Part shown: positions 1-64,000 of the stretch, piece after piece
Position numbering within the stretch: position 1 is the first letter of the stretch
Layout of the letters: each line of letters starts with the position of its first letter
Assembly (NCBI RefSeq): GCF_000803065.1
Contig: NZ_JSXI01000016.1
Span: forward strand, 124,001-188,000
From: Sphingomonas sp. ERG5
GTDB taxonomy: Bacteria > Pseudomonadota > Alphaproteobacteria > Sphingomonadales > Sphingomonadaceae
Direction: 5' to 3'
Length of the DNA stretch: 64,000 bases
The notes under the pieces: model-generated
What the model was told of the DNA's origin: nothing
What the model saw: the letters and a program-made list of their open reading frames with translations, nothing else
Database searches by the model: none
Position numbers and translations under genes: made by a program

Positions 1-171
1 CTGGTAATGGCTTCGCTGCATCGAGAATTGCTGCTCGAGAAAGGGGCGCCGGGCTTCGTCCGGAATCCCCATCGCTTCGACCTCGGCCCAGCGGATCGCG
101 ACATAGAGACGGCGGAGGAACGGTTCGTCCTCCGCCGTCTCCGGGCGCAACGTGAAGGCTGGCAGTGTCAA
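1..171 (-). CDS. GNAT-family N-acetyltransferase, N-terminal part (runs off the left edge)
   Basis: The minus strand stays open to the window edge and reads FTLRPETAEDEPFLRRLY near its start, followed by an amphipathic stretch ending in MQRSHYQ. This is the beta1-alpha1 start typical of GNAT acyl-CoA-dependent acetyltransferases; the acetyl-CoA loop lies outside the window. The only ATG at the junction with the upstream collar gene runs into a stop after two codons, so I take the in-frame TTG at 171-169, which has GGAA about ten bases upstream. It follows the three collar genes by a few bases and is probably the last gene of their operon. The acceptor substrate is unknown. Confidence 0.6.
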   Translation of the reverse strand, partial: MTLPAFTLRPETAEDEPFLRRLYVAIRWAEVEAMGIPDEARRPFLEQQFSMQRSHYQ

Positions 172-175
172 CGCA

Positions 176-727
176 TCAGTTCCGTGACGGGAAGGCCCCA
201 GAGATGCAGACGCAGACCAGCAGCGGCAGATAAGGCTGCCGGTTTTCATGCGGGCTGGAGCCCCCAGTGATGCCAACCGAGAGCGGGTGCATGATCACCG
301 GCGTGGTCAGCGGCGGTTTGAGATACGGAGCGGAAGGCGTGCCGGCCGGCGAGGAAAGGCGGCTGAGGCTGGTGGCGTTGGTCGGCACGTTGCTCAGGCC
401 CGTGATCGCACTGGGGAACACCTTGTTGTGAACGATGTGGCTATGTGCCGGCATTTCCATCTGGGTCAGCGAGATCCCCTCGCTGCCGATCGATTCCCCG
501 ACGACATAGTTGGACAGGCCTGGGCCTTGTCCCTGGCTGACCGGGCCGCGCCCGGAATAGTTGGGCAGCGCGAAGGTGGTCGTACCGTTGCCGCCATAGT
601 TGGTGCCGAGAAGCGAGAACAGTGCAGCATATTGCTGGATCGGCAATATGTTGCCGTTGCATTGCAACCAGCCGCGCGGGACGAAAGTGAAACCGAAAGC
701 GCGAATTTCGCCGAGAAAACCGTCCAT
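176..727 (-). CDS. Phage tail collar domain protein (microcystin-dependent-protein family), copy 3 of 3
   Basis: A 183-residue protein with the family layout: an N-terminal FLGEIRAFGFTFVPRGW segment, the collar core CNGNILPIQQYAALFSLLGTNYGG, a PAHSH motif near residue 93, a low-complexity middle, and the C-terminal ending FPSRN shared with its two neighbours. Known members are tail-fibre-like proteins of phage origin found in many free-living bacteria; the name comes from a microcystin-responsive cyanobacterial homologue. There is no signal peptide and no other phage gene nearby, so this is not evidently part of a prophage. It is the most diverged of the three copies (GLSNYVVGE replaces the usual middle) and lies 21 bp after the previous one. 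Its molecular function is unknown. Confidence 0.85.
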   Translation of the reverse strand: MDGFLGEIRAFGFTFVPRGWLQCNGNILPIQQYAALFSLLGTNYGGNGTTTFALPNYSGRGPVSQGQGPGLSNYVVGESIGSEGISLTQMEMPAHSHIVHNKVFPSAITGLSNVPTNATSLSRLSSPAGTPSAPYLKPPLTTPVIMHPLSVGITGGSSPHENRQPYLPLLVCVCISGAFPSRN

Positions 728-748
728 GATAAAGCTCCCTGTTCGCCG

Positions 749-1279
749 TCAGTTGCGGCTGGGAAAAATGCCGGCCAGCGCGATGATGTACGTCGCCGCC
801 AGAGTGGGCATGATATTGTCGTGCGGCAGGGTATTGCCTGCGGGCTGCACCGTATCGAGCGCCAGCGTGACGTCGTTGGGCGCGATCCCGGTCGGGTCGA
901 GGTAGAGCAGTTCGCCTTGTTCCGGCTGCGCCAGCAACGCGTTCGATGGCTGGGATATCGTGGCTGGCGTCGCTTGAGCGATCAGGCTGTGCGAATGCGA
1001 CGGAATCTGTGATTCGAGAAGCGTCACCGACTCGCTGCCGGACAGCTGGCCAATGACGTAGGAAGACAGGCCCAGGCCTGTCCCTTGGTTGATCGGGAAA
1101 CGGCCGCGCAGATCGGGTACGGCGAAGGTTGCCTGGCCGTCACCGCCATAAGTCGTGCCGATCAGCGTGTAGAGCGCGCTATAGTTTGAGATCGAGAGCA
1201 GCGCACCATTGCAGAGATGCCAGTTGGCGGGTGCAAAAGTGCCGCCGAACAAGCGGATTTCGCCAAGATAAGGAGTCAT
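749..1279 (-). CDS. Phage tail collar domain protein (microcystin-dependent-protein family), copy 2 of 3
   Basis: 176 residues starting MTPYLGEIRLFGGTFAPANW, then the collar core with CNGALLSISNYSALYTLIGT and TFAVPDLRGRFP, then a PSHSH motif and the ending GIFPSRN. Size and motif order match the neighbouring copies, so these are tandem duplicates that have diverged mainly in the central third. The start ATG has a good ribosome site (CCTCCAGG read on the complementary strand just upstream). Cytoplasmic by sequence (no signal peptide). The usual inference is a tail-fibre-derived structural or adhesive role, but nothing here shows what it binds. Confidence 0.85.
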   Translation of the reverse strand: MTPYLGEIRLFGGTFAPANWHLCNGALLSISNYSALYTLIGTTYGGDGQATFAVPDLRGRFPINQGTGLGLSSYVIGQLSGSESVTLLESQIPSHSHSLIAQATPATISQPSNALLAQPEQGELLYLDPTGIAPNDVTLALDTVQPAGNTLPHDNIMPTLAATYIIALAGIFPSRN

Positions 1280-1317
1280 TTTTTACATCCTCCAGGAGGG
1301 GGCTTTGTCCGACAGGG

Positions 1318-1860
1318 TCAGTTACGCGAAGGGTAGATGCCCGACGTCGAGATACAATAATTGACCGTCAGATAAGGCTGTATGTTACTATGCTGCTGGC
1401 CGCCGCCGACGTTCGAAATGCTGGTACCGGCGAGCGCCACCGAATTGGTGGTGGTCGACGCATAGATCATCTCGTTCGTGCCGCCCGTCACGGATGTCTG
1501 CGCATTGGCGAGATAGTTGTTCGCGGCTGCGTTGACATTCGCATTGGTGCTCGATGCTTTGAGCAAATGATTATGCGCCGGAAGCTGGCTGGTGACGAGC
1601 GTGACATTCTCGACTCCGCCTGGTGCTCCTTCGGGATAATAGGACCCGCCGGGAAGCTGACCCATGCCGAGGACTACGCGTCCGCGCAGATCAGGCAGAG
1701 CGAAGGTCTGAATACCGTTGCCGCCATAGGTTGTGCCGAGCAACGAGAACAATGCCTGGTTCTGTGCGATGCCTAAGATGGCGCCATTGCATAGAGCCCA
1801 GGTCTTCGGCGCCCAGTCCCATGGGAACATACGGATTTCCCCCAAGAAATAATCCGACAT
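1318..1860 (-). CDS. Phage tail collar domain protein (microcystin-dependent-protein family), copy 1 of 3
   Basis: First gene of the collar operon. The 180-residue product begins MSDYFLGEIRMFPWDWAPK, continues with CNGAILGIAQNQALFSLLG, TFALPDLRGRVVLGMG and a PAHNH motif, and ends GIYPSRN. The ATG is preceded by a near-ideal Shine-Dalgarno sequence (AAAGGAGG, about five bases of spacing), stronger than those of the downstream copies, as expected for the leading gene. A perfect 19-bp palindrome lies 34-52 bases upstream of the ATG and may control the whole operon. Family members are usually described as tail-collar or microcystin-dependent proteins; actual function unknown. Confidence 0.87.
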   Translation of the reverse strand: MSDYFLGEIRMFPWDWAPKTWALCNGAILGIAQNQALFSLLGTTYGGNGIQTFALPDLRGRVVLGMGQLPGGSYYPEGAPGGVENVTLVTSQLPAHNHLLKASSTNANVNAAANNYLANAQTSVTGGTNEMIYASTTTNSVALAGTSISNVGGGQQHSNIQPYLTVNYCISTSGIYPSRN

Positions 1861-2285
1861 ATACCCTCCTTTAGAAAGTAAGCTTCGCCATAATCTGAAT
1901 CAGTGATTCAGAATGGGCCGAGCGCTGCGCTACTAAATCAATAAAAAGAACAGGAACGTCGACGCCTTCGGCACCAATGCGGACATGGGCCCGATTGGAT
2001 CCGAAAAAGCCGGTGGTCGTTACCATATACGCGCATCGATTGACGGCCAGTCAAGCGTGATTTGCATTGCTGCACCGCGGCAAATGACATGTTTTTGATC
2101 CAATATGGATTTTGTTTATCGACGTAGAGGCGGAAGGATTTTGGAATCATCGCTCCAGTTCAGGTAGAAACTGTTCGCGATCGGGGCAGAAGGTCGATTT
2201 GTTGTTCCTTTACCATCAGTTTTAGCATTGCCGATTTGCTCATGCTTCGCGTAGGTACGCGTCCAACTGAGTTAAGGGGACGGCA
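1861..2285. other. Divergent intergenic region between the collar operon and the lasso-like locus
   Basis: About 425 bases with lower GC than the flanking genes. It must hold the promoter of the minus-strand collar operon (with the palindrome at 1894-1912) and that of the plus-strand precursor gene at 2286. The stretch around 2085-2120 and 2200-2250 is T-rich and could contain the plus-strand promoter, but I cannot assign -35/-10 boxes with confidence. A 70-codon minus-strand frame here has no family features and looks non-coding. Confidence 0.5.
1894..1912. promoter_or_regulatory. Perfect 19-bp palindrome, probable operator of the collar operon
   Basis: TCTGAATCA and TGATTCAGA flank a single central G, a perfect 9-1-9 inverted repeat. 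It lies 34 bases upstream of the first collar ATG on the minus strand, where it would overlap a promoter. Its length and symmetry suit a dimeric HTH repressor. It is too short-looped to be an RNA hairpin terminator. Confidence 0.55.
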
Positions 2286-2456
2286 ATGGAACAGTCTGAA
2301 CGATTGAGCGGCACCGGCTTGGACGTGGGCGAACCGGATATGCGTAAATCCTGGCAGACGCCGGCCGTGATCGCGCCCGCCGAGGTCAAGGAAGAAACCG
2401 GTTTTAACCCCGGCCCCTCCGGCGACAATTATCTCTCTTCCAACGCGGTAAGTTAG
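2286..2456 (+). CDS. Candidate lasso-peptide precursor (56 residues)
   Basis: A short frame with a strong ribosome site (AAGGGGA, five bases before the ATG), ending 31 bp before a lasso-cyclase-like gene. The leader contains W23-x-x-P26-x-V28 and T38. Counting a core that starts at F40, these fall at -17, -14, -12 and -2, which is the spacing of the Y/W-x-x-P-x-L recognition motif and the near-universal penultimate Thr of lasso leaders. The predicted core is FNPGPSGDNYLSSNAVS, with D47 at core position 8 available for a lactam with the F1 amine; the tail is 9 residues and ends in Ser. An alternative register starting at G39 would give a G1-D9 ring but puts Thr at -1. Function as an actual lasso peptide is inferred. 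Confidence 0.68.
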   Translation: MEQSERLSGTGLDVGEPDMRKSWQTPAVIAPAEVKEETGFNPGPSGDNYLSSNAVS

Positions 2457-2487
2457 CGCTGTGTCGATTGGAGCGTTGTTTTCGTGA

Positions 2488-4395
2488 ATGGGTGAATTTG
2501 CTGGTGTCGTCCGGCTCGACAGCGGCCCGATCGATCGGGCGACCTGCGACAGGCTGGGCCAGGGACTTGCCGGCCAGGCAAGGGCAACACTCTGGCGCGG
2601 CGGCGCTAGCGCAATTGCCGAGCGCGGGGCTCTGCGATGTTTATCGCCTCTCCCGCCCCAGATGGTGGAACAGTCTTCGGGTGCGGTGCTTGTCGCCGAT
2701 GTCAGGCTCGACGAACGAGATGATACGATGCGAGCGCTCGGGATGGCGCCCGCGTGCAGGCCTGACGATCTTGCGATACTCGCCGCTGCCTGTGAGCGGT
2801 GGGGCGACAATGCTGCGGCTCGGCTATTTGGCGACTTCGCCTTTGCGCTTTGGGATGAGCGATCAGGCCGGCTGACATTGGCGCGCGATGCGATCGGCAT
2901 GCGCATGCTGTACTATTTCGTCGACCGCGACATGGTCGTATTCGCAACCACCCTGCGCAAGATGCTCGCGTTGCCCCAGGTGCCGCGCGATCTCGACGAA
3001 CTCGCGATTGGCAATTTCATTACCCAGACACAGGGAGACGTCGAACGCACACTCTATCGTCAAATCCACCGGGTGCCGCCTGGCGGCACGGTGGTTATCG
3101 AACGGGGGGTGGTGCAGGTCGATCGCTATTGGACACCGCGATCGATCGCGCCTGTGCGTTATACCCACGATGAAGATTATGTCGACGCCGCGCGTGAACT
3201 GCTGGATCGCGCAGTTGCGAGCCGGCTTCCATCCGATGGCGGTGTGGCCGCGATGTTGTCCGGTGGATTCGATTCGACCGCGGTGGTCGGCACTGCGGCG
3301 CGATTGCTGGGCGATCGACGGATCAGCGCGTTTACGCGCATCCCCGGTGCGGCGCATCCTTATGATGCGCTCGACGAGGCGGGATTGGCGCGGCAACTGG
3401 CTGGCGGGCATGCCAATATCGACTGGATGACGATCGATGATGATATCCAGTTACCGCGCGATCGTGAGCCAGAGCTGGAATCGCCCATCCTCTGCATGCC
3501 GCGCACCGGTGCTTTCAATCCGACCTGGTTTCGGCCATTGCTGGACGCCGTGGAGCAGGCCGGTGCACGCGTCCTGCTTGATGGTGGGATGGGGAACATG
3601 ACCCTGTCATGGACTGGGAGGCCCCCCTATGCTGACCATGTGCGGCACGGCCGGCTGATCGCCGCCGCGCGCGTGGTGATGGATACGCGACGCGCCCAGC
3701 GACGCTCGTTCTCCGAAATCCTGCGCAAGGATGTAATACCCGTGCTTGAGCCCCGGTCGCTGCGGCTCTGGCGTTGGAGGCTGCATGACGGGGGTGAAGC
3801 CGCGATGCTTCGCCACTGCGCCGTAGCCGCTGACTTTCTCGAGAGCCTCGATTTCGAGCGGCACGCCCGCGCGCTCGACCAGGAGCTGCCGTTCGAGTTG
3901 ACAGGGGACATCCGCGCCTGGCGGATGAAGTTTATCCAGGCGCAGTACCCGCGCGATGTGATGGCAGGAAATCGCCACAGCTTTTCCTTCGATCAGCGCG
4001 ACCCGATGTCCGACCGGCGGCTTGCCGAATTCTCGCTCGGCGTGCCGAATGCGCAATTCTTTCATAAGGGCGAGACACGCTGGCTGGCGCGCCGTGTTCT
4101 CGCCGATCGTGTGCCTCGTGACGTGCTGATCGAACACCGCCAGGGGCGGCAATGTCCCGAATGGCATCATATCGCGAAACGGCGTCGCGATGCGATGGCA
4201 GTCTCGATCGAGCGAATCGAACGCTCGCCGCTTGCGTCTCGCGTCATCGACGTTCCCCGGTTGAAAAGCCTGCTCGACACATTTCCCGAGGATGCCGCGA
4301 CGGCAATGAAAAGCAGCGTCGAACATGGCCCCATGCTCCTGCGCGGCATTCAGATGGGCAGCTTTCTGCGCTGGCACGAAGGCGGCAACGACTGA
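2488..4395 (+). CDS. Asparagine-synthetase-like lasso peptide macrolactam synthetase (C protein)
   Basis: 635 residues with the two-domain layout of class B asparagine synthetases: an N-terminal Ntn-like domain (about 1-190; LFGDFAFALWDERSG and LTLARDAIGMRMLYYF are recognisable) and a C-terminal AMP-forming synthetase domain with the PP-loop SGGFDST beginning at residue 258. The protein starts MGEF, so the Cys2 nucleophile needed for glutamine hydrolysis is absent; that is the state expected in lasso cyclases, which adenylate an Asp/Glu side chain and close the ring with the N-terminal amine. The small precursor gene directly upstream supports this reading. The ribosome site is weak, suggesting coupling with the precursor. 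No B-type peptidase follows. A diverged amidotransferase of other function cannot be excluded. Confidence 0.75.
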   Translation: MGEFAGVVRLDSGPIDRATCDRLGQGLAGQARATLWRGGASAIAERGALRCLSPLPPQMVEQSSGAVLVADVRLDERDDTMRALGMAPACRPDDLAILAAACERWGDNAAARLFGDFAFALWDERSGRLTLARDAIGMRMLYYFVDRDMVVFATTLRKMLALPQVPRDLDELAIGNFITQTQGDVERTLYRQIHRVPPGGTVVIERGVVQVDRYWTPRSIAPVRYTHDEDYVDAARELLDRAVASRLPSDGGVAAMLSGGFDSTAVVGTAARLLGDRRISAFTRIPGAAHPYDALDEAGLARQLAGGHANIDWMTIDDDIQLPRDREPELESPILCMPRTGAFNPTWFRPLLDAVEQAGARVLLDGGMGNMTLSWTGRPPYADHVRHGRLIAAARVVMDTRRAQRRSFSEILRKDVIPVLEPRSLRLWRWRLHDGGEAAMLRHCAVAADFLESLDFERHARALDQELPFELTGDIRAWRMKFIQAQYPRDVMAGNRHSFSFDQRDPMSDRRLAEFSLGVPNAQFFHKGETRWLARRVLADRVPRDVLIEHRQGRQCPEWHHIAKRRRDAMAVSIERIERSPLASRVIDVPRLKSLLDTFPEDAATAMKSSVEHGPMLLRGIQMGSFLRWHEGGND

Positions 4396-4403
4396 CAGGT
4401 CGC

Positions 4404-6110
4404 TTATGCGGTGACTTGACCCAATTCGACCCGCACCACCCGGTCGCAAAACGCCATGCTCTCGGCACGGTGCGAGATCATCAGGATCGTCGGCCGTGGA
4501 TCGAGCGCGGCGAGTCGGGCGAGCAAGGCTGCCTCGCCCTCGGCATCGATCGCATTGGCGGCTTCGTCGAGGACCAGCAGGCGCGGGATACGCAACAGAG
4601 CGCGAGCCAAAGCGAGGCGTTGCCGCTCGCCACCCGACAGCATCGTCCCGCGTTCGCCGATCACCGTATCCAGTCCCTGTTCGAGCCGCGCGACCAAGCC
4701 CTGCGCGCCCGCCAGATCAAGCGCGCGGGCCATCGCCTCGTCGCTGATCGCGGGGTCGCCCCAGCTGAGATTGCGCCGCACGCTGTCATGGAACAGGAAA
4801 CCATCCTGCGGGACATAAGCGACACTGTCGCGCCAGCCGGCACGGCGTGCGGTGTCGAGCGTCGCTCCGCCGACCAGCATTTCCCCCGATTGCGGCACGA
4901 GCAGCCCGATCATCATGTCGATCAGCGTCGTCTTGCCCGCGCCCGACGGACCGCTGATACCGACAAAGCTGCCCGGCGCGATCGTCAGGCTCGCCTGCTT
5001 CACGCCGCCGCCGCCGGGATGGAGGAAGGCGACATTGCGCAATTCCATGCCGCCGGCGGGCGGAGCAATTGGTGGGGGTGAGGGGGCCTCGTCGCGGCCG
5101 AGGTCGATCTCCAGCTGGCGGATCGCCTCGAAGCTGGGCAGTCCGAAGAAGAAGTTCTGCGCCGCCGCCTGGATCTGCTGCGCGGGCCCGCTCATGCGCG
5201 CGAAGATCAACACCAGCGCGATCAGCACCGCCGGCTGGATGTGCAGAGCAACCCCGGCCAGCACCACGGCGGCACCCGCCAACGATGAGCCGATCCCGAA
5301 ACCGGCGCGACTGCGCGCCTGGCGTTGCTGAAAGGTCAGCTGGCGCTGGCGTAACTGGGTCTGGATCGTCTCGAATTCGGTGACGAAGCGACCCTGGCCG
5401 TTTTGCGCCGCCGCTGCTTTCAGTCCCCCGAGAAAACCACTCGCGCTGCCCATCAAAGCCTGGCTCTGGCGCACCACATCGCTGCCCAGGTCGCGCGAGC
5501 GGCCATGCGACATCAGGACCACGCCGCCGCCAATCACCAGCAGGACGATCGCGCCGGCCGCAAAACCCGGCGCGAGGGTGAAGGCGAGCGCGCCCTGGAC
5601 AAGCAGCAGGACGACCGCGACCACGCCCTGGATCATGAACTGCGCGCTGGAACCGATCCGCTGCATCTCGGTGCCGAGCAGATTGGTGATGCGGGCATGG
5701 CGCAGGGTCACGATCCGGCTCCATGGCGCGGTGGCGAGCGTGCGCAGCACCTGGTTGCGCTGTTGTTCGACAAAGCCGGTCTGCAACTTGCCGAGCGTCA
5801 CGTCGCGCACATAAAGCGTTCCGGCGCGGATCAGAGCGACGCACACGAATGCGGCCAGTAGTACGGCGAGTTGTGCGACCGGCGTGGTGGCGCCGAGCGC
5901 GGTCAACGTCTCGCCGATCCATATACGCCACGGATCGCCGCTCCCTGGCGAGACGACGACGCTGAGGATCGGGATCAGCAGCAGTACGCTGACCCCGTCA
6001 AGCAGCGCGCCCGACCCGACCAGTCCTGCCGCCAGCCAGACCCGCCAGCGCGCATAGCCGCCGAATGCCGCCGCGAAAGAAGCAGCCGATCTCCATGGCC
6101 CGGATCTCAC
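4404..6110 (-). CDS. ABC transporter, fused permease-ATPase (probable peptide exporter of the lasso-like locus)
   Basis: 568 residues from a GTG start that overlaps the stop of a 29-codon frame (GTGA). The N-terminal half holds the six-helix exporter domain (hydrophobic stretches such as LLDGVSVLLLIPILSVVV), the C-terminal part a complete nucleotide-binding domain: Walker A GPSGAGKTT, Q-loop VAYVPQDGFLF, signature MLSGGERQRLALARALL, Walker B LLVLDEAANAID and H-loop ISHR. It is a half-transporter that would act as a homodimer, like McjD-type exporters. It converges on the cyclase gene with only 8 bp between stops, so it is transcribed separately. The upstream extension of the open frame is noise. 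Substrate inferred from context only. Confidence 0.85.
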   Translation of the reverse strand: MRSGPWRSAASFAAAFGGYARWRVWLAAGLVGSGALLDGVSVLLLIPILSVVVSPGSGDPWRIWIGETLTALGATTPVAQLAVLLAAFVCVALIRAGTLYVRDVTLGKLQTGFVEQQRNQVLRTLATAPWSRIVTLRHARITNLLGTEMQRIGSSAQFMIQGVVAVVLLLVQGALAFTLAPGFAAGAIVLLVIGGGVVLMSHGRSRDLGSDVVRQSQALMGSASGFLGGLKAAAAQNGQGRFVTEFETIQTQLRQRQLTFQQRQARSRAGFGIGSSLAGAAVVLAGVALHIQPAVLIALVLIFARMSGPAQQIQAAAQNFFFGLPSFEAIRQLEIDLGRDEAPSPPPIAPPAGGMELRNVAFLHPGGGGVKQASLTIAPGSFVGISGPSGAGKTTLIDMMIGLLVPQSGEMLVGGATLDTARRAGWRDSVAYVPQDGFLFHDSVRRNLSWGDPAISDEAMARALDLAGAQGLVARLEQGLDTVIGERGTMLSGGERQRLALARALLRIPRLLVLDEAANAIDAEGEAALLARLAALDPRPTILMISHRAESMAFCDRVVRVELGQVTA

Positions 6111-6196
6111 GCCGCCAGCAACGCGCTCAATCGATGTTGGCGCGCCAACGCCCTCATCCGCAGCCTGTCGGCAATGTCCCCCGGCATATCGCTCAT
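6107..6196 (-). CDS. 29-codon frame overlapping the ABC transporter start; leader peptide or gene remnant
   Basis: ATG to TGA, 29 residues, ending in the GTGA that starts the ABC transporter gene. It begins MSDMPGDIADRLRMRALARQ and has a G-rich upstream stretch (GGGGCTGGGGCGGA) that could serve as ribosome site. The Arg/Leu-rich sequence with LARQHRLSALLAA resembles the opening of the uncharacterised nucleotidyltransferases that accompany some lasso clusters, but at this length the likeness is weak. It could be a translation-coupling leader or what is left of a deleted tailoring gene. Confidence 0.3.
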   Translation of the reverse strand: MSDMPGDIADRLRMRALARQHRLSALLAA

Positions 6197-6468
6197 TCCG
6201 CCCCAGCCCCTCTGCTATGCCGCTGGTATAGGGCCGTCGTTGCGCCGCGCCAATCGTTGCGCCCACATCCGGACATTGCTGCGCTGCAACAAATAATTCT
6301 GGTTTGTTTCCGCTACTTATCGTTTTGGTTCTATCCGCCACTTGCAAAGCATTCGCAGGGGCCGCACCATCGATGCCGGAATGAGACCGAGCAAGGGCGC
6401 GCAGACGCCGGCCGTCATCCCGGGGAGATCGGCGGACCTGAGCGATAGGGCAGGGGGAGCGAGCAGCG

Positions 6469-7674
6469 ATGATCGATAACCAGAACTGGTTGCACGGCAT
6501 GGCAAGCGGCCTTGCACTGTTGCTGGTTTCCGCATGTTCCGGCGCAAAGCCGCCCCCCGGCCCGCCAGTGGCGCAAGTGACCGTCGCGGTCCCGCTGCAG
6601 CGCGACGTGGTCGATTGGGACGAATATGTCGGCCGGTTCGAGGCAATCCAGGACGTTGAATTGCGTCCGCGTGTCTCGGGCACGATCGATCGCGTGCTGT
6701 TTACCGATGGCCAGGGTGTCGGCCAGGGCCAGCCGCTCTTCACCATCGATCCGCGTCCGTATCGCGCCGCGCTCGGCCAGGCGCAGGCCGCGTCGGCCAA
6801 GGCCGCGGCATCGCTTGCCAATGCGCGTTCGGAACTGGCGCGGGCGCAGAAGCTGCTCGACGTGCAAGCGATCTCGAAGGAAGAGTTCGAAACCAAACAG
6901 GCGGCGGTTCGAACCTCGGGCGCTGACCTTGCCGCGGCGCAGGCGTCGGTCAGCAATGCGCAACTCAATCTGGGGTTCACCACGGTGCGTTCGCCGATTT
7001 CGGGCCGCGTGTCCGACCGTCGCGTCTCGAGCGGCAATTTCGCGACGGAGGGGCAGACGATCCTGACGCGGGTGGTTTCGACCAACCCGATCTGGTTCTC
7101 GTTCGAAGGTGCGGAGAGCTTCTACCTCAAATATCTCCGCCAGGATCGCACCGGCGAGCGCGGGTCGTCGCGCAACACGCCCAATCCGGTCCATGTCCAG
7201 CTCGCCGACGAGAGCGGGTATCGCTGGCGCGGGCATATGGATTTCCTCGACAATGCGATCGATCAGAACTCCGGCACGATCCGCGCTCATGCGATCATCC
7301 CCAATCCCGACGGCTTCCTGACACCCGGCATGTTCGGTCGTGCGCGCCTGCTCGGATCGGGCACGTACAAGGCGATGCTGGTTCCCGACGAAGCGATCAC
7401 CACCGATCAGACGCGCAAGCTGGTCTATGTCGTCGGCAAGGACGGCAAGGCGACGCCGCGCCCGGTAGAAACAGGGCCGCAAGTCGAAGGGCTCCGCGTG
7501 ATCAAGAAGGGGCTGGCCGCCACCGACCAGGTGGTGGTCGAGGGGCTGACCACGCTGCAACCCGGAGCGTCGGTCAAGGCGCATCTGATCAAGATGCAGC
7601 CACGCGCGGCCAACACGTCGCCGACCTCGCAACCGGATACGGCGCCGCCGCCGTCCGAAGCCACGGCGCGCTGA
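6469..7674 (+). CDS. RND efflux periplasmic adaptor (membrane fusion) lipoprotein
   Basis: 401 residues. A lipoprotein signal ends LLLVSAC with Cys22 as the likely acylation site, followed by a Pro-rich linker. Then come the adaptor domains in order: barrel-sandwich half (VDWDEYVGRFEAIQDVELRPRVSG), a coiled-coil hairpin rich in Ala/Gln (about 100-160), the second lipoyl half (STVRSPISGRVSDR region), and beta-barrel and membrane-proximal parts with GMFGRARL. This is the MexE/AcrA family, bridging inner-membrane pump and outer-membrane channel. SD AGGGGGAG precedes the ATG. It is the first gene of a three-gene operon. The substrate range is not predictable. Confidence 0.93.
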   Translation: MIDNQNWLHGMASGLALLLVSACSGAKPPPGPPVAQVTVAVPLQRDVVDWDEYVGRFEAIQDVELRPRVSGTIDRVLFTDGQGVGQGQPLFTIDPRPYRAALGQAQAASAKAAASLANARSELARAQKLLDVQAISKEEFETKQAAVRTSGADLAAAQASVSNAQLNLGFTTVRSPISGRVSDRRVSSGNFATEGQTILTRVVSTNPIWFSFEGAESFYLKYLRQDRTGERGSSRNTPNPVHVQLADESGYRWRGHMDFLDNAIDQNSGTIRAHAIIPNPDGFLTPGMFGRARLLGSGTYKAMLVPDEAITTDQTRKLVYVVGKDGKATPRPVETGPQVEGLRVIKKGLAATDQVVVEGLTTLQPGASVKAHLIKMQPRAANTSPTSQPDTAPPPSEATAR

Positions 7675-7678
7675 TCCT

Positions 7679-10600
7679 GTGAAATTTCCCCATTTCTTCA
7701 TCGAACGGCCGATCTTCGCGGCGGTCATGTCGATCCTGATCGTGGTGTTCGGGATCGTCGCCTATCCCGGCCTGCCGGTTGCGCAATATCCCGAGATCGC
7801 GCCGCCGACCGTGGTGGTCAGTGCCAGTTATCCCGGCGCGACGGCCGAGACCCTGGCCGAAACGGTGGCGGCGCCGCTCGAGGAATCGATCAACGGCGTG
7901 GAGGACATGATCTATATGTCCTCCTCCTCGACCGGCGATGGTGCGATCGCGATCACCGTGACGTTCAAGCAGGGCGTCAATGTCGATCAGGCGCAGGTGC
8001 TGGTGCAGAACCGCGTCTCGACCGCCGAGCCGCGCCTGCCTGAGGAAGTGCGCCAGATCGGCGTGACGGTGCGCAAGAATTCGCCCGACATCCTGATGGT
8101 CATCGCACTGACCTCGCCCGATGGATCGCTGTCGCAGCAATATATCTCCAACTATGCCACCACCCAGCTGATCGACCGGCTGTCGCGTATCCAGGGTATC
8201 GGTGGTGTGCGCTCGTTCGGCGGGCGCGACTATAATATGCGCGTCTGGATCGACCCCGATCGCGCCTCGTCGCGCAACCTGACCGTCGACGAGATCATCG
8301 CCTCGATCCGCGCGCAGAACGCGCAGGTCGCGGTCGGCTCGGTCGGCCAGCCGCCGTTCAATCAGGGTGGCACCGCGTTCCAGCTCGGCATCCAGACCGA
8401 AGGACGGCTGACCACCACCGACCAGTTCGGCGAAATCATCGTCAAGCGCGACGATCAGGGCCGGTTGACGCGGCTGCGCGATGTCGCGCGGCTCGAACTC
8501 GGTGCGCAGGATTACGGCATCAACGCGCAGTTGAGCGGCAAGCCGACCACTGCATTGGGCATTACCCAATTGCCGGGATCGAACGCGTTGACCACGGCGG
8601 ACGCGGTCAAGAAGGAAATCGCCGAAGCATCCAAATCCTTCCCGGCGGGGATGGCCTATTCGATCCCGTACAACCCGACCGAGTATATCGAAGCGTCGAT
8701 CGAGGCGGTCTATCACACGCTGATCGAAGCGATCATCCTCGTCGCGCTGGTCGTGCTGCTGTTCCTGCAAAGCTGGCGCGCGACGATCATCCCGCTGATC
8801 GCGGTGCCGGTCGCGCTGGTCGGGTCACTGGCGATGCTCGCGGTGTTCGGCTTCTCGCTCAACAATCTCTCGCTGTTCGGCATGGTGCTGGCGGTCGGCA
8901 TCGTCGTCGATGACGCGATCGTGGTGGTCGAGAATATCGAACGGCTGATGGAGGAGAAGGGGCTCTCGCCGCGCGAAGCCGCGCACGAGACGATGGACGA
9001 AGTGTCGGGCGCGCTGATCGCCATCTCGCTGGTGCTCTGCGGCGTGTTCATCCCGACCAGCTTCATCCCTGGCATCTCGGGGCAATTCTATCAGCAGTTC
9101 GCGCTGACCATCGTCTCGGCGGCGGTGATTTCCGCCTTTGTATCGCTGACGCTGTCACCGGCGCTCGCCGCGATGATCCTGAAGCCCAAGCATGAGAGCG
9201 AGCCGCGGCAAGGCTGGCTCGGCTATCCGGCGCGCTTCTCGCGTGGCTTCAATCGCGGATTCAACAAGCTGGGCGAGAAGTTCGGCAAGTTCACCGCCCG
9301 CGCGGTGCGCTCGCTGGTGCTGGTCGGCATCGTCTATGCCTGCCTGATCGGGCTGGCGGGATGGCGCTTCACCGCGACGCCGACCGGCTTCATCCCGGCG
9401 CAGGATCAGGGCTATCTGATCGCGGTGATCCAATTGCCGCCGGGATCGTCGCTGCAGCGCACGACCGAGATCATGAACAAGGCCGGCGCGATCGCCCGCG
9501 CCAATCCGGCGACCGAAGCGACGGTCGAGTTTGCCGGTCTGGACGGCGCGACCTTCTCGACCGCGCCCAATGCCGGCGCGATGTTCGTCCCGCTCAAGCC
9601 GCATGCCGACCGCAAGAACGCGAACCTGATCGCGGGTGAGCTGCGCAAGGCGTTCGGTCCGCTCACCGGCGGCAACATCCTGGTCATCCCGCCGCCGCCG
9701 GTGCGCGGGATCGGCACCGGCGGCGGCTGGAAGATGCTGATCGAGGATCGCAACAACCAGGGCTACAAGGCGCTGGAAGGTGCGGCGTTTGCAATGATGA
9801 TGAAGGCCAACCAGGCCCAGGGCATCACCAGCGCCTTCACGACCTTCAACACGCGCACGCCGCGGCTCTATGCCGATATCGACCGGGAACGCGCCGAACA
9901 GCTTGGCGTGCCAGTGGACAGCGTGTTCCGTACGCTCGGCACCTATCTCGGCTCGACCTATATCAACGACTTCAACTTCATCGGTCGCACCTTCCGCGTG
10001 ACAGCGCAGGCCGACGCGCCATATCGTGATCAGATCTCCGATGTCGGGCATCTCAAGGCTCGCTCGGCCGCGGGCAATATGGTGCCGCTCGACGCGGTGC
10101 TGACGTTGAAGAACGACAGCGGGCCGTACCGCGTGGTGCGCTACAACCTTTATCCGTCGGCGGAATTGCAGGGCGATACCGTGCCCGGCTTCTCCTCCGG
10201 TCAGTCGCTCACCACCATGGCGACGCTGGCATCGCAGACCTTGCCCAAGGGCATGTCGTTCGAATGGACCGAGCTGGCCTATGAACAGCAACAGGCAGGC
10301 AATACCGGCGCGTTGGTGTTCGGGCTCGCCGTGCTGTTCGTGTTCCTGCTGCTCGCGGCGAATTACGAAAGCCTGGTGCTGCCGCTCGCGGTGATCCTGA
10401 TCGTGCCGATGTGCCTGCTCGCGGCGATCGTCGGGGTGAACATTTTCGGCGGCGACAATAATATCCTGACTCAGATCGGGCTGGTCGTGCTGATCGGGCT
10501 TGCGGCGAAGAACGCGATCCTGATCGTCGAATTCGCGCGCCAGAACGAGGAAGCGGGGATGGAGATGCACAAGGCGGCCGAACATGCCGCGGAGCAACGC

Positions 10601-10867
10601 CTGCGTCCGATCGTGATGACTTCGATCGCCTTCATCCTCGGCGTGCTGCCGCTGGTGATCGGCACCGGGCCGGGCGCCGAGATGCGTCAGGCGCTGGGTG
10701 TCGCGGTGTTCTTCGGCATGATCGGCGTGACCAGCTTCGGCCTGCTCTTCACGCCAAGCTTCTATGTCATCAGCCGCAAGTTCGGCGACTGGGTGAGCAG
10801 CAAGGTGCGCCGCAAACCGAAGACCGAAGTGGAGCCTGAACCGCTGCCGGAAGGAGGCGCGGCATGA
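7679..10867 (+). CDS. RND multidrug efflux permease, HAE1 family
   Basis: 1062 residues, the usual length for an AcrB/MexF-type proton-driven pump. The N-terminus FPHFFIERPIFAAVMSILIV starts TM1; the paired Asp of the proton relay lie in the TM4 motif VGIVVDDAIVVVENIERLM; a second helix bundle near residues 870-1020 contains GLAAKNAILIVEFARQ and VGTGPGAEMRQALG-like sequence. Two large periplasmic loops lie between TM1-2 and TM7-8. Start is GTG, five bases after the adaptor stop, so the two are co-translated. It works as a trimer in the inner membrane with the adaptor upstream and the channel downstream. Confidence 0.96.
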   Translation: MKFPHFFIERPIFAAVMSILIVVFGIVAYPGLPVAQYPEIAPPTVVVSASYPGATAETLAETVAAPLEESINGVEDMIYMSSSSTGDGAIAITVTFKQGVNVDQAQVLVQNRVSTAEPRLPEEVRQIGVTVRKNSPDILMVIALTSPDGSLSQQYISNYATTQLIDRLSRIQGIGGVRSFGGRDYNMRVWIDPDRASSRNLTVDEIIASIRAQNAQVAVGSVGQPPFNQGGTAFQLGIQTEGRLTTTDQFGEIIVKRDDQGRLTRLRDVARLELGAQDYGINAQLSGKPTTALGITQLPGSNALTTADAVKKEIAEASKSFPAGMAYSIPYNPTEYIEASIEAVYHTLIEAIILVALVVLLFLQSWRATIIPLIAVPVALVGSLAMLAVFGFSLNNLSLFGMVLAVGIVVDDAIVVVENIERLMEEKGLSPREAAHETMDEVSGALIAISLVLCGVFIPTSFIPGISGQFYQQFALTIVSAAVISAFVSLTLSPALAAMILKPKHESEPRQGWLGYPARFSRGFNRGFNKLGEKFGKFTARAVRSLVLVGIVYACLIGLAGWRFTATPTGFIPAQDQGYLIAVIQLPPGSSLQRTTEIMNKAGAIARANPATEATVEFAGLDGATFSTAPNAGAMFVPLKPHADRKNANLIAGELRKAFGPLTGGNILVIPPPPVRGIGTGGGWKMLIEDRNNQGYKALEGAAFAMMMKANQAQGITSAFTTFNTRTPRLYADIDRERAEQLGVPVDSVFRTLGTYLGSTYINDFNFIGRTFRVTAQADAPYRDQISDVGHLKARSAAGNMVPLDAVLTLKNDSGPYRVVRYNLYPSAELQGDTVPGFSSGQSLTTMATLASQTLPKGMSFEWTELAYEQQQAGNTGALVFGLAVLFVFLLLAANYESLVLPLAVILIVPMCLLAAIVGVNIFGGDNNILTQIGLVVLIGLAAKNAILIVEFARQNEEAGMEMHKAAEHAAEQRLRPIVMTSIAFILGVLPLVIGTGPGAEMRQALGVAVFFGMIGVTSFGLLFTPSFYVISRKFGDWVSSKVRRKPKTEVEPEPLPEGGAA

Positions 10868-12288
10868 AGAAGCTCGCCCTGATTCCGGCACTGGCGCTTT
10901 CCGCCTGTACGGTGGGCCCCGACTACCAGCGTCCTGCTACGTCAGCCAGGGCGGCGGGCGGCTTCAGCGAAACCGCGCGGACGGGTGCGGTCGCGGCGAC
11001 CACGCTGCCCGATGGCTGGTGGAAGCTCTATGACGACCCGGCCCTTGATCGGCTGATTACCGATGCGCTGGCCCATAACACCGACGTTCGCGCCGCGGCC
11101 GCCAATCTGGCGCGCGCCCGCGCCGCCTTGTCGGAGCAGCAGGGCGCACGGCTGCCATCGACCGATGTCAGCGCATCCGCCAAGCGCAACCGCACAGCGG
11201 CGGGGCAAAGTCCGACCGGGCGCGCGTTCGAGACCGATTATTATTCGGTCGGCTTCGACGCGTCGTACGAGATCGATCTGTTCGGTGGCGTGACCCGCGC
11301 GATCGAAGCGGCGCGCGGCGACCGTGACGCGGCGGTGGCGCAACTCGATGCGGCGCGCGTGTCGATCGCGGCGGAAACCGCGCGCGCCTATGCCACTGCA
11401 TGCGGCAATGCCGCGCAACGCGCCGTGGCGCAGGAGACGGTCCAGCTCCAGCAACAGACGCTCGATCTCACCAGGCGCCTGTTCGACGCCGGGCGCGGTA
11501 CGCGCCGCGATGTCGAGCGCGCCGATGTGCTGCTTGCCCAGACCCAGGCGCAGATTCCGGGATTCGAGGCGGAACGCCGTGCATCGCTTTATGCGCTGGC
11601 GACGCTGACCGGCCGTCCACCGGCCGAGATCGATGCCGATGCCGATCGCTGCACCACGCCACCGCGCGTCCGGGTGATCCTGCCGGTGGGCGACGGCAAT
11701 GCGCTGCTCGCGCGCCGCCCCGATGTCCGTGCGGCCGAACGGACACTCGCCGCCGATACGGCGCGGGTCGGGGTTGCGACCGCCGATCTCTATCCCTCGA
11801 TCCGGCTGCTCGGCAGCGTGGGACTGGGCGGTACCAAACCGGGCAATGTGTTCAAGGGGTCGGGCTTGTCCTACTCGGTCGGGCCGCTCATCTCGTGGAA
11901 CTTCCCCAACCAGACGATCGCGCGCGCCCGCCTGCGTCAGGCGAGGGCGACATCGGACGGATCGCTTGCGCGCTTCGACGGCACGGTGCTGACCGCGTTG
12001 AAGGAAGTCGAGCAGGCGCTCGCACGCTATGCCGGTGCGCTCGACACCAATGCTGCGCGGATCCGTGCCGAACAGGCCAGCGGCGAGGCGGCGAAGCTGT
12101 CCAAGCTGCGCTTCGATTATGGCGCCGACAGTTTCCTGTTGCTGATCGACGCCGAGCGCGACCGGGCCAGTGCCCGCGCGGCTCGTGCCCAGTCGGACTC
12201 AGCGGTGGCGGATGCACAGATCAGCCTGTTCAAGGCGCTGGGCGGCGGCTGGGAAAACGCGCCGGAGGTCTCGCGGCGCGAGCCCTGA
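10864..12288 (+). CDS. Outer-membrane efflux lipoprotein, NodT/OprM family
   Basis: 474 residues, starting inside the pump gene (ATGA overlap). A lipobox ALSAC near residue 15 is followed by TVGPDYQRP, a hallmark of NodT-type factors. The two OEP repeats are rich in Ala/Gln/Arg heptads, with conserved ARRPDVRAAERTL at the repeat boundary and the C-terminal DYGADSFLLLIDAER. It forms the trimeric outer-membrane channel of the tripartite system encoded by the three genes. No obvious terminator follows, but a repeat cluster begins 46 bp downstream. Confidence 0.95.
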   Translation: MKKLALIPALALSACTVGPDYQRPATSARAAGGFSETARTGAVAATTLPDGWWKLYDDPALDRLITDALAHNTDVRAAAANLARARAALSEQQGARLPSTDVSASAKRNRTAAGQSPTGRAFETDYYSVGFDASYEIDLFGGVTRAIEAARGDRDAAVAQLDAARVSIAAETARAYATACGNAAQRAVAQETVQLQQQTLDLTRRLFDAGRGTRRDVERADVLLAQTQAQIPGFEAERRASLYALATLTGRPPAEIDADADRCTTPPRVRVILPVGDGNALLARRPDVRAAERTLAADTARVGVATADLYPSIRLLGSVGLGGTKPGNVFKGSGLSYSVGPLISWNFPNQTIARARLRQARATSDGSLARFDGTVLTALKEVEQALARYAGALDTNAARIRAEQASGEAAKLSKLRFDYGADSFLLLIDAERDRASARAARAQSDSAVADAQISLFKALGGGWENAPEVSRREP

Positions 12289-12334
12289 TTTCCGGCCTCG
12301 ACCGAATTGGCCGAACGCCGCCGTCAGTATGTCG

Positions 12335-12468
12335 CCCCTGTTATCCCCTGTTTTCGGCAGTGTATTTTTCCGCCCCTGTTATGTTGGATTCAGCCGGCGG
12401 ATTACGCGTTTGTTTTCAGCAGCATGACTGACCCAGCCCCTGTTATGAAAACAGGGGTGGAACAGGGG
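12335..12468. repeat. Cluster of CCCCTGTT repeats, direct and inverted
   Basis: Direct copies of CCCCTGTTAT or a close variant start at 12335, 12345 (CCCCTGTTTT), 12373 and 12437; inverted copies AACAGGGG lie at 12450-12457 and 12461-12468. The 12373 and 12437 copies share CCCCTGTTATG. Spacing is irregular (10, 28, 64 bases), unlike CRISPR. The last direct copy and the first inverted copy form the hairpin listed separately. Confidence 0.7.
12437..12457. terminator. Hairpin from inverted CCCCTGTT copies, possible bidirectional 3' end
   Basis: CCCCTGTT and AACAGGGG form an 8-bp perfect stem around a five-base ATGAA loop. It lies between convergent genes. There is no T-run after it on the plus strand, so intrinsic termination is uncertain; it may instead protect transcript ends. 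Confidence 0.4.
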
Positions 12469-12607
12469 CGATATTGCCTGGTGCTTCGCGGCCATGTGAA
12501 AGAGCGGGACAAGCACGCCCGACCGACGTCTCGTCCGACCATCACCATGCGACATTCCGCAATCCGGTTGAATTGCCGTTGGGCGGATCGTTCGACGCGA
12601 TGACGCG

Positions 12608-13564
12608 TCAGCGTTCCGCCGTTTTTGGTGCGGACGCCACCGGGCTTGTGAGCGGCTCGATGGCGATCGCGTCGGGATCGGCGATCAGATCGCGGATCGC
12701 GGCGGTATCACCCTGATCGACCACTCCGAAAACCGGCATCGATCCCGCCTTCATATCGGTCAGCACCACGCGATCGCGCGCATAGAGATTGATCTTAGCG
12801 ATGACGTCGCGCAGCGGTTCACCGCGAAAGACCAGCTGGCCGCGTGTCCAGGCAGTGGCGCTGTCCGCGTCGAGATCGGTCGCCTGGCGGATGAAACCAA
12901 CGCTGCCGCCGTCGCGCGCGGTGATCCCGAACGAGAGCCGCTCGCCCTTGCGCGCGAGCTTCTCGATTGGTTCGGTCGCGCGCGGACCCTGCGCCGTGTC
13001 GCGCAAGGCGATGCGGATCACGCCTTCGACCACGGTGACCTGAGCCTCGCGTGCCGCGACCGCGACGTCGAAGGCCGTACCGACCGCTTTCACTTCGCCA
13101 TGCGGTGTCTCGACGATGAAGGGCCGCGCGGTGTTGTGGGCGACCTTGAACAAGGCTTCGCCACTCGCCAGCCGCAGCCGGCGTTCGCCCGGTGTGTAGT
13201 TGATGGCGACACGGCTGTCGGCGGCGAGCGTGACGGTCGAGCCGTCGGCCAGCCGGATCAACCGGCGTTCGGCATGGCCGGTCGCATAATGCTGCGCGAA
13301 GTCGCGCTCTGCCGCCGGGTAGACGAACCAGGTGACGCCGCCGATGATCGCGAGCATTACCGCCGCCAGGGCTGCGACCCGTGCCGGCCATGCCTGCCAT
13401 ATCGAGGGCGCCGGCGGTGCATCGACCGGGCGTTCGAAGTCGCCCAGCCAATCCCAGAATGCTGCGGCTTCCTGTCGGTCGGCGGGATGCAGATCCTCGC
13501 CACGACCGGACAGGAGCGCATCGAAGACCGCTTCCGCGCGGTGATTCAGATCGCGGTCGCTCAC
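12608..13564 (-). CDS. FecR-family anti-sigma/sigma-regulator
   Basis: 318 residues: a cytoplasmic N-terminal DUF4880-like segment (ADRQEAAAFWDWLGDFERP), one transmembrane helix about residues 63-83 (VAALAAVMLAIIGGVTWFVYP), then the periplasmic FecR domain with RLIRLADGSTVTLAADSRV and GEALFKVAHNTARPFIVET. The family relays the loaded state of a TonB receptor's STN domain to an ECF sigma factor. It overlaps the sigma gene by 4 bp (ATGA) and is encoded divergently from the STN receptor gene at 14264, its likely partner. Confidence 0.93.
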   Translation of the reverse strand: MSDRDLNHRAEAVFDALLSGRGEDLHPADRQEAAAFWDWLGDFERPVDAPPAPSIWQAWPARVAALAAVMLAIIGGVTWFVYPAAERDFAQHYATGHAERRLIRLADGSTVTLAADSRVAINYTPGERRLRLASGEALFKVAHNTARPFIVETPHGEVKAVGTAFDVAVAAREAQVTVVEGVIRIALRDTAQGPRATEPIEKLARKGERLSFGITARDGGSVGFIRQATDLDADSATAWTRGQLVFRGEPLRDVIAKINLYARDRVVLTDMKAGSMPVFGVVDQGDTAAIRDLIADPDAIAIEPLTSPVASAPKTAER

Positions 13565-14052
13565 AGGCCGCGCTCCATCAGGTGCCCGAGCCGGGCATAG
13601 AGATGCGCGACGGCATGAGTCAGGTGCTTCTGCACCATCCGCGAACTGATCCCGAACTCGCGTGCGATCTCACTGGTGCTGCGCTCGTCGAACCGGCGCA
13701 TCACGAATACCGCGCGGCACCGTGGTCCGAGTTCGTCGAGCGCCGCTTCCAGCGCCGCTTGCAGATCGGCGACACGCCGCCCATCTTCCTGGGCCGGACG
13801 AACCGGCACGTCATGCTCGTCGAGCAGCGGCGCGGTCGAGATGGTACGGCGATGCCGGTCGGCGATCAGGTTGGCGGCAATGCGGAAAAGATAGGCTTGC
13901 GGCTCATCGAGCGTCTGGGTCTGCGCCCGAGCGATCAGGCGCGCACAGGCTTCCTGAACCAGATCCTCGACCTCGGTGGGATTGGCGACGCGGCGGGCCA
14001 CGAACGCGCGAAGCGCCGCGCGATAGGCGTCGAAGCCCTCACCCGTCGTCAT
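13561..14052 (-). CDS. FecI-type ECF sigma factor
   Basis: 163 residues from the ATG at 14052; an in-frame TTG ten codons upstream is a poorer alternative. Region 2 is visible as PTEVEDLVQEACARLIARAQ with the following QAYLFRIAANLIADRHRR, and region 4 as LGPRCRAVFVMRRFDERSTSEIA plus the recognition helix ISSRMVQKHLTHAV. This is the FecI subgroup, which switches on TonB receptor genes in response to substrate via FecR. The FecI-FecR pair is divergent from the receptor, with about 210 bp between the start codons. Confidence 0.93.
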   Translation of the reverse strand: MTTGEGFDAYRAALRAFVARRVANPTEVEDLVQEACARLIARAQTQTLDEPQAYLFRIAANLIADRHRRTISTAPLLDEHDVPVRPAQEDGRRVADLQAALEAALDELGPRCRAVFVMRRFDERSTSEIAREFGISSRMVQKHLTHAVAHLYARLGHLMERGL

Positions 14053-14263
14053 GCCTGCTTCGTTATTCGCTGCCCCGCGCAACTATCCTTGCCCCCTTGG
14101 TGCCATGTACCTCCTGCCATGACGCGGCGCGGGGGCAAAGGCGAACCCGATTGGGGCCATCGACAAAAAAATTTTCGGCCGAGGTTCGCATTGGTCCATT
14201 TTGGCGTCATTCGATTATCGGCTCTGGGGAGGGCCGGGCAAAGAGCTAAGGGGGGCCCCGCCG

Positions 14264-17200
14264 ATGAACACACGCCATCTGTTATTCGCTACCGCTGCGG
14301 TCGTTATCGCCATGCCTGCCACCGCACAGGCCGCAGCGGACACGCGCCACACCATCGATTTGCCAGCCGGGTCGCTCGACACGGCATTGTTCCAGGTCGC
14401 GCGCCAGACTGGCGTGCAACTCGTTTTCACCGATCCCGGCATTGCCGGAATCCGGGTCTCGCGCGTGTCCGGCAGCTACACGACCCGTCAGTTGCTCGAC
14501 ACGTTGCTGGCAAAAACCGGCTATACGTATCGCTTCACCGGCACGCGCAGCGTTCGGGTGATCCCGCTCGCCAGGGGTGGGAAAGTCCGGCCGGCCGGGC
14601 TGACCCAGTCCGTGCCGCAAACCACCGACGGTCAGGCCGACGGGGAAGCGGCCAGTACCGTGCAGGCCGAAAATGCCGTGAACGGCAATGATCAGCAGGA
14701 ACAGGGCGACATCGTCGTCGTCGGTACCCAGATCAAGGGCAGCAAAGTCACCGAGGCATTGCCGGTGACGGTGGTCGGCGAGCAGGAAATTCGCGCAACC
14801 GGTGCGGTGTCGGGTGACGAGCTGTTCCGTTCGATTCCGCAAATGGGCGATGTCAGCTTCAACTCGAGCTATCTGCCCAACAGCTCCAACTCGGCGCGTG
14901 GCGATGTCGGTTCGGTCAATCTGCGCAACCTTGGCGTCGGCAACACGCTGACCCTGCTCAACGGCCGCCGTGTCGTCGCCCATCCGACCAGCCGCGCCGA
15001 TGACAATCTCGTGCCGGTGCAGACCTATAACACCAACGCGATCCCGGTGTTCGGGCTCGAACGGCTCGAAGTGCTGCGCGACGGCGCGGCGGCGATCTAC
15101 GGTTCGGACGCGGTGGCCGGTGTGGTCAATACTGTGCTCAAGACCAATTTTTCCGGTGTCCAGATCGAGGGGCAGACCGGATGGGCCGAGGGCACCAATC
15201 TCGCCGAGAGCAACCTCAACCTGCTCGCGGGCAAGAATCTCGACGATCGCGGCAATATCACCTTGTTCGCAAGCTATGATCGCCGCACCGCGCTTGGCGC
15301 GCGCGACCAGGATTATACCGCTTCGGCCAACCTCAACCCGCTGTTCGCCGATACCCGTTTTTCCACCGCGACCGACGGACGCAGCACGATCACGCCCTGG
15401 GGCTCGTTCCAGATACTGGGCAATGTCGTCGTCAGGCAGGGCGCCACCAGTCTGACCAACGCATCGGGTCAGTTTCATATTCAGCCGCTGACCAATGCCG
15501 GCTGCGCCACCGGTACGACCGCCGGGCTGCCCGGCGGTATCTGCATCGACGACGGCACCAATAGCGCCGCGGGTGATCGCAACCTCGGGTTCGACGCGCC
15601 GCATGCCTTCAACACCAGCGTGATTCCCTCGTTGAAGCGCGCGAACGTCTTCCTGACCGGGCATTATGACCTGACCGACGGTCTCGAATTTTTCGGCGAG
15701 GCTGGTTACTACACCGCGACGACGCGGAGCGTGCAGGCCTCGACCGGCACACTCAGTTCGGGGCCGCTGGTGATCCCGGCATCGAATTACTGGAATCCGT
15801 TCGGCCCGGTGACCTTCGCCAACGGCCAGGCCAATCCCAACCGCTTGCCCGGCATCAATGCGCCGGCGGCTGGGCTGCCGGTCATCCTCAGCAGCTATAA
15901 TTTCGCCGATGTCGGGCCAAACATCGTCGATGTGAAGAACACGCAATATCGCTTGCTTGGCGGGCTGCGCTGGAATTTCCTCGGCTTCCAATGGGAAAGC
16001 GCCGCGCTCTATTCGCAGGCGCGTGTTCGCGACACATCCGACGGCATCAGCCAGACGGCGCTGCAGCGCCAGCTCGCCCTGTCGACGCCCGACGCCTATA
16101 ATCCGTTCAATGGCGGCAATCTGCTCGACCCGAGCGGCGCCGACGCGACCCCGAGCAGCCGCGCAGCGATCGACGCGATCCGGGTCAAGACCCAGCGCGT
16201 CAGCACCTCGACGCTGGCGATGATCGACCTCAAGGGATCCAATGCTTCGCTGTTCCGCCTGCCCGGCGGCGATGTCGGCCTGGCGATCGGCGGTGAAATT
16301 CGCCGCGAAACCCAGCGTGACGATCGCGACCCCCGTCTCGACGGCACGATCACGTTCAAGGATGCGGTGAGCGGGGCCGTCAACGGCTCCGACCTGATCG
16401 GCACCAGCCCGTCGCCCGACACCCGTGGTCGCCGTACCGTGGCGGCCGCTTATGTCGAACTCGCGGTGCCGGTGGTCAGCCCGGAGATGAACATCCCGCT
16501 GGTCCGCAAGCTCGAACTGCAGATCGCCGGCCGGTTCGAGCATTATGACGATGTCGGCAGCGTGGCGAAGCCCAAGATCGCCGGCGCCTGGGACGTGTTC
16601 CGTGGCCTGCGCCTGCGCGGCTCCTATGCCCAGGGTTTCAAGGCGCCGAACCTTGAACAGATCAACGCGACAGTGGTCACGCGGTCGAACACGCGTACCG
16701 ACTGGCTCCGCTGCGAGGCGTTGCTGAAGAGCGGAACGATCACGAGTTTCACTGATGCGCGCTGCGCCACCTCGCAGCGCTTCGCGACCTCGGCGCAGCG
16801 TTCGGGCAATCCCGATCTGAAGCCCGAAACCTCGAGCACCTGGTCGGCGGGTATCGTGCTGCAGCCCTATTTTCTCGACAGCGCGATCGGCAAGATCACC
16901 TTCACGGCCGATTATTGGCATGTGAACCAGAAGGGCATTGTCGGCCTGTTCGGGGAGGGCAATGCGCTGATCAACGATTACCTGTTGCGCGTGAAGGGCA
17001 GCTCGGATCCCAATGTCATCCGCGCCACGCCGACCGCCGACGATGTCGCGCTGTTCGCCGGGTCAGGGCTCGCACCGGCGGGCCGGGTCCTGTTCGTCAA
17101 GGATCAGTACGTCAATCTGCTGCCGCAGGAAGCAGCGGGCTTCGATCTCGGCCTGACCTGGCGGCTGCCCGATTTCGGCCTCGGCCGGTTCAACTTCACC

Positions 17201-17662
17201 GCCAATGCCGCGCATCTCAGCAAATTTTTCCTCAGTCCTTCGCCCAATATCCAGACCCTGCTCGATGCGCGTGCGGCGGGGACGATCAATGCCGGCACCA
17301 CGATTACCGGCGGCGGCAATCTGATCCGTCAGAACGGCAAGCCGCGCTGGAAGGTCACTGGCACGGCGACATGGAGCTACAAGCAGTTCGAACTCGGCGG
17401 CTATACGCAATATACCAGCGACGTCGATGAAACGGCACTGACCGACTCCGCCGGTGTTCCATGGCTGATCGAGGACCAGATGACCTTCAACGCCTATGCG
17501 CAGGTCTCGGTCGGCAATGATCGCGAGGGCAATTACCGTCTCCGCGTCGGCGTCAGGAACCTGACCAACGAAACGCCGCCGCTCTCCTCCAACGGCTATC
17601 TCGGTTCGATGTACAATCCCTATGGACGGTACTGGTACGCCAGCGTGCGGGCGTCGTTCTGA
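14264..17662 (+). CDS. TonB-dependent receptor with N-terminal STN signalling domain
   Basis: 1132 residues from the ATG at 14264 (AAGGGGGG 12 bases upstream); the frame opens earlier, but the signal peptide MNTRHLLFATAAVVIAMPA fixes the start. After cleavage at AQA come an STN domain (TIDLPAGSLDTALFQVARQT, about 25-95), the TonB-box-like GDIVVVGTQI, the plug (VNLRNLGVGNTLTLLNGRRV, LEVLRDGAAAIYGSDAVAGV) and a 22-strand barrel ending in Phe. The plug sequence is of the RagA/peptide-receptor-like TonB group common in sphingomonads. The STN domain contacts the divergent FecR. It is translationally coupled (TGATG) to gamma-glutamyltransferase, pointing to gamma-glutamyl or peptide substrates. Confidence 0.93.
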   Translation: MNTRHLLFATAAVVIAMPATAQAAADTRHTIDLPAGSLDTALFQVARQTGVQLVFTDPGIAGIRVSRVSGSYTTRQLLDTLLAKTGYTYRFTGTRSVRVIPLARGGKVRPAGLTQSVPQTTDGQADGEAASTVQAENAVNGNDQQEQGDIVVVGTQIKGSKVTEALPVTVVGEQEIRATGAVSGDELFRSIPQMGDVSFNSSYLPNSSNSARGDVGSVNLRNLGVGNTLTLLNGRRVVAHPTSRADDNLVPVQTYNTNAIPVFGLERLEVLRDGAAAIYGSDAVAGVVNTVLKTNFSGVQIEGQTGWAEGTNLAESNLNLLAGKNLDDRGNITLFASYDRRTALGARDQDYTASANLNPLFADTRFSTATDGRSTITPWGSFQILGNVVVRQGATSLTNASGQFHIQPLTNAGCATGTTAGLPGGICIDDGTNSAAGDRNLGFDAPHAFNTSVIPSLKRANVFLTGHYDLTDGLEFFGEAGYYTATTRSVQASTGTLSSGPLVIPASNYWNPFGPVTFANGQANPNRLPGINAPAAGLPVILSSYNFADVGPNIVDVKNTQYRLLGGLRWNFLGFQWESAALYSQARVRDTSDGISQTALQRQLALSTPDAYNPFNGGNLLDPSGADATPSSRAAIDAIRVKTQRVSTSTLAMIDLKGSNASLFRLPGGDVGLAIGGEIRRETQRDDRDPRLDGTITFKDAVSGAVNGSDLIGTSPSPDTRGRRTVAAAYVELAVPVVSPEMNIPLVRKLELQIAGRFEHYDDVGSVAKPKIAGAWDVFRGLRLRGSYAQGFKAPNLEQINATVVTRSNTRTDWLRCEALLKSGTITSFTDARCATSQRFATSAQRSGNPDLKPETSSTWSAGIVLQPYFLDSAIGKITFTADYWHVNQKGIVGLFGEGNALINDYLLRVKGSSDPNVIRATPTADDVALFAGSGLAPAGRVLFVKDQYVNLLPQEAAGFDLGLTWRLPDFGLGRFNFTANAAHLSKFFLSPSPNIQTLLDARAAGTINAGTTITGGGNLIRQNGKPRWKVTGTATWSYKQFELGGYTQYTSDVDETALTDSAGVPWLIEDQMTFNAYAQVSVGNDREGNYRLRVGVRNLTNETPPLSSNGYLGSMYNPYGRYWYASVRASF

Positions 17663-19413
17663 TGTATCGCATCGGTCGCGCCGCCACGTTCGCCGCGTTG
17701 CTTTCGCTGGCTGGCGCGCCGGTCGCAGTGTCGGCGCAGGAGGACCCGCCGGCGGCGCGCGCCACCACCGGTGGTGATATCGTTGCCTATGACCAGATCC
17801 ACAAACCGGTGATCGGCCGGGGTGGCATGGTGGTGAGTCAGAACGCGATCGCCGCGCGGGTCGGCGCCGACATCCTGCGCAAGGGCGGCAATGCGGTCGA
17901 TGCGGCGGTCGCGGTCGGTTTCGCGCTCGCGGTGGTGCTGCCGCGCGCGGGCAATGTCGGTGGCGGCGGCTATATGCTCGTGCATATGCCGGCCAGGGGC
18001 GGAAAACCGGCCGCCGACCTGGCGATCGACTATTATGGTCAGGCCTCACGCAACACGACGCCCGACCTGCTGCTCGACTCCAAGGGCAAGTTCGACCCGG
18101 CCAAGGGCTATTCGATGAAGGGCGTCGCCATTCCCGGCACCGTCGCCGGATTGTGGGAAGCGCATCAGCGTTTCGGCAGCTTGCCCTGGGGCACGCTGAT
18201 CGCGCCGGCGATCGCGATGGCGACCAAGGGCGTCGTGCTGAGCGATGATGAGGCGCAAGCCAATGCCGACCAGAAAAAGGCCATGGCGGACGATCCCGCC
18301 GCACTTGCGGTCTATTTCAAGCCCGATGGCAGCGCTTATGCGCCGGGTGAATTATGGCGCCAGCCCGATCTTGCGAAAACGCTGAAGACGATCGCTACCA
18401 AGGGGCGTGATGGCTTCTACACAGGCCCGCTGGCGACGACGCTCGCTGCGGGGATCAAGGCCGGTGGCGGGGTGATCGACGCGCAGGACCTCGCCGACTA
18501 TCGGCCGATCGTCTCGGTCCCGATCTGGTCGAGCTATCGTGGCCGCAAGATCGCCTATATGCCGCCGACCGCTTCCGGGGTCAGCGTCGCCGAAGCGATG
18601 AACATCCTCGAGGCCTTCCCGGTGCGGGAAGGCAAATGGGGTAGCATCGCCAATCTCCATCTGCTTGCCGAGACGCTGAAGATCGTATCATCCGACCGCC
18701 GCCTGGTCGGGGGCGGTCCCGACTGGCGGACCCCGACCTCGGGGTTGGCGAGCAAAGCCTATGCGGTCGAGCGTGCAAAGCTGATCCGCACCGACCGCTC
18801 GCTTGGGCGCGCCGATATGCCGGAGGGCAATCCCTATCCGTTCGAGAGCAAGGACACGACGCACTTCTCGATCGTCGATGCGGCCGGCGGCGCGGTCAGC
18901 AACACCTATACGCTATCGGCCTCTTATGGTGCGCATGTCGTGGCGCCGGGCACTGGCGTGCTGCTCAACAACTCGCTCGGCAATCTCGCCTGGGGTCGTG
19001 GCTCCGACGGTCAGCGCCGCGCGACCCTTCCGGTCGCGGGCAAGCGGGTCGGATCGACGATCACCCCGATCATCGTCTTCCAGGATGACAAGCCCTGGCT
19101 GGTCACCGGTACGCCGGGCGGCGGTTACATCATCGCGACGATGGTGCAGATGCTGTCCAATGTGATGGATTTCGACCTCAACATCGCCGAAGCGGCCGAG
19201 CGTCCGCGTATCAACCAGGGTGATGCCGATGCGCCGCTGGAACTCGAACAGGGCTTCTCGCCCGACCTGATCGCGCTGCTCGAGGCAAAGGGGCACAAGG
19301 TCCGGATGTCGAACACGATGGGCAGCGTGCAATCGATCATGGTGGCCGGCGACCGCTTTCTTGGTGCGGCCGATACGCGCCGCCCGGATGCAATGGCGGC
19401 CGGGGTTCGCTAG
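17662..19413 (+). CDS. ggt: Periplasmic gamma-glutamyltransferase
   Basis: 583 residues with a signal peptide ending VSAQ. The precursor is autocleaved before a Thr: here D398-T399-T400-H-F-S matches the small-subunit start of GGTs, so T399 is the predicted nucleophile. Other conserved parts: VVSQNAIAARVGADILRKGGNA, NVGGGGYML, and TGTPGGGYIIATMVQ binding the alpha-carboxylate. The enzyme cleaves or transfers gamma-glutamyl groups from glutathione and related peptides. Its start overlaps the receptor stop by one base, and an exported M20 peptidase follows, so the three act on the same imported compounds. Confidence 0.93.
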   Translation: MYRIGRAATFAALLSLAGAPVAVSAQEDPPAARATTGGDIVAYDQIHKPVIGRGGMVVSQNAIAARVGADILRKGGNAVDAAVAVGFALAVVLPRAGNVGGGGYMLVHMPARGGKPAADLAIDYYGQASRNTTPDLLLDSKGKFDPAKGYSMKGVAIPGTVAGLWEAHQRFGSLPWGTLIAPAIAMATKGVVLSDDEAQANADQKKAMADDPAALAVYFKPDGSAYAPGELWRQPDLAKTLKTIATKGRDGFYTGPLATTLAAGIKAGGGVIDAQDLADYRPIVSVPIWSSYRGRKIAYMPPTASGVSVAEAMNILEAFPVREGKWGSIANLHLLAETLKIVSSDRRLVGGGPDWRTPTSGLASKAYAVERAKLIRTDRSLGRADMPEGNPYPFESKDTTHFSIVDAAGGAVSNTYTLSASYGAHVVAPGTGVLLNNSLGNLAWGRGSDGQRRATLPVAGKRVGSTITPIIVFQDDKPWLVTGTPGGGYIIATMVQMLSNVMDFDLNIAEAAERPRINQGDADAPLELEQGFSPDLIALLEAKGHKVRMSNTMGSVQSIMVAGDRFLGAADTRRPDAMAAGVR

Positions 19414-19437
19414 CGTTCAAGCAAAAGGGGAATGACG

Positions 19438-20907
19438 ATGATTCGCAGCCTGCTCTTCGCCACCACGGCGCTCGCACTTTCGACCGGCGTGCACGCCCAG
19501 ACGCTATCAGAGGCACAGCGCGGTGCGATCCTCGCCAATGTCGATGGCCGCGCCCCGGCGCTGGCCGCGACCGCCAGGAAGATTTGGGATTATGCCGAAG
19601 TCGGTTTCCAGGAGACCAGGAGTTCGGGGCTGCTGCAAGCCGATCTCAAGAAAGCCGGCTTCACCGTCACGCCGGGCGTTGCGGGCATGCCAACCGCATT
19701 CGTCGCCAGCTTCAAGAACGGTGCCGGTCCGGTGATCGCCATCTTGGCCGAATTCGATGCGTTGCCCGGTCTTGCGCAGGATGCGACGCCGGCGCGCGCG
19801 CCGATCGCCGGCAAGCTGGCCGGTCATGGCTGCGGTCACAATATCTTCGGCGCCGCCTCGGCCACCGCGGCGCTGGCGATCAAGGACTGGATGATCGCCA
19901 ACAAGATCCAGGGCGAACTCCGGGTCTATGGCACGCCCGCAGAGGAGGGCGGTTCCGGCAAGGTCTATATGGTGCGCGCCGGATTGTTCGATGATGTCGA
20001 TGCGGTGCTGCACTGGCATCCCGGCGACCAGAACGGCGTCGCCGTTGGCAAGAGCCAGGCGAACATCTCAGGCAAGTTCCGCTTCCATGGCCTTGCCGCG
20101 CATGCCTCGGCCGCGCCCGATAAGGGCCGGTCGGCGCTTGACGGGGTCGAGGTGATGAACGTCGCGGTCAATTACCTGCGCGAACATATCCCGATGTCGA
20201 CGCGCATCCATTACATCGTCACCAATGGCGGTCAGGCGCCCAACGTCGTGCCCGATTTCGCCGAAAGCTATTATTACGTCCGCAACACCGATCCCGCGAT
20301 CGTCAAATCGGTGATGGCGCGCGTGCAGAAGGCGGCCGAAGGTGCCGCGCTGGCGACCGGCACGACGGTCGAGTTCGAGGCGACCGGCGGCGTCTATTCG
20401 ATGCTGGCTAGCAACACGCTGGCGACGGTCATGCAGCGCAATCTGACCAAGGTGGGCGGTGAGACCTGGACGCCGGAAGAGCTGCAATGGGCCACCACGA
20501 TCCAGAAGACATTGCCGACTCAGAAGTCGCTGGACTCCGTTGGCGGGATCGACCCGATCTGGGCTGGCGATATGGGCGGATCGACCGATGTGGCGGACAT
20601 CAGCTGGACGGTGCCGACGATCGGCCTGGGCACCGCGACCTGGGTACCCGGCACGCCGGCGCATAGCTGGCAGGCGGTTGCAGCATCCGGCATGAGCATT
20701 GGCGCCAAGGGTGGCGTCGTCGCCGCCAAGACGATCGCCCTGACCGCCGCCGACCTGTTCACCAGCCCGCAGACTCTGGCCGAAGCGAAGGCGGAACTGG
20801 TCAAGGCACGTGGCCCGAATTTCCGCTACGAAGCGATGCTCGGCGATCGAAAGCCTGCGCTCGACTATCGTAAAGGCGCCAATGGGGCACCGGGCGGGTC
20901 GGAATAA
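19438..20907 (+). CDS. Exported M20 metallopeptidase/amidohydrolase, AbgB-like
   Basis: 489 residues with a signal peptide (MIRSLLFATTALALSTGVHA). An ATG also lies at 19432, but AAAAGGGG sits one base before it and seven before 19438, favouring the latter. The M20 metal site is visible as AGHGCGHNIFGAAS and PAEEGGSGKVYMVRAG, and the dimerisation lid lies in the middle third (KFRFHGLAAHASAAPDKGRS). Closest in style to AbgB/HipO-like hydrolases that remove acyl or aminobenzoyl groups from glutamate or other amino acids. It probably processes products of the gamma-glutamyltransferase upstream. Confidence 0.88.
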   Translation: MIRSLLFATTALALSTGVHAQTLSEAQRGAILANVDGRAPALAATARKIWDYAEVGFQETRSSGLLQADLKKAGFTVTPGVAGMPTAFVASFKNGAGPVIAILAEFDALPGLAQDATPARAPIAGKLAGHGCGHNIFGAASATAALAIKDWMIANKIQGELRVYGTPAEEGGSGKVYMVRAGLFDDVDAVLHWHPGDQNGVAVGKSQANISGKFRFHGLAAHASAAPDKGRSALDGVEVMNVAVNYLREHIPMSTRIHYIVTNGGQAPNVVPDFAESYYYVRNTDPAIVKSVMARVQKAAEGAALATGTTVEFEATGGVYSMLASNTLATVMQRNLTKVGGETWTPEELQWATTIQKTLPTQKSLDSVGGIDPIWAGDMGGSTDVADISWTVPTIGLGTATWVPGTPAHSWQAVAASGMSIGAKGGVVAAKTIALTAADLFTSPQTLAEAKAELVKARGPNFRYEAMLGDRKPALDYRKGANGAPGGSE

Positions 20908-20920
20908 TCGGACGGCCCTG

Positions 20921-20933
20921 ACCCGAAAAGGGT
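20921..20933. terminator. Short hairpin with T-run between convergent genes
   Basis: ACCC and GGGT around a GAAAA loop, followed on the plus strand by GTTTTAG. The four-base stem is weak, but position (between convergent stops) and trailing T residues suit a terminator for the peptidase operon. Confidence 0.4.
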
Positions 20934-20936
20934 GTT

Positions 20937-22283
20937 TTAGAAGAAGAAGCCGACAAGCAGGGTGGTGTTCAATCCGATCACCACCGCTGCGATTCCCCAG
21001 GCGGTGAGCTTCAGCCACAACGGGTTGGCGAACCCGCCCATCGTTTCCCGGCTGTTGGTGAAGCGCACCAGGGGCACGATGGCGAACGGCAGCTGCAGGC
21101 TGAGCACCACCTGGCTGAGCACCAGCAACTGTGTCGCGCCTGAATTGCCCGCAATCCCTACGACGATCACTGCTGGGATGATCGCCAGCATCCGCGTGAC
21201 CATGCGCCGGACCCAGATTTTGAGCTTCAGGTTGAGGAAGCCCTCCATCACGATCTGCCCGGCAAGCGTTCCCGTCACGGTCGAGTTCTGCCCTGAGGCC
21301 AGCAGCGCGACCGCGAACACCACGCTGGCCGCGCCCGCGCCGAGCGTCGGCGAGAGCAGTTTATAGGCCTGGTCGATATCGGCGACGTCGGTCTGGCCGG
21401 TGGTGTGAAACGCCGCCGCCGCGAGGATCAGGATCGAAGCGTTGATGAACAGGGCAAGGCCGAGCGCGATGGTACTGTCGAGTGTCGCATGGCGCACCGC
21501 ATCGCGCTTGCCCGCTTCGTCCTGGCCGAACTGCCGCGTCTGCACGATCGAGCTATGGAGGTAGAGATTGTGCGGCATCACCGTCGCGCCGAGAATGCCG
21601 ATCGCGATATACAGCATTGCCGGATTGGTGATCACCTCAGTGGTCGGGATCAGCCCCTTGGCGATGGCGGCGATGCTTGGCTGGGCAATGGCCAGTTCGT
21701 ACGCGAAGCAGCCCGCGATTACGATCAGCAACGTGATGATGAACGCTTCGAGCTTGCGGAAACCGAAGCGCTGCAGAGTCAGGATGACCAGCACGTCGAA
21801 CGCGGTCAGGCATACGCCGGCGATCAGCGGTAGGCCGAACAGCAATTGCAGCGCGATCGCGGTGCCAAGCACTTCGGCCAGGTCGCAGGCGATGATTGCG
21901 AGTTCGCACAGCACCCAAAGCGCGAAATTGACCGTCCGACCATAATGCGCGCGGCATGCCTGGGCGAGATCGAGTCCGGCGACGATGCCGAGCTTGGCCG
22001 ACAATGACTGCAGCACCATCGCCATCAGGTTCGACAGCAGGATGACCGAGAGCAGGGTATAGCCGAATGCTGACCCGCCGGCGAGATCGGTCGCCCAGTT
22101 GCCTGGGTCCATATAGCCGACCGCGACGAGATAACCCGGGCCGGCAAAGGCGCCGAGCTTGCGCCAGAAACGTCCCGCGCCGAGCGGCACCGCGACCGTA
22201 CGATAGCTTTCCGACAGCGATGGCGTACGGACTTCGCCAGCCATGCCGTGGACGGTTCCGGACGCAGGGGGAGGTGGCGACAT
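20937..22283 (-). CDS. mntH: Nramp-family divalent metal ion transporter
   Basis: 448 residues with eleven or so transmembrane helices. The TM1 metal-binding motif appears in [20 protein letters not shown] (D-P-G-N) and the TM6 motif in [18 protein letters not shown] (M-P-H), both diagnostic for proton-coupled Mn2+/Fe2+ importers of the MntH type. The N-terminus is slightly longer than in E. coli (MSPPPPAS lead). It lies 77 bp after the MTA phosphorylase gene on the same strand; that gap has a small CCTCC/GGAGG hairpin at 22338-22351 but no recognisable Mn riboswitch or clear MntR/Fur box. Confidence 0.94.
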
Positions 22284-22360
22284 GCTCTTTCACTCCCCGA
22301 TGCAGGACTGGGCGTCAACAGGGATCACGGCGCTTCTCCTCCTGTCGGAGGCGTGAAAGC

Positions 22361-23230
22361 CTATCGTAAAACCCGCCCCATCACCGCATCGAGCTTTGCC
22401 AGCAACGCGGGATCACGCACCTCGGGCGCGGTGATCAGCGCCGCATCAAGCACGGTATCGAGCGGGGAGGGCGTCCGCTTCTCCGGCAGTGCCGCGGCGA
22501 ATGCCGCCACAGCCTGCCGCGCGATGGCCCCATTTGCGCCCATCTGTGCGATTACTTCGCTGACCTCCACATGATGTTCCTCCTCCCGCCAGCAGTCATA
22601 ATCGGTGACCATCCCAATCAACGCGTAGGGCAGCTCAGCCTCCCGCGCGAGCCTGGCTTCGGGCATTGCCGTCATGCCGATCACGTCGGCGCCCCATTGC
22701 CGGTACAACAGGCTTTCCGCACGGCTGGAGAATTGCGGCCCCTCCATGGCGAGATAGGTCGCCCCCTTGGCGACCGTGCCGCCCGCCGCGTTCACGGCTT
22801 CGGCGGCAAAGGCGGACAGGCGCGGGCAGACCGGTTCGGCCATCGAGACATGCGCGACCATGCCGGTGCCGAAAAAGCTCGAGGCGCGCGCGACAGTGCG
22901 GTCGATGAACTGATCGACCACCACGAAATTGCCCGGCGGCAATTCCTCGCGCAGCGACCCGATCGAGGAAATGGCGAGAATGTCGGTGCAGCCGGCACGC
23001 TTGAGCGCGTCGATATTGGCGCGGGCGTTCAGATCGGACGGTGCGATCCGGTGGCCCCTTCCATGACGGGGCAGGAACACCAGCTTGATTCCGCCGATCG
23101 ATCCGAACAGCAGCTCATCCGATGGGTCGCCCCAGGGAGTCTCGACACGTCGCCACTCGGCATTTTCGAGCGCATCGATCGCGTAAAGGCCCGATCCGCC
23201 GATGATTCCGATCGTCCAGTCATCATTCAT
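22361..23230 (-). CDS. mtnP: S-methyl-5'-thioadenosine phosphorylase
   Basis: 289 residues from MNDDWTIGIIGGSGLYAID; a longer upstream frame exists but lacks homology and would overlap the neighbouring promoter. Phosphate and nucleoside sites are visible: GGSGLY, LPRHGRGH, NYDL-type AISSIGSLREEL, AMEGPQFSSRAES and IGMTAMPEARLAREAE. The enzyme splits methylthioadenosine, a by-product of polyamine synthesis, to adenine and 5-methylthioribose-1-phosphate for methionine salvage. The final VTDYDCW is typical of MTAPs rather than purine nucleoside phosphorylases. Confidence 0.95.
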   Translation of the reverse strand: MNDDWTIGIIGGSGLYAIDALENAEWRRVETPWGDPSDELLFGSIGGIKLVFLPRHGRGHRIAPSDLNARANIDALKRAGCTDILAISSIGSLREELPPGNFVVVDQFIDRTVARASSFFGTGMVAHVSMAEPVCPRLSAFAAEAVNAAGGTVAKGATYLAMEGPQFSSRAESLLYRQWGADVIGMTAMPEARLAREAELPYALIGMVTDYDCWREEEHHVEVSEVIAQMGANGAIARQAVAAFAAALPEKRTPSPLDTVLDAALITAPEVRDPALLAKLDAVMGRVLR

Positions 23231-23303
23231 TCGCCGTTCCTTGGTACCGCCCCTGACGCAAACGCGTCGCGGTGCTCGATCTGCCGTTCCCTGGAGTCTT
23301 AAC

Positions 23304-23726
23304 ATGCGTTTCGCCGCATTCTTCCCCGTATTTCTTTCTGCCCTGATGCTTTTCCCTGTCGCGGCGCGCGCCGCCGAACCAGTGCTCGGCCGCTGGGTCA
23401 CGCAAAATCAGAAGGCGGTGGTGCAGATCGAACCATGCGGCGCCGCGATGTGCGGCCGAATCGTCAAGCTGCTACCCAAATCCGATGTCGGCAAGACGAT
23501 GGACGAACGCAATTCCGATGCGAAGCTGCGCACTCGCCCGCTGGTCGGCCTGCCGATCTTCCTCAACATGAAGGAAGACGATCATGAGTGGCGCGGCCGG
23601 CTGTACGATCCGCAATATGGCAATACTTATTCATCGGTGATCAGCCGCAACGCGGATGGAACGCTGCGGGTGAAGGGATGCTTTTTCATCATCTGCAAGA
23701 CGCAGACCTGGCATCCGGCGAGTTGA
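23304..23726 (+). CDS. Secreted DUF2147 domain protein
   Basis: 140 residues. A signal peptide (MRFAAFFPVFLSALMLFPVA, cleavage after ARA) is followed by the DUF2147 fold: LGRWVTQNQKAVVQIEPC, then MCGRIVKLLPK, RLYDPQYGNTYSSVI and the final TLRVKGCFFIICKTQTW. Family members are small periplasmic or extracellular lipocalin-like beta proteins of unknown function. Four Cys residues suggest two disulphides. It is a single gene, divergent from mtnP with 73 bp between the starts. The longer frame upstream of the signal peptide is not coding. Confidence 0.88.
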   Translation: MRFAAFFPVFLSALMLFPVAARAAEPVLGRWVTQNQKAVVQIEPCGAAMCGRIVKLLPKSDVGKTMDERNSDAKLRTRPLVGLPIFLNMKEDDHEWRGRLYDPQYGNTYSSVISRNADGTLRVKGCFFIICKTQTWHPAS

Positions 23727-23766
23727 GCGCGCGCCGCCGGTTCCTGGGATACGCGTGTCAATCCGA

Positions 23767-24390
23767 TCAAATCACCTGCGTGCCGATGCCATATTGATGC
23801 CAGGCGAAGATCGCCGCCGCGCCGCGATAGGGGCGCCATGCCTCGGCAAGATCACGAATCTGCTTTTCGCTCGGGCGCGTCTCATGGCCTAATATTCGTC
23901 CGACTTCGATTTGCACGGCCAGGTCGCCAGCCGGCCATATATCGCCACGCCCTTCGGCGAAGAGCAGATAGACTTCCGCCGACCAGCGGCCAATGCCCTT
24001 GATTCGGACCAGCGCGGCAACCGCTTCCTCGTCATCGACCGGAAGGTTGGCGAAATCGAGCCGTCCGCTCGTCACTTCATCGGCAAGGCTGCGGGCATAG
24101 CTTGCCTTTTGGCGTGACAGGCCCGCTTCGCGCAATTGCTCGTCGCTGGCGCGCGTGATGTTGCCGGGATCGTCGAGGCTGCCGACCAGACCTTCAAGCT
24201 TGTTCCACACGCTTTGCGCGGCCTTGGTGCTGACTTGCTGGCCGATGATCGTGCGCAGCAGCGTGGCATAGCCGCGCTCGCGGATGCGCGGCGGGGGATA
24301 GCCGACGCGCCCCAGTGCCGCGGCGAAAGCCGGCTCGCTCGCGGCAAGCGCGTCGAGTGCCGTACGAAGCTGATCTGCGCTCAGGCCCAT
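23767..24390 (-). CDS. DNA-3-methyladenine glycosylase II (AlkA-like, HhH-GPD)
   Basis: 207 residues starting MGLSADQLRTALDAL. The HhH-GPD fold is complete: YATLLRTIIGQQVSTKAAQ, the helix-hairpin-helix VRIKGIGRWSAEVYLLF, and the catalytic-Asp segment IWPAGDLAVQIEV. It removes 3-methyladenine and other alkylated bases as the first step of base excision repair. It lacks the N-terminal TBP-like domain of E. coli AlkA, as in the shorter alphaproteobacterial versions (yeast Mag1 type). Single gene, ending convergent with the DUF2147 gene. Confidence 0.92.
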   Translation of the reverse strand: MGLSADQLRTALDALAASEPAFAAALGRVGYPPPRIRERGYATLLRTIIGQQVSTKAAQSVWNKLEGLVGSLDDPGNITRASDEQLREAGLSRQKASYARSLADEVTSGRLDFANLPVDDEEAVAALVRIKGIGRWSAEVYLLFAEGRGDIWPAGDLAVQIEVGRILGHETRPSEKQIRDLAEAWRPYRGAAAIFAWHQYGIGTQVI

Positions 24391-24462
24391 ATCATCTTGC
24401 CTTGATCGAGGCTGCGTGGCGCGGCATGGCGGATGCCAATATCCGCATAGGAGGGAAGTTGC

Positions 24463-24780
24463 ATGCCAAAGCTTATCGTCGTGACGCGCGAAGGGGAAGA
24501 ACGCGAAATCGATGGCGAGGCGGGGCTTTCGGTCATGGAAGTCATCCGGGATGCCGGCATCGACGAGATCCTTGCGCTGTGTGGAGGCTGCTGCTCCTGC
24601 GCTACCTGCCATGTTCATGTCGATCCGGATTTTGCTGCCAAACTTCCGCCGATGAGCGAGGACGAGAACGACCTGCTCGATTCGTCGAGCGACCGCACCG
24701 AGACTTCGCGGCTGTCATGCCAGATCGACTTCACCGACGCGCTGGATGGATTGCGGGTGACCGTCGCGGCGGAGGATTGA
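24463..24780 (+). CDS. [2Fe-2S] ferredoxin, adrenodoxin/putidaredoxin type
   Basis: 105 residues. Cluster ligands are the Cys of the [16 protein letters not shown] loop plus the distant SRLSCQ Cys, the vertebrate/adrenodoxin-type spacing. The acidic patch after the loop ([10 protein letters not shown]) is where such ferredoxins dock to reductase and P450. SD GAGGGAAG precedes the ATG. No P450 or reductase gene is adjacent, so it may serve enzymes elsewhere, for example a P450 or Fe-S assembly. Confidence 0.93.
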
Positions 24781-24790
24781 TCCTCTTCTC

Positions 24791-24813
24791 CCTTTCCTGC
24801 CGGGCGGGAAGGG
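24791..24813. terminator. Hairpin between convergent ferredoxin and lipoprotein genes
   Basis: CCTTTCCTGC pairs with GCGGGAAGGG (ten pairs with two G-T wobbles) around a CGG loop, followed on the plus strand by GGATTATTT. It probably ends the ferredoxin transcript and possibly both. Confidence 0.45.
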
Positions 24814-24816
24814 GGA

Positions 24817-25629
24817 TTATTTCGCGAAGCGCAGCACCGCCATCGGGGCGGTCTTGGACAAGGGTGTGGCTTTCCACACCATTGTCTTGCGCGCGCCGAT
24901 GGTGGTCGGGCCATCCTCATTATTCTGGCTGACGATTTCCGCGTTGGTGTCGAGCGTGAAGACGCCATCGAGCTTGCTCGACGCCTGGTCGGCGCCGGGC
25001 ACGTCCATGCCCATATTCTTGCCCGAGCTTTCATTGGCGAAGGCCGGCGCCTTTAGGCGCACGGTGTTGTTCGCGCGCACTTCGACGATGATGAACGGGA
25101 AGACCGCCTCGGCATCGACATTATAGGGATAGACGAAGCTGTGGGTCAGCGTGCCGGAGATCTGATAGTCGATGTCGAACTTGCCGTCGCCGCGATAGGT
25201 GACCTTGCGATAGCCCGCTTCTTTCGACAGCGCCTCGGCGATCGCCTTGTTCCTGGTCTCGGCCGCAGCTTTTTTCGCGGCTGCCTTGGCCTTCTCGTCG
25301 GCCCGGTCGTCGGTTTTCTCGTCCGTCGTTTGGCTGTCCTGCGCTACGATCTTCCACAGTGCGGGTTTCGGCTCGACCTTGTCGCCATCGTCGGAACCCG
25401 GTTCTGACGACTCGCTGGACGGCGCGTCATTTGAAAAGGCGCCGCCCATGCCCTTGCCGAATTCATCGCCGATATCGATCGCGATCACTTCACCGACATA
25501 GGAGAAGGTGAAGCTGCGATCGGCGTTGATCGTCATCTTCGAGACGAATTTGCCCGGTGCCAGCACGCAGCTGGCCAGCGCCAGCGGCAGAAGGGCGCCG
25601 ATCACGATGCGCAGCAGACGTCCGACCAT
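24817..25629 (-). CDS. Conserved lipoprotein of unknown function
   Basis: 270 residues. A lipoprotein signal ends LALASC (Cys21). The mature protein starts APGKFVSKMTINADRSFTFS, has a charged Lys/Ala/Asp/Glu-rich insert (about 100-135, EKTDDRADEKAKAAAKKAAA) that may be helical, and a beta-rich second half with YRKVTYRGDGKFDIDYQISG. No catalytic motif is visible. Similar proteins occur in sphingomonads as uncharacterised lipoproteins. It lies 21 bp downstream of the RlmB gene's stop on the same strand and may be co-transcribed with it. Confidence 0.8.
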   Translation of the reverse strand: MVGRLLRIVIGALLPLALASCVLAPGKFVSKMTINADRSFTFSYVGEVIAIDIGDEFGKGMGGAFSNDAPSSESSEPGSDDGDKVEPKPALWKIVAQDSQTTDEKTDDRADEKAKAAAKKAAAETRNKAIAEALSKEAGYRKVTYRGDGKFDIDYQISGTLTHSFVYPYNVDAEAVFPFIIVEVRANNTVRLKAPAFANESSGKNMGMDVPGADQASSKLDGVFTLDTNAEIVSQNNEDGPTTIGARKTMVWKATPLSKTAPMAVLRFAK

Positions 25630-25650
25630 GGCAACCCCCGTGACGCTGAC

Positions 25651-26400
25651 CTAACCTCGTGTCGTCACCGCATAGAGTGCGATCGCCGCAGCGTTCGACA
25701 CGTTCAGGCTCTCCACCTTAGGCGAGATCGGCAAGCGCGCAAGCTCGTCGCAATGCGCCGCAGTGTTCTGCCGCATGCCTTCGCCTTCGGCGCCGAGCAC
25801 CAGTGCGACGCGGGTTTCGCCCATTGCCTGGGCCAGTGTCTGCGTTGCTTCGCCGGTCAGGCCGACGCGCCAGAACCCGGCTTCCGCCACTTCTTCGAGC
25901 GCACGGGCGAGATTGACCACGCGTACCCAGGGCACGATCTCCAGCGCACCCGATGCCGAGCGCGCAATGGTGCCCGATTCCGGCGGTGAATGGCGGTCGG
26001 GAGTAATGATGCCGAGCGCATCGAACGCCGCCGCCGAGCGCAGGATCGCGCCGACATTGTGCGGGTCGGTCACCTGGTCGAGAATGACCAGCGGTCGGCG
26101 ATCGCCAGCCCCCTGATCGAGCAAGTCGCCAAGCCATACATCCTCAAGCGGATCGACTTCCGCGACCAGCCCCTGATGCGGCGCATCGCCCGGCACGAGC
26201 CGCGCGAGATCAGCGACATCGGCAAAGGTGATCGGGATCACCGGGGGGATGTCGAGCGAGGCCAGCGCCTCGCGCGTTGCCCATATTTTCCGCACCACGC
26301 GTTCGGGGTTGGCGAGCGCGGCGGTGACCGCGTGGCGGCCCCAGAAGCGGGGGCGACCGGCCGGCGCGTGCGAAGGGCGATGTCCTTTGCGTGCCATCAT
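25651..26400 (-). CDS. rlmB: 23S rRNA 2'-O-ribose methyltransferase, RlmB/TrmH (SPOUT) family
   Basis: 249 residues. A basic N-terminus (MARKGHRPSHA) leads to an RNA-binding substrate domain (about 20-95) and then the SPOUT knot: motif 1 LDQVTDPHNVGAILRSAAAF, motif 2 LVLGAEGEGM, motif 3 LPISPKVESLNVSNAAAIAL. The trefoil knot binds SAM and methylates G2251 in E. coli 23S rRNA; some paralogues act on mitochondrial or other sites, so the exact residue is inferred. Two adjacent ATGs (26400 and 26397) are possible; the first overlaps the M28 peptidase stop by one base (TGATG). Confidence 0.92.
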   Translation of the reverse strand: MMARKGHRPSHAPAGRPRFWGRHAVTAALANPERVVRKIWATREALASLDIPPVIPITFADVADLARLVPGDAPHQGLVAEVDPLEDVWLGDLLDQGAGDRRPLVILDQVTDPHNVGAILRSAAAFDALGIITPDRHSPPESGTIARSASGALEIVPWVRVVNLARALEEVAEAGFWRVGLTGEATQTLAQAMGETRVALVLGAEGEGMRQNTAAHCDELARLPISPKVESLNVSNAAAIALYAVTTRG

Positions 26401-28025
26401 CAATCCTCGTCATCGTTATAAGCAAAGGGATCGGTCACCACCGGCCGAGTCGGGAGCGGCGGCCGGGGCAGCGCCTTGTCCGCATTCGCCGCATTGGCGA
26501 GGAACGAGGCAAGGATGATCGATCCCTGGCGCAGATCGTCCGCCTTCAGGTGATCGAATGTATCAACGCTCGAATGATGCGTGCGGCTGCCGTAATCGAG
26601 CGGGTCCTGAATGAACTGGAACCCCGGGGCACCGATCGCCTGCATGAAGACATGGTCCGTGCCGCCGGTCTTGGGAATCACGACGCTGGTCGCGCCCATC
26701 GAAGAGAAGGGCGCCAGCCAGTCCTTGAAGGTCGAGACCACCGCCGGGTTATTCTCGGCATAGATACCGCGAATTTTCCCCGAGCCATTGTCGAGATTGA
26801 AATAGGCGGCAAGGTCGCCATAACCGGGGCGCGGCGTGATCGGCCAGCGGCTCGTCCAGCCATAGAAGCGCTTGAGACCGGTCAGCACCGGGTCGCTCGC
26901 CGAACCGCGCGTCGCGAGATGCTGTTCGACATAGGCCAGGCTTCCGAGCAGCCCCTGCTCCTCGCCGACCCACAGGGCGAAGCGGATCGTGCGCTTCGGG
27001 CGGATACCGCTCGCCGCCAGGATGCGCGCCGATTCCATGATCATTGCGGTGCCCGCACCATTGTCGCCGGCGCCGTCGCCCGCGACCCAGCTGTCGAGAT
27101 GCGCGCCGGCCATGACATAACCGGCCTTGGGGTCAGTGCCGGGGATTTCGGCGAAGACGTTATAGGCCTTGGTGTCGCTGTCGTCGAAGCGCACCTCGCT
27201 GTTGATCTCCAGCGTTGGCGCGCGGCCGATCTTGGCAAGGCGCGCGAGACGGCGATAATCCTCCGCGGCAATCTCGACGCCGGGCAGCGGCATGGTTTCG
27301 CCGACGCCGAACAGATAGCCTTCGCCGTGCACCAGCTTGCCGTCGCGATACGACATGGTGGCATAGGCAAGCGCGCCTTCCGCCTGGAGGAACGCGCCGA
27401 GCTTCTTGGTGTAGTCGAGTCGCTTCAGGCGGCGGTCGGCCGCCTCGGGATCAAATTTCGGCTGCTCATATTGATCGAGCTTGCCCAGTTCCTCGGTCGT
27501 GTAGCGCTTGAACGGTGCGGTGTCCGGCTCGTTGCCGGTGTTGGGCAGGGTGATCATCACGATCTTGCCCTTCAACTGCCCGCGCCATTTATCGAAATCG
27601 CGCTCACGCTTCATTGGCGCGACGAACACCGGCGCGCTGATCGTGCCGTTGGTGCCGGGGGTCCAGGCGATCGGGATCGCGGTAAGTTGAATCGGGCGCG
27701 GCGTGACCATGCGCACGCTCGACCGCTCGATCGTCCAGCCGCGGCCGAAGTCGAACCCTTCCTTATGGACGTTCTTCAGGCCCCATTCGGCGAATTTCTT
27801 CTGCGTCCAGTCCTCGGCGACGCGCATCGACGGCGAATTGGTCAGGCGCGGGCCGATCTCGTCGGAAAGATAGGCGGCGGTCAGCATCACCTGGCTGCGC
27901 GTCGTGCCTTCGTCGATGATCTTGTTGACCTGAGTCTTGTCGACGGTCTGCCCAGCCGCATTCTGTGCGAAAACAGGCGCAGCAATGGCGAGAACGACCG
28001 CCGCCGTGGAGAGATAAGAGCGCAT
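26400..28025 (-). CDS. Exported M28 family zinc aminopeptidase/carboxypeptidase
   Basis: 541 residues. The start MRSYLSTAAVVLAIAAPVFA is a signal peptide; the open frame extends 13 codons further but lacks homology. A protease-associated-like segment (about 130-230) precedes the M28 core: GAHLDSWVAGDGAGDNGAGT (metal ligands H and D), LWVGEEQGLLGS (catalytic and metal Glu), YFNLDNGSGKIRG, and the distal THHSSVDTFD His. Family members with this layout are secreted or periplasmic peptidases removing N- or C-terminal residues. The RlmB gene follows with one-base overlap, an odd pairing functionally. Confidence 0.92.
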   Translation of the reverse strand: MRSYLSTAAVVLAIAAPVFAQNAAGQTVDKTQVNKIIDEGTTRSQVMLTAAYLSDEIGPRLTNSPSMRVAEDWTQKKFAEWGLKNVHKEGFDFGRGWTIERSSVRMVTPRPIQLTAIPIAWTPGTNGTISAPVFVAPMKRERDFDKWRGQLKGKIVMITLPNTGNEPDTAPFKRYTTEELGKLDQYEQPKFDPEAADRRLKRLDYTKKLGAFLQAEGALAYATMSYRDGKLVHGEGYLFGVGETMPLPGVEIAAEDYRRLARLAKIGRAPTLEINSEVRFDDSDTKAYNVFAEIPGTDPKAGYVMAGAHLDSWVAGDGAGDNGAGTAMIMESARILAASGIRPKRTIRFALWVGEEQGLLGSLAYVEQHLATRGSASDPVLTGLKRFYGWTSRWPITPRPGYGDLAAYFNLDNGSGKIRGIYAENNPAVVSTFKDWLAPFSSMGATSVVIPKTGGTDHVFMQAIGAPGFQFIQDPLDYGSRTHHSSVDTFDHLKADDLRQGSIILASFLANAANADKALPRPPLPTRPVVTDPFAYNDDED

Positions 28026-28160
28026 GGAGACCCCTTGATAGGCTTTGCCGCGATCAAGCAACAATATTGCGTCACGCTATTCGGTGCTCCGGTTGCGCGC
28101 AAGCGTTGACAGGGGCGCAATCGGGCGGCATTGGACCGCCTCGCTTTTGGGCGGCCCAAT

Positions 28161-28247
28161 GGACAGGTGGCCGAGTGGTTAAAGGCAGCAGACTGTAAAT
28201 CTGCCCGGGTTTCCCGTACGCTGGTTCGAATCCAGCCCTGTCCACCA
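28161..28247 (+). tRNA. tRNA-Tyr (anticodon GTA)
   Basis: GGACAGG at the 5' end pairs with CCTGTCC at the 3' end, followed by discriminator A and an encoded CCA. The anticodon loop CTGTAAA has GTA at 28195-28197. The D-arm (GTGGCCGAGTGGTTAAAGGC), a long class II variable arm and the T-arm GGTTCGAATCC are all present. The long variable arm with GTA is diagnostic of bacterial tRNA-Tyr. Confidence 0.97.
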
Positions 28248-28275
28248 ACTCTACAATCTCACGCATCCGCGGATG

Positions 28276-28301
28276 GCCCTGAAAACATAGATTTTCAGGG
28301 C
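28276..28301 (+). terminator. Probable terminator hairpin of the tRNA-Tyr gene
   Basis: GCCCTGAAAA and TTTTCAGGGC form a perfect 10-bp stem around CATAGA, 28 bases after the tRNA 3' end. The following TTCTC is only weakly T-rich. Confidence 0.6.
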
Positions 28302-28607
28302 TTCTCGGGTGAGTCGCGTCCGCGCTCTTCCGCGAGCCATCCGGTCAGCACTCCAGGCCGAGGAAAGGGGCGCCCCTTTGCCGGATCGGGTGTCGCGCGC
28401 AATAAATCTGCCAGAGCGGATACGGTTTTTCGCAAACGCTGCGTGTTGCGTTTCAACGGCGCCGGATACGGCCGGTCAAGCCGATGGTGGAGACGGGGCG
28501 ATGATGGGACAGGTATTCGACCGGCAGCCGATCCCGTCCGGGCGGCGCCATTTTTCGCGCTGTTTCCGCTGATCGTGCAGCACCCAATCCTTCCTGGCGG
28601 AATTTGC
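28302..28607. other. Intergenic region before the serine hydrolase gene
   Basis: About 306 bases. The serine hydrolase frame extends back through this stretch and the tRNA, but that part shows no domain and a signal peptide marks the true start at 28608. I see no RNA gene, repeat or clear promoter here. Confidence 0.4.
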
Positions 28608-30218
28608 ATGAAGAAGCTGATTTTCCTGTTGCTGATCGTCGCGTCACCGGCGGCGGCCGAGCTGCCCGCCGATTTCGACGCGCGTGTCGAGGCGGTCCGC
28701 AAGAGCGCGGGCGTTCCTGGAATGGCAATCGCGATCGTCGAAAAAGGAAAGCCTGTGCTGGTCAAGGGCTATGGCGTGAAACGGCTTGGGTCCGATGATC
28801 CGGTGACGCCGAAAACGATCTTTCCGACCGGCTCCACGGGCAAGGCCGTGACCGTTGCCGCACTTGCTACGCTCGTCGATCAGGGCCGGATCGGCTGGGA
28901 CGACAAGGTCACCGATCACCTGCCGGGCTTCCAGATGTGGGATCCATGGGTGACGCGCGAGATCACGATCCGGGACCTTCTCGTCCATCGCAGCGGTCTG
29001 GGACTTGGGGCAGGGGATCTGCTGTTCGTGCCGCGCAGCAATCTGTCGCGCGCCGAAGCCGTCGCGCGGCTTCGCCATATCAAGCCGGCGACGAGTTTTC
29101 GCAGCGGCTTCGCCTATGACAATGTGCTCTACATGGTCGCCGGCCAGTTGATCGAGGCGGTGACCGGCAAGACGTGGGAGGCCTATGTGGCGGACCAGAT
29201 CTTCAAGCCCGCCGGCATGCTCGATTCGACGAGCGAAGATACGAAGCGTTTCGCGACGGCGGATCGCGCTATGCCGCATGCACGCACGAGCGGTGGGCTG
29301 CGCGGGGTCGGCGTTCAGGAGGTGCTCGACGAACGCGAGGGGACCGCGAGCAGCGCCGCGCCCGCCGGCGGCCTGGCAGTGAGCGCACGCGACATGGCGA
29401 AATGGATTGCTATCCAGCTTTCTCACGGGCGCACCGAGAATGGTGGCACGCTCTACAGCGAAGCGCAGGCGCGTGAGATGTGGACACCGGTCGTGCTGCG
29501 CGCCTCGCCGCCGCGCCCCGATTATCTGAAGCTCACACGGCCACTGTTCGACACCTACGCGCTGGGCTGGGGCGTGCAGGATTATCGCGGCGCCAGAGTG
29601 ATCACGCACGGAGGTGCCGATTTCGGTTTCCAGGCCGTCGTCGTGCTGCTGCCCGAACAGGATGTCGGGTTCGCGATCGAGATCAACAGCGAGGACGACC
29701 AGCTTCTCCGCGGTCTGATGTATGAACTGATCGATCATTATCTGGGATATTCGTCCAACGACTGGCCGGGCAAATTTGCGAGGTTCAAGAAGGAGACTGT
29801 CGATCGGGAGCTTGCCGGTTATCAGGTCGCTGCGGCGCGTCCGGTGAAGGTCGGGCCCTCTCTTTCGCTCGCGCGGTACGTCGGCACGTTCAACGATCCC
29901 TGGTACGGGAATATCGAGGTGACACACGGCAAGGCAGGGCTCTCGATTGATTTCAAATCGACTCCGCGCATGAGCGGCCGGCTCGAACATTGGCAATATG
30001 ACAGCTTCATCACGCGTTTCGACGATGCGAAGATTGAGCCGGCCTATGTGACATTCGGCCTGGATGCCGATGGCGCGATCGAAGGCATAACGATGAAGCC
30101 GGTGTCGCCGCTCGCCGACTTCAGCTACGACTATCAGGATCTCCATTTCACTCCTGTGAGGCGGCCGGCGCCGAATCCGGGAGGGAGTGATGAGCCCGTG
30201 GCTGTGGCCGGCCGGTGA
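28608..30218 (+). CDS. Exported serine hydrolase, beta-lactamase class C/penicillin-binding fold
   Basis: 536 residues with a signal peptide (MKKLIFLLLIVASPAAA). Catalytic motifs of the family: S-x-x-K as PTGSTGKAV near residue 77, Y-x-N as FAYDNVLYMVAG, and HGG in VITHGGADFGF in place of KTG. After about residue 400 comes a DUF3471-like C-terminal beta domain ending in LHFTPVRRP. Such proteins are D-aminopeptidases, esterases or peptidases of the periplasm, not true AmpC. It stands 74 bp upstream of the ECF sigma gene of a Fec-type signalling set, so the enzyme may prepare the compound recognised by the TonB receptor downstream. Confidence 0.88.
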   Translation: MKKLIFLLLIVASPAAAELPADFDARVEAVRKSAGVPGMAIAIVEKGKPVLVKGYGVKRLGSDDPVTPKTIFPTGSTGKAVTVAALATLVDQGRIGWDDKVTDHLPGFQMWDPWVTREITIRDLLVHRSGLGLGAGDLLFVPRSNLSRAEAVARLRHIKPATSFRSGFAYDNVLYMVAGQLIEAVTGKTWEAYVADQIFKPAGMLDSTSEDTKRFATADRAMPHARTSGGLRGVGVQEVLDEREGTASSAAPAGGLAVSARDMAKWIAIQLSHGRTENGGTLYSEAQAREMWTPVVLRASPPRPDYLKLTRPLFDTYALGWGVQDYRGARVITHGGADFGFQAVVVLLPEQDVGFAIEINSEDDQLLRGLMYELIDHYLGYSSNDWPGKFARFKKETVDRELAGYQVAAARPVKVGPSLSLARYVGTFNDPWYGNIEVTHGKAGLSIDFKSTPRMSGRLEHWQYDSFITRFDDAKIEPAYVTFGLDADGAIEGITMKPVSPLADFSYDYQDLHFTPVRRPAPNPGGSDEPVAVAGR

Positions 30219-30292
30219 CACTCCATGGCGCCGGGATGCGCGGCTGCACAAGCCTCCGAATCCGCCGGTCCGGCTGGACAGGGCGACGATAA

Positions 30293-30886
30293 ATGCTTGA
30301 ACGCCGACAAACCGCTGGCATCCTCGCGTGCGAGGAGGAGGCGGTGGAATGTTCCGACGGGAAGCGCGATGTGCTTCACGAACAGACTCGGATGTTGCGG
30401 CTGCACGGACGGTTTCGTGTGGCCCTGCAGCGCTATTTCTCACGCCGGGTCGGCAGCCGGCCCGATGTCGACGATCTAGTTCAAGACGTCTTTGAGCGGC
30501 TGATGCGCCGCGGCCCGGTTCGCAATGACGAAGAGGTCGATGCTTATGTGTTCACGACAGCCAACAATGTCCTGATCGACAGTCATCGGCGCAAGCAGGC
30601 GCGATGCGAACGGCAGCATCAGCAATTTCTGCCCGATGTACATGGGGATGCAGATTTTTCGTCCGAAGATGTGACGGCAAGCAAGGAGCAGTTGGCGCGT
30701 GTATCGACCATTTTGCACGAACTTCCGGAAAGGACGCGCACCATATTCATTCTCCGGCGCCTCGAAAACATGCGCTATGGCGAGATCGCCCGGCATCTGG
30801 GGATTTCGCTGAGTACGACCGAGAAGCACATGCAGCGCGCGATGTTGCATGTCTCCAGCCGGATGAATGACGATGACCAGCGCTGA
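30293..30886 (+). CDS. ECF sigma factor, FecI-like
   Basis: 197 residues. A roughly 35-residue lead precedes region 2 (YFSRRVGSRPDVDDLVQDVF, then VDAYVFTTANNVLIDSHRRK). Region 4 is TRTIFILRRLENMRYGEIA followed by the recognition helix LGISLSTTEKHMQRAML. It directs transcription of TonB receptor genes in Fec-type circuits. The following fecR-like gene starts inside its last seven codons, so the pair is translationally coupled. Unlike the first Fec set in this window, all genes here are on one strand. Confidence 0.93.
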   Translation: MLERRQTAGILACEEEAVECSDGKRDVLHEQTRMLRLHGRFRVALQRYFSRRVGSRPDVDDLVQDVFERLMRRGPVRNDEEVDAYVFTTANNVLIDSHRRKQARCERQHQQFLPDVHGDADFSSEDVTASKEQLARVSTILHELPERTRTIFILRRLENMRYGEIARHLGISLSTTEKHMQRAMLHVSSRMNDDDQR

Positions 30887-31922
30887 GCAGAGGGATCCGA
30901 CGCTCGGGATGTCGTGCTCAGAGGCGGCATCCTATTGGTTCGTTCGCCGCGACGGCCGCGAGCTTTCGGATGGCGAGGCCGTGGAGTTCGAGCGCTGGCT
31001 ACGGGCATCGCCGGCCAATGCTGAAGAACTGGCGCGCATGACGGCAGCCTGGAAATTATACGATGGGCTCGAAGAGAACGAAGGCTTGGCCTCGCTCAGG
31101 GCTACCGCCCTCGCACCGCCTCGCCGTCCAGGACAGTGGAAGGTCGCGGCGAGCGGTCTTCTTGCGGCGTCATTGGTCGCCGGGGTGATATTCGGCACGC
31201 CAATCATGCGCTCGATCGTGCCGGACGATTCCGCGTCGGCCCCAGCCGCTGCCGCACAGGCGGTGCGCTATGCGACAAGCAAAGGCCAGATGCGGACGGT
31301 GACGCTTGGTGACGGAAGCACGGTCACGCTCAATACCGCTTCCGAAATCCTGGTCACGCTGGCGCCGCGGCGCCGGATGATCCGCCTCGTGCGCGGCCAG
31401 GCGCTTTTCGAGGTTGCGCATGATGCCGCCCGGCCCTTTGTCGTGGCGGCGTCCGATCGACAGGTCACCGCGCTCGGCACCATCTTCGAGGTCCGTCTGG
31501 ACACGGATCGGGTGGAGGTCATCCTGATCAAGGGAAAGGTGGCGGTAGATCAGCGGGCGAACGGGCAGTCACGCTCGATACTCCAGCCGGGCCAGGCCCT
31601 GGTGGTGGCGCGCGGTATCGCACAGCCGATCGCGAGCATCGACGTGAATGCCAAACTGCAGTGGCGCGAAGGGTTTGTGGAGTTCGCCGACGAACCGCTG
31701 GCGCAAGCGGTCAGCGAGATTAATCGCTATTCCGACCGGACGATCGTGCTGCAGGACAAGGAATTGGCTGCGCAGCGGATCAGCGGCGTGTTTCGGACCG
31801 GCGATCCCGATCGTTTCGTTGCGATATTAGGGGAACTGGTGCCGATCGAGGCGCAAAGCCGCCCCGATAATATCCTTCTGAAACGCCGCACCGCGCCCGC
31901 GCAAGCCGACCCATCAAAATAA
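30867..31922 (+). CDS. FecR-family sigma regulator
   Basis: 351 residues (the ATG at 30873 is an alternative start). Cytoplasmic DUF4880 segment with ASYWFVRRDGRELSDGEAVE and FERWLRASPANAEELARM, transmembrane helix near residues 92-110 (VAASGLLAASLVAGVIFG), then the FecR domain with MRTVTLGDGSTVTLNTASEI and GQALFEVAHDAARPFVVAA, and a C-terminal STN-like half (FADEPLAQAVSEINRYSDRT). It senses the periplasmic signalling domain of the receptor encoded next and controls the sigma factor encoded just before. Confidence 0.93.
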   Translation: MTMTSAEQRDPTLGMSCSEAASYWFVRRDGRELSDGEAVEFERWLRASPANAEELARMTAAWKLYDGLEENEGLASLRATALAPPRRPGQWKVAASGLLAASLVAGVIFGTPIMRSIVPDDSASAPAAAAQAVRYATSKGQMRTVTLGDGSTVTLNTASEILVTLAPRRRMIRLVRGQALFEVAHDAARPFVVAASDRQVTALGTIFEVRLDTDRVEVILIKGKVAVDQRANGQSRSILQPGQALVVARGIAQPIASIDVNAKLQWREGFVEFADEPLAQAVSEINRYSDRTIVLQDKELAAQRISGVFRTGDPDRFVAILGELVPIEAQSRPDNILLKRRTAPAQADPSK

Positions 31923-32016
31923 TTGCGTTTGCCCATACGGGTTTTCGCCGCCGCCGCGTGATGCAAGCCAGAGGTGCCGACCGAGCACCTCGGCAGCCAA
32001 GGCGTTGGGGAGGGAA

Positions 32017-34500
32017 ATGATGACGATATTCAGGGCGCGGACCGGGCTCGGGCTGATGGGAGCATTGGCGCTGGCGCCGATCTGCTTGGCAGCCATGCCG
32101 GCGGCGGCGCAAGAGGCCGTCCGGCTCAAGCTGCCGCCGCAACCTCTGGCCGAGGCTATTCGGCAGGTCGGGCGCAAGACGCGGACGGAAATCGTCTTCA
32201 GCCCGTCGATCGTCGATTCCCGCCGGGTGCCGGCGCTTGATGGAAGTTTCACCACGCAAGAGGCCCTTGACCGGCTGCTCGCGGGAACTGGTCTGGTTGC
32301 GCGCCGGACCGCGCAGGGCGCGTTCGTGATCGAACGCCCCCAGACGTCCGCGGGGCCTTCCGGCGGCGAGGCTCTCATGCCCGTCGCAGCCGATGATACA
32401 GATATCGTCGTGACCGCGACAAAGCGGCCCGAGGTGGCGCGAAAAATCTCGGGCTCCATTTCCGTCCAGACAGGAGAGCAGCTTGAAAAGCTGGGCGCGC
32501 AGGGTCTGGGCGACTATCTTCAACGCATGCCCGGGGTGATTTTTAACGCCGCCAGGCCGGGCGACGGGGCGATCGCGATCCGCGGCATCGCGTCCACGAC
32601 CGGCAAGGATCAAGGGCAGGCGACGACCGGTATCTTCATCAATGACGTGCCATTGACCGATCCTTCGATTTCGATCGGCACGCCCGACATCGACACATTC
32701 GACGTCGCAAACGTGTCGGTTCTACGCGGGCCCCAGGGCACCCTGTTCGGATCAGCATCGCTGGGCGGCGCCGTCAATTATCAGGCCAGCCGGCCCGATC
32801 TGGGGCGCACCAGTGCGCGGGTACAGGGAACGCTGTCCGGCACTCAGCACGGCGGGACAGGCGGTGCCGGCAAGGCAATGATCAACGCGCCGATCATCGA
32901 CGACGTGCTCGGCGTGCGCGGGGTGTTCGTCTACCGGCGGGATGCGGGCTACATCGACAATATCGGAACGGGAAAATCCGATTCGAACACGACGGTGACG
33001 AAGGGCGGCCGGCTGCTGGTCAGTTGGAAGCCGGGGCCGCGCACGACGATCAATTATATGTATCTCGAGCAGAAACAGGAAACCGAAGATGTCGGTTTCC
33101 AGCAGCCGCTGACCGCGGGCACGCTCCGCAAGTCGACCCTCTTTGACGATCGCGCTACCTTCAGCACGCTGATCCATAATCTGCGACTTGATCAAGATCT
33201 CGATTTCGCGACCCTCACCGCGACGGCAACCTATCATCGGAAAAAGTCGTTCCAGCAGGATGATTATACGTCGACATTCTCGGCAGATTTGTTCGGACTC
33301 GCGCCGGTCACGTCGGAAGCGCGCGGGCGGAACCGGGGGCAGACCTATGAAATCCGGATTGCTTCGGCCCCGGGGGGCGCCTTCGACTATGTCGTAGGCG
33401 CAATGTATGACAGCACGAAAACGGCACTGAACCAGCGGGTCACTGCCACCGGCCTGCAGGCGGTCGTCGACGATCTATTTGGCCCGGGTTCGGGCGCGGT
33501 GATCGCCCCGGGCGATCTGTTCATCGGCGGCGAGGTAATAGGCAAGGCGGATGAGAAGGCCTTATTCGGCGAGGCGACCTATCATCTGGACGATCGCCTG
33601 AAGGTTACGCTGGGTGGTCGCCTGTTCGACCAGCAACTCAAATTGCACTCGACCCTGACGGGCCTCGCCGCCACTCTGGGCGGGAACCCGGCATCGGGTC
33701 TGGGCGGAGGCCAGAAATCTTCGGGGTTCAATCCGAAGGGGTCGATCACCTGGACGCCGGGCAGCGATCTGATGATCTATGCCCTCGCGTCGAAGGGCTT
33801 TCGTTTCGGCGGGCCGAACATCATCCCCGGACTCCCCGGCACTAACGTGCCCGCCCAATATAGGAGCGACTCGCTCTGGAATTACGAGCTCGGTGCGAGG
33901 ATGGATCTGTTCGACCGCAAGCTTCTCCTCGACGTGACGGCATTTTATATCGACTGGAGTGACATCCAGCTCCGGCTCACCTCGGGCCAGCTCAACTATG
34001 CGGACAATGCAGGAAGCGCACGAAGCTATGGTGTCGAGGCCAGTGCGACCCTGCGCCCGATCGATGGGGTCTCGCTAACGTCCAGCCTCACCTATTTGAA
34101 TGCCAAACTTTCCGATTCCTTCGATCCCGATCCCTCAGCGCCTGGGCCCGTCGTGCCGCGCGGCAGCACGCTGCCCGGCGCATCAAAATGGCAGTTGTCC
34201 AACGTACTTGGTTACGAGCATCGGGACGCTGCTTCGACATGGTCGTTCCTGCTCTCCCATCGCTATGTTTCGCGCGCGCCGGGAGCATTGGTCGCGGGAG
34301 GAGTCCTCTCCGGTGCCGAGCTAGGAGGCTATCACCTGTTCAACCTGCGCGCCGGCGTAAGCGACGACCGATATGGCATCACGCTGTTCGTCGATAATAT
34401 CGGAGACTCAAGGGGCGTGACGAGCGGTTCCGCCGATCCGCTCGAGCAGTTCATTGTCCGCCCGCGCACATTTGGTGTGACCGTCAATTACCGGATTTGA
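32017..34500 (+). CDS. TonB-dependent receptor with STN domain (Fec-type)
   Basis: 827 residues from the ATG at 32017 (GGGGAGGG directly upstream). Signal peptide to AAAQ, STN domain (RLKLPPQPLAEAIRQVGRKT, about 35-105), TonB box DIVVTATKRPE, plug with YLQRMPGVIFNAARPGDGAI and VSVLRGPQGTLFGSASLGGA, then a barrel ending in VTVNYRI. The plug resembles siderophore/iron-type TonB receptors of sphingomonads, though no siderophore enzymes are near. It follows sigma and FecR genes on the same strand by about 95 bp and precedes an exported amidohydrolase. Confidence 0.92.
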   Translation: MMTIFRARTGLGLMGALALAPICLAAMPAAAQEAVRLKLPPQPLAEAIRQVGRKTRTEIVFSPSIVDSRRVPALDGSFTTQEALDRLLAGTGLVARRTAQGAFVIERPQTSAGPSGGEALMPVAADDTDIVVTATKRPEVARKISGSISVQTGEQLEKLGAQGLGDYLQRMPGVIFNAARPGDGAIAIRGIASTTGKDQGQATTGIFINDVPLTDPSISIGTPDIDTFDVANVSVLRGPQGTLFGSASLGGAVNYQASRPDLGRTSARVQGTLSGTQHGGTGGAGKAMINAPIIDDVLGVRGVFVYRRDAGYIDNIGTGKSDSNTTVTKGGRLLVSWKPGPRTTINYMYLEQKQETEDVGFQQPLTAGTLRKSTLFDDRATFSTLIHNLRLDQDLDFATLTATATYHRKKSFQQDDYTSTFSADLFGLAPVTSEARGRNRGQTYEIRIASAPGGAFDYVVGAMYDSTKTALNQRVTATGLQAVVDDLFGPGSGAVIAPGDLFIGGEVIGKADEKALFGEATYHLDDRLKVTLGGRLFDQQLKLHSTLTGLAATLGGNPASGLGGGQKSSGFNPKGSITWTPGSDLMIYALASKGFRFGGPNIIPGLPGTNVPAQYRSDSLWNYELGARMDLFDRKLLLDVTAFYIDWSDIQLRLTSGQLNYADNAGSARSYGVEASATLRPIDGVSLTSSLTYLNAKLSDSFDPDPSAPGPVVPRGSTLPGASKWQLSNVLGYEHRDAASTWSFLLSHRYVSRAPGALVAGGVLSGAELGGYHLFNLRAGVSDDRYGITLFVDNIGDSRGVTSGSADPLEQFIVRPRTFGVTVNYRI

Positions 34501-34595
34501 TTGGAGCCGGGCGCCGATCGCCGTCATCGCTTTGGACATCTGCTTGCGGATCCGCCGGACGGCGGCGGCGGCGCTCCCTCAAAGGATATCTAATC

Positions 34596-35711
34596 ATGAT
34601 GCTATTCAGAAAGATCGATCGATTTGGCGCGCGGGCCCTCCGCTCGGTGACGCAAGGACGACGGCTCGCGCTTGTAGTTGCGGGGGCCGCGTTGTTCGCG
34701 GTCGGCAGCCCCGCCGATGCCCGCAAGTCCGGATCAGAGCCGGTGGCGCCGCTCGTCGACCACCATATCCACATCCAGAGCGCCGCCGTTTCCGACCTGA
34801 TGCGCAAGGCGATGAAAAAAACGCCCGAAAGCTTCCAGGGCATGTCGGAGGACCTGTTTAAGGTGCGCACGGGCGAAGATGCCGTGCACGAACTCGACCG
34901 CGCGGGCATCAAACAGGGTGTTCTGCTGTCGACCGGTTACATGTTCGCTTCGCCGATACTCCCGATCGATCCTGCAGAATCCGCGCGGCGCATGCATGAG
35001 GAAAATCAATATAATGTCGATGCAGCGCTGGCGTCGCACGGACGGCTGATCGCTTTCGTCGGGATCAATCCATTCGCTGCCAACGCCGCAGAAGAGCTTG
35101 CCTATTGGTCTCGCCAACCCGGCGCGGCGGGCGTCAAGCTTCATTTCGGCAACAGCCGGTTCAACTTTGCTTCGACCGAACAGATGGAGAAGCTCGCAGC
35201 CTTCTTCCGCGCGGCCAGAGCCGCGAAGATGCCGCTGATCGTGCACAGCCGGACCGACGACGGGTTTACGCCGCAGAATATACACCGCTTTATCGATACA
35301 GTGCTTTCCCAGGCCGGCGACCTGCCGATCCAGCTCGCACACGGCGGCGGCTATGGCGGGGTCGACGCTGCAACGCTGGAATCGCTGGCGGCTTATGGGG
35401 ATGCCATCGCGCGCAAGGCGCCGGGAACCCGAAATCTCGTCTTCGATCTCTCGGCCGTCGTCCAGTATCAGCTTGTCGAGAACGCCGAAGAGCGGGCAAA
35501 ATATACGCGCCGCTATGTCGCGTTGATGCGCAAGATCGGATTCAATCGGTTTGTGTTGGGAAGCGACTGGCCGGGGCTGCACCCGCCCGCCGAATATTTC
35601 GCCATAGAAAGGGTACAACTGCCCGTGAATGCCCGCGAATGGCAGCAGCTTTGCCGAAACCGCGCGCCCTATCTGCTGCCCGCCTGGGCGCGGAAAAAGA
35701 ACGCCGATTGA
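34596..35711 (+). CDS. Exported amidohydrolase-2 family metal-dependent hydrolase
   Basis: 371 residues from the ATG preceded by AAAGGA. A hydrophobic segment with twin Arg nearby (GRRLALVVAGAALFAVG) suggests export or membrane anchoring. The TIM-barrel metal site is seen as VDHHIHI (H-x-H), GVKLHFGNSRF, IVHSRTDD, LAHGGGYGG and the terminal LGSDWPGLHPP Asp. Family members are decarboxylases or lactone/amide hydrolases. Its place after the TonB receptor suggests it acts on the imported compound in the periplasm. Substrate unknown. Confidence 0.85.
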   Translation: MMLFRKIDRFGARALRSVTQGRRLALVVAGAALFAVGSPADARKSGSEPVAPLVDHHIHIQSAAVSDLMRKAMKKTPESFQGMSEDLFKVRTGEDAVHELDRAGIKQGVLLSTGYMFASPILPIDPAESARRMHEENQYNVDAALASHGRLIAFVGINPFAANAAEELAYWSRQPGAAGVKLHFGNSRFNFASTEQMEKLAAFFRAARAAKMPLIVHSRTDDGFTPQNIHRFIDTVLSQAGDLPIQLAHGGGYGGVDAATLESLAAYGDAIARKAPGTRNLVFDLSAVVQYQLVENAEERAKYTRRYVALMRKIGFNRFVLGSDWPGLHPPAEYFAIERVQLPVNAREWQQLCRNRAPYLLPAWARKKNAD

Positions 35712-35747
35712 TCCTCGGGGCGATCCGTCCGAGAGCTTAATCTTTGC

Positions 35748-35766
35748 GGGCGCAAGCCCCGCGCCC
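35748..35766. terminator. GC-rich hairpin between convergent genes
   Basis: GGGCGC and GCGCCC pair around AAGCCCC between the stops of the amidohydrolase and the CoA-transferase genes. AAAA follows on the plus strand, so T residues lie on the wrong side for plus-strand termination. Confidence 0.35.
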
Positions 35767-35777
35767 AAAAGGTCCGC

Positions 35778-36890
35778 TCACGTGCCGGTCGGTTCGGGCG
35801 CACCTGATGCAAAGATATGCTCGCCGCCCGGTCGCTGGCCCGACATCTCGATCGGCAGGGTCGGCAGCAGGGTTGTGGTCCCGTCGGGCAATGTCACCGC
35901 TTCCAGGCCGTTCGAGGCGCGCAGATGGGGGTCGTCGAACATATCCTCCGGCCGCGCGATCGCCGCGAAGGGCAGGCCCGATCCTTCCAGCCGCGTCAGT
36001 ATCTCGTCGCGCGTGAACGTCGTGGTGAGGGCGCGGATGCGCGGCAGGATGCGGTAGCGGGCCCGTACGCGGTCATTGTTCGCGCGCAAGGCCGGGTCGA
36101 CCCACAAATCGGCAAGGTCGAACAGGGCGCAGAATTTCTCCCACTGCGTGTCACTGACTACGCCGATAAAGACGGGGTGATCCTTGGTCTCGAATACATC
36201 ATAGATCGCCCAGGCCGAAACGCGCGACGGCATCGGCGCGGCGGCGGTGCCGGTCACGGCCTTTTGCGCCATATGCTGGCCGACCAGGTAAACGGTGGTT
36301 TCGAACAGCGACGCCAGCACTTTCTGACCACGGCCAGTGCGATGCCGTTCCTCGATCGCCGCCAGGATCGCGATCACGCCGAACATGCCGCCGGTCACGT
36401 CGATCACACTCGATCCCGCGCGCAGCGGCTGGCCGGGCGGGCCGGTCATGTAAGCGAGGCCGCCCATCATCTGCGCGACCTCGTCAAGGGCCGTGCGGTT
36501 CTCATAGGGGCCGGGCAGGAAACCCTTGAGCGAGCAATAGACCAGACGCGGGTTGTCGGCGGCCAGCGTGTCATAATCCAGGCCAAGCCGGTCAAGCGCG
36601 CCGGGGCGGAAATTTTCCACCACGATATCGGCATTGGCGACGAGTTGCTTCGCTTTCGCCAATCCCTCGGACGATTTCAAATCGAGGCACAGGCTGGATT
36701 TGTGGCGATTGTACATCGGGAAATAGCCCGCACCCGACCCGATCAGCCGCCGCGTGGGGTCCCCGCCCGGCGGTTCCACCCGGATCACTTCGGCGCCGAG
36801 CGCGGCGAGGATCGCGCCGGCTGCGGGGCCCATCACCATATGCGTGAATTCGACGACCGTCAGGCCGGCCAGCGGTGTCGGCGCGGTCAT
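35778..36890 (-). CDS. Class III (CaiB/BaiF) acyl-CoA transferase
   Basis: 370 residues. Family features: LTVVEFTHMVMGPAAGAILA, then GAEVIRVEPPGGDPTRR, RHKSSLCLDLKSSEG, ENFRPGALDRLG, and the catalytic Asp in TALDEVAQMMGG. The enzyme moves CoA from a donor such as succinyl-CoA to a carboxylic acid. It is the last gene of the minus-strand arm and overlaps the HMG-CoA-lyase-like gene by 4 bp, so I infer that it activates the acid which that lyase then cleaves; (R)- or (S)-citramalate or a related 3-hydroxy-3-methyl acid is a natural candidate. Confidence 0.9.
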   Translation of the reverse strand: MTAPTPLAGLTVVEFTHMVMGPAAGAILAALGAEVIRVEPPGGDPTRRLIGSGAGYFPMYNRHKSSLCLDLKSSEGLAKAKQLVANADIVVENFRPGALDRLGLDYDTLAADNPRLVYCSLKGFLPGPYENRTALDEVAQMMGGLAYMTGPPGQPLRAGSSVIDVTGGMFGVIAILAAIEERHRTGRGQKVLASLFETTVYLVGQHMAQKAVTGTAAAPMPSRVSAWAIYDVFETKDHPVFIGVVSDTQWEKFCALFDLADLWVDPALRANNDRVRARYRILPRIRALTTTFTRDEILTRLEGSGLPFAAIARPEDMFDDPHLRASNGLEAVTLPDGTTTLLPTLPIEMSGQRPGGEHIFASGAPEPTGT

Positions 36891-37810
36891 GCCGTGCGCA
36901 TTCCCAGGCCGAGCGGCAGGCCGGCATCGGGTGTGAAGCCGTACAGCGGTTCGCCGGGCAAGGCCGCTTCGACGATGCCACGCACTTGCATCAGCGCAAC
37001 GAGGTCGATCCCCGTCCTGTACCCCATTGCTTCAAGCATGAACGCCAGATCCTCCGTTACGATATTGCCCGATGCCCCCGGCGCGAACGGACAGCCGCCC
37101 AGGCCGCCGAGCGACGCGTCGAGCGTGGTGATGCCTTCATCCAGCCCGGCGAGCGCGTTGGCGAGGCCGAGGCCGCGGGTATTGTGCAAATGGAGGCTGT
37201 TGAGCCGATCCGCGCCGACCGCAGCCTTCACCTTGCGCACCAGCCGCCGCACCTGTGCGGGGTCGGCATAGCCGGTCGTGTCCGATAGCCCCACTTCGAC
37301 CGCCCCCGCCTCGATCGCGGCGACGGCAAGGCGCACCACCGTATCCTCCGGTACGAAGCCCTCGATCGTGCAGCCGAACGCGGTGGACAGGCCGACCTCG
37401 AAATGCGGCGGCACTTCTTCCTGCGCCACGCGCGCGGCGATCGCGGCGATTTCCGCGACCATTGCCGCATGATCCTTGCGGACATTCTTCAGGCTGTGCG
37501 TCTCGGACATCGAAAAGGGGAGGGAAAGCTTGTGCGCGCCGGCCGCAATGGCGCGTTCGGCGCCCTTCAGATTGGGCACCAGCACCGCCACGGCCAGGCC
37601 GGGAATCGTGCGGGCGAACGCGACCAGTTCGGCGGTGTCGGCCATTTGCGGCAACAGCGACGCGGGCACGAAACTGCCCACTTCGATTTCGCGCACCCCG
37701 GCGGCGGCTTCGGCCGCGATCCAGGCTTTCTTCGCGTCGAGCGGCATGACCCGGTCGATCGATTGCAAGCCGTCGCGCGGGCCGACCTCACTGATCAGGA
37801 TAGGGTTCAT
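36887..37810 (-). CDS. Hydroxymethylglutaryl-CoA lyase family enzyme
   Basis: 307 residues of HMGL-like TIM barrel: SEVGPRDGLQS at the N-terminus carries the metal Asp, VGLSDTTGYADPAQV and LHLHNTRGLGLANAL follow (H-x-H metal ligands), and the signature GGLGGCPFAPGASGN contains the catalytic-loop Cys. Enzymes of this type split 3-hydroxy-3-methyl-acyl-CoAs into acetyl-CoA plus a keto product. HMG-CoA itself or citramalyl-CoA are possible substrates; context with an aconitase-like hydratase and a CoA-transferase makes a methyl-branched C5 or C6 hydroxy acid likely. Overlaps both neighbours by 4 bp. Confidence 0.9.
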   Translation of the reverse strand: MNPILISEVGPRDGLQSIDRVMPLDAKKAWIAAEAAAGVREIEVGSFVPASLLPQMADTAELVAFARTIPGLAVAVLVPNLKGAERAIAAGAHKLSLPFSMSETHSLKNVRKDHAAMVAEIAAIAARVAQEEVPPHFEVGLSTAFGCTIEGFVPEDTVVRLAVAAIEAGAVEVGLSDTTGYADPAQVRRLVRKVKAAVGADRLNSLHLHNTRGLGLANALAGLDEGITTLDASLGGLGGCPFAPGASGNIVTEDLAFMLEAMGYRTGIDLVALMQVRGIVEAALPGEPLYGFTPDAGLPLGLGMRTA

Positions 37811-38427
37811 GATATGCTTTCCAGATAGACCCAGGGTCGCGCGATGCGATCGGCGGCGTGGAAGGCGGCGATCGCATCGCCCTGCCGCAAGGTGCGATCG
37901 ATCGCGTCGAGCCCTTCAGTCAGAATAACCTTGGTTTCGGGATCGATGTCGAACGAGACGGTAATCGTGCCTGAAACCAGAGTCTGCGTCGGCAAGTCGA
38001 TTGCGGCCGGCGCACCCGCATCGGCGATGGCCAGGATGGTCGCGGCATCGAGCACCACGGGGATGATGCCATTGGACACGCAATTTCCCCGGAAGATCGG
38101 GGCAAAGCTTGGTGCGACGATGGCGCGGACACCATATTCGCCCAGCGCCCATACGGCGTGTTCGCGGCTCGACCCGCAGCCGAAATTCGCTCCCGCCAGC
38201 AGGATCGGGGCGTGAGCGAAGCGGGGGTCGTTGAGGATGAACGAAGGATCGGGCATGCGGCTGCCCGCCGCCAGATAGCGCCAGTCGGCAAACAGGCCCT
38301 CGGCAAGGCCGGTCTTGGCGACGCCCTTGATCTCCCGCGACGGGATGATGGCGTCGGTATCGACATTGGCGCGCAACAGCGGCGCGGCGACACCGACGAT
38401 GTGCCGAACGGGCGCGAAACCTGCCAT
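37807..38427 (-). CDS. Aconitase-superfamily hydratase, small (LeuD-like) subunit
   Basis: 206 residues. The swivel domain is clear: LLRANVDTDAIIPSREIKGV, then GANFGCGSSREHAVWALGEY and VAPSFAPIFRGNCVSNGIIP, all substrate-binding segments of LeuD/IPM isomerase small subunits. It pairs with the large subunit encoded just before (one-base overlap). There is no leuA or leuB here, and the pair sits between catabolic genes, so I read it as a hydratase for a maleate-type acid (citraconate or dimethylmaleate hydratases are such heterodimers) rather than leucine synthesis. The frame upstream of the ATG is noise. Confidence 0.9.
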   Translation of the reverse strand: MAGFAPVRHIVGVAAPLLRANVDTDAIIPSREIKGVAKTGLAEGLFADWRYLAAGSRMPDPSFILNDPRFAHAPILLAGANFGCGSSREHAVWALGEYGVRAIVAPSFAPIFRGNCVSNGIIPVVLDAATILAIADAGAPAAIDLPTQTLVSGTITVSFDIDPETKVILTEGLDAIDRTLRQGDAIAAFHAADRIARPWVYLESIS

Positions 38428-39836
38428 CAGAGCGCCTCCACCCTGGCGATCACGCGGGGATCGGCAATGGCGCCAGCGATTGCGCTTGCCGCGACCATCT
38501 CCGGACTGGCGATATGCGTCCGAATACCTGGACCTTGTCGCCCCTCGAAATTGCGATTGGTCGATGAGATCACCCGCGATCCCGGCGCAAAACCGTCGCC
38601 GCCGGCATAGAAACACAGCGAACAGCCGCTCATGCGCCATTCGAACCCGGCGGCGGTGAAGATACGATCGAGCCCCTCGGCCTCTGCCGCGCGCCGAACT
38701 GCCGATGATCCCGGCACGACGATCGCCGTCACGCCCGGCGCCACCCGGCGGCCGTCGAGAATCGCGGCCGCGCGCCGCAAGTCGGACAAGCGACTATTGG
38801 TGCAGCTGCCGATAAAGGCCGCGTCGATCGGAATGCCGCGTAACGGCTGACCGGCGTCGAGCGCCATATAATCGAGTGCGCGCGCATGGCTTTCAGCGTC
38901 GCCGATACGTGCCGGTGGAACGACGGCGGAGATCGGGACCGAGCTTTGCGGACTGGTGCCCCAGCTGACCATTGGTTCGATCGAGCTTGCGTCGATCGCG
39001 ATCTCACGATCGAAGCGCGCGCCCGGCTCGGTCGCGAGCGTGCGCCAGGTCGCCAGCGCTGCTTCCCACGCGGCACCGCGGGGCGCGAAACGGCGGCCGT
39101 CGAGATAGGCGAACACCGCTTCGTCGGGCGCGACGAACCCGGTCACCGCGGAGAATTCGGTGGCCATGTTGCACAGGGTCAGACGGCCCTCGATATCGAG
39201 CGCGCGTACCGCTTCTCCCGCGAATTCGATCGCATGGCCCTTGCCGCCGCCCGCGCCATGGGTGGCGATCAGGGCAAGGGCCATGTCCTTCGCCGTCACG
39301 CCCGGTGCGAGCCGGCCGTCGAACGTCACGCGCATCGCCTTGGGCTTCGACATGCGTAGCGTGCCCGTCGCCATGGCATGCTCCGCCTCGGTCGAACCGA
39401 TGCCCCAGGCGAGCGCGCCCAGCGCGCCCTGGCTGCAACTATGGCTGTCCGGACAGACCAAAGTGACGCCGGGCAGGACGATGGCGAGCTCGGGCGAGAT
39501 GACATGGACGATCCCCTGATCGGGGTCCTGAACATCGAACAGCCGGATGCCAGCCTTGCGCGTTTCCTCGCGGGTTGCGTCGAGAAAGACATCGCCGCCC
39601 GGCACGCGCGATCCCGTGCGCCCCGGCAACGTATCGACGATATGGTCGGTGACCGCGAAGACCCGGCCGGGATCGAGTACATGGCGGCCCGAGGCCGCCA
39701 GCGACCGCAGCGCGATCGATCCGGTCCGCTCATGCAGGAAGATCCGGTCGATCGCGATCAGATCTTCACCCGCACTCAATGACGCCACGACATGCGCGTC
39801 CCACAATTTGGTCAAGAGAGTGCGCGGATTTGTCAT
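38427..39836 (-). CDS. Aconitase-superfamily hydratase, large (LeuC-like) subunit
   Basis: 469 residues. Ligands of the [4Fe-4S] cluster are in CPDSHSCSQGALGALAWGIG, FIGSCTNSR and SGCSLCFYAG. Other family segments: TDHIVDTLPG, STNRNFEGRQG. It belongs to the LeuC/homoaconitase group and works with the LeuD-like subunit to add or remove water across a dicarboxylic acid. It leads the four-gene set ending in the CoA-transferase. A weak version of the locus operator half-site lies just upstream around 39848-39857, and 67 bp separate it from the gene before, so it may have its own promoter. Confidence 0.9.
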   Translation of the reverse strand: MTNPRTLLTKLWDAHVVASLSAGEDLIAIDRIFLHERTGSIALRSLAASGRHVLDPGRVFAVTDHIVDTLPGRTGSRVPGGDVFLDATREETRKAGIRLFDVQDPDQGIVHVISPELAIVLPGVTLVCPDSHSCSQGALGALAWGIGSTEAEHAMATGTLRMSKPKAMRVTFDGRLAPGVTAKDMALALIATHGAGGGKGHAIEFAGEAVRALDIEGRLTLCNMATEFSAVTGFVAPDEAVFAYLDGRRFAPRGAAWEAALATWRTLATEPGARFDREIAIDASSIEPMVSWGTSPQSSVPISAVVPPARIGDAESHARALDYMALDAGQPLRGIPIDAAFIGSCTNSRLSDLRRAAAILDGRRVAPGVTAIVVPGSSAVRRAAEAEGLDRIFTAAGFEWRMSGCSLCFYAGGDGFAPGSRVISSTNRNFEGRQGPGIRTHIASPEMVAASAIAGAIADPRVIARVEAL

Positions 39837-39903
39837 AACTCTATGTCTAATGTCCTACGCGTCATATACGGGAAATTCAATCTCTTCGGCCCCGGCGGGT
39901 CGA

Positions 39904-40389
39904 TCAATAGACGATGTTTTTCGCCGCAAGGCGAGCGTGCAGCGCGGCGTCGACCGCATCCTCGTGCGCGCGGCGCAATTGGACGATCGAAGCAAGCGGC
40001 GCTTCGACATAATGGAACATGCGCCAGCCCTCCGGCTTGCGACGCATCGCGGTAGTGATCCTGACCGGGCCGCCGAACGGCTTCGGGTAAAGGCGCGAGC
40101 CGGGAATATAGGTGCTCCAGTTCGCGTCGAACAACGCGATGGCAAGCCCTGGCGCGGCTTCTTTTACCGTCAGGTTCCGCCAGGTCACCAGCCGTTCGGA
40201 TTTCGAGCGGTCGACATTCCAATACCCGAGCACCGCATCCCAGCCGATATGCGGATCGCATTCTTCGGCGAGATAGATCGGCACTGCCTCGTCTTCGTCC
40301 CATAGGGCCGTCATCGCGGGCACGTCATAGCGATTCCATGCCTCGAAATAGGCGTCGAGATAGTCGGTGATGGCCTGATCGATCGACAT
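39904..40389 (-). CDS. NTF2-like (SnoaL/DUF4440-type) protein
   Basis: 161 residues starting MSIDQAITDYLDAYFEAWNR, a classic first helix of the NTF2-like cone fold, followed by YDVPAMTALWDEDEAVPIYL and a beta-rich half with PVRITTAMRRKPEGWRMFHY. This fold hosts isomerases, dehydratases and small accessory proteins. It begins two bases after the aldehyde dehydrogenase stop, so it is part of the same operon. Without a close relative I cannot say whether it is catalytic (for example a ketosteroid-isomerase-like tautomerase) or an uncharacterised accessory. Confidence 0.78.
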   Translation of the reverse strand: MSIDQAITDYLDAYFEAWNRYDVPAMTALWDEDEAVPIYLAEECDPHIGWDAVLGYWNVDRSKSERLVTWRNLTVKEAAPGLAIALFDANWSTYIPGSRLYPKPFGGPVRITTAMRRKPEGWRMFHYVEAPLASIVQLRRAHEDAVDAALHARLAAKNIVY

Positions 40390-40391
40390 GG

Positions 40392-41876
40392 TCACGCTCC
40401 CTGCTGCATGCCGAGCTTGCGCAGCGTCAGGGGGCGACGCGGGATGCTGACGGCCTTTTGGCGGGTGTAGAATGCCTCTCCGGCGCGGCCGCCTTCGGCC
40501 CCGACGCCTGAATCGCGATAGCCGCCAAAGGGCGCGCGCAATTCCCGCATCATCGGCGTGTTGCACCAGACGATGCCGCTCGACAGCCGGTCCTGCGCTT
40601 CCATGACCGTCGCGATATCCTGCGACCAGACATAGCTGACCAGGCCGAAGCGCGTGCCGTTGGCGAGCGCATAGGCTTCCTCGGCGGTGTCGAAGACGGT
40701 CACCGCGGCGAAGGGGCCGAAAATCTCTTCCTGGCAGATGCGGTCGTCGATGCTGTCGACCGCGACCACGGTTGGTTCGATATAATTGCCGCGCTCGAAA
40801 CCGGGCGCGCGGCGGCCACCCGTCAGGATGTGCACGCCCGGGCGTTCGGTGACCGGCACGAAGCCGAGCACATGATCGAGATGACGGCGCGAGGCGAGGG
40901 GGCCGATCTCCGTACCGGCCTCGAGCGGGTGGCCGATGCGCAGCGCCTTGGTACGCGCGATGAACGCTTCGACGAAGCGTCCGGCTATGCCGCGCTGGAC
41001 CAGGATGCGCGATCCGGCCAGGCATTGCTGGCCATTAGTGGTGAAGATGCTGAGCAAGGCGGCGTCGAGCGCCTGATCGAAGTCCGCCGTGTCGAAGATG
41101 ATGTTGGCCGACTTGCCACCCAGTTCCATCGTTGCCGGCTTCAGGCCAGCGCCCGCCGCCGCCATGATCGCGCGCCCGGTCGCGGTGCCGCCGGTGAACG
41201 AGACGAGATCGACATCGTCATGCCGGACGAGCTGGTCGCCGGTGGTCGCGCCGCGCCCGTTGAGCAGATTGACGACGCCCGCCGGCACGCCGGCCTTTTG
41301 CAGCAACTCGACGAGCAGATTGACGCCCAGCGGCGCCTGTTCGGCGGGCTTGATCACGCAGGAATTGCCGAAAGCGATCGCCGAGGCGATCTTCATCGAA
41401 CCGAGTGCGATCGGCGCGTTCCAGGGCGAGATCAAGGCCGCGACGCCGACCGGCTCGCGGCGGACGAAGGTCAGATAATTTGGATCCTGCTCATAGAGTT
41501 CAGCGGTCGCCTGGCCGATATAATCAGCGAAGAAACGGAAATTATACGCCGATCGCGCCACCTGGCGATCGCGCACCTGCCCGATCGGGATGCCGGTATT
41601 GGCGCATTCCAGCGCGGCCAGCTCATCGGTCGCGCCATCGATCGCGTCGGCGCATGCGCGCAGCACGGCCTGGCGGCTTTCCACATCCATGCGGCGCCAT
41701 GGTCCGGTTTCGAACGCGCGCCGTGCCGAGGCGACGGCGCGATCGACCAGCGCCGGTTCCGCCTCGGCGATTTCGACGATCGTCTCTTCGCTGGCGGGAT
41801 CGATCACCGGAATCGGCGCGCCTGCTGCGGTCGGGATGATCTTGCCGTCGATGATGGCGCTGATGGCTGAGGTCAT
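40392..41876 (-). CDS. NAD(P)-dependent aldehyde dehydrogenase
   Basis: 494 residues, full-length ALDH superfamily. N-terminal NAD fold with ISPWNAPIALGSMKIASAIA and SFTGGTATGRAIM, catalytic Glu in MELGGKSANIIF, catalytic Cys in TNGQQCLAGSR near residue 290, and EEIFGPFAAVTVF at the C-terminal side. Sequence style is that of the HpaE/BetB-like group oxidising aromatic-derived semialdehydes or small aldehydes. It overlaps the Asp/Glu-racemase-like gene by 4 bp and so acts in the same pathway as the flavin monooxygenase two genes upstream, oxidising an aldehyde intermediate. Confidence 0.93.
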   Translation of the reverse strand: MTSAISAIIDGKIIPTAAGAPIPVIDPASEETIVEIAEAEPALVDRAVASARRAFETGPWRRMDVESRQAVLRACADAIDGATDELAALECANTGIPIGQVRDRQVARSAYNFRFFADYIGQATAELYEQDPNYLTFVRREPVGVAALISPWNAPIALGSMKIASAIAFGNSCVIKPAEQAPLGVNLLVELLQKAGVPAGVVNLLNGRGATTGDQLVRHDDVDLVSFTGGTATGRAIMAAAGAGLKPATMELGGKSANIIFDTADFDQALDAALLSIFTTNGQQCLAGSRILVQRGIAGRFVEAFIARTKALRIGHPLEAGTEIGPLASRRHLDHVLGFVPVTERPGVHILTGGRRAPGFERGNYIEPTVVAVDSIDDRICQEEIFGPFAAVTVFDTAEEAYALANGTRFGLVSYVWSQDIATVMEAQDRLSSGIVWCNTPMMRELRAPFGGYRDSGVGAEGGRAGEAFYTRQKAVSIPRRPLTLRKLGMQQGA

Positions 41877-42619
41877 GACGAAGATCCTTCGGTTGCGGCA
41901 CGACAGCGTGCGCGCCAGTCGGGGAGGGGTAGGCCAAGCTGGTCGAGCAGGGCCTCGGCCAAAGCGAGATTGGACGAGATGATCGGGGGCAGATTCGGCG
42001 GCGGGTCGGCGAGTAGCGGCAGGGACGGCATGCCCGAGCCGGTGATGAGAATCGCATCGACCGCAAGATCGCCCAGGCTGAGCAGCGCGGCGCGCGCGTC
42101 TTCACTGTCGAGCGCATAGATGCCGCGCGTGTCATGACCGGCGATGGCGACCGATCCGATGCCGGCCGGCGCAAACCCTTGCCGGGTCCAGTACGCGCTG
42201 GCGGCCGTGCCCAGCGCCGGCGGGTAAGGCGAGACCAGCGCGATGCGGCGTGCGCCGAGCGCGCGCAATTTCCAGGCGATGGCGGCGGCGGCGGTGATGA
42301 CGGGATAACCGAAACGCGCCTGTGCGGCGGCAATGATTTCCGCCTCCCGCGCCGGTTCGATCAGATAGGAGGCGGCCGTGCAGGCAAAGCCGAAAACATG
42401 CGGCCGAAGCGTATCGAACAGGGTCAGCGCATCGTCGAGTCGCTCGATATAGGCGCGCAATCGGTCCTCGGATGCGGCGGCGTCGCTGGTCAGGCGCGTG
42501 GTGACGCGCGTCACGGTGGGCGGCAACAGAATGGCCATTTCCGCCTCGACCGTCGGATTGGCTTGCGGCGTACCGATTCCGATCATGCCATGGCGGCCAT
42601 AGCCGTGCGCGCTGGTCAT
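41873..42619 (-). CDS. Asp/Glu racemase superfamily protein, maleate isomerase/arylmalonate decarboxylase-like
   Basis: 248 residues. The opening GMIGIGTPQANPTVEAEMAI and the first active-site segment FGFACTAASYLIEP (Cys80) fit maleate cis-trans isomerases and arylmalonate decarboxylases. In the second active-site loop, ILITGSGMPSL (190-200), the Cys expected of two-Cys racemases and isomerases is replaced by Gly/Ser. A one-Cys enzyme could still be a decarboxylase- or hydrolase-like member. Overlaps neighbours by 4 bp on both sides. In nicotinate-type pathways a maleate isomerase acts after a maleamate amidase, and an isochorismatase-type amidase is present in this locus. Confidence 0.8.
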   Translation of the reverse strand: MTSAHGYGRHGMIGIGTPQANPTVEAEMAILLPPTVTRVTTRLTSDAAASEDRLRAYIERLDDALTLFDTLRPHVFGFACTAASYLIEPAREAEIIAAAQARFGYPVITAAAAIAWKLRALGARRIALVSPYPPALGTAASAYWTRQGFAPAGIGSVAIAGHDTRGIYALDSEDARAALLSLGDLAVDAILITGSGMPSLPLLADPPPNLPPIISSNLALAEALLDQLGLPLPDWRARCRAATEGSSS

Positions 42620-43818
42620 GCGATGGTGGCCGCTTGGCGCAAGCCCGCGATCATCGAGCTTTTCAGCAAATGCTCACGGCATGCGACGGGGTCGTCTGCG
42701 ATACGGCGCAGATCGGCGAGCATCTCGCGCCGCCTGGCGATGTCGCGCTCCTGCATGCGCGCACGGTTGCGGTCGGACTGCCCCAGTATCTCCGCTTCGG
42801 CCACCGGACGGCGGCGGCGCGTGTAACGATCCAGGATCGCGTCGTCAGTGCCGTGCCAGACCTGGGCGAGCGTATCGACCAGTTCGAACGCGTCATGGAT
42901 GCCGCCGTTCATGCCCATTCCGCCCGAGGGTGAATTGACATGCGCGGCATCGCCGGCGAGCAGTACGCGACCGGCGCGATAGCTGTCGACGATGCGCATG
43001 TGAATCCGATAGGCGCGGGTCTCCAGCACCTCGTAATCGGTGTCGCGCGGTACGATCGCCTGCAGCTTGCGCTGGATGCTCTCCGGCCTGAGCCCGTCCT
43101 CGATCGACTCGCCCTCATCCGGGTAAAGGCTGCAGCGCCACAGGTCGGGCAACCGCAACAGGCTGAACGTGCCTTTCGCCTTCCACACATAATTGACGTT
43201 TGACAGGCCAGGCAGATGCTCCTCGAACGGGAAGCGCGTCGTGCCGAGAATCGTCGTTTCCGGATAGGTCTTGCCTTCGAAGACAAAGCCCAGGCCGCGC
43301 CGGGCCACGCTGCGCGACCCGTCCGCGCCGATCAGGTAGCGGCCCGCGACACTTATCGATTCGCCTTTCTCGCGGAAGGTCACCGTGACGCTGTCGGCAT
43401 GCTGCGCGATCGCCTCGACTCGCGCGCCCATCCGGACTTCGCCCCTGGCTTCGGCCAGGACCTGGTCGAGCAACAGGCGGCACAGCTTCGATTGCTCGCA
43501 TTGCAGGCGATAGGGATGGCGCGTGTCGGCGGCGATCGCGGCGAGATCGAACACCGCGCGCTCGCCGGTTTCGTGCATGCGGATTTGCCAGGTCGGGCTG
43601 ATCAGGCCCATCGCGATCAACGGCGCGGCAATGCCCTGATCGTCAAGCAGGTCGAGCGTCGGCGGGTGGAAGGTCGAGGCGCGCAGATCCTCGGCCAGTT
43701 GCTCCTCGGCTTCCAGCAGCAGGAACGGGATGTTACGGCGGCCGAGCAGCAACGCCGCGACCAGCCCGACCGGCCCCGCCCCGGCAATAATGACCCTGTT
43801 TCGATCCGTGCTTGACAC
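42616..43818 (-). CDS. FAD-dependent aromatic monooxygenase (PHBH/TfdB group)
   Basis: 400 residues from GTG (seven bases after GGGGAG); a TTG one codon upstream is an alternative. FAD/NAD motifs in order: VIIAGAGPVGLVAALLLGRR (GxGxxG), the DG motif YLIGADGSRSVARRGL, and the GD motif RVLLAGDAAHVNSPSGGMGM followed by NGGIHDAFELV. These flavoproteins hydroxylate aromatic or N-heteroaromatic rings using NAD(P)H and O2. It is the first gene of the minus-strand arm and is divergent from the methyltransferase-fold gene, with an operator-like palindrome between. Probably starts or continues ring oxidation of the substrate. Confidence 0.92.
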   Translation of the reverse strand: MSSTDRNRVIIAGAGPVGLVAALLLGRRNIPFLLLEAEEQLAEDLRASTFHPPTLDLLDDQGIAAPLIAMGLISPTWQIRMHETGERAVFDLAAIAADTRHPYRLQCEQSKLCRLLLDQVLAEARGEVRMGARVEAIAQHADSVTVTFREKGESISVAGRYLIGADGSRSVARRGLGFVFEGKTYPETTILGTTRFPFEEHLPGLSNVNYVWKAKGTFSLLRLPDLWRCSLYPDEGESIEDGLRPESIQRKLQAIVPRDTDYEVLETRAYRIHMRIVDSYRAGRVLLAGDAAHVNSPSGGMGMNGGIHDAFELVDTLAQVWHGTDDAILDRYTRRRRPVAEAEILGQSDRNRARMQERDIARRREMLADLRRIADDPVACREHLLKSSMIAGLRQAATIA

Positions 43819-43838
43819 CAAGCCGCTCCCCGTCGATG

Positions 43839-43863
43839 ATTTGTCCTAGATGTATGGCAAATG
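43839..43863. promoter_or_regulatory. Operator-like inverted repeat, site 1 of the locus (divergent promoter)
   Basis: 25 bases beginning ATTTGTCCTA and ending GGCAAATG; the right arm inverted reads ATTTGCC. It sits between the divergent monooxygenase and methyltransferase-fold genes, 21 bases before the GTG of the former. The same half-site recurs at three other promoters of the locus, so this is a candidate binding site of the GntR regulator encoded at 53618. Confidence 0.55.
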
Positions 43864-43950
43864 AGATCGACGCAACGTCTTTTTTCGCTCTTTGCGTTGT
43901 GAGCCCATCCGGACGGGGATACCGTGGCGGATCGTTTGAGGAGATCGACG

Positions 43951-45156
43951 GTGACGATCCAGACCAGGGTGCCCGGCAATGTGCCGGAAACGATTCCGGA
44001 TATCGAGGCGCTTGCCGCGCCGACGCATGACGAAATCGGGCGCCAGCGCTTCTGCAGCGCGCTGCGTCGCCACGCTATCCAGGACCTGGCGGGCGCGCTG
44101 GAACGCGATTTCCAGGACCGTATCCGTCCCGCCGCGGAGGCCAGGGGAAGCGATTTTGCGGACTGGCGCGCGATCGATCGCGCGATGGCCGGGGAAACGT
44201 CTTACCGCTTTTACAGCAGCGTGCGGTACAATGCGCAGGAAATGTGCTTCCTGTCGGTGCAGCCGCAAGTCGAGCGAGCGCTGCCGGCGATGATCGAGGT
44301 TGCGCGCGACGCGGCCGAATTCAGCCCGGCGGGCGGCTCTCTACGGCTTGACCCCGCGCTGCCCGCACCGCGTTATGTCGATGCGCTCGATGTCCATCTG
44401 ATGCCGGGCTGTTTCCATTCCGAATTCGTGGCGGACGACGTCGCGCAGGGCGCGGTCGCCAGCCTGGGTTCGCGAGTCTTCACCGCCAATCAGAGTCATC
44501 GCAGCTGGGGTGGTGTCGCCCGGGTGATCTCACGCTGGCTGAAGGCCGAACATCCCACGGCGGTGCCGAAGCGGATGCTCGATATCGGCACCAGCTCGGG
44601 CAAGAATCTGCTGCCTTATGTCCAGGCCTTTCCCGGGCTGGAGGCGCATGGCGTCGACGTCTCGGCGCCGTTACTGCGCTATGGTCATGCCTTTGCCGAG
44701 CATGAGCGCGTGCCGCTGCATTTCAGCCAGCAGAATGCCGAGGCGCTGGATTTCCCCGATGGTCATTTCGACCTGATCGTCTCGAGCTTCTTCTTCCACG
44801 AAATTCCGGTCAAGGTGGCGCGCCGCGTGCTGGCGGAATGCCACCGGCTGCTCGCGCCGGGCGGCATCATGGTCCATCAGGAGCTGCCCGCATCGCATCT
44901 TGTCGATGCGTATGAAGATTATTTCTGGAACTGGGACACGCTCAACAATAACGAGCCGTCCTATACCGCCTGGCGGGCGGAGGATCACGTCGCATTGTGC
45001 GTCGCGGCCGGCTTCGATCCCACCATGTCGTTCGCGCAAATCCTGCCGGACATCGGCGCCTTTCCCGATCGGGGCACGGCATTCACCTGGGATGAACCGG
45101 GGCGGCCGATGCATGGCCGTGGCGGTTGGTATGTATTTGGCAGCCGCAAGGCTTAG
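43951..45156 (+). CDS. N-extended class I SAM-dependent methyltransferase-fold protein, paralogue 1
   Basis: 401 residues from the GTG preceded by GAGGAG; an earlier GTG at 43924 has a poorer ribosome site. About 200 residues of unknown helical N-terminus (SSVRYNAQEMCFLSVQPQVE is its best conserved piece) precede a methyltransferase domain with motif I MLDIGTSSGKNLLPYV at residue 209, an acidic HGVDVSAP, then HFDLIVSSFFFHEI and LLAPGGIMVHQEL. The second paralogue at 55449 shares both halves. Such extensions suggest a dedicated substrate or partner. It begins the plus-strand arm and is followed by the MFS gene. What it methylates is unknown. Confidence 0.85.
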   Translation: MTIQTRVPGNVPETIPDIEALAAPTHDEIGRQRFCSALRRHAIQDLAGALERDFQDRIRPAAEARGSDFADWRAIDRAMAGETSYRFYSSVRYNAQEMCFLSVQPQVERALPAMIEVARDAAEFSPAGGSLRLDPALPAPRYVDALDVHLMPGCFHSEFVADDVAQGAVASLGSRVFTANQSHRSWGGVARVISRWLKAEHPTAVPKRMLDIGTSSGKNLLPYVQAFPGLEAHGVDVSAPLLRYGHAFAEHERVPLHFSQQNAEALDFPDGHFDLIVSSFFFHEIPVKVARRVLAECHRLLAPGGIMVHQELPASHLVDAYEDYFWNWDTLNNNEPSYTAWRAEDHVALCVAAGFDPTMSFAQILPDIGAFPDRGTAFTWDEPGRPMHGRGGWYVFGSRKA

Positions 45157-45176
45157 CGATCAGCAGAGGAATTGCG

Positions 45177-46517
45177 GTGGAGCAGCAGAAGCACTCGATT
45201 GGGTATCAATGGTATGTCGTCATATTATTGCTGCTGGTCTATATCCTGTCCTATTTCGACCGATATATTCTCACGCTCGTCATCGAACCGATCAAGCATT
45301 CGCTGCAGTTGAATGATTTCCAGGTCGGGCTGTTGCTCGGCCCGGCCTTTTCGCTGTTCAACGTGCTGATGGGCATCCCGCTCGGCTGGTATGCCGATCG
45401 GGCGAGCCGGAAATGGATTCTGATCGGCGGCATCGTTTTCTGGTGCGCGATGACCACCGCGAGCGGTTTCGCGATGAGCTTTGCCGTGCTGCTATTGCTT
45501 CGCCTCGGCCTGGGGTTGGGTGAAGCCGTGGTCAGCCCCGCCTCGATCTCGATGATCAGCGATTATTTCGACCGCCGCCGCCGTGGCCGTGCCATCAGCA
45601 TCTATATGGCCGGTCCCTATCTCGGCGCTGGCCTGGCCTTTCTGGTCGGCGGCAATCTGGTCGGCTGGCTGACATCGATGGGACATACCCATTTCCTCGG
45701 CGTCGGACCGTTCGAGGTGTGGCAGATGGCGTTCTTCCTGGTCGGTATTCCCGGATTCATCTTCGCGGCTTTGATGCTGACGATACGCGAACCGGCCCGC
45801 ACCGAGCGCGTTGCCAAGGAGGGCGCCGCGCCGCAGATCAGCGCCTTTCGCTATATCCTGCAGCGTTGGCGCGGCTTTGGCGCATTGTTCGTCGGCGCGA
45901 CCTGCAATTTCGCGATGAGCACGCTGACCTTCTGGAATATCCCGTTGTTCCAGCGCGTCTGGGGCTGGGACATCCCGACCATCGGCACCGTCACCGGGCT
46001 GTTCTACTTCACTGCCGGACCGATCGGGACGGCGATCGCGGTCTGGATGACGCGCCATCTCCTCCGTACGCATGCCGACGCCGCGATGCGCGTGCTGTTG
46101 CTCGGTCTGGCGATTGGCATACCGATGAGTGCGCTCTATCCGGTGATGCCGACCGCCAGCCTGGCGGTGACGGCGATGTTCATCGCCTTTGTCGGTAAAT
46201 CGATCGCGACCGCCGGTGGTCCTTCGGCGCTGGCGCTGGTCACGCCCGGCGATATTCGCAGTCAGTCGGTGGCGATCTTCAATACCGTGATCACGCTGGT
46301 CGGGCCGTTGCTCGGCCCGCCGATCATCGGTTGGGCGACCGATTATAGTGGCGATCCCCGGTCGATCGGCATGGTGCTGAGCCTGTTCGTGATCTGCATC
46401 GGCATTCCCTCGATCCTGTTCGTGGTCCTCGGCATGAAACATTACCGGCAAGCACTGGTCGAGATGGAGGAAAGCCTGGCCGTGCCCGACGCGCTGTCCG
46501 CTCCGGCGACGGCATGA
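45177..46517 (+). CDS. MFS transporter
   Basis: 446 residues from the GTG at 45177 (AGAGGA seven bases before); an in-frame ATG upstream lies inside the preceding gene. Twelve predicted helices; the loop 2-3 signature reads GWYADRASRKWILIGG and TM4 has RLGLGLGEAVVSPASISMIS. The central loop after TM6 (TIREPARTERVAKEG) divides two six-helix halves. It resembles anion:cation symporters and sphingolipid-like Spinster transporters used by sphingomonads for aromatic acid uptake. It sits in a catabolic operon and probably moves the substrate or an intermediate across the inner membrane. Confidence 0.92.
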   Translation: MEQQKHSIGYQWYVVILLLLVYILSYFDRYILTLVIEPIKHSLQLNDFQVGLLLGPAFSLFNVLMGIPLGWYADRASRKWILIGGIVFWCAMTTASGFAMSFAVLLLLRLGLGLGEAVVSPASISMISDYFDRRRRGRAISIYMAGPYLGAGLAFLVGGNLVGWLTSMGHTHFLGVGPFEVWQMAFFLVGIPGFIFAALMLTIREPARTERVAKEGAAPQISAFRYILQRWRGFGALFVGATCNFAMSTLTFWNIPLFQRVWGWDIPTIGTVTGLFYFTAGPIGTAIAVWMTRHLLRTHADAAMRVLLLGLAIGIPMSALYPVMPTASLAVTAMFIAFVGKSIATAGGPSALALVTPGDIRSQSVAIFNTVITLVGPLLGPPIIGWATDYSGDPRSIGMVLSLFVICIGIPSILFVVLGMKHYRQALVEMEESLAVPDALSAPATA

Positions 46518-46542
46518 CCAGGGACCGAGCCGGGTTCGGCCA

Positions 46543-47376
46543 ATGACTCTTCCTTCGACTGGTGCTCTGCCTGGCGAACGGCGCGGCTATGTCGCGTTCG
46601 GCGCGGGCCAGCTGCATTATCGTGAGCAGGGCGAAGGGCCGGCAATCATCTTGGTGCACCAGGCGCCCTGGGCATCGATCCAATATCGTCGCGTCATGCC
46701 GCTGCTCGCGGCAGCGGGCTATCGGGCGATCGCACCCGATTTACCCGGACACGGCATGTCCGACCCGCTCGCGGATCCGACTATCGAGGGTTTCGCGGCG
46801 ATATTGCCGCCGCTGCTCGACGGGCTGGGCATCGACCACGCGATATTGATCGGCCAGCATGGCGGTGCGCTGGTCGCCGGGCGCATGGCCGCCGAATATC
46901 CCGATCGCGCGCTGGCGCTGGCGATGGACAATGCCCCACTTTACACAGCGGAGCGCCGCGCACAGCGGCTGGCCGCGATCGACGACTCGCAACGCGTCGC
47001 ACCTGACGGAAGCCATCTGACCGATCGCTGGTCACTGGTCCGGCGTGTCGCCGATCCCGACTGGAGTGACGAGACGCTCCATGTCTCGGTCCTGACCTAT
47101 TTCGCGAATGGCCCGACGCGCGAGCACGGCCATCACGCCGCGGCACGGTATGATTTCACGGCCGATCTCGGTCGGATCGCTTGCCCGACTTTAGTCATCG
47201 CCGGACGCACCGATCCGGTCTACCCGTCCGGCCGCGCCCTGATCGATCGGCGTCCGGAGTGGGAATATGCTGAATTATCAGGGGGTGCGGGCGTGTTGCT
47301 CGATCATGCTGCGACATGGTGCGCGACCCTGTTTCCTTTCGTTGACACCCATGTTGGGTATCAACGAAAAACCTGA
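46543..47376 (+). CDS. Alpha/beta-hydrolase with His at the nucleophile position
   Basis: 277 residues. The fold is clear: LHYREQGEGPAIILVHQAPW (oxyanion), YRAIAPDLPGHGMSDPLADP, and the nucleophile elbow G104-Q-H106-G-G in ILIGQHGGALVAGRMA, where His stands at the place of the usual Ser, Asp or Cys. The acid Asp224 (VIAGRTDPVYPSGR) and the His255 (LLDHAATW) of the triad are present. Related deformylases (NicD type) use Ser here. A His elbow would rule out ordinary Ser-ester chemistry, so the enzyme may be a lyase, a cofactor-free oxygenase-like member or inactive. It follows the MFS gene in the same operon. Confidence 0.85.
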   Translation: MTLPSTGALPGERRGYVAFGAGQLHYREQGEGPAIILVHQAPWASIQYRRVMPLLAAAGYRAIAPDLPGHGMSDPLADPTIEGFAAILPPLLDGLGIDHAILIGQHGGALVAGRMAAEYPDRALALAMDNAPLYTAERRAQRLAAIDDSQRVAPDGSHLTDRWSLVRRVADPDWSDETLHVSVLTYFANGPTREHGHHAAARYDFTADLGRIACPTLVIAGRTDPVYPSGRALIDRRPEWEYAELSGGAGVLLDHAATWCATLFPFVDTHVGYQRKT

Positions 47377-47380
47377 CTTG

Positions 47381-47406
47381 ATTTGCACTAACATTAGTAC
47401 ATAATG
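47381..47406. promoter_or_regulatory. Operator-like inverted repeat, site 2 of the locus (before TonB receptor)
   Basis: 26 bases starting ATTTGCACTAA; the right arm inverted reads ATTATGTACTAA, an almost complete palindrome round a CA centre. It lies just after the hydrolase stop and about 145 bases upstream of the receptor start. Half-site agrees with sites 1, 3 and 4. Confidence 0.55.
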
Positions 47407-47550
47407 ACAATGTTCCCGGTGATACGAGGAACGACATATTAACGACATATAAGGTTGAGAGCCGCGACAACGCGGCCGGTTTCGCAGTGGGACGGTCACT
47501 TACGGACTCGGAAACCGAGCCGTCCAAAAGACATGAAGGGAGCGAAGCAA

Positions 47551-49905
47551 ATGACTGCCACCACCAAGAGGATCGGCGCTACCTTCGGGCTGGCGTTGTT
47601 GATGACCTCGACTTCCGTCCTCGCGCAGACGGCCCCGGCCGCCGCGCCCGAGCCCGCCCAGGTGCCGGAGGCCGATGCGGCACCGGCCGGTGATAGCGGC
47701 CTGGCCGACATCGTGGTGACGGCGCAGCGCCGTTCGGAAAGACTGCAGGATGTGCCGCTCTCGGTCAGCGCGTTCACCGATCAGGAATTGTCGGTGCGGC
47801 AGGTGGCGCGCACGCTCGACCTGATTGCCTATGTTCCCAATCTGATCGGCCACAACAACACCGCGCTCGGCACGGCCAACGCCTATACGCTGCGCGGGTT
47901 GGGCAATACCGAATCGATCGCGACCTTCGACGTCCCGGTCGGCAGCTATGTCGACGACGTCTTCCTGTCGCGCCAGGGCGCCAACAATTTCTCCTTCTTC
48001 GATGTCGAGCGAGTCGAAGTGTTGCGCGGGCCGCAGGGCACATTGTTCGGCCGCAACACGACCGGCGGCGCGATCAACGTCATCATGAAGAAGCCGGGCA
48101 ATGATTTCACTGGCTTCGCTGAAGCCGGTTACGGCAGGTACAACCGCACCCAGGGCCGCGCCTCGGTCGATATCCCGATCGTGGAGGACAAGCTGCTCAC
48201 CAAAGTGTCGGGTTATTTCACCCGCGCCGATGGCTATGTTTATAATCAGACCACGGGCGAACGGCTCAATGGCGATCATAGCTGGGGCCTGCGCGGCGCG
48301 GTCCGCGGCCTGATCTCGGACAATGTGACCTGGGATCTCTCGTCCGACTATGTCTATGCCAATGGCGCCAATCTGGTGAACTTCTATCGCGACAGCGATA
48401 ACAAGCGGATCAATTTCACCAAATTGCGTTCGGACACGGCGATCGGGTCGATCGTTTCGCCCGAACTGGCCGACAACATGCTCGGCAATACCGCCAAATC
48501 CTATTCGATCATCTCGAATTTGAAGGTCGATGTCGGCGCGGCGACGGTCAACTTCATCACCGGCTACCGCCATCTCTTCCAGGAATATGTCACCGACAGC
48601 GCGGACAGCCGGACTGCTGCATCGGTGATCTATAAGAACTTTGACTATATCTCGTCGTCGCCCGGCACGACCACTGTCCTCGCCAATGACGCGTATAGCA
48701 GCCAGTTCACCCAGGAGATCAAGGTCACGGGCAAGGCGTTCAACGGCTTTCTCGATTATGTCGGCGGCTTCTATTACCTCAATGAAAAGAACCGGACCTC
48801 CTTCGCCAATGTGAACGTGCCGCTGGTCGGTTCCGCGACGGTGACGCAGGATCGCACGGTCAGGAACGGCACGGAGGCCTATGCCGGCTATGCGCAGTTC
48901 GACGCGCATCCGGTGCAGGGCCTGACGCTTACCGCCGGCATCCGCTACACCGATGAATTCAAGGATGTCGCGTTCGCGCCCAACCCGAACAGCTTGCCGC
49001 GCTCGGGCGTCAACAATCAGCCCTTCTCGACGATCGACGTCGTCAAGGCCGGCATCCCGATCACGCAAAGCTCGAAGGTGTGGACTCCGCGTTTTGCGAT
49101 CAATTACAAGATCACGCCCGATGTGATGGTCTTCGCCTCGGCGACCAAGGGCTTCAAATCGGGTGGCTGGAATGCCCGTGCCAACTATGCTGCGCTTGCC
49201 GTGCCGTTCACGCGGGAAACCATCTGGTCCTATGAAGCCGGCATCCGGTCCGAATTCTTCGACCACCACCTGCGTGTCAACCTGACCGGCTTCTCCTTCG
49301 TCGATCGCGATTTCCAGCTGCCGGCCGGCTATCTCGATCCCATCACCAGCACGATCACCTATCTGACGCGCAACTTTGCCGATCTGAAGAATTACGGCCT
49401 GGAAGGGGAGGTGACCGTGATTCCGGTGACCGGCCTGAACATCTACTGGTCGTTCGGCATGCAGAAGGCGCGCTACGAGAATCTCAATCCGGCGGTCTAT
49501 GCGCAGATCGCGCGCTGCAAGGCCGGTATCGTCGCCAATAATTGCAATGCGGGCATCGTCACCCCGACCGGCACCGTCGCCGAGCCGGTACGCGTGCCGC
49601 GCTTCGCCTCGACCCTTGGTGCGAACTACACCTTCCACCTGGGCGACGCGACCACGCTCGTGCCGAACGCCACCTGGCAATATACCGACGGCTCATGGGT
49701 TTCGACCTCGGATGATCCGCGTGGCTATCAGGACAAGCACAGCCTGTTCAATTTCGGGCTCACCCTGCGCAACAGCAACCTTGGCGCGTCGATTACGGCG
49801 GAGTGCACCAACTGCTTCGACAAGACCTTCAAGACGTCGTTTCTGATCTACCCGTACCTCAACGATCCGGGCCGCTGGATGTTGCGCGTGCGCAAGGACT
49901 TCTGA
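47551..49905 (+). CDS. TonB-dependent receptor of the catabolic locus, first
   Basis: 784 residues from the ATG at 47551 (AAGGGAG upstream; an ATG at 47533 is less well placed). Signal peptide MTATTKRIGATFGLALLMTS to LAQ, TonB box ADIVVTAQRRSERLQDVPLS, plug with LDLIAYVPNLIGHNNTALGT and VEVLRGPQGTLFGRNTTGGA, then a barrel closing with DPGRWMLRVRKDF. There is no STN domain, so it is not Fec-regulated. Sphingomonads use such receptors for plant- and aromatic-compound uptake. It precedes a small helical protein gene and a flavoprotein, and has an operator-like site upstream. Confidence 0.93.
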   Translation: MTATTKRIGATFGLALLMTSTSVLAQTAPAAAPEPAQVPEADAAPAGDSGLADIVVTAQRRSERLQDVPLSVSAFTDQELSVRQVARTLDLIAYVPNLIGHNNTALGTANAYTLRGLGNTESIATFDVPVGSYVDDVFLSRQGANNFSFFDVERVEVLRGPQGTLFGRNTTGGAINVIMKKPGNDFTGFAEAGYGRYNRTQGRASVDIPIVEDKLLTKVSGYFTRADGYVYNQTTGERLNGDHSWGLRGAVRGLISDNVTWDLSSDYVYANGANLVNFYRDSDNKRINFTKLRSDTAIGSIVSPELADNMLGNTAKSYSIISNLKVDVGAATVNFITGYRHLFQEYVTDSADSRTAASVIYKNFDYISSSPGTTTVLANDAYSSQFTQEIKVTGKAFNGFLDYVGGFYYLNEKNRTSFANVNVPLVGSATVTQDRTVRNGTEAYAGYAQFDAHPVQGLTLTAGIRYTDEFKDVAFAPNPNSLPRSGVNNQPFSTIDVVKAGIPITQSSKVWTPRFAINYKITPDVMVFASATKGFKSGGWNARANYAALAVPFTRETIWSYEAGIRSEFFDHHLRVNLTGFSFVDRDFQLPAGYLDPITSTITYLTRNFADLKNYGLEGEVTVIPVTGLNIYWSFGMQKARYENLNPAVYAQIARCKAGIVANNCNAGIVTPTGTVAEPVRVPRFASTLGANYTFHLGDATTLVPNATWQYTDGSWVSTSDDPRGYQDKHSLFNFGLTLRNSNLGASITAECTNCFDKTFKTSFLIYPYLNDPGRWMLRVRKDF

Positions 49906-49924
49906 TCCGACTTGCCTTTGGGGA

Positions 49925-49947
49925 GCGGCAGGGCGCAACCCTGCCGC
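49925..49947 (+). terminator. Strong hairpin after the receptor gene (attenuator or mRNA-stabilising)
   Basis: GCGGCAGGG and CCCTGCCGC pair perfectly over 9 bp round CGCAA, 20 bases after the receptor stop and 32 before the next start. No T-run follows, so it is more likely a partial terminator or a 3' stabiliser that lets the receptor be made in excess over downstream enzymes. Confidence 0.45.
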
Positions 49948-49978
49948 GCCTCGATTCGATGTTCTGGAAGATGCGAGC

Positions 49979-50275
49979 ATGACGAAACCCGTTCCAGGTG
50001 ATGTGAGCTTGCCGCGCGTCAGCAAGGGCAAGCGGCCGCATTTCTTCGAAGACCCGTCGCTCGACCAGATGATGACGTTCCTGCTCGAACTGATGGCGGA
50101 GACATCGGCGTTGCGCGATCGTGTCGACACGATCGAGCGGCTGCTCGATGCCAAAACCAGCATCAGCCGGGACGATATCGAAAGCTTCCGCGCCGACGAT
50201 ATGATCGAGAGCGAGCGCACCGCCTGGCGCAAGGCCTTTATCGAGCGCGTGCTGCGGATGCACGCGCCGGACTGA
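49979..50275 (+). CDS. Small helical protein of unknown function, paralogue A
   Basis: 98 residues with no signal peptide or membrane segment. After a short N-terminus it is predicted helical: MMTFLLELMAETSALRDRVD then TIERLLDAKTSISRDDIESF, then an ER-x9-RVLR end. The pattern hydrophobic helix / DR[VI]Dx[IL]ER / ER / RVLR is repeated in the 108-residue protein at 56576. SD GGAAG is eight bases upstream. It lies between receptor and OYE-like flavoprotein genes. It may be an oligomerising or small accessory subunit; no function is known. Confidence 0.75.
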   Translation: MTKPVPGDVSLPRVSKGKRPHFFEDPSLDQMMTFLLELMAETSALRDRVDTIERLLDAKTSISRDDIESFRADDMIESERTAWRKAFIERVLRMHAPD

Positions 50276-50283
50276 ACGGCGCG

Positions 50284-52260
50284 ATGACCGCCTATCCGCA
50301 TCTGTTCTCGCCAGTGGAGGTGGGGACGCGCATCCTGCCCAACCGGATCGTCCATGCGTCGATGTCGACCCATTATGCCGATCGTGGCCGGGTGACGGAT
50401 CGGCTGATCGACTATTATGTCAACCGTGCCAAAGGCGGTGCGGCGCTGCTGGTCAGTGAGCCGATGGCGATGTTGCACTGGCACACGCTCCCGACCCGGC
50501 CGATGGCGTTCACTGCCGAGAATGACGCCGCTTTTGCGCGCTGGGCCAGTGCAGTCGAGGCGGCCGGCGGGCTGATGCTGGGGCAGGTCCAGGACAATGG
50601 TCGCGGTTTCCGCAATGGCGGGCGCAATGATTTCGCTTATGGCGCGTCGCCGCTTCCCGACGATCTGAGCTGGACCGTTCCGCATGCGCTGTCGACCGAC
50701 GAGGTGCGCCGCATGATCGACGCGTTCGTCGCCGCGTCGCTCCGGCTGGCGCGCGCTGGTTTTGCCGGGGTCGAGATTTCCGCCGGCCATGGCCATCTCT
50801 TCCATCAATTCCTCTCCGCCCAGGCCAATATCCGCGACGATGTCTATGGCGGCGACCGTGCCGGGCGCACGCGCTTGCTGACTGAATTGATCGAAGGGTT
50901 GCGCGCGACTTGCGGTCGCGACTTCATGATCGGGGTCAAGCTGCCGGCCGAGGACGGGATTGTCGGCGGCATCGACCTGGCCGAGGCGGCGGCGATCACC
51001 GAACGAGTCCATGCGACCGGCGCGGTCGATTATCTCACCTGGTGCTGGGGTGCGCATGGCGACACGCTGCATGCGCATCTTCCTGACCTGCACGGCGCGC
51101 GCGCGCCTTATGTTGACCGGATCGCCGCGCTGGGCCGCTCCGCGCCCGGCACTCCGATCGGTGCGCTCGGGCTGATCACCGATCCGAATGAAGGCGAGCG
51201 CATCGTGCGTGATGGCCTGGCCGATCTCGTCATGCTTGGTCGTCCACTCGTCACCGATCCAGCCTGGGGCGCGAAGGCAAGGGCAGGGCGCGAAGCCGAG
51301 ATTCGCTATTGCGTGTCGTGCAACACCTGCTGGCACATGATCACGAGCGGCCGCGGCTTGTTATGCGACAACAACCCGCGCGTCGGTGCGCCGGACGAGG
51401 CCGATTGGCAGCCCGGGCCGGCACCTGCCGCCAGGCGGGTCGTGGTGGTCGGTGCCGGCATCGCCGGGCTGGAGGCGGCCTGGGTCGCCGCCGCGCGCGG
51501 TCATGCGGTGACCTTGTTGGGGGCAGGTGACGAGGTCGGTGGCAAGACACGGCTGCATGCGCTGCTGCCGGGCGGCGAGAATCTGAGCAGCATCTATGAT
51601 TATCAGCGGCTTTGCGCGGATCGGGGCGGCGTGACCATGCGGCTCGGCCGGCACGCGGATGTGCGGGACGTTCTGGCGCTGGACCCGGATCATGTCATCC
51701 TGGCGACCGGCGCGACGCCCGCCTGGCCCTGCTTCCTGCCGGAAGACTATCGCGACGAAGGCGTTTTCCCCGATTTGCGCGACGCGGTTGCGATGCTCGC
51801 CCGGTTCGAAGCCCGCCAGCCGGGCACTGCGGTGATCTGGGACGAGGATCATGGCGCCTTCACTTACGACGCCGCGGAACTGCTTTGCGCCCGATTCGAA
51901 CGCGTCATGTTGCTGACGTCGCGCGACCGGATCGCAAGCGACGCGGCAATCGTCGTGCGCCAGGGTGCTTATGAACGGCTCTATCGCCTGGGCGCCGAGA
52001 TCGTGACGTCGGTACGCCCGCTCGCCACCTCGCGCTTCGAGGAAGGTGAAATCGCCTATGCCAATGTGCATAGCGGGCGCGAGGGGCTGATCCGCGATGT
52101 CGCCCTGTTCACCTTTGCGACGCCGCGCCGCCCGAACGATCTGCTGGCCGGTGCCCTCCGCGCTGCGGGCATATCCGTGACGCTGGTGGGCGATTGTTAT
52201 GCGCCGCGCAGCGTGTTGATGGCGACGGCCGAAGGGTATCGCGCAGGAATGGAGATCTGA
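50284..52260 (+). CDS. NADH:flavin oxidoreductase of the 2,4-dienoyl-CoA reductase/TMADH type
   Basis: 658 residues, length and layout of FadH-like enzymes. The N-terminal OYE barrel binds FMN (LFSPVEVGTRILPNRIVHAS, HLFHQFLSAQANIRDDVYGG and the DLVMLGRPLVTDP end). A [4Fe-4S] motif follows as CVSCNTCWHMITSGRGLLC. The C-terminal part binds FAD and NAD(P)H: VVVVGAGIAGLEAAWVAAAR and VILATGATPAWP. Such enzymes reduce enoyl-CoAs or demethylate amines. In this locus it probably reduces a C=C bond of an intermediate. Starts eight bases after the small gene. Confidence 0.92.
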   Translation: MTAYPHLFSPVEVGTRILPNRIVHASMSTHYADRGRVTDRLIDYYVNRAKGGAALLVSEPMAMLHWHTLPTRPMAFTAENDAAFARWASAVEAAGGLMLGQVQDNGRGFRNGGRNDFAYGASPLPDDLSWTVPHALSTDEVRRMIDAFVAASLRLARAGFAGVEISAGHGHLFHQFLSAQANIRDDVYGGDRAGRTRLLTELIEGLRATCGRDFMIGVKLPAEDGIVGGIDLAEAAAITERVHATGAVDYLTWCWGAHGDTLHAHLPDLHGARAPYVDRIAALGRSAPGTPIGALGLITDPNEGERIVRDGLADLVMLGRPLVTDPAWGAKARAGREAEIRYCVSCNTCWHMITSGRGLLCDNNPRVGAPDEADWQPGPAPAARRVVVVGAGIAGLEAAWVAAARGHAVTLLGAGDEVGGKTRLHALLPGGENLSSIYDYQRLCADRGGVTMRLGRHADVRDVLALDPDHVILATGATPAWPCFLPEDYRDEGVFPDLRDAVAMLARFEARQPGTAVIWDEDHGAFTYDAAELLCARFERVMLLTSRDRIASDAAIVVRQGAYERLYRLGAEIVTSVRPLATSRFEEGEIAYANVHSGREGLIRDVALFTFATPRRPNDLLAGALRAAGISVTLVGDCYAPRSVLMATAEGYRAGMEI

Positions 52261-52262
52261 AC

Positions 52263-53120
52263 ATGACGATGTATCCCGATATTGCCGGCAAGGTCGCGAT
52301 CGTCACCGGTGCCGGGCGTCGCAAGGGGCTGGGGGAGGCGATCGCGCGCAAACTGGCGTCCGACGGCGCGCGGATCGTTCTCCACGATCTCGGCAAGACC
52401 GCCGGCGACACCGCGCCCGCGCATGGCATCGGCCTGGATGAGGAAATGCGCGCCGTCGCCGACGAAATGCGGGCGGATGGCGCTGAAATCACCACCTTCG
52501 CCGCCGATATGCGGGTCGAGGACGACGTCGAGGCGCTGGTGGCGCATGCCGTTGCGACCTTTGGCCGTCTCGACATCCTCGTGAACAATGCCGGGGTCGG
52601 CTATCTGTTCGGCCCGTTGATCGAGGCGACGCAAGAGCAATGGGATACCGTGCTCAACGTCAATCTGCGCGGCGCTTTCTTCGCCATGAAACATGCCGCG
52701 CGGCAAATGCTCGCTCAGCCGATCGAGGAGCATTGGGGACGTGGCCGGATCGTTTCGATCGCCAGCCGCGCGGCGAAATCGGGATCGGCGCTCACCTCCT
52801 CCTATGTCGCGTCCAAGCACGGCCTGGTCGGGCTCACCCGGTCCGCGGCGATGGAACTCGGACCTGAACAGATCACCGTCAACGCGGTCTGTCCCAACCA
52901 TGTCACGACCGGCCTGGGCGAATGGCAGAATGATTATATGGCGCGCATGCGCGGCCAGAGCGTCGATGAATATCTTGCCGCGATGCGCGGGCGGATTCCG
53001 CTTGGCCGGGTCGGCGAGGTCGAGGATACCGCCAATGCCTGCGCATTCCTTTGCTCAGGGCAGGCGCGCTACATCACCGGCGAATCGATGAACGTATCGG
53101 GCGGCGAGGAGATGCATTGA
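52263..53120 (+). CDS. Short-chain dehydrogenase/reductase (SDR)
   Basis: 285 residues; the ATG at 52263 follows the flavoprotein stop by two bases. Cofactor motif VAIVTGAGRRKGLGEAIARK, the NNAG motif in LDILVNNAGVGYLFG, and the catalytic S-Y-K in VSIASRAA ... SSYVASKHGLVGL. The D of VLHDLGKTAGD at the end of beta2 suggests NAD(H). It has an insertion after beta2 (APAHGIGLDEE), found in some steroid- and hydroxyacyl-type SDRs. It probably oxidises or reduces an alcohol/ketone in the pathway. Confidence 0.92.
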   Translation: MTMYPDIAGKVAIVTGAGRRKGLGEAIARKLASDGARIVLHDLGKTAGDTAPAHGIGLDEEMRAVADEMRADGAEITTFAADMRVEDDVEALVAHAVATFGRLDILVNNAGVGYLFGPLIEATQEQWDTVLNVNLRGAFFAMKHAARQMLAQPIEEHWGRGRIVSIASRAAKSGSALTSSYVASKHGLVGLTRSAAMELGPEQITVNAVCPNHVTTGLGEWQNDYMARMRGQSVDEYLAAMRGRIPLGRVGEVEDTANACAFLCSGQARYITGESMNVSGGEEMH

Positions 53121-53137
53121 GCCGCGCGTGCGCCGGC

Positions 53138-53539
53138 TTATTCCTGCAATCCGTCGATACCCGCCTGGCCCACGCCTTCGTCATCGTCGGGCTTGCCGCC
53201 CGAAATCCCGATCCCGCCGACACAAACACCTTGCGCCATGATCGGCAGGCCGCCCTCCATCGGCAGATAGTCGGTCAGCCGGAGCAGGGCGGGTTCGGTC
53301 TTCACGCGCTCGGCCAGCAACCGAGTCGATCCCCGCATCAGCGCTGCGGTGCGTGCCTTGGCCAGCGCGACCGACGGCGTCATCGCGCCCGCACCGTCCA
53401 TTCGCTCAAGCCGGAGCGGGTAGCCGCCATCATCGACAATGGCGATCGACATGGCCAGCCCGCGCCGTACGGCCTCGGTGCGTGCGGCGGCGAGCATCGG
53501 ATCCAGTTCGGCAGATGTGAGGACCGGTTTGGTTTTCAT
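53138..53539 (-). CDS. GlcG/HbpS family (DUF336) protein
   Basis: 133 residues: MKTKPVLTSAELDPMLAAAR, then AMSIAIVDDGGYPLRLERMD and GGLPIMAQGVCVGGIGISGG, the core of GlcG/HbpS proteins. Founding members bind haem or cobalamin, or accompany glycolate or aromatic pathways; several are uncharacterised accessory proteins. It is the only minus-strand gene within the plus-strand arm and ends convergent with the SDR. It is divergent from the GntR gene with 78 bp between starts, a typical layout for a regulator and its target. Confidence 0.87.
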   Translation of the reverse strand: MKTKPVLTSAELDPMLAAARTEAVRRGLAMSIAIVDDGGYPLRLERMDGAGAMTPSVALAKARTAALMRGSTRLLAERVKTEPALLRLTDYLPMEGGLPIMAQGVCVGGIGISGGKPDDDEGVGQAGIDGLQE

Positions 53540-53617
53540 CAAAGGCTCCTTCCCGTCGCGACGGCAATCGGGCACTATCCGCTTAATGGGCGTGGGGAAA
53601 CCTGGGAGCGTGAGCGT

Positions 53618-54403
53618 TTGAAAAAATCGGATATCGAACTTGGCGAACTGGGGAGCGTCGATCGGCTTAATGCCATCCCGCTTTATCATCAGATCTTCCT
53701 GCAACTGCGTGAGGAGATTACCAGCGGGGAGCGGCCGCTTGGCTCGCGCATGCCGACCGAGCAGGAACTGGCCGCGAATTTCGGGGTTTCGCGCATCACT
53801 GCGCGGCGCGCCCTGGCCGAACTTGCCGATACCAATCTGGTCGCGCGCAAGCGCCGGGTCGGCACGACGGTGATCTTCGAACCGCCGGCGCGCCCGATCG
53901 AAGGGAGCATCGACCAGGCGATCGAATCGCTGCTGACCTTTGGTCGGTCGACTCAGGTCAAGCTGATCGAACTGGGCGAGGCGCCCGCTCGCGCACCGAT
54001 CAGCGAAGCGCTGGGCGTTGCGGTGGGGACGCCGCTGATCCGGGTCGTCCGCGTCCGCTCGCTCGACGGCGAGCCGCTGGGGCATCTGATCAGCTATGTG
54101 CCGACCGATCTGGGTGAACATATCACCCGCGCGGGCCTGCGCAGCACGCCGATCCTGGCGCTGATCGAGCAGGCCGGGGTGAAGATCGGTGCCGCCACGC
54201 AGACCATTTCGGCGACATTGGCCGATGCCACGCTTGCCGCGACGCTTGCGGTGGAGGTCGGTTCCCCGATCCTGCGGATCAGCCGCACCGTCACCGATGT
54301 TAACGGTCGGCCGGTCCAGCATATCCTCGCGCAATATCGCCCGGACCGCTACCAGATCCGCCTCGACCTCCATAAGTCGAAGGCGGAGATGCATTTCGGC
54401 TGA
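53618..54403 (+). CDS. GntR-family transcriptional regulator, HutC/UTRA type
   Basis: 261 residues from the TTG at 53618, which follows GGGAG by nine bases; no ATG is available before the DNA-binding domain. Winged helix: PLYHQIFLQLREEITSGERP, MPTEQELAANFGVSRITARR, ALAELADTNLVARKRRVGT. The UTRA effector domain covers about 95-250 (LGVAVGTPLIRVVRVRSLDG, LAQYRPDRYQIRLDL). Members usually repress catabolic genes until the pathway compound binds. Located centrally, it is the best candidate to bind the shared inverted repeats at 43839, 47381, 55363 and 59824. Coupled to the VOC gene (TGATG). Confidence 0.9.
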   Translation: MKKSDIELGELGSVDRLNAIPLYHQIFLQLREEITSGERPLGSRMPTEQELAANFGVSRITARRALAELADTNLVARKRRVGTTVIFEPPARPIEGSIDQAIESLLTFGRSTQVKLIELGEAPARAPISEALGVAVGTPLIRVVRVRSLDGEPLGHLISYVPTDLGEHITRAGLRSTPILALIEQAGVKIGAATQTISATLADATLAATLAVEVGSPILRISRTVTDVNGRPVQHILAQYRPDRYQIRLDLHKSKAEMHFG

Positions 54404-55338
54404 TGACGGACTCCGTACCGGGTGCCGTCCCGCGCCTGTCCCGCTTCCGCATGGCGACCATGGGCGCGCCCGATCTTGACCGGTTCGAGCGCTGCTATGT
54501 CGACTGGCTGGGTTACCGCGTGCGTGAGCGCGGTACGGTCGCCGGCGATCTGGCGGCAAGTTGGGGTGCATCCGGTATGGCGGGCCGCCGCTTTATCCTG
54601 CTGAGCAGCGACGGCGCCGATGATGTCCATATTCGCGCGATCGAGACCGATGCCGTTCCCGGCTATCGCCCGCTCACCAGTTTTGGCTGGAACGCTTGCG
54701 AGATCATTGTCGATGACGTGCATGCGCTGGCCGATCGGTTGCGGGCGTCGCCGTTCGAGATCATCGACGGTCCCAACCCGCTTCAGTTCATGCCCTCGAT
54801 CCATGCGATGCAGCTGATCGGTCCGGCTGGCGAATGCCTCTACCTGACGATGGAAAGCGGCGACCGCAGCACATCGATCCTGCCCAGCCCGCGTGCGGCG
54901 ATCGACCGGCCGTTCATCCTGGTGCTTGCCGGCGGCGATTTCCCGGCCATGCGCCAATGGTATGTCGATCGCTTCGATCTTCGCCAGCGCCCGATCCGCG
55001 ATGCGCGGGTTCGTATCATCCAGCGTGCGCAAGGCCTGACCGCTGAGGACAGCTTTCCGCTCACCACGCTCGGGCTGGCGGAACATGGCTTCCTGATCGA
55101 GCTGGATGGCTATCTCACCGGGCCGGATCGTATTGCCGGACCGCGCAAGGTCGCGCCCGGCATGGTGCCGCCCGGCAATGCGATGGCGAGTTTCGAGATC
55201 GACGATATTGCCCTGGTCGACGACATCGCCATCGCCCCACCGGTGGCCCGCGCTGGGCTGGGCTATGATGGCGGAATGACCTGCGCCGCGGTCGGGCCGG
55301 CCGGCGAGCTGGTCGAATTCATCGAACGGAGGCGTTGA
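54403..55338 (+). CDS. VOC (glyoxalase/extradiol-dioxygenase fold) protein, two-domain
   Basis: 311 residues with two VOC modules, the first opening FRMATMGAPDLDRFERCYVD and containing GYRVRERGTV, the second opening FILVLAGGDFPAMRQWYVDR; IELDGYL and VEFIERR are the last strands. The layout and size are like two-domain extradiol dioxygenases, but the two metal His are not placed clearly, so ring-cleaving activity is doubtful. It overlaps the GntR stop by one base and is separated from the next gene by a 110-bp gap with an operator-like site. Could be a glyoxalase, isomerase or decarboxylase. Confidence 0.78.
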   Translation: MTDSVPGAVPRLSRFRMATMGAPDLDRFERCYVDWLGYRVRERGTVAGDLAASWGASGMAGRRFILLSSDGADDVHIRAIETDAVPGYRPLTSFGWNACEIIVDDVHALADRLRASPFEIIDGPNPLQFMPSIHAMQLIGPAGECLYLTMESGDRSTSILPSPRAAIDRPFILVLAGGDFPAMRQWYVDRFDLRQRPIRDARVRIIQRAQGLTAEDSFPLTTLGLAEHGFLIELDGYLTGPDRIAGPRKVAPGMVPPGNAMASFEIDDIALVDDIAIAPPVARAGLGYDGGMTCAAVGPAGELVEFIERRR

Positions 55339-55362
55339 CGGGTGATCCGCATGATCTGGATC

Positions 55363-55388
55363 ATTTGTATCAATTCTAGAACAAAATG
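55363..55388. promoter_or_regulatory. Operator-like inverted repeat, site 3 of the locus
   Basis: 26 bases beginning ATTTGTATCA and ending GAACAAAATG; the right arm inverted reads ATTTTGTTCTAG. It lies 61 bases upstream of the second methyltransferase-fold gene. Less symmetrical than site 2 but of the same length and half-site. Confidence 0.5.
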
Positions 55389-55448
55389 GGTTGCCGTCCG
55401 GGCGTCAAAGACATAGCATGTGCCGGACGATGATTTGAGGAGTGCACC

Positions 55449-56573
55449 ATGAAGGTCCGCGATCTCCAGCATGAGGTGTTGCCGCGGGCGACGCCCGAAG
55501 AGCGTAGCCGGCAGCGCGCCGTGGTGTCGCTCCGCAAGTTGCTCAACGCCAATGTCCGCTCGGGCAATGTCGCGCGCTATGACAGTGAGGGCGCGCCCGC
55601 CTTTACCGCGCGGCAGGGGCGTCAGCCGCAATCCCCGGAAGATATCCGCGCCGCTTTGTTCGAATCGCAACGCTATCGCATGTGGAGCGCGGCCAATCGC
55701 TCGGCGCAGGAAATGCTCTGGGTATCAGTCGGCGAACCGGTCTATCGCGACATCGACCGGATGAGCGCAGCGGCGCGCGCGCTGATCGAGTCGCCCGACC
55801 GCAAGGGATCACTGACGCTCGATCCCGATTATGATCCGTCGCCCGAGGTCGCGGATATCGACATCCATCTTCAGCCCGGCGGCTATGGGCTCGATCTCGG
55901 CCCTGATGATGTGGTTGCGGGCGCGCTCTATGAAACCGGCGGCAATGTGTTCTCCTTCGGTCAGGGAGCGGGGCGGGGCGACACCAAGACCGGCGTCGCG
56001 GTCCGGTTGCTCGAGGAGCATTTTCCCGATCTCGAACCGCGTCGTATCCTCGACATCGGCTGTTCGGCGGGCGCGGCATCCGCCGCTTATGCCGCAACCT
56101 ATCCGCAGGCCGATGTGCATGCGATCGATATCGGCGCGGGCATGTTGCGCTACGCTCACGCCCGTGCAGAATCGCTCGGCGTCGCGGTGCATTTCCACCA
56201 GATGGATGCCGCCGTGCTCAACTTCGCGGATGACGGGTTCGACCTGGTCGTCTCGCACAATGTGCTGCACGAGATCGGCGCCGAGAAGCGCCGGGCGATG
56301 ATCCGGGAATCGGCGCGCGCGGTGCGCCCGGGCGGGGTCGTGATCCATCAGGACGTGTCGATCCGCTTCGAACCGACGATCGTCCATCAGGTCGAGCGCG
56401 ACTGGGACACGCATTTCAACAATGAGCGGCACTGGCATACCTATGCCACCGCGGACATGCGCGCCGACATGCTGGCGGCCGGGTTCGCCGACGAGGATAT
56501 CGTCGAGCACAACCTGCCCGCGATCCATGGGTCGAACCGCTGGTACGCGATCACCGCACGCAAGCGAGGCTGA
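55449..56573 (+). CDS. N-extended class I SAM-dependent methyltransferase-fold protein, paralogue 2
   Basis: 374 residues with strong SD (GAGGAG). The N-terminal 190 residues match paralogue 1 in spacing and in pieces such as AANRSAQEMLWVSVGEPVYR and the aspartate-rich VADIDIHLQPGGYG. The methyltransferase domain has motif I ILDIGCSAGAASAAYAATYP at residue 200, VHAIDIGAGML, and FDLVVSHNVLHEIG with AVRPGGVVIHQDV. So the locus holds two diverged copies of one unusual two-part protein, each the first gene of its unit and behind an operator-like site. The N-terminal region is not a known catalytic domain to me. Confidence 0.85.
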   Translation: MKVRDLQHEVLPRATPEERSRQRAVVSLRKLLNANVRSGNVARYDSEGAPAFTARQGRQPQSPEDIRAALFESQRYRMWSAANRSAQEMLWVSVGEPVYRDIDRMSAAARALIESPDRKGSLTLDPDYDPSPEVADIDIHLQPGGYGLDLGPDDVVAGALYETGGNVFSFGQGAGRGDTKTGVAVRLLEEHFPDLEPRRILDIGCSAGAASAAYAATYPQADVHAIDIGAGMLRYAHARAESLGVAVHFHQMDAAVLNFADDGFDLVVSHNVLHEIGAEKRRAMIRESARAVRPGGVVIHQDVSIRFEPTIVHQVERDWDTHFNNERHWHTYATADMRADMLAAGFADEDIVEHNLPAIHGSNRWYAITARKRG

Positions 56574-56575
56574 TC

Positions 56576-56902
56576 ATGACGGCACCCATTGATGCGATTC
56601 TGGCGCTGGTCCATTCCGCGCGCGGCGCGCGGCCGCAGAGCCTTGATGATCGCGAAGTCGAGGAAGTGCTCAACATCGCCCTTGCACTGCTGGTCGAACT
56701 GGCGGTCTCGAACGATCGAATCGATCGGCTCGAGCGGTTCGTCGCGGAACAAGGCGGCATGACGGTCGAGGCGCTTCGCGACACGGCGTATGACGGGGCG
56801 GCGGCCAACGAGCGCCAGCAGGCGACCGACGCGTTGCTGGCCCGCGTGCTGCGCATCCTGATCGATCCGCGCGTGCCGACCGATGGGCGACCGGAACGGT
56901 AA
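56576..56902 (+). CDS. Small helical protein of unknown function, paralogue B
   Basis: 108 residues, starting two bases after the methyltransferase-fold gene with GAGG as ribosome site. Helical core NIALALLVELAVSNDRIDRL-ERF followed by a Gly-rich turn and ANERQQATDALLARVLRIL. It shares the DRxDxxER / ER / RVLR pattern and length with paralogue A. Cytoplasmic. Two such proteins in one catabolic locus, each near a flavoprotein or methyltransferase-fold gene, suggest a common accessory role. Confidence 0.72.
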   Translation: MTAPIDAILALVHSARGARPQSLDDREVEEVLNIALALLVELAVSNDRIDRLERFVAEQGGMTVEALRDTAYDGAAANERQQATDALLARVLRILIDPRVPTDGRPER

Positions 56903-56952
56903 GGCGCGCCCTGATCTTCGAGCGTTTGGTGAAGACAAGTAAGGACGAGTAA

Positions 56953-57636
56953 ATGGCGGATCTGGTGGGAACGCGGATGATCGACGACGGCCGCACGGCG
57001 CGCGAGATCTTCGACAGCGTGATGGCGAATCCCGCGCGCAGGAAATTCGGCTTCGGTCAGAAGCTCGCCATCGTGAATGTCGATTTCCAGCTGGCCTATA
57101 CCGCGATCGACCGTTTCGCGACCGCTTATGAAACGGACCCGCGGCAGATCGAGTATGTCAATCGCCTCTCGGCGCTGGCGCGTGCGCGGAACATGCCGGT
57201 GATCTGGAGCCATGTCGCCTATAAGGCCGATGCGGGCGATGCCGGGATCTGGGGTACGCGGACCGACACGCCGGATTCGCTGCAGAACATCAAATATGAC
57301 AGCGAGCGGCATCACTTCGACCCGCGCTGCGAGATCGATCCCGGCGACCTGCAATTCACCAAGCGGATGCCCTCGGCCTTTTTCGAAACCTCGCTGGCCA
57401 GCTATCTGGTGTGGCACAAGGTCGACACCGTGGTGGTGACGGGCGGCTCGACGTCGGGCTGCGTGCGGGCGACCGCAGTCGACAGTTTGAGCCATGGCTA
57501 TCGCACGATCGTGCCGATCGAGACCTGCGCCGATAAGCATGCCAGCTATCATTTCGCCAATCTGACCGACCTTCAGCTCAAATATGCCGATGTCGAACCG
57601 GTCCAGGCCGTCATCGACTGGCTGGAGGCACGCTGA
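56953..57636 (+). CDS. Isochorismatase-like amidohydrolase (N-carbamoylsarcosine amidase/maleamate amidase group)
   Basis: 227 residues with SD AAGGACGAG. The Cys-hydrolase triad is D44 (LAIVNVDFQLAY), K137 (QFTKRMPSAFF) and C170 (GGSTSGCVRATAVDSLSHGY), the last motif being typical of carbamoylsarcosine amidases and maleamate hydrolases. A 40-residue N-terminal extension precedes the fold, as in those families. It hydrolyses a linear amide. One base overlap with the following hydrolase gene, which may make the amide by opening a cyclic imide or lactam. Confidence 0.9.
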   Translation: MADLVGTRMIDDGRTAREIFDSVMANPARRKFGFGQKLAIVNVDFQLAYTAIDRFATAYETDPRQIEYVNRLSALARARNMPVIWSHVAYKADAGDAGIWGTRTDTPDSLQNIKYDSERHHFDPRCEIDPGDLQFTKRMPSAFFETSLASYLVWHKVDTVVVTGGSTSGCVRATAVDSLSHGYRTIVPIETCADKHASYHFANLTDLQLKYADVEPVQAVIDWLEAR

Positions 57637-58526
57637 TGCGCGAGGGCGCCGCCGATCCTGGCCTGTATGATTTCGCCCCCTATCGCGACCGGCCGAAGAT
57701 CGTCTGGCCGGGCGGCAAGACCGTCGCGGTCTGGGTCGCGCCCAATCTCGAATATTATGAGATTGATCCGCCGGCCAACCCGCAGCGCAAGAGCTGGACC
57801 AAACCGCATCCCGATATCGTCGGCTATGCGCATCGCGATCATTCGAACCGCGTCTCGCACTGGCGCATGGCCGAGGCGATGAGCCGGCATGGTTTTCCCG
57901 GTTCCGTCTCGCTCTCGGTCGCCTTGTGCCAGCACCATCCCGATGTGGTCGAGGACGGGGCGAAGCGCGGCTGGGAGTTCTTCAGCCATGGCATTTACAA
58001 CACGCGCTACACTTATGGCATGGACGAAGCGCAGGAGCGCGCGATCATCGAGGATTCGATCGCGACGGTGCAGGCGGCGACCGGCCAGCGTATCCGCGGC
58101 TGGCTCGCGCCGGCACTGACTCATACGCCGCGCACGCTCGACCTGATCGCCGAATATGGCCTGGATTATACCTGCGACCTGTATCACGACGATCAGGTGC
58201 AGCCGGTCAAGGTCGCGAAGGGCCGCCTCGCCTCGATCCCCTATAGCCTGGAGGTCAACGACCATTACGGCTTCTTCGTCTATAATATGAGCCCGCGCGA
58301 TTATGCCGACACGCTGATCCGCCAGTTCGAACGGCTCGCGCAGGAAGGTGCGGCGTCGGGCACGGTGATGTGCATTCCGCTTCACGCCTATCTGATCGGC
58401 CAGCCGCACCGCATCGGCGCGTTCGAGCGCGTGCTCGAACATATCGCCGCCGACGGCCGTGCCTGGATCGCCCGTGCCGGCGAGATCGTCGATGCCTGGC
58501 GCGCGCAGGCGGGAGCCGCCGCATGA
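57636..58526 (+). CDS. Polysaccharide-deacetylase-fold hydrolase, PuuE/cyclic-imidase-like, copy 1
   Basis: 296 residues. The NodB-fold barrel opens KIVWPGGKTVAVWVAPNLEY; the place of the usual TFDDG Asp pair is taken by NLEYYEIDPP, as in allantoinase PuuE and cyclic imide hydrolases rather than chitin deacetylases. Metal or active His in WEFFSHGIYNTRYTYGM; substrate-side residues in GWLAPALTHTPRTLD and CDLYHDDQVQP; IPLHAYLIGQPHRI near the end. No signal peptide, so it works on small cytoplasmic molecules. Overlaps copy 2 by 4 bp. Confidence 0.87.
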   Translation: MREGAADPGLYDFAPYRDRPKIVWPGGKTVAVWVAPNLEYYEIDPPANPQRKSWTKPHPDIVGYAHRDHSNRVSHWRMAEAMSRHGFPGSVSLSVALCQHHPDVVEDGAKRGWEFFSHGIYNTRYTYGMDEAQERAIIEDSIATVQAATGQRIRGWLAPALTHTPRTLDLIAEYGLDYTCDLYHDDQVQPVKVAKGRLASIPYSLEVNDHYGFFVYNMSPRDYADTLIRQFERLAQEGAASGTVMCIPLHAYLIGQPHRIGAFERVLEHIAADGRAWIARAGEIVDAWRAQAGAAA

Positions 58527-59458
58527 CTCTCGACCCCACCTATCTCGCTTATCCGAAGCGCCGCTTGGGCTATGACCATGATCTCTATCCCTGGACGGCG
58601 CTGCGCGACCGGCCGCCGGTCGCCTGGCCGGACGGCAAATCGGTTGCGGTATGGATTTGCGTCAGCCTGGAATGGTTTCCGATCACGCCCTCGGACACGC
58701 CGTTCCGCGCGCCCGGCCACATGGTCACGCCCTATCCCGATTATCGCCATTATACCTCGCGCGATTATGGCACGCGGATCGGCTTTTACCGGCTGCTCGA
58801 TGCCTTTGCCAAAGCCGGCGTCACCGCCTCGGTCGCGACCAACGCGGCGATTGCCGAACGCTATCCCGAACTGATCGCCGACATCGTCGCGGCGGGTCAT
58901 GAGATCATTGCCCATTCGACCGACATGAACGGCACGATCGCGTCGGGCATGCCGATCGAGGACGAGCGCGCGCTGATCGCGACGTCGCTCGACACGCTCG
59001 AGCGCGTATCGGGCAAGCGACCAAGCGGATGGTTGTCGATTGCCCGGTCGGAGAGCTGGAACACACCCGATCTCCTGAAAGAGGCGGGACTGACCTATGG
59101 TTGCGACTGGGTGAATGACGAACTGCCATATCGTTTCAGCAATGGCCTGATCAATCTGCCGCTCAATCACGAATTGTCCGATCGCCAGATCATCACGGTG
59201 CAACAGCAATCCGCCGACAGTTTCGCGCAACAGATGACCGATGCGTTCGACTGGCTGGCGACGGAAGCGCGCGGCCAGTGCGGACGGATGCTCCCGATCC
59301 ACATCACGCCGTACATCACGGCGCTGCCATACCGGATCGGCGCGTTCGAAGCGCTGCTGGCCGATCTGTCGAGCCGCCCGGAAGCCTGGATCGCGCCGGG
59401 CGATGCGATCGTTCAGGCCTGGGTCGACCAGCAGGAGCGGGGCCGGGAGCGCGCATAG
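58523..59458 (+). CDS. Polysaccharide-deacetylase-fold hydrolase, PuuE/cyclic-imidase-like, copy 2
   Basis: 311 residues from the ATG overlapping the previous stop (ATGA). Same subgroup as copy 1: PPVAWPDGKSVAVWICVSLE with SLEWFPITPSDTPF in place of the metal Asp pair, HEIIAHSTDMNGTIASGMPI, GWLSIARSESWNTPDLLKEA, and LPIHITPYITALPYRIGAF. Divergence from copy 1 is high, so the two probably act on different ring forms or form a heteromer. It ends the operon that begins with paralogue 2 of the methyltransferase-fold proteins. Confidence 0.87.
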   Translation: MTLDPTYLAYPKRRLGYDHDLYPWTALRDRPPVAWPDGKSVAVWICVSLEWFPITPSDTPFRAPGHMVTPYPDYRHYTSRDYGTRIGFYRLLDAFAKAGVTASVATNAAIAERYPELIADIVAAGHEIIAHSTDMNGTIASGMPIEDERALIATSLDTLERVSGKRPSGWLSIARSESWNTPDLLKEAGLTYGCDWVNDELPYRFSNGLINLPLNHELSDRQIITVQQQSADSFAQQMTDAFDWLATEARGQCGRMLPIHITPYITALPYRIGAFEALLADLSSRPEAWIAPGDAIVQAWVDQQERGRERA

Positions 59459-59527
59459 CGAGCCGAACATCAATCTGTGTTTCGTTACCAAGCGAAAGGC
59501 GGTCGGCATGAGAGCGCGGATCAGGCT

Positions 59528-59554
59528 CCCGGGATGATCGGAAGATCATCCGGG
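59528..59554 (+). terminator. Hairpin downstream of the deacetylase-fold operon
   Basis: CCCGGGATGATC and GATCATCCGGG pair with one bulged G round GGAA, 70 bases after the operon end. No T-run follows, so termination efficiency is uncertain. Confidence 0.45.
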
Positions 59555-59823
59555 CGCCCGCGATTCGACTCGTTACTTTGAATTCATCGGGCGCGCCTTG
59601 CTGTTCGCGGCAAGGCGTCGCTCGCCTTGGCGTCGCTGGTGGGGCGAATGCCATGTCGCTGGCCGCGCTCCGGTGGTTCGATGGAAGAAACTCGCATTGC
59701 CGAAGGGCGGCGCTGTCTCACCGGCTTCGAACCGATGTTTCGGTTTGCCCGCGACTCGGGGGCCGAAGCCAGGATTTGTGAAATCCGCTGCCGCAGCAGC
59801 GTTGTCGCGACTATGAACGGGCG

Positions 59824-59848
59824 ATTTACGACGGTTCGTAGGACAAAT
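59824..59848. promoter_or_regulatory. Operator-like inverted repeat, site 4 of the locus
   Basis: 25 bases ending TAGGACAAAT, the exact complement of the left half-site ATTTGTCCTA of site 1; the other end is ATTTACGACG. It lies about 216 bases upstream of the receptor start at 60065. One arm is perfect, the other weak. Confidence 0.5.
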
Positions 59849-60064
59849 CCCGCGCTTATTACCACAATTTTTTAGTCTTGGAGAATCAACGGGTTAATTT
59901 CAGGATCCCGGCGCCGCCTCACGTACGTAAATTTCGCAAACACCGCCAAAATGGTAATTACAGTTATATGATAGTGTTGACTATGTAATTTCCATATCAT
60001 AGCCTCACCCCGTCACCGCAAAAGGGTGTCGACTGCCAAAAGAAGCAGCAAGGAGGGGGTGGAA

Positions 60065-63000
60065 ATGAGCCGTATGTTGAGCTCTTATGGACAGGTGCGT
60101 GCGCGCGCTTTGACGGGCGGGGCGCTGATTGGATTGCTCGCAACGACGGTTGCGGCGCACGCTCAGGAGGGGCCTGACGCGCAGGCTCGTACAAGTGTGG
60201 AGCGCATTCAGGAGGCTCCCGAGGCTCAGGCTTCCGGCGCGGGGGATATCGTGGTGACGGCGCAGCGCATGGAGGAGAGGATCCTCGATGTGCCGATCTC
60301 GATCTCGGCTTTCTCCGCCAAGGATCTTGCGGACCTGAAGATTGACGGCGGGTCGGAATTGCTTCGCGCAATTCCCAACGTCAATTTTTCCAAGGACAAC
60401 TTCACCAGTTTCAATTTCGCGATTCGCGGTATTGGCACCAAGGCGACTTCGGTCAGCGCCGATCCGGCTGTGGCGATCAGCTTCAACAACACCACCTTGC
60501 TACGCAACCGACTGTTCGAACAGGAATATTTCGACGTCGAGCGGCTTGAGGTGCTGCGCGGTCCACAGGGTACGCTCTATGGCCGCAACGCGACGGCCGG
60601 TGTGGTCAACATGATCCCGCACAAGCCTGAACTCTCCAAATTCACCGGCGAAATTCAAGGCGAAGTGGGCAATTACGGCTCGCAGCGTGCGCGCGGCTTC
60701 GTCAACGTTCCGATCGGTGACAATTTCGCGCTTCGCGTGGCCGGTGCCTGGACCAAGCGCCGGGGCTTCGACTACAACACCATCACTGATCGGGCGGTCA
60801 ACGGCCGCGATCTCTGGTCGATCCGGACCTCGGCCTTATGGGAGCCGACATCCAACTTCCGCATCGGCGTGATCTGGGAGCATTTCAACGAGGACGATAA
60901 TCGCTCGCGCACCGGCAAGCAGCTTTGTACGCGCGCGGATACGCCAAGCCAGCTCCAATATCCCAAGGGCTATACCGATGCCGAGGGCGACCCGAACAGC
61001 TATCCGCTTTATGACGTCTGGCCGGCCTCCACGCTGACGCCGGGCTGTCAGAACAAATCGCTGTTCACCAAGGATTCCAACGGCGTGCCCAACGGCCTTG
61101 GTTTCCCGATCGTCACCGGCATGTTGTTCGTCCGGGCCGGGTTTCCCAGCCTCTATCCCGGCGGTCTTTACGCAAATCCGGTACTCGACCCATTCAAAGT
61201 GGAGGGTAACAAGCAATCTGCTAATTTGCGTGAGATTTCGACAGTCTATGATCCGGTGTTCCGGGCCAAGAACGATGTCGTGCAGCTCAATGCCGAATTC
61301 GATGTGTCATCTGATCTGCGCCTTTACTCGCAGACGCTCTATATGAAGGACAGTTATTACGGATCGCAGGATTTCTTCCGATTCGATTCGCAGCCTATTT
61401 TTGCTCCTAAGTCGAGCTTCAGCGCTTTAATTCAGCCGACTTTTGCTCCGTTTCTTGGAGAGGATACCGCAAGAGGCGGCACTTTCTGCGATCCGCAACT
61501 TGGATGCTCTGATCGCCCATTGGCCGTGGATCTTTCCAGGTCTAACAGTGAGCAATGGTCACAGGAACTGCGGTTCCAATCCTCCTTCAATGGGCCTTTG
61601 AATTTCAGCGTTGGCGCTAATTATGTGAAATTCAAAACCCGCGAAGAATATAATGTCTACAGTAATTTGTTGACACTCATTTCGCTCGGGTTGAATACAT
61701 TCGGATCGATCGATTGCACCGAGGCGGAGCGCAAAACCAACCCTGGGTGTATTTACATCGATCCAAACCCAATTGGTCAAGGGCCGCAGGATGGCCACAA
61801 TTATCTACGCAGCATCAGTATTGCGAAGATTCGTTCGGCTGCGGCTTTTGGTGAGCTTTATTGGAAGGCCACCGACAATTTCAAGATAACGGCAGGGCTT
61901 CGCTATACCGATGACAGGAAGACGTTGACGCCGGTTGCGACCCAGTTGCTGGCCTTCGCCGGAGAATATGGTGGCGGATTCGTCGGCCGAGGTTATCCGG
62001 AAGATCCCGACAAGGTTCAGCAATGGCGTCGTTTCACTGGTCGCCTGGCCGCTGATTGGAAGCCCAATCTGTCCTTTACCGACAGTACTTTGCTCTACGC
62101 CTCATTTTCACATGGCTATAAAGCGGGCGGCGCAAATCCCCGAAGTCAGGTCTCCAATCCGGATTTTGCCAATTACACCACCTTGACTGATTCATTTCAG
62201 CCGGAGGATGTCAACGCGTTTGAGATCGGCACCAAGAATCAGCTCGCCGGTGGCAAGTTGATGTTCAGTGCGGCGGCATTTTACAACGACTATAAGAAAT
62301 ATCAGATATCGCAGCTGATCGATCGCGGTTTCCATACCGAGAACTTCGATGCGCGGACGATGGGTCTGGAGTTCGAGGGTGCCTGGATTCCCTCGCGCCA
62401 TTTCCGGATCGGCGCTACCTTCGGGTATCTCAATACCAAGATCGGCAAGGGGCAATATTCGATCGACGTGATGGATCGGCTTCAAGGGCATGATGATTGG
62501 GTCGTGCTGCGCCCCTGGGCGCAAAGTCCCAATACTTGCGTGGCCCCAAGGGAAGTTGTCGCGCGGTTGCTTAATTCCCCCGTGTTTATCAGTTCGGGGG
62601 TGACGGGTACGCCGCCTGCGGATTGGAAGCCGGGCGATCCTCCGCGGTTTGCTAATGGTATTGGCATCTTCACGAGGCTGTTGTGCGAATCGCCCAATTT
62701 TTTCCCAGGCAGATTCTCGCCGGGCAGCCTGCTTTCCCAGCCCTTCTTCGGCAATGTGGTCTACGATCCCACATCGGGTTATGATCCCAGTCAGCCATCA
62801 AGCTATGATCCGGCCAATCCATCAAACTATGGCGCTCCCAATCAGGGGCGGGGTTTTGGCGCCAATGTTGGCGGGCATCAGCTCCCCAACGCTCCGCATT
62901 TCACCTTCAATGTGGGCGCGCAATACACCTTTTTCCTCAATGACTGGCAGCTCGGCCTGCGTGGCGACTATTATCGTCAATCGAGTAGCTACGCACGGAT

Positions 63001-63226
63001 ATACAATACCGCTTATGACAAGCTGAAAGGTTGGGGTAATGGTAATATTGCGATAACGCTAACACGGCCGCAATCAAACCTGACATTCCAATTCTATATC
63101 AAGAATGTCTTCAATAGCACACCGATAACTGATGCATTTACCGGGCCAGATGAGCTTGGTAACTTTACCAATGTCTTCACGCTTGATCCACGGCTCTACG
63201 GACTTAACGTAAAAGTAGGGTTCTAA
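60065..63226 (+). CDS. TonB-dependent receptor of the catabolic locus, second (long)
   Basis: 1053 residues from the ATG at 60065, preceded by AGGAGGGGG; the frame opens 13 codons earlier without homology. Signal peptide to AHAQ, TonB box GDIVVTAQRMEERILDVPIS, plug with LLRAIPNVNFSKDNFTSFNF and LEVLRGPQGTLYGRNATAGV, barrel ending LDPRLYGLNVKVGF. It is some 270 residues longer than the first locus receptor because of large surface loops; one near residues 900-925 repeats YDP-rich units (GYDPSQPSSYDPANPSNYG). Codon use from about 61.2 kb on is clearly more AT-rich than in neighbouring genes, a sign of separate acquisition. No STN domain. Confidence 0.93.
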   Translation: MSRMLSSYGQVRARALTGGALIGLLATTVAAHAQEGPDAQARTSVERIQEAPEAQASGAGDIVVTAQRMEERILDVPISISAFSAKDLADLKIDGGSELLRAIPNVNFSKDNFTSFNFAIRGIGTKATSVSADPAVAISFNNTTLLRNRLFEQEYFDVERLEVLRGPQGTLYGRNATAGVVNMIPHKPELSKFTGEIQGEVGNYGSQRARGFVNVPIGDNFALRVAGAWTKRRGFDYNTITDRAVNGRDLWSIRTSALWEPTSNFRIGVIWEHFNEDDNRSRTGKQLCTRADTPSQLQYPKGYTDAEGDPNSYPLYDVWPASTLTPGCQNKSLFTKDSNGVPNGLGFPIVTGMLFVRAGFPSLYPGGLYANPVLDPFKVEGNKQSANLREISTVYDPVFRAKNDVVQLNAEFDVSSDLRLYSQTLYMKDSYYGSQDFFRFDSQPIFAPKSSFSALIQPTFAPFLGEDTARGGTFCDPQLGCSDRPLAVDLSRSNSEQWSQELRFQSSFNGPLNFSVGANYVKFKTREEYNVYSNLLTLISLGLNTFGSIDCTEAERKTNPGCIYIDPNPIGQGPQDGHNYLRSISIAKIRSAAAFGELYWKATDNFKITAGLRYTDDRKTLTPVATQLLAFAGEYGGGFVGRGYPEDPDKVQQWRRFTGRLAADWKPNLSFTDSTLLYASFSHGYKAGGANPRSQVSNPDFANYTTLTDSFQPEDVNAFEIGTKNQLAGGKLMFSAAAFYNDYKKYQISQLIDRGFHTENFDARTMGLEFEGAWIPSRHFRIGATFGYLNTKIGKGQYSIDVMDRLQGHDDWVVLRPWAQSPNTCVAPREVVARLLNSPVFISSGVTGTPPADWKPGDPPRFANGIGIFTRLLCESPNFFPGRFSPGSLLSQPFFGNVVYDPTSGYDPSQPSSYDPANPSNYGAPNQGRGFGANVGGHQLPNAPHFTFNVGAQYTFFLNDWQLGLRGDYYRQSSSYARIYNTAYDKLKGWGNGNIAITLTRPQSNLTFQFYIKNVFNSTPITDAFTGPDELGNFTNVFTLDPRLYGLNVKVGF

Positions 63227-63326
63227 ATAATTAAGGATAGTATTTTAGCTTCATTTTGGCTCAAATTATATTTTATAATAGCTATAATTATGCTATTTAC
63301 GAAGATGCAAAGGTGAGTCGCTGTCT

Positions 63327-63342
63327 TGATATTTCAATATCA
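63327..63342. promoter_or_regulatory. Palindrome 1 of a tandem operator pair
   Basis: TGATATTTCAATATCA, a perfect 7-2-7 inverted repeat in the AT-rich region before the secreted-protein gene. It shares the frame TGATA-N6-TATCA with the next palindrome, whose centre is 21 bp away (two helical turns). Confidence 0.55.
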
Positions 63343-63347
63343 GGGCG

Positions 63348-63363
63348 TGATATCTTTGTATCA
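63348..63363. promoter_or_regulatory. Palindrome 2 of a tandem operator pair
   Basis: TGATATCTTTGTATCA fits TGATA-N6-TATCA exactly like palindrome 1. Spacing puts both on the same DNA face, suiting cooperative binding of a dimeric regulator or activator. Confidence 0.5.
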
Positions 63364-63398
63364 AGTGAACTAGATAAATAAAAACAAAAGGAGAGTGC

Positions 63399-63431
63399 AT
63401 GGAGAGATATATTATAGTCGAGTTTTATTAG
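63399..63431 (+). CDS. Ten-residue mini-ORF, possible leader peptide
   Basis: MERYIIVEFY and a TAG stop, preceded by AAAAGGAGAG at six bases from the ATG, a better ribosome site than that of the next gene. It starts 93 bases before the secreted-protein gene. Possibly a regulatory leader; it may also be chance in AT-rich DNA. Confidence 0.35.
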   Translation: MERYIIVEFY

Positions 63432-63491
63432 TAGAACCGTAGCTATATATAATTAGGTGCATACTTAATAATATCTGAAAGGTATTCGAAA

Positions 63492-64000
63492 ATGAAATCT
63501 CTTTTGAAATCCGCTCTTGTGCTCACGACCGCAGTTGGCCTGTCGTCAGGCCCTGGCTATGCGCAGCAAATCTCGCCGATGGGGCTTGGTGCAAGTGTTA
63601 CGGCATCTGGCACTATTGAAGTCAGCGTTCTTGGCCTCGGCAGAAGGACGTGCGGAATCACGATGACCGGTACCGTGACCCGGGTGGGTTCGGTATCGCC
63701 GGCTGTCACTGGCGAAATGACCTTCACGGCCGGCACGGCAACGGGCACGAATTGCACCTCAACCGGCACCGGTTCCACCATTTGGCCGGTTAAGATTGAA
63801 ACGACGCTGCCCAGCACGCAGTTCAACAAGGTGCGGATCACCCAATTGTCGTTCAGCACGCCATTCGGCCCCTGCACAACGACCAACACGTTGGTTGATT
63901 GGAATAACTCAGCATCGACCGCGTTCACAACGTCTGCAGTGACGGTGGGCTTTTGCACCGTGCACACGATGAATGTGGTGGTTACTCCATCAATGACCGT
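63492..64000 (+). CDS. Secreted Cys-containing beta-rich protein, N-terminal part (cut by right edge)
   Basis: The frame is open to the window end (169 codons). A signal peptide MKSLLKSALVLTTAVGLSSG runs to YAQ; the mature part is rich in Thr, Ser, Val and Gly with repeated beta-type stretches (TCGITMTGTVTRVG, GEMTFTAGTATGTNC, TPFGPCTTTNT), five Cys, no charged clusters. The pattern recalls secreted PraB-like proteins described as activators of alkane oxidation, but the match is by style only. The AT-rich leader with tandem palindromes suggests strong, regulated expression. Confidence 0.7.
   Translation, partial: MKSLLKSALVLTTAVGLSSGPGYAQQISPMGLGASVTASGTIEVSVLGLGRRTCGITMTGTVTRVGSVSPAVTGEMTFTAGTATGTNCTSTGTGSTIWPVKIETTLPSTQFNKVRITQLSFSTPFGPCTTTNTLVDWNNSASTAFTTSAVTVGFCTVHTMNVVVTPSMT

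Follow-up and report, generated by a model that had tools for sequence, protein, structure and literature searches.

The locus of Sphingomonas sp. ERG5 described here raises the question of whether a very short open reading frame, an asparagine-synthetase-like gene and an ABC exporter gene that adjoin one another can amount to a lasso peptide pathway, and from where its remaining enzymes would then come. The window, as we call the whole stretch of 64,000 nucleotides that was analysed, lies on the contig that we label C8 of this genome (G000).

The precursor and cyclase-like genes

The candidate precursor gene A (positions 2286-2456, plus strand) encodes 56 aa, with a putative leader of residues 1-39 and a predicted core of residues 40-56 (F1...D8...S17). 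A ribosome-binding-like AAGGGG, read from the sequence at 2274-2279 (plus strand), stands six bases upstream of its ATG, a good ribosome site that bears out the first-pass annotation's 56-codon frame with a strong one. Its reading of the leader also holds position by position, with W23, P26, V28 and T38 lying at -17, -14, -12 and -2 relative to the core start F40. Gene A thereby shows the lasso leader pattern [YW]xxPx[LVI] with Thr at -2 (motif positions per PMC10368454), together with an Asp at core position 8, where Asp or Glu is looked for at positions 7-9, and an end in NAVS that provides the C-terminal Ser of the paeninodin/syanodin type. Because the frame has a positive coding score, homologues at the equivalent place in the relatives G047 and G033, and a pN of 0.188 against a pS of 0.42 (few sites) between the window and G047 copies, it is more than a chance frame. 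The further suggestion that automatic gene calling would overlook the precursor is doubtful, since its 54-aa counterpart in Azospirillum sp. TSH100 did enter the annotation there, labelled as a hypothetical protein. Upstream of A, the divergent intergenic stretch towards the phage-tail-collar genes (1861-2285) contains patches kept in the corresponding loci of G047 and G033 (L045 and L046), for example TTTTTGATCCAA; a promoter scan returned one site, as in shuffled sequences, with none upstream of A and none above shuffles in 1861-2285.

Gene C (2488-4395, plus strand) begins after 31 bases and encodes a lasso-cyclase-like protein of 635 aa that keeps SGGFDS and matches the Pfam models Asn_synthase (69.6 bits, above cut-off) and GATase_7 (58 bits). 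That an asparagine-synthetase-like protein without Cys2 follows the short frame had been proposed before, and both halves of the claim stand: the protein starts MGEF and so has no Cys2 glutaminase nucleophile, and a Cys at position 2, as expected of asparagine synthetase B, occurs in 0 of 10 aligned members. The best NCBIfam match was the lasso cyclase model NF033535, at 223 bits against a curated cut-off of 525. The predicted structure (mean pLDDT 86.8) had as fold neighbours TsnB9, a hydroxyamidotransferase (Z 35.9, rmsd 3.5, 527 aligned), beta-lactam synthetase (Z 35.6) and asparagine synthetase; a lasso cyclase was named neither in the fold table nor among the 7 solved sequences matched, an absence that is no evidence. 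A quick maximum-likelihood tree of 74 rows placed C in a 46-row group with the paeninodin-family cyclase of Priestia (SH-aLRT 94, the Priestia row being flagged for a long branch of 1.72 and odd composition), apart from the included asparagine synthetases and outside the benenodin-type lasso cyclases, which formed a separate group with a support of 100. A place among ordinary amidotransferases, which would have spoken against the lasso reading, was thus not what the tree gave. Pfam, the modelled fold and the tree all point to an ATP-dependent asparagine-synthetase-like cyclase.

Conservation of the locus and its exporter

A search with C across 120 relatives (own genome included, E<=1e-30) revealed cyclase matches in 16 genomes, again counting our own. 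The copies in G047 and G033 showed full-length identities of 82% and 72%, followed by the next best at 44-46%, and the A-C pair was kept in 2 of the 119 other relatives, such that the 56-aa peptide stands beside C in the own genome, G047 and G033. The order of three collar genes, A, C and the ABC exporter gene was the same in G047 and G033. Homologues of the cyclase thus keep the short frame next to them; a lack of such conservation had been named in advance as grounds for doubt. Between the window and G047, pN was below pS for C (0.101 and 0.511) as it was for A, which points to purifying selection on both genes, for A from few sites.

The exporter gene adjoins the cyclase gene as the first-pass annotation had it, and runs convergent with C from a GTG start (4404-6110, minus strand; 568 aa, D-like). 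Its product carries the Pfam membrane and ATPase domains, with no peptidase domain in the Pfam run, and is 43-45% identical to the exporters of two complete kinase-bearing lasso-type clusters (L052 and L055). The earlier right border at 6196 needs correcting, and an exporter start at 6196 was rejected, since the ATG there belongs to another frame, of 29 codons (6107-6196, minus strand), with a stop codon that overlaps the exporter's GTG. At the equivalent place, L045 and L046 have frames that begin M[SN]DI.

Where B1, B2 and the kinase are encoded

No match to B1 (PqqD, PF05402), B2 (PF13471) or the kinase was found on C8, and the window locus accordingly has neither the kinase nor the B1 and B2 genes that usually, if not by strict definition, belong within a lasso cluster. 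Elsewhere in the own genome, PF13471 matched on C20 and C78 only, the HprK-like kinase on C20, C40 and C84 only, and PqqD on C20, C40, C49, C60, C79 and C84. The C78 match belongs to a separate benenodin-like A-B-C cluster (L062), and C20 (L061) carries kinase, sulfotransferase, PqqD and B2 genes with a TonB receptor and no cyclase. These four enzymes were 85-97% identical to their counterparts in L135 of G033, where there is no cyclase, and in L059 of G047, where there is one, and all three genomes that bear the window locus also carry a C20-type set. A search for W..P precursors in the small frames of L061, L059 and L135 found none. On C40 (L155), a kinase, a sulfotransferase and PqqD lie near another TonB receptor gene, with no cyclase in the stretch read.

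A set of this kind also occurs joined to the rest of a pathway: in G043, locus L111 unites a C20-like set (64-72% identical) with a precursor gene, a cyclase gene and three collar genes. The tree placed the L111 cyclase in the clade of our own locus L063 on contig C1, which has A, C and collar genes but, to a distance of 8 kb, neither B1 nor B2 nor a kinase. Because the joined set of L111 comes with a cyclase from the clade of the B-less L063, the comparison suggests that, for the C1 peptide, one cluster may have become two unlinked ones. For the window locus, supply in trans is what we infer and not what we observe, since this evidence of fission concerns the C1 locus and the nearest tree relatives of the window C (L047, L048, L077 and L078) still have kinase and sulfotransferase genes beside the cyclase.

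Across the 120 relatives, 15 of the 16 cyclase-positive genomes had the kinase, versus 1 of the 104 others, and B2 was present in 15 of 16 versus 30 of 104. In the one cyclase-positive genome with neither (G071), the tree groups the cyclase match with asparagine synthetases, and the kinase-positive genome without a cyclase match (G050) carries, close to the kinase gene, a weaker cyclase-like one (L130). A PF13471 match was found somewhere in 31 of 33 cyclase-positive genomes, the two without being G071 and G462. For the 44 family loci whose flanks each measure 6 kb or more, a scan to 8 kb left 28 without B2, 16 without both B1 and B2 and 18 without the kinase, where flanks below 8 kb could hide a gene and the window was scanned over bases 1-14000 only. 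Solitary B2-like genes, with no other modelled family gene in the 14-18 kb fetched, were seen in G053, G040, G125, G265 and G366 (L136-L140), whose own family cyclase loci lack B2. The open-licence papers that we searched named no split lasso clusters as such.

A wider family and a rule for its precursors

Two further genome sets searched with the cyclase at 1e-60 gave matches in 9 of 396 and 11 of 385 genomes; a contig search with the cyclase for related loci contributed one relative (L011), and the remaining loci came from whole-genome searches. Protein clusters from the first loci supplied the HMMs with which we annotated the neighbourhoods, and the representatives, named by Pfam/NCBIfam, comprised an HprK-related kinase (below cut-off), a sulfotransferase, PqqD, B2 (NF033537, above cut-off), a nucleotidyltransferase, GNAT and DUF6916. 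Likely counterparts of the kinase motif His-Lys-Asp-Asp were recognized in 45, 48, 46 and 47, respectively, of 48 kinase rows, the Priestia row included.

Around 57 cyclase loci we listed small frames within 1 kb that had a good start, scored acceptably for coding and did not overlap known genes, ignoring the last residue in their selection. Frames with W..P ended in Ser in 41 of 43 cases versus 2 of 56 for frames without W..P, and a W..P frame lay within 1 kb of the cyclase in 38 of the 57 loci and in none of the other 19. The W..P frames without a Ser end, in L086 and L096, look like chance frames and were counted as misses; fitting frames of L048, L050, L055 and L103 lie more than 1 kb from the cyclase and so outside the 41, the L060 frame was left out for too weak a best start, and the Azospirillum precursor, which ends Ser-Gly, is outside the W..P count. 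An Asp or Glu followed 22-24 residues past the Trp in 39 of the 41 Ser-ending frames, and a Thr stood exactly nine residues before this acceptor in 22 of the 41 (mean 11.5 and maximum 21 in 2000 shuffles), the spacing expected from Thr(-2) and an acceptor at core position 8. The predicted first core residues of those 22 were Gly (7), Asn (4), Phe, Tyr and Ala (2 each) and Leu, Ser, Gln, Thr and Ile (1 each). The passage on metanodin in PMC12670498 reports Asn at position 1 as not observed before, and Phe is absent from the N-terminal residues that this passage names as experimentally observed.

Loci without B1, B2 or kinase within 8 kb of the cyclase were also seen in G490, G618 and G715 (L095 and L097-L101), with a W..P precursor in L095, L097 and L099 and none within 1 kb in L098, L100 and L101. 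In G462, which is rated 100% complete and is one of the genomes without PF13471, a cyclase occurs with a candidate precursor of 35 residues (L093).

Likeness to known lasso systems

The closest known counterpart is the paeninodin-family cluster on plasmid pB2.3 of Priestia aryabhattai (L151), which was matched by the same cyclase, kinase, PqqD, B2 and ABC models and whose precursor has WxxPxL and a C-terminal Ser like those of the window family. All genes are clustered in Priestia, whereas the window has A, C and the exporter alone with a collar triplet, and its cyclase is far diverged. Syanodin-type kinase-bearing clusters of Proteobacteria (SyanK of Sphingobium yanoikuyae), as described in PMC9266682 and PMC8498205, share the host group, the C-terminal Ser and the HprK-like kinase with the family, whereas no kinase stands beside the window cyclase; the likeness to syanodin is one of description. 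Benenodin-type loci of Sphingomonadaceae and Caulobacter (L062, L149, L150 and L152) share A, a B2-type protease and an asparagine-synthetase-like cyclase, but their cyclases form the separate group, their precursors lack WxxP and the C-terminal Ser, and an isopeptidase adjoins in L149 and L150. A maturation enzyme encoded away from its precursor is also described, in PMC8960859, for lanthipeptides with unclustered proteases, although these belong to another RiPP class and here the recognition and tailoring genes seem dispersed too. Judging from the Priestia model matches, the precursor likeness, the cyclase tree and the kinase motif, the family is the alphaproteobacterial side of a known kind, the paeninodin/syanodin lasso type with its C-terminal Ser, HprK-like kinase, B1 and B2.

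A proposed pathway completed in trans and its alternatives

A lasso reading of the window locus is therefore likely as far as sequence comparison goes: the conserved frame and the cyclase phylogeny uphold the earlier description of a lasso-peptide-like locus, but with neither B1 nor B2 it is incomplete and no self-sufficient lasso cluster. It is probably the A-C-exporter part of a variant of the paeninodin/syanodin kind, with completion in trans. On balance, we lean towards the A-C pair (2286-4395) being part of such a pathway, in which B1 (PqqD-like), made elsewhere, would bind the leader at W(-17)xxP(-14)xV(-12); an HprK-like kinase and perhaps a sulfotransferase, also made elsewhere, would modify the precursor, with the C-terminal Ser as the likely site; and a B2 protease from elsewhere would cut after T(-2)-G(-1). 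The cyclase would then adenylate the side chain of D8 and couple it with the F1 amino group to close a ring of 8 residues that leaves a tail of 9, and the neighbouring ABC exporter would secrete the product. The likeliest source of the missing enzymes is the unlinked set on C20. Speaking for this reading are the retention of the A-C pair in three genomes, the W..P, Ser-end and acceptor pattern, NF033535 as the best NCBIfam model for C, the grouping with the Priestia cyclase, the exporter's likeness to those of L052 and L055, the co-occurrence of kinase and B2 with the cyclase, the joined set of L111 and the C20-type set in all three genomes with the window locus. Points against it are that the evidence of fission concerns the C1 locus, that no precursor with the pattern was found in the C20-type loci, that C stays below the NF033535 cut-off, that 19 of the 57 loci lack a W..P frame, that the predicted Phe1 is outside the residues named in the metanodin passage of PMC12670498 and that G462 has no PF13471 match.

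The locus could instead work without a dedicated B1 or B2, in that the cyclase accepts a precursor with its leader still attached, or that the leader is first taken off by a housekeeping protease. Pseudomycoidin is said, going by the title of a 2019 study by Zyubko, to be made without both leader and leader peptidase, and the lack of B1 and B2 on C8 and of PF13471 in G462 would suit such a route. We nonetheless regard it as unlikely, since B2 accompanies the cyclase in nearly all matching genomes, the exporter shows no Pfam peptidase domain that might stand in, and the conserved leader motif and Thr(-2) would be needless without B1 and B2.

It is also conceivable, if improbable, that C makes another amide bond and not a threaded lasso, for example in a simple macrolactam or a C-terminal modification, as the modelled likeness to TsnB9 and beta-lactam synthetase, the NF033535 score and the many unusual predicted first core residues might indicate. 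The spacing of Thr and acceptor, the co-occurrence with a B2 that scores above the NF033537 cut-off and the annotation of the homologous Priestia cluster as a paeninodin-family lasso all argue the other way. That the locus is a remnant, which lost its B1, B2 and kinase genes and makes no product any longer, is very unlikely, because even though the nearest tree relatives keep kinase and sulfotransferase genes, A and C are open and under apparent purifying selection between species and the arrangement is the same in three genomes.

Phage-tail-collar genes beside the cyclases

Absent from the first-pass annotation, a triplet of phage-tail-collar genes (PF07484, by Pfam) lies on the opposite strand, divergent from A, at 176-727, 749-1279 and 1318-1860 (all minus strand), next to the start of a GNAT acetyltransferase gene that is cut by the window edge (1-171, minus strand; named by running Pfam on its L045 counterpart). 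Of the 44 complete-flank cyclase loci, 17 have at least three collar genes no farther than 8 kb away, most with GNAT. Among 100 relatives picked without regard to collars, 23 had collar genes, which formed 21 clusters of at least two (single collar genes and two three-domain single-gene frames, in G046 C7 and G051 C55, were excluded); 14 of these clusters were in cyclase-bearing genomes and 10 beside a cyclase, versus about 0.14 expected by chance. The remaining 11 had no cyclase in the fetched stretch, some stretches stopping at contig ends, meaning that the collar module, in many cases together with GNAT, also stands alone.

Collar triplets, usually with GNAT and DUF6916, were seen beside alphaproteobacterial lasso-type cyclases in the window (176-1860, minus strand) and in L011, L045, L046, L063, L077, L087, L088, L091, L094, L102-L106, L108, L111 and L148, with six copies in L102. 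On a plasmid of Azospirillum sp. TSH100, three 'tail fiber protein' genes and a GNAT gene lie between the precursor and a gene annotated as 'lasso peptide biosynthesis B2 protein'. Among open-licence papers, we found none connecting lasso genes with those for collars or tail fibres and none on DUF6916; one table of PMC10040529 names tail fibre, lasso B2, PqqD, sulfotransferase and asparagine-synthase-related clusters, with the tail fibre unlinked to the rest in that table. A tentative joint proposal, which has some chance of being right but probably does not hold as a whole, is that the unlinked kinase, sulfotransferase, B1 and B2 set serves several A-C pairs (on C8, C1, C71 and C84) and that the collar triplet with GNAT works together with the lasso-type peptide, in a physical or regulatory partnership, as its carrier, receptor-binding fibre or target, and is no chance neighbour.

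Implications for the family

Searches for A, B and C genes side by side would skip loci like that of the window, given how many complete-flank cyclase loci have no B2, or neither B1 nor B2, nearby. The combination of W..P, a Ser end and a suitably placed acceptor offers a simple way to find the precursors of such loci, and the association of collar and lasso genes is a testable clue to the purpose of both these peptides and the collar proteins.
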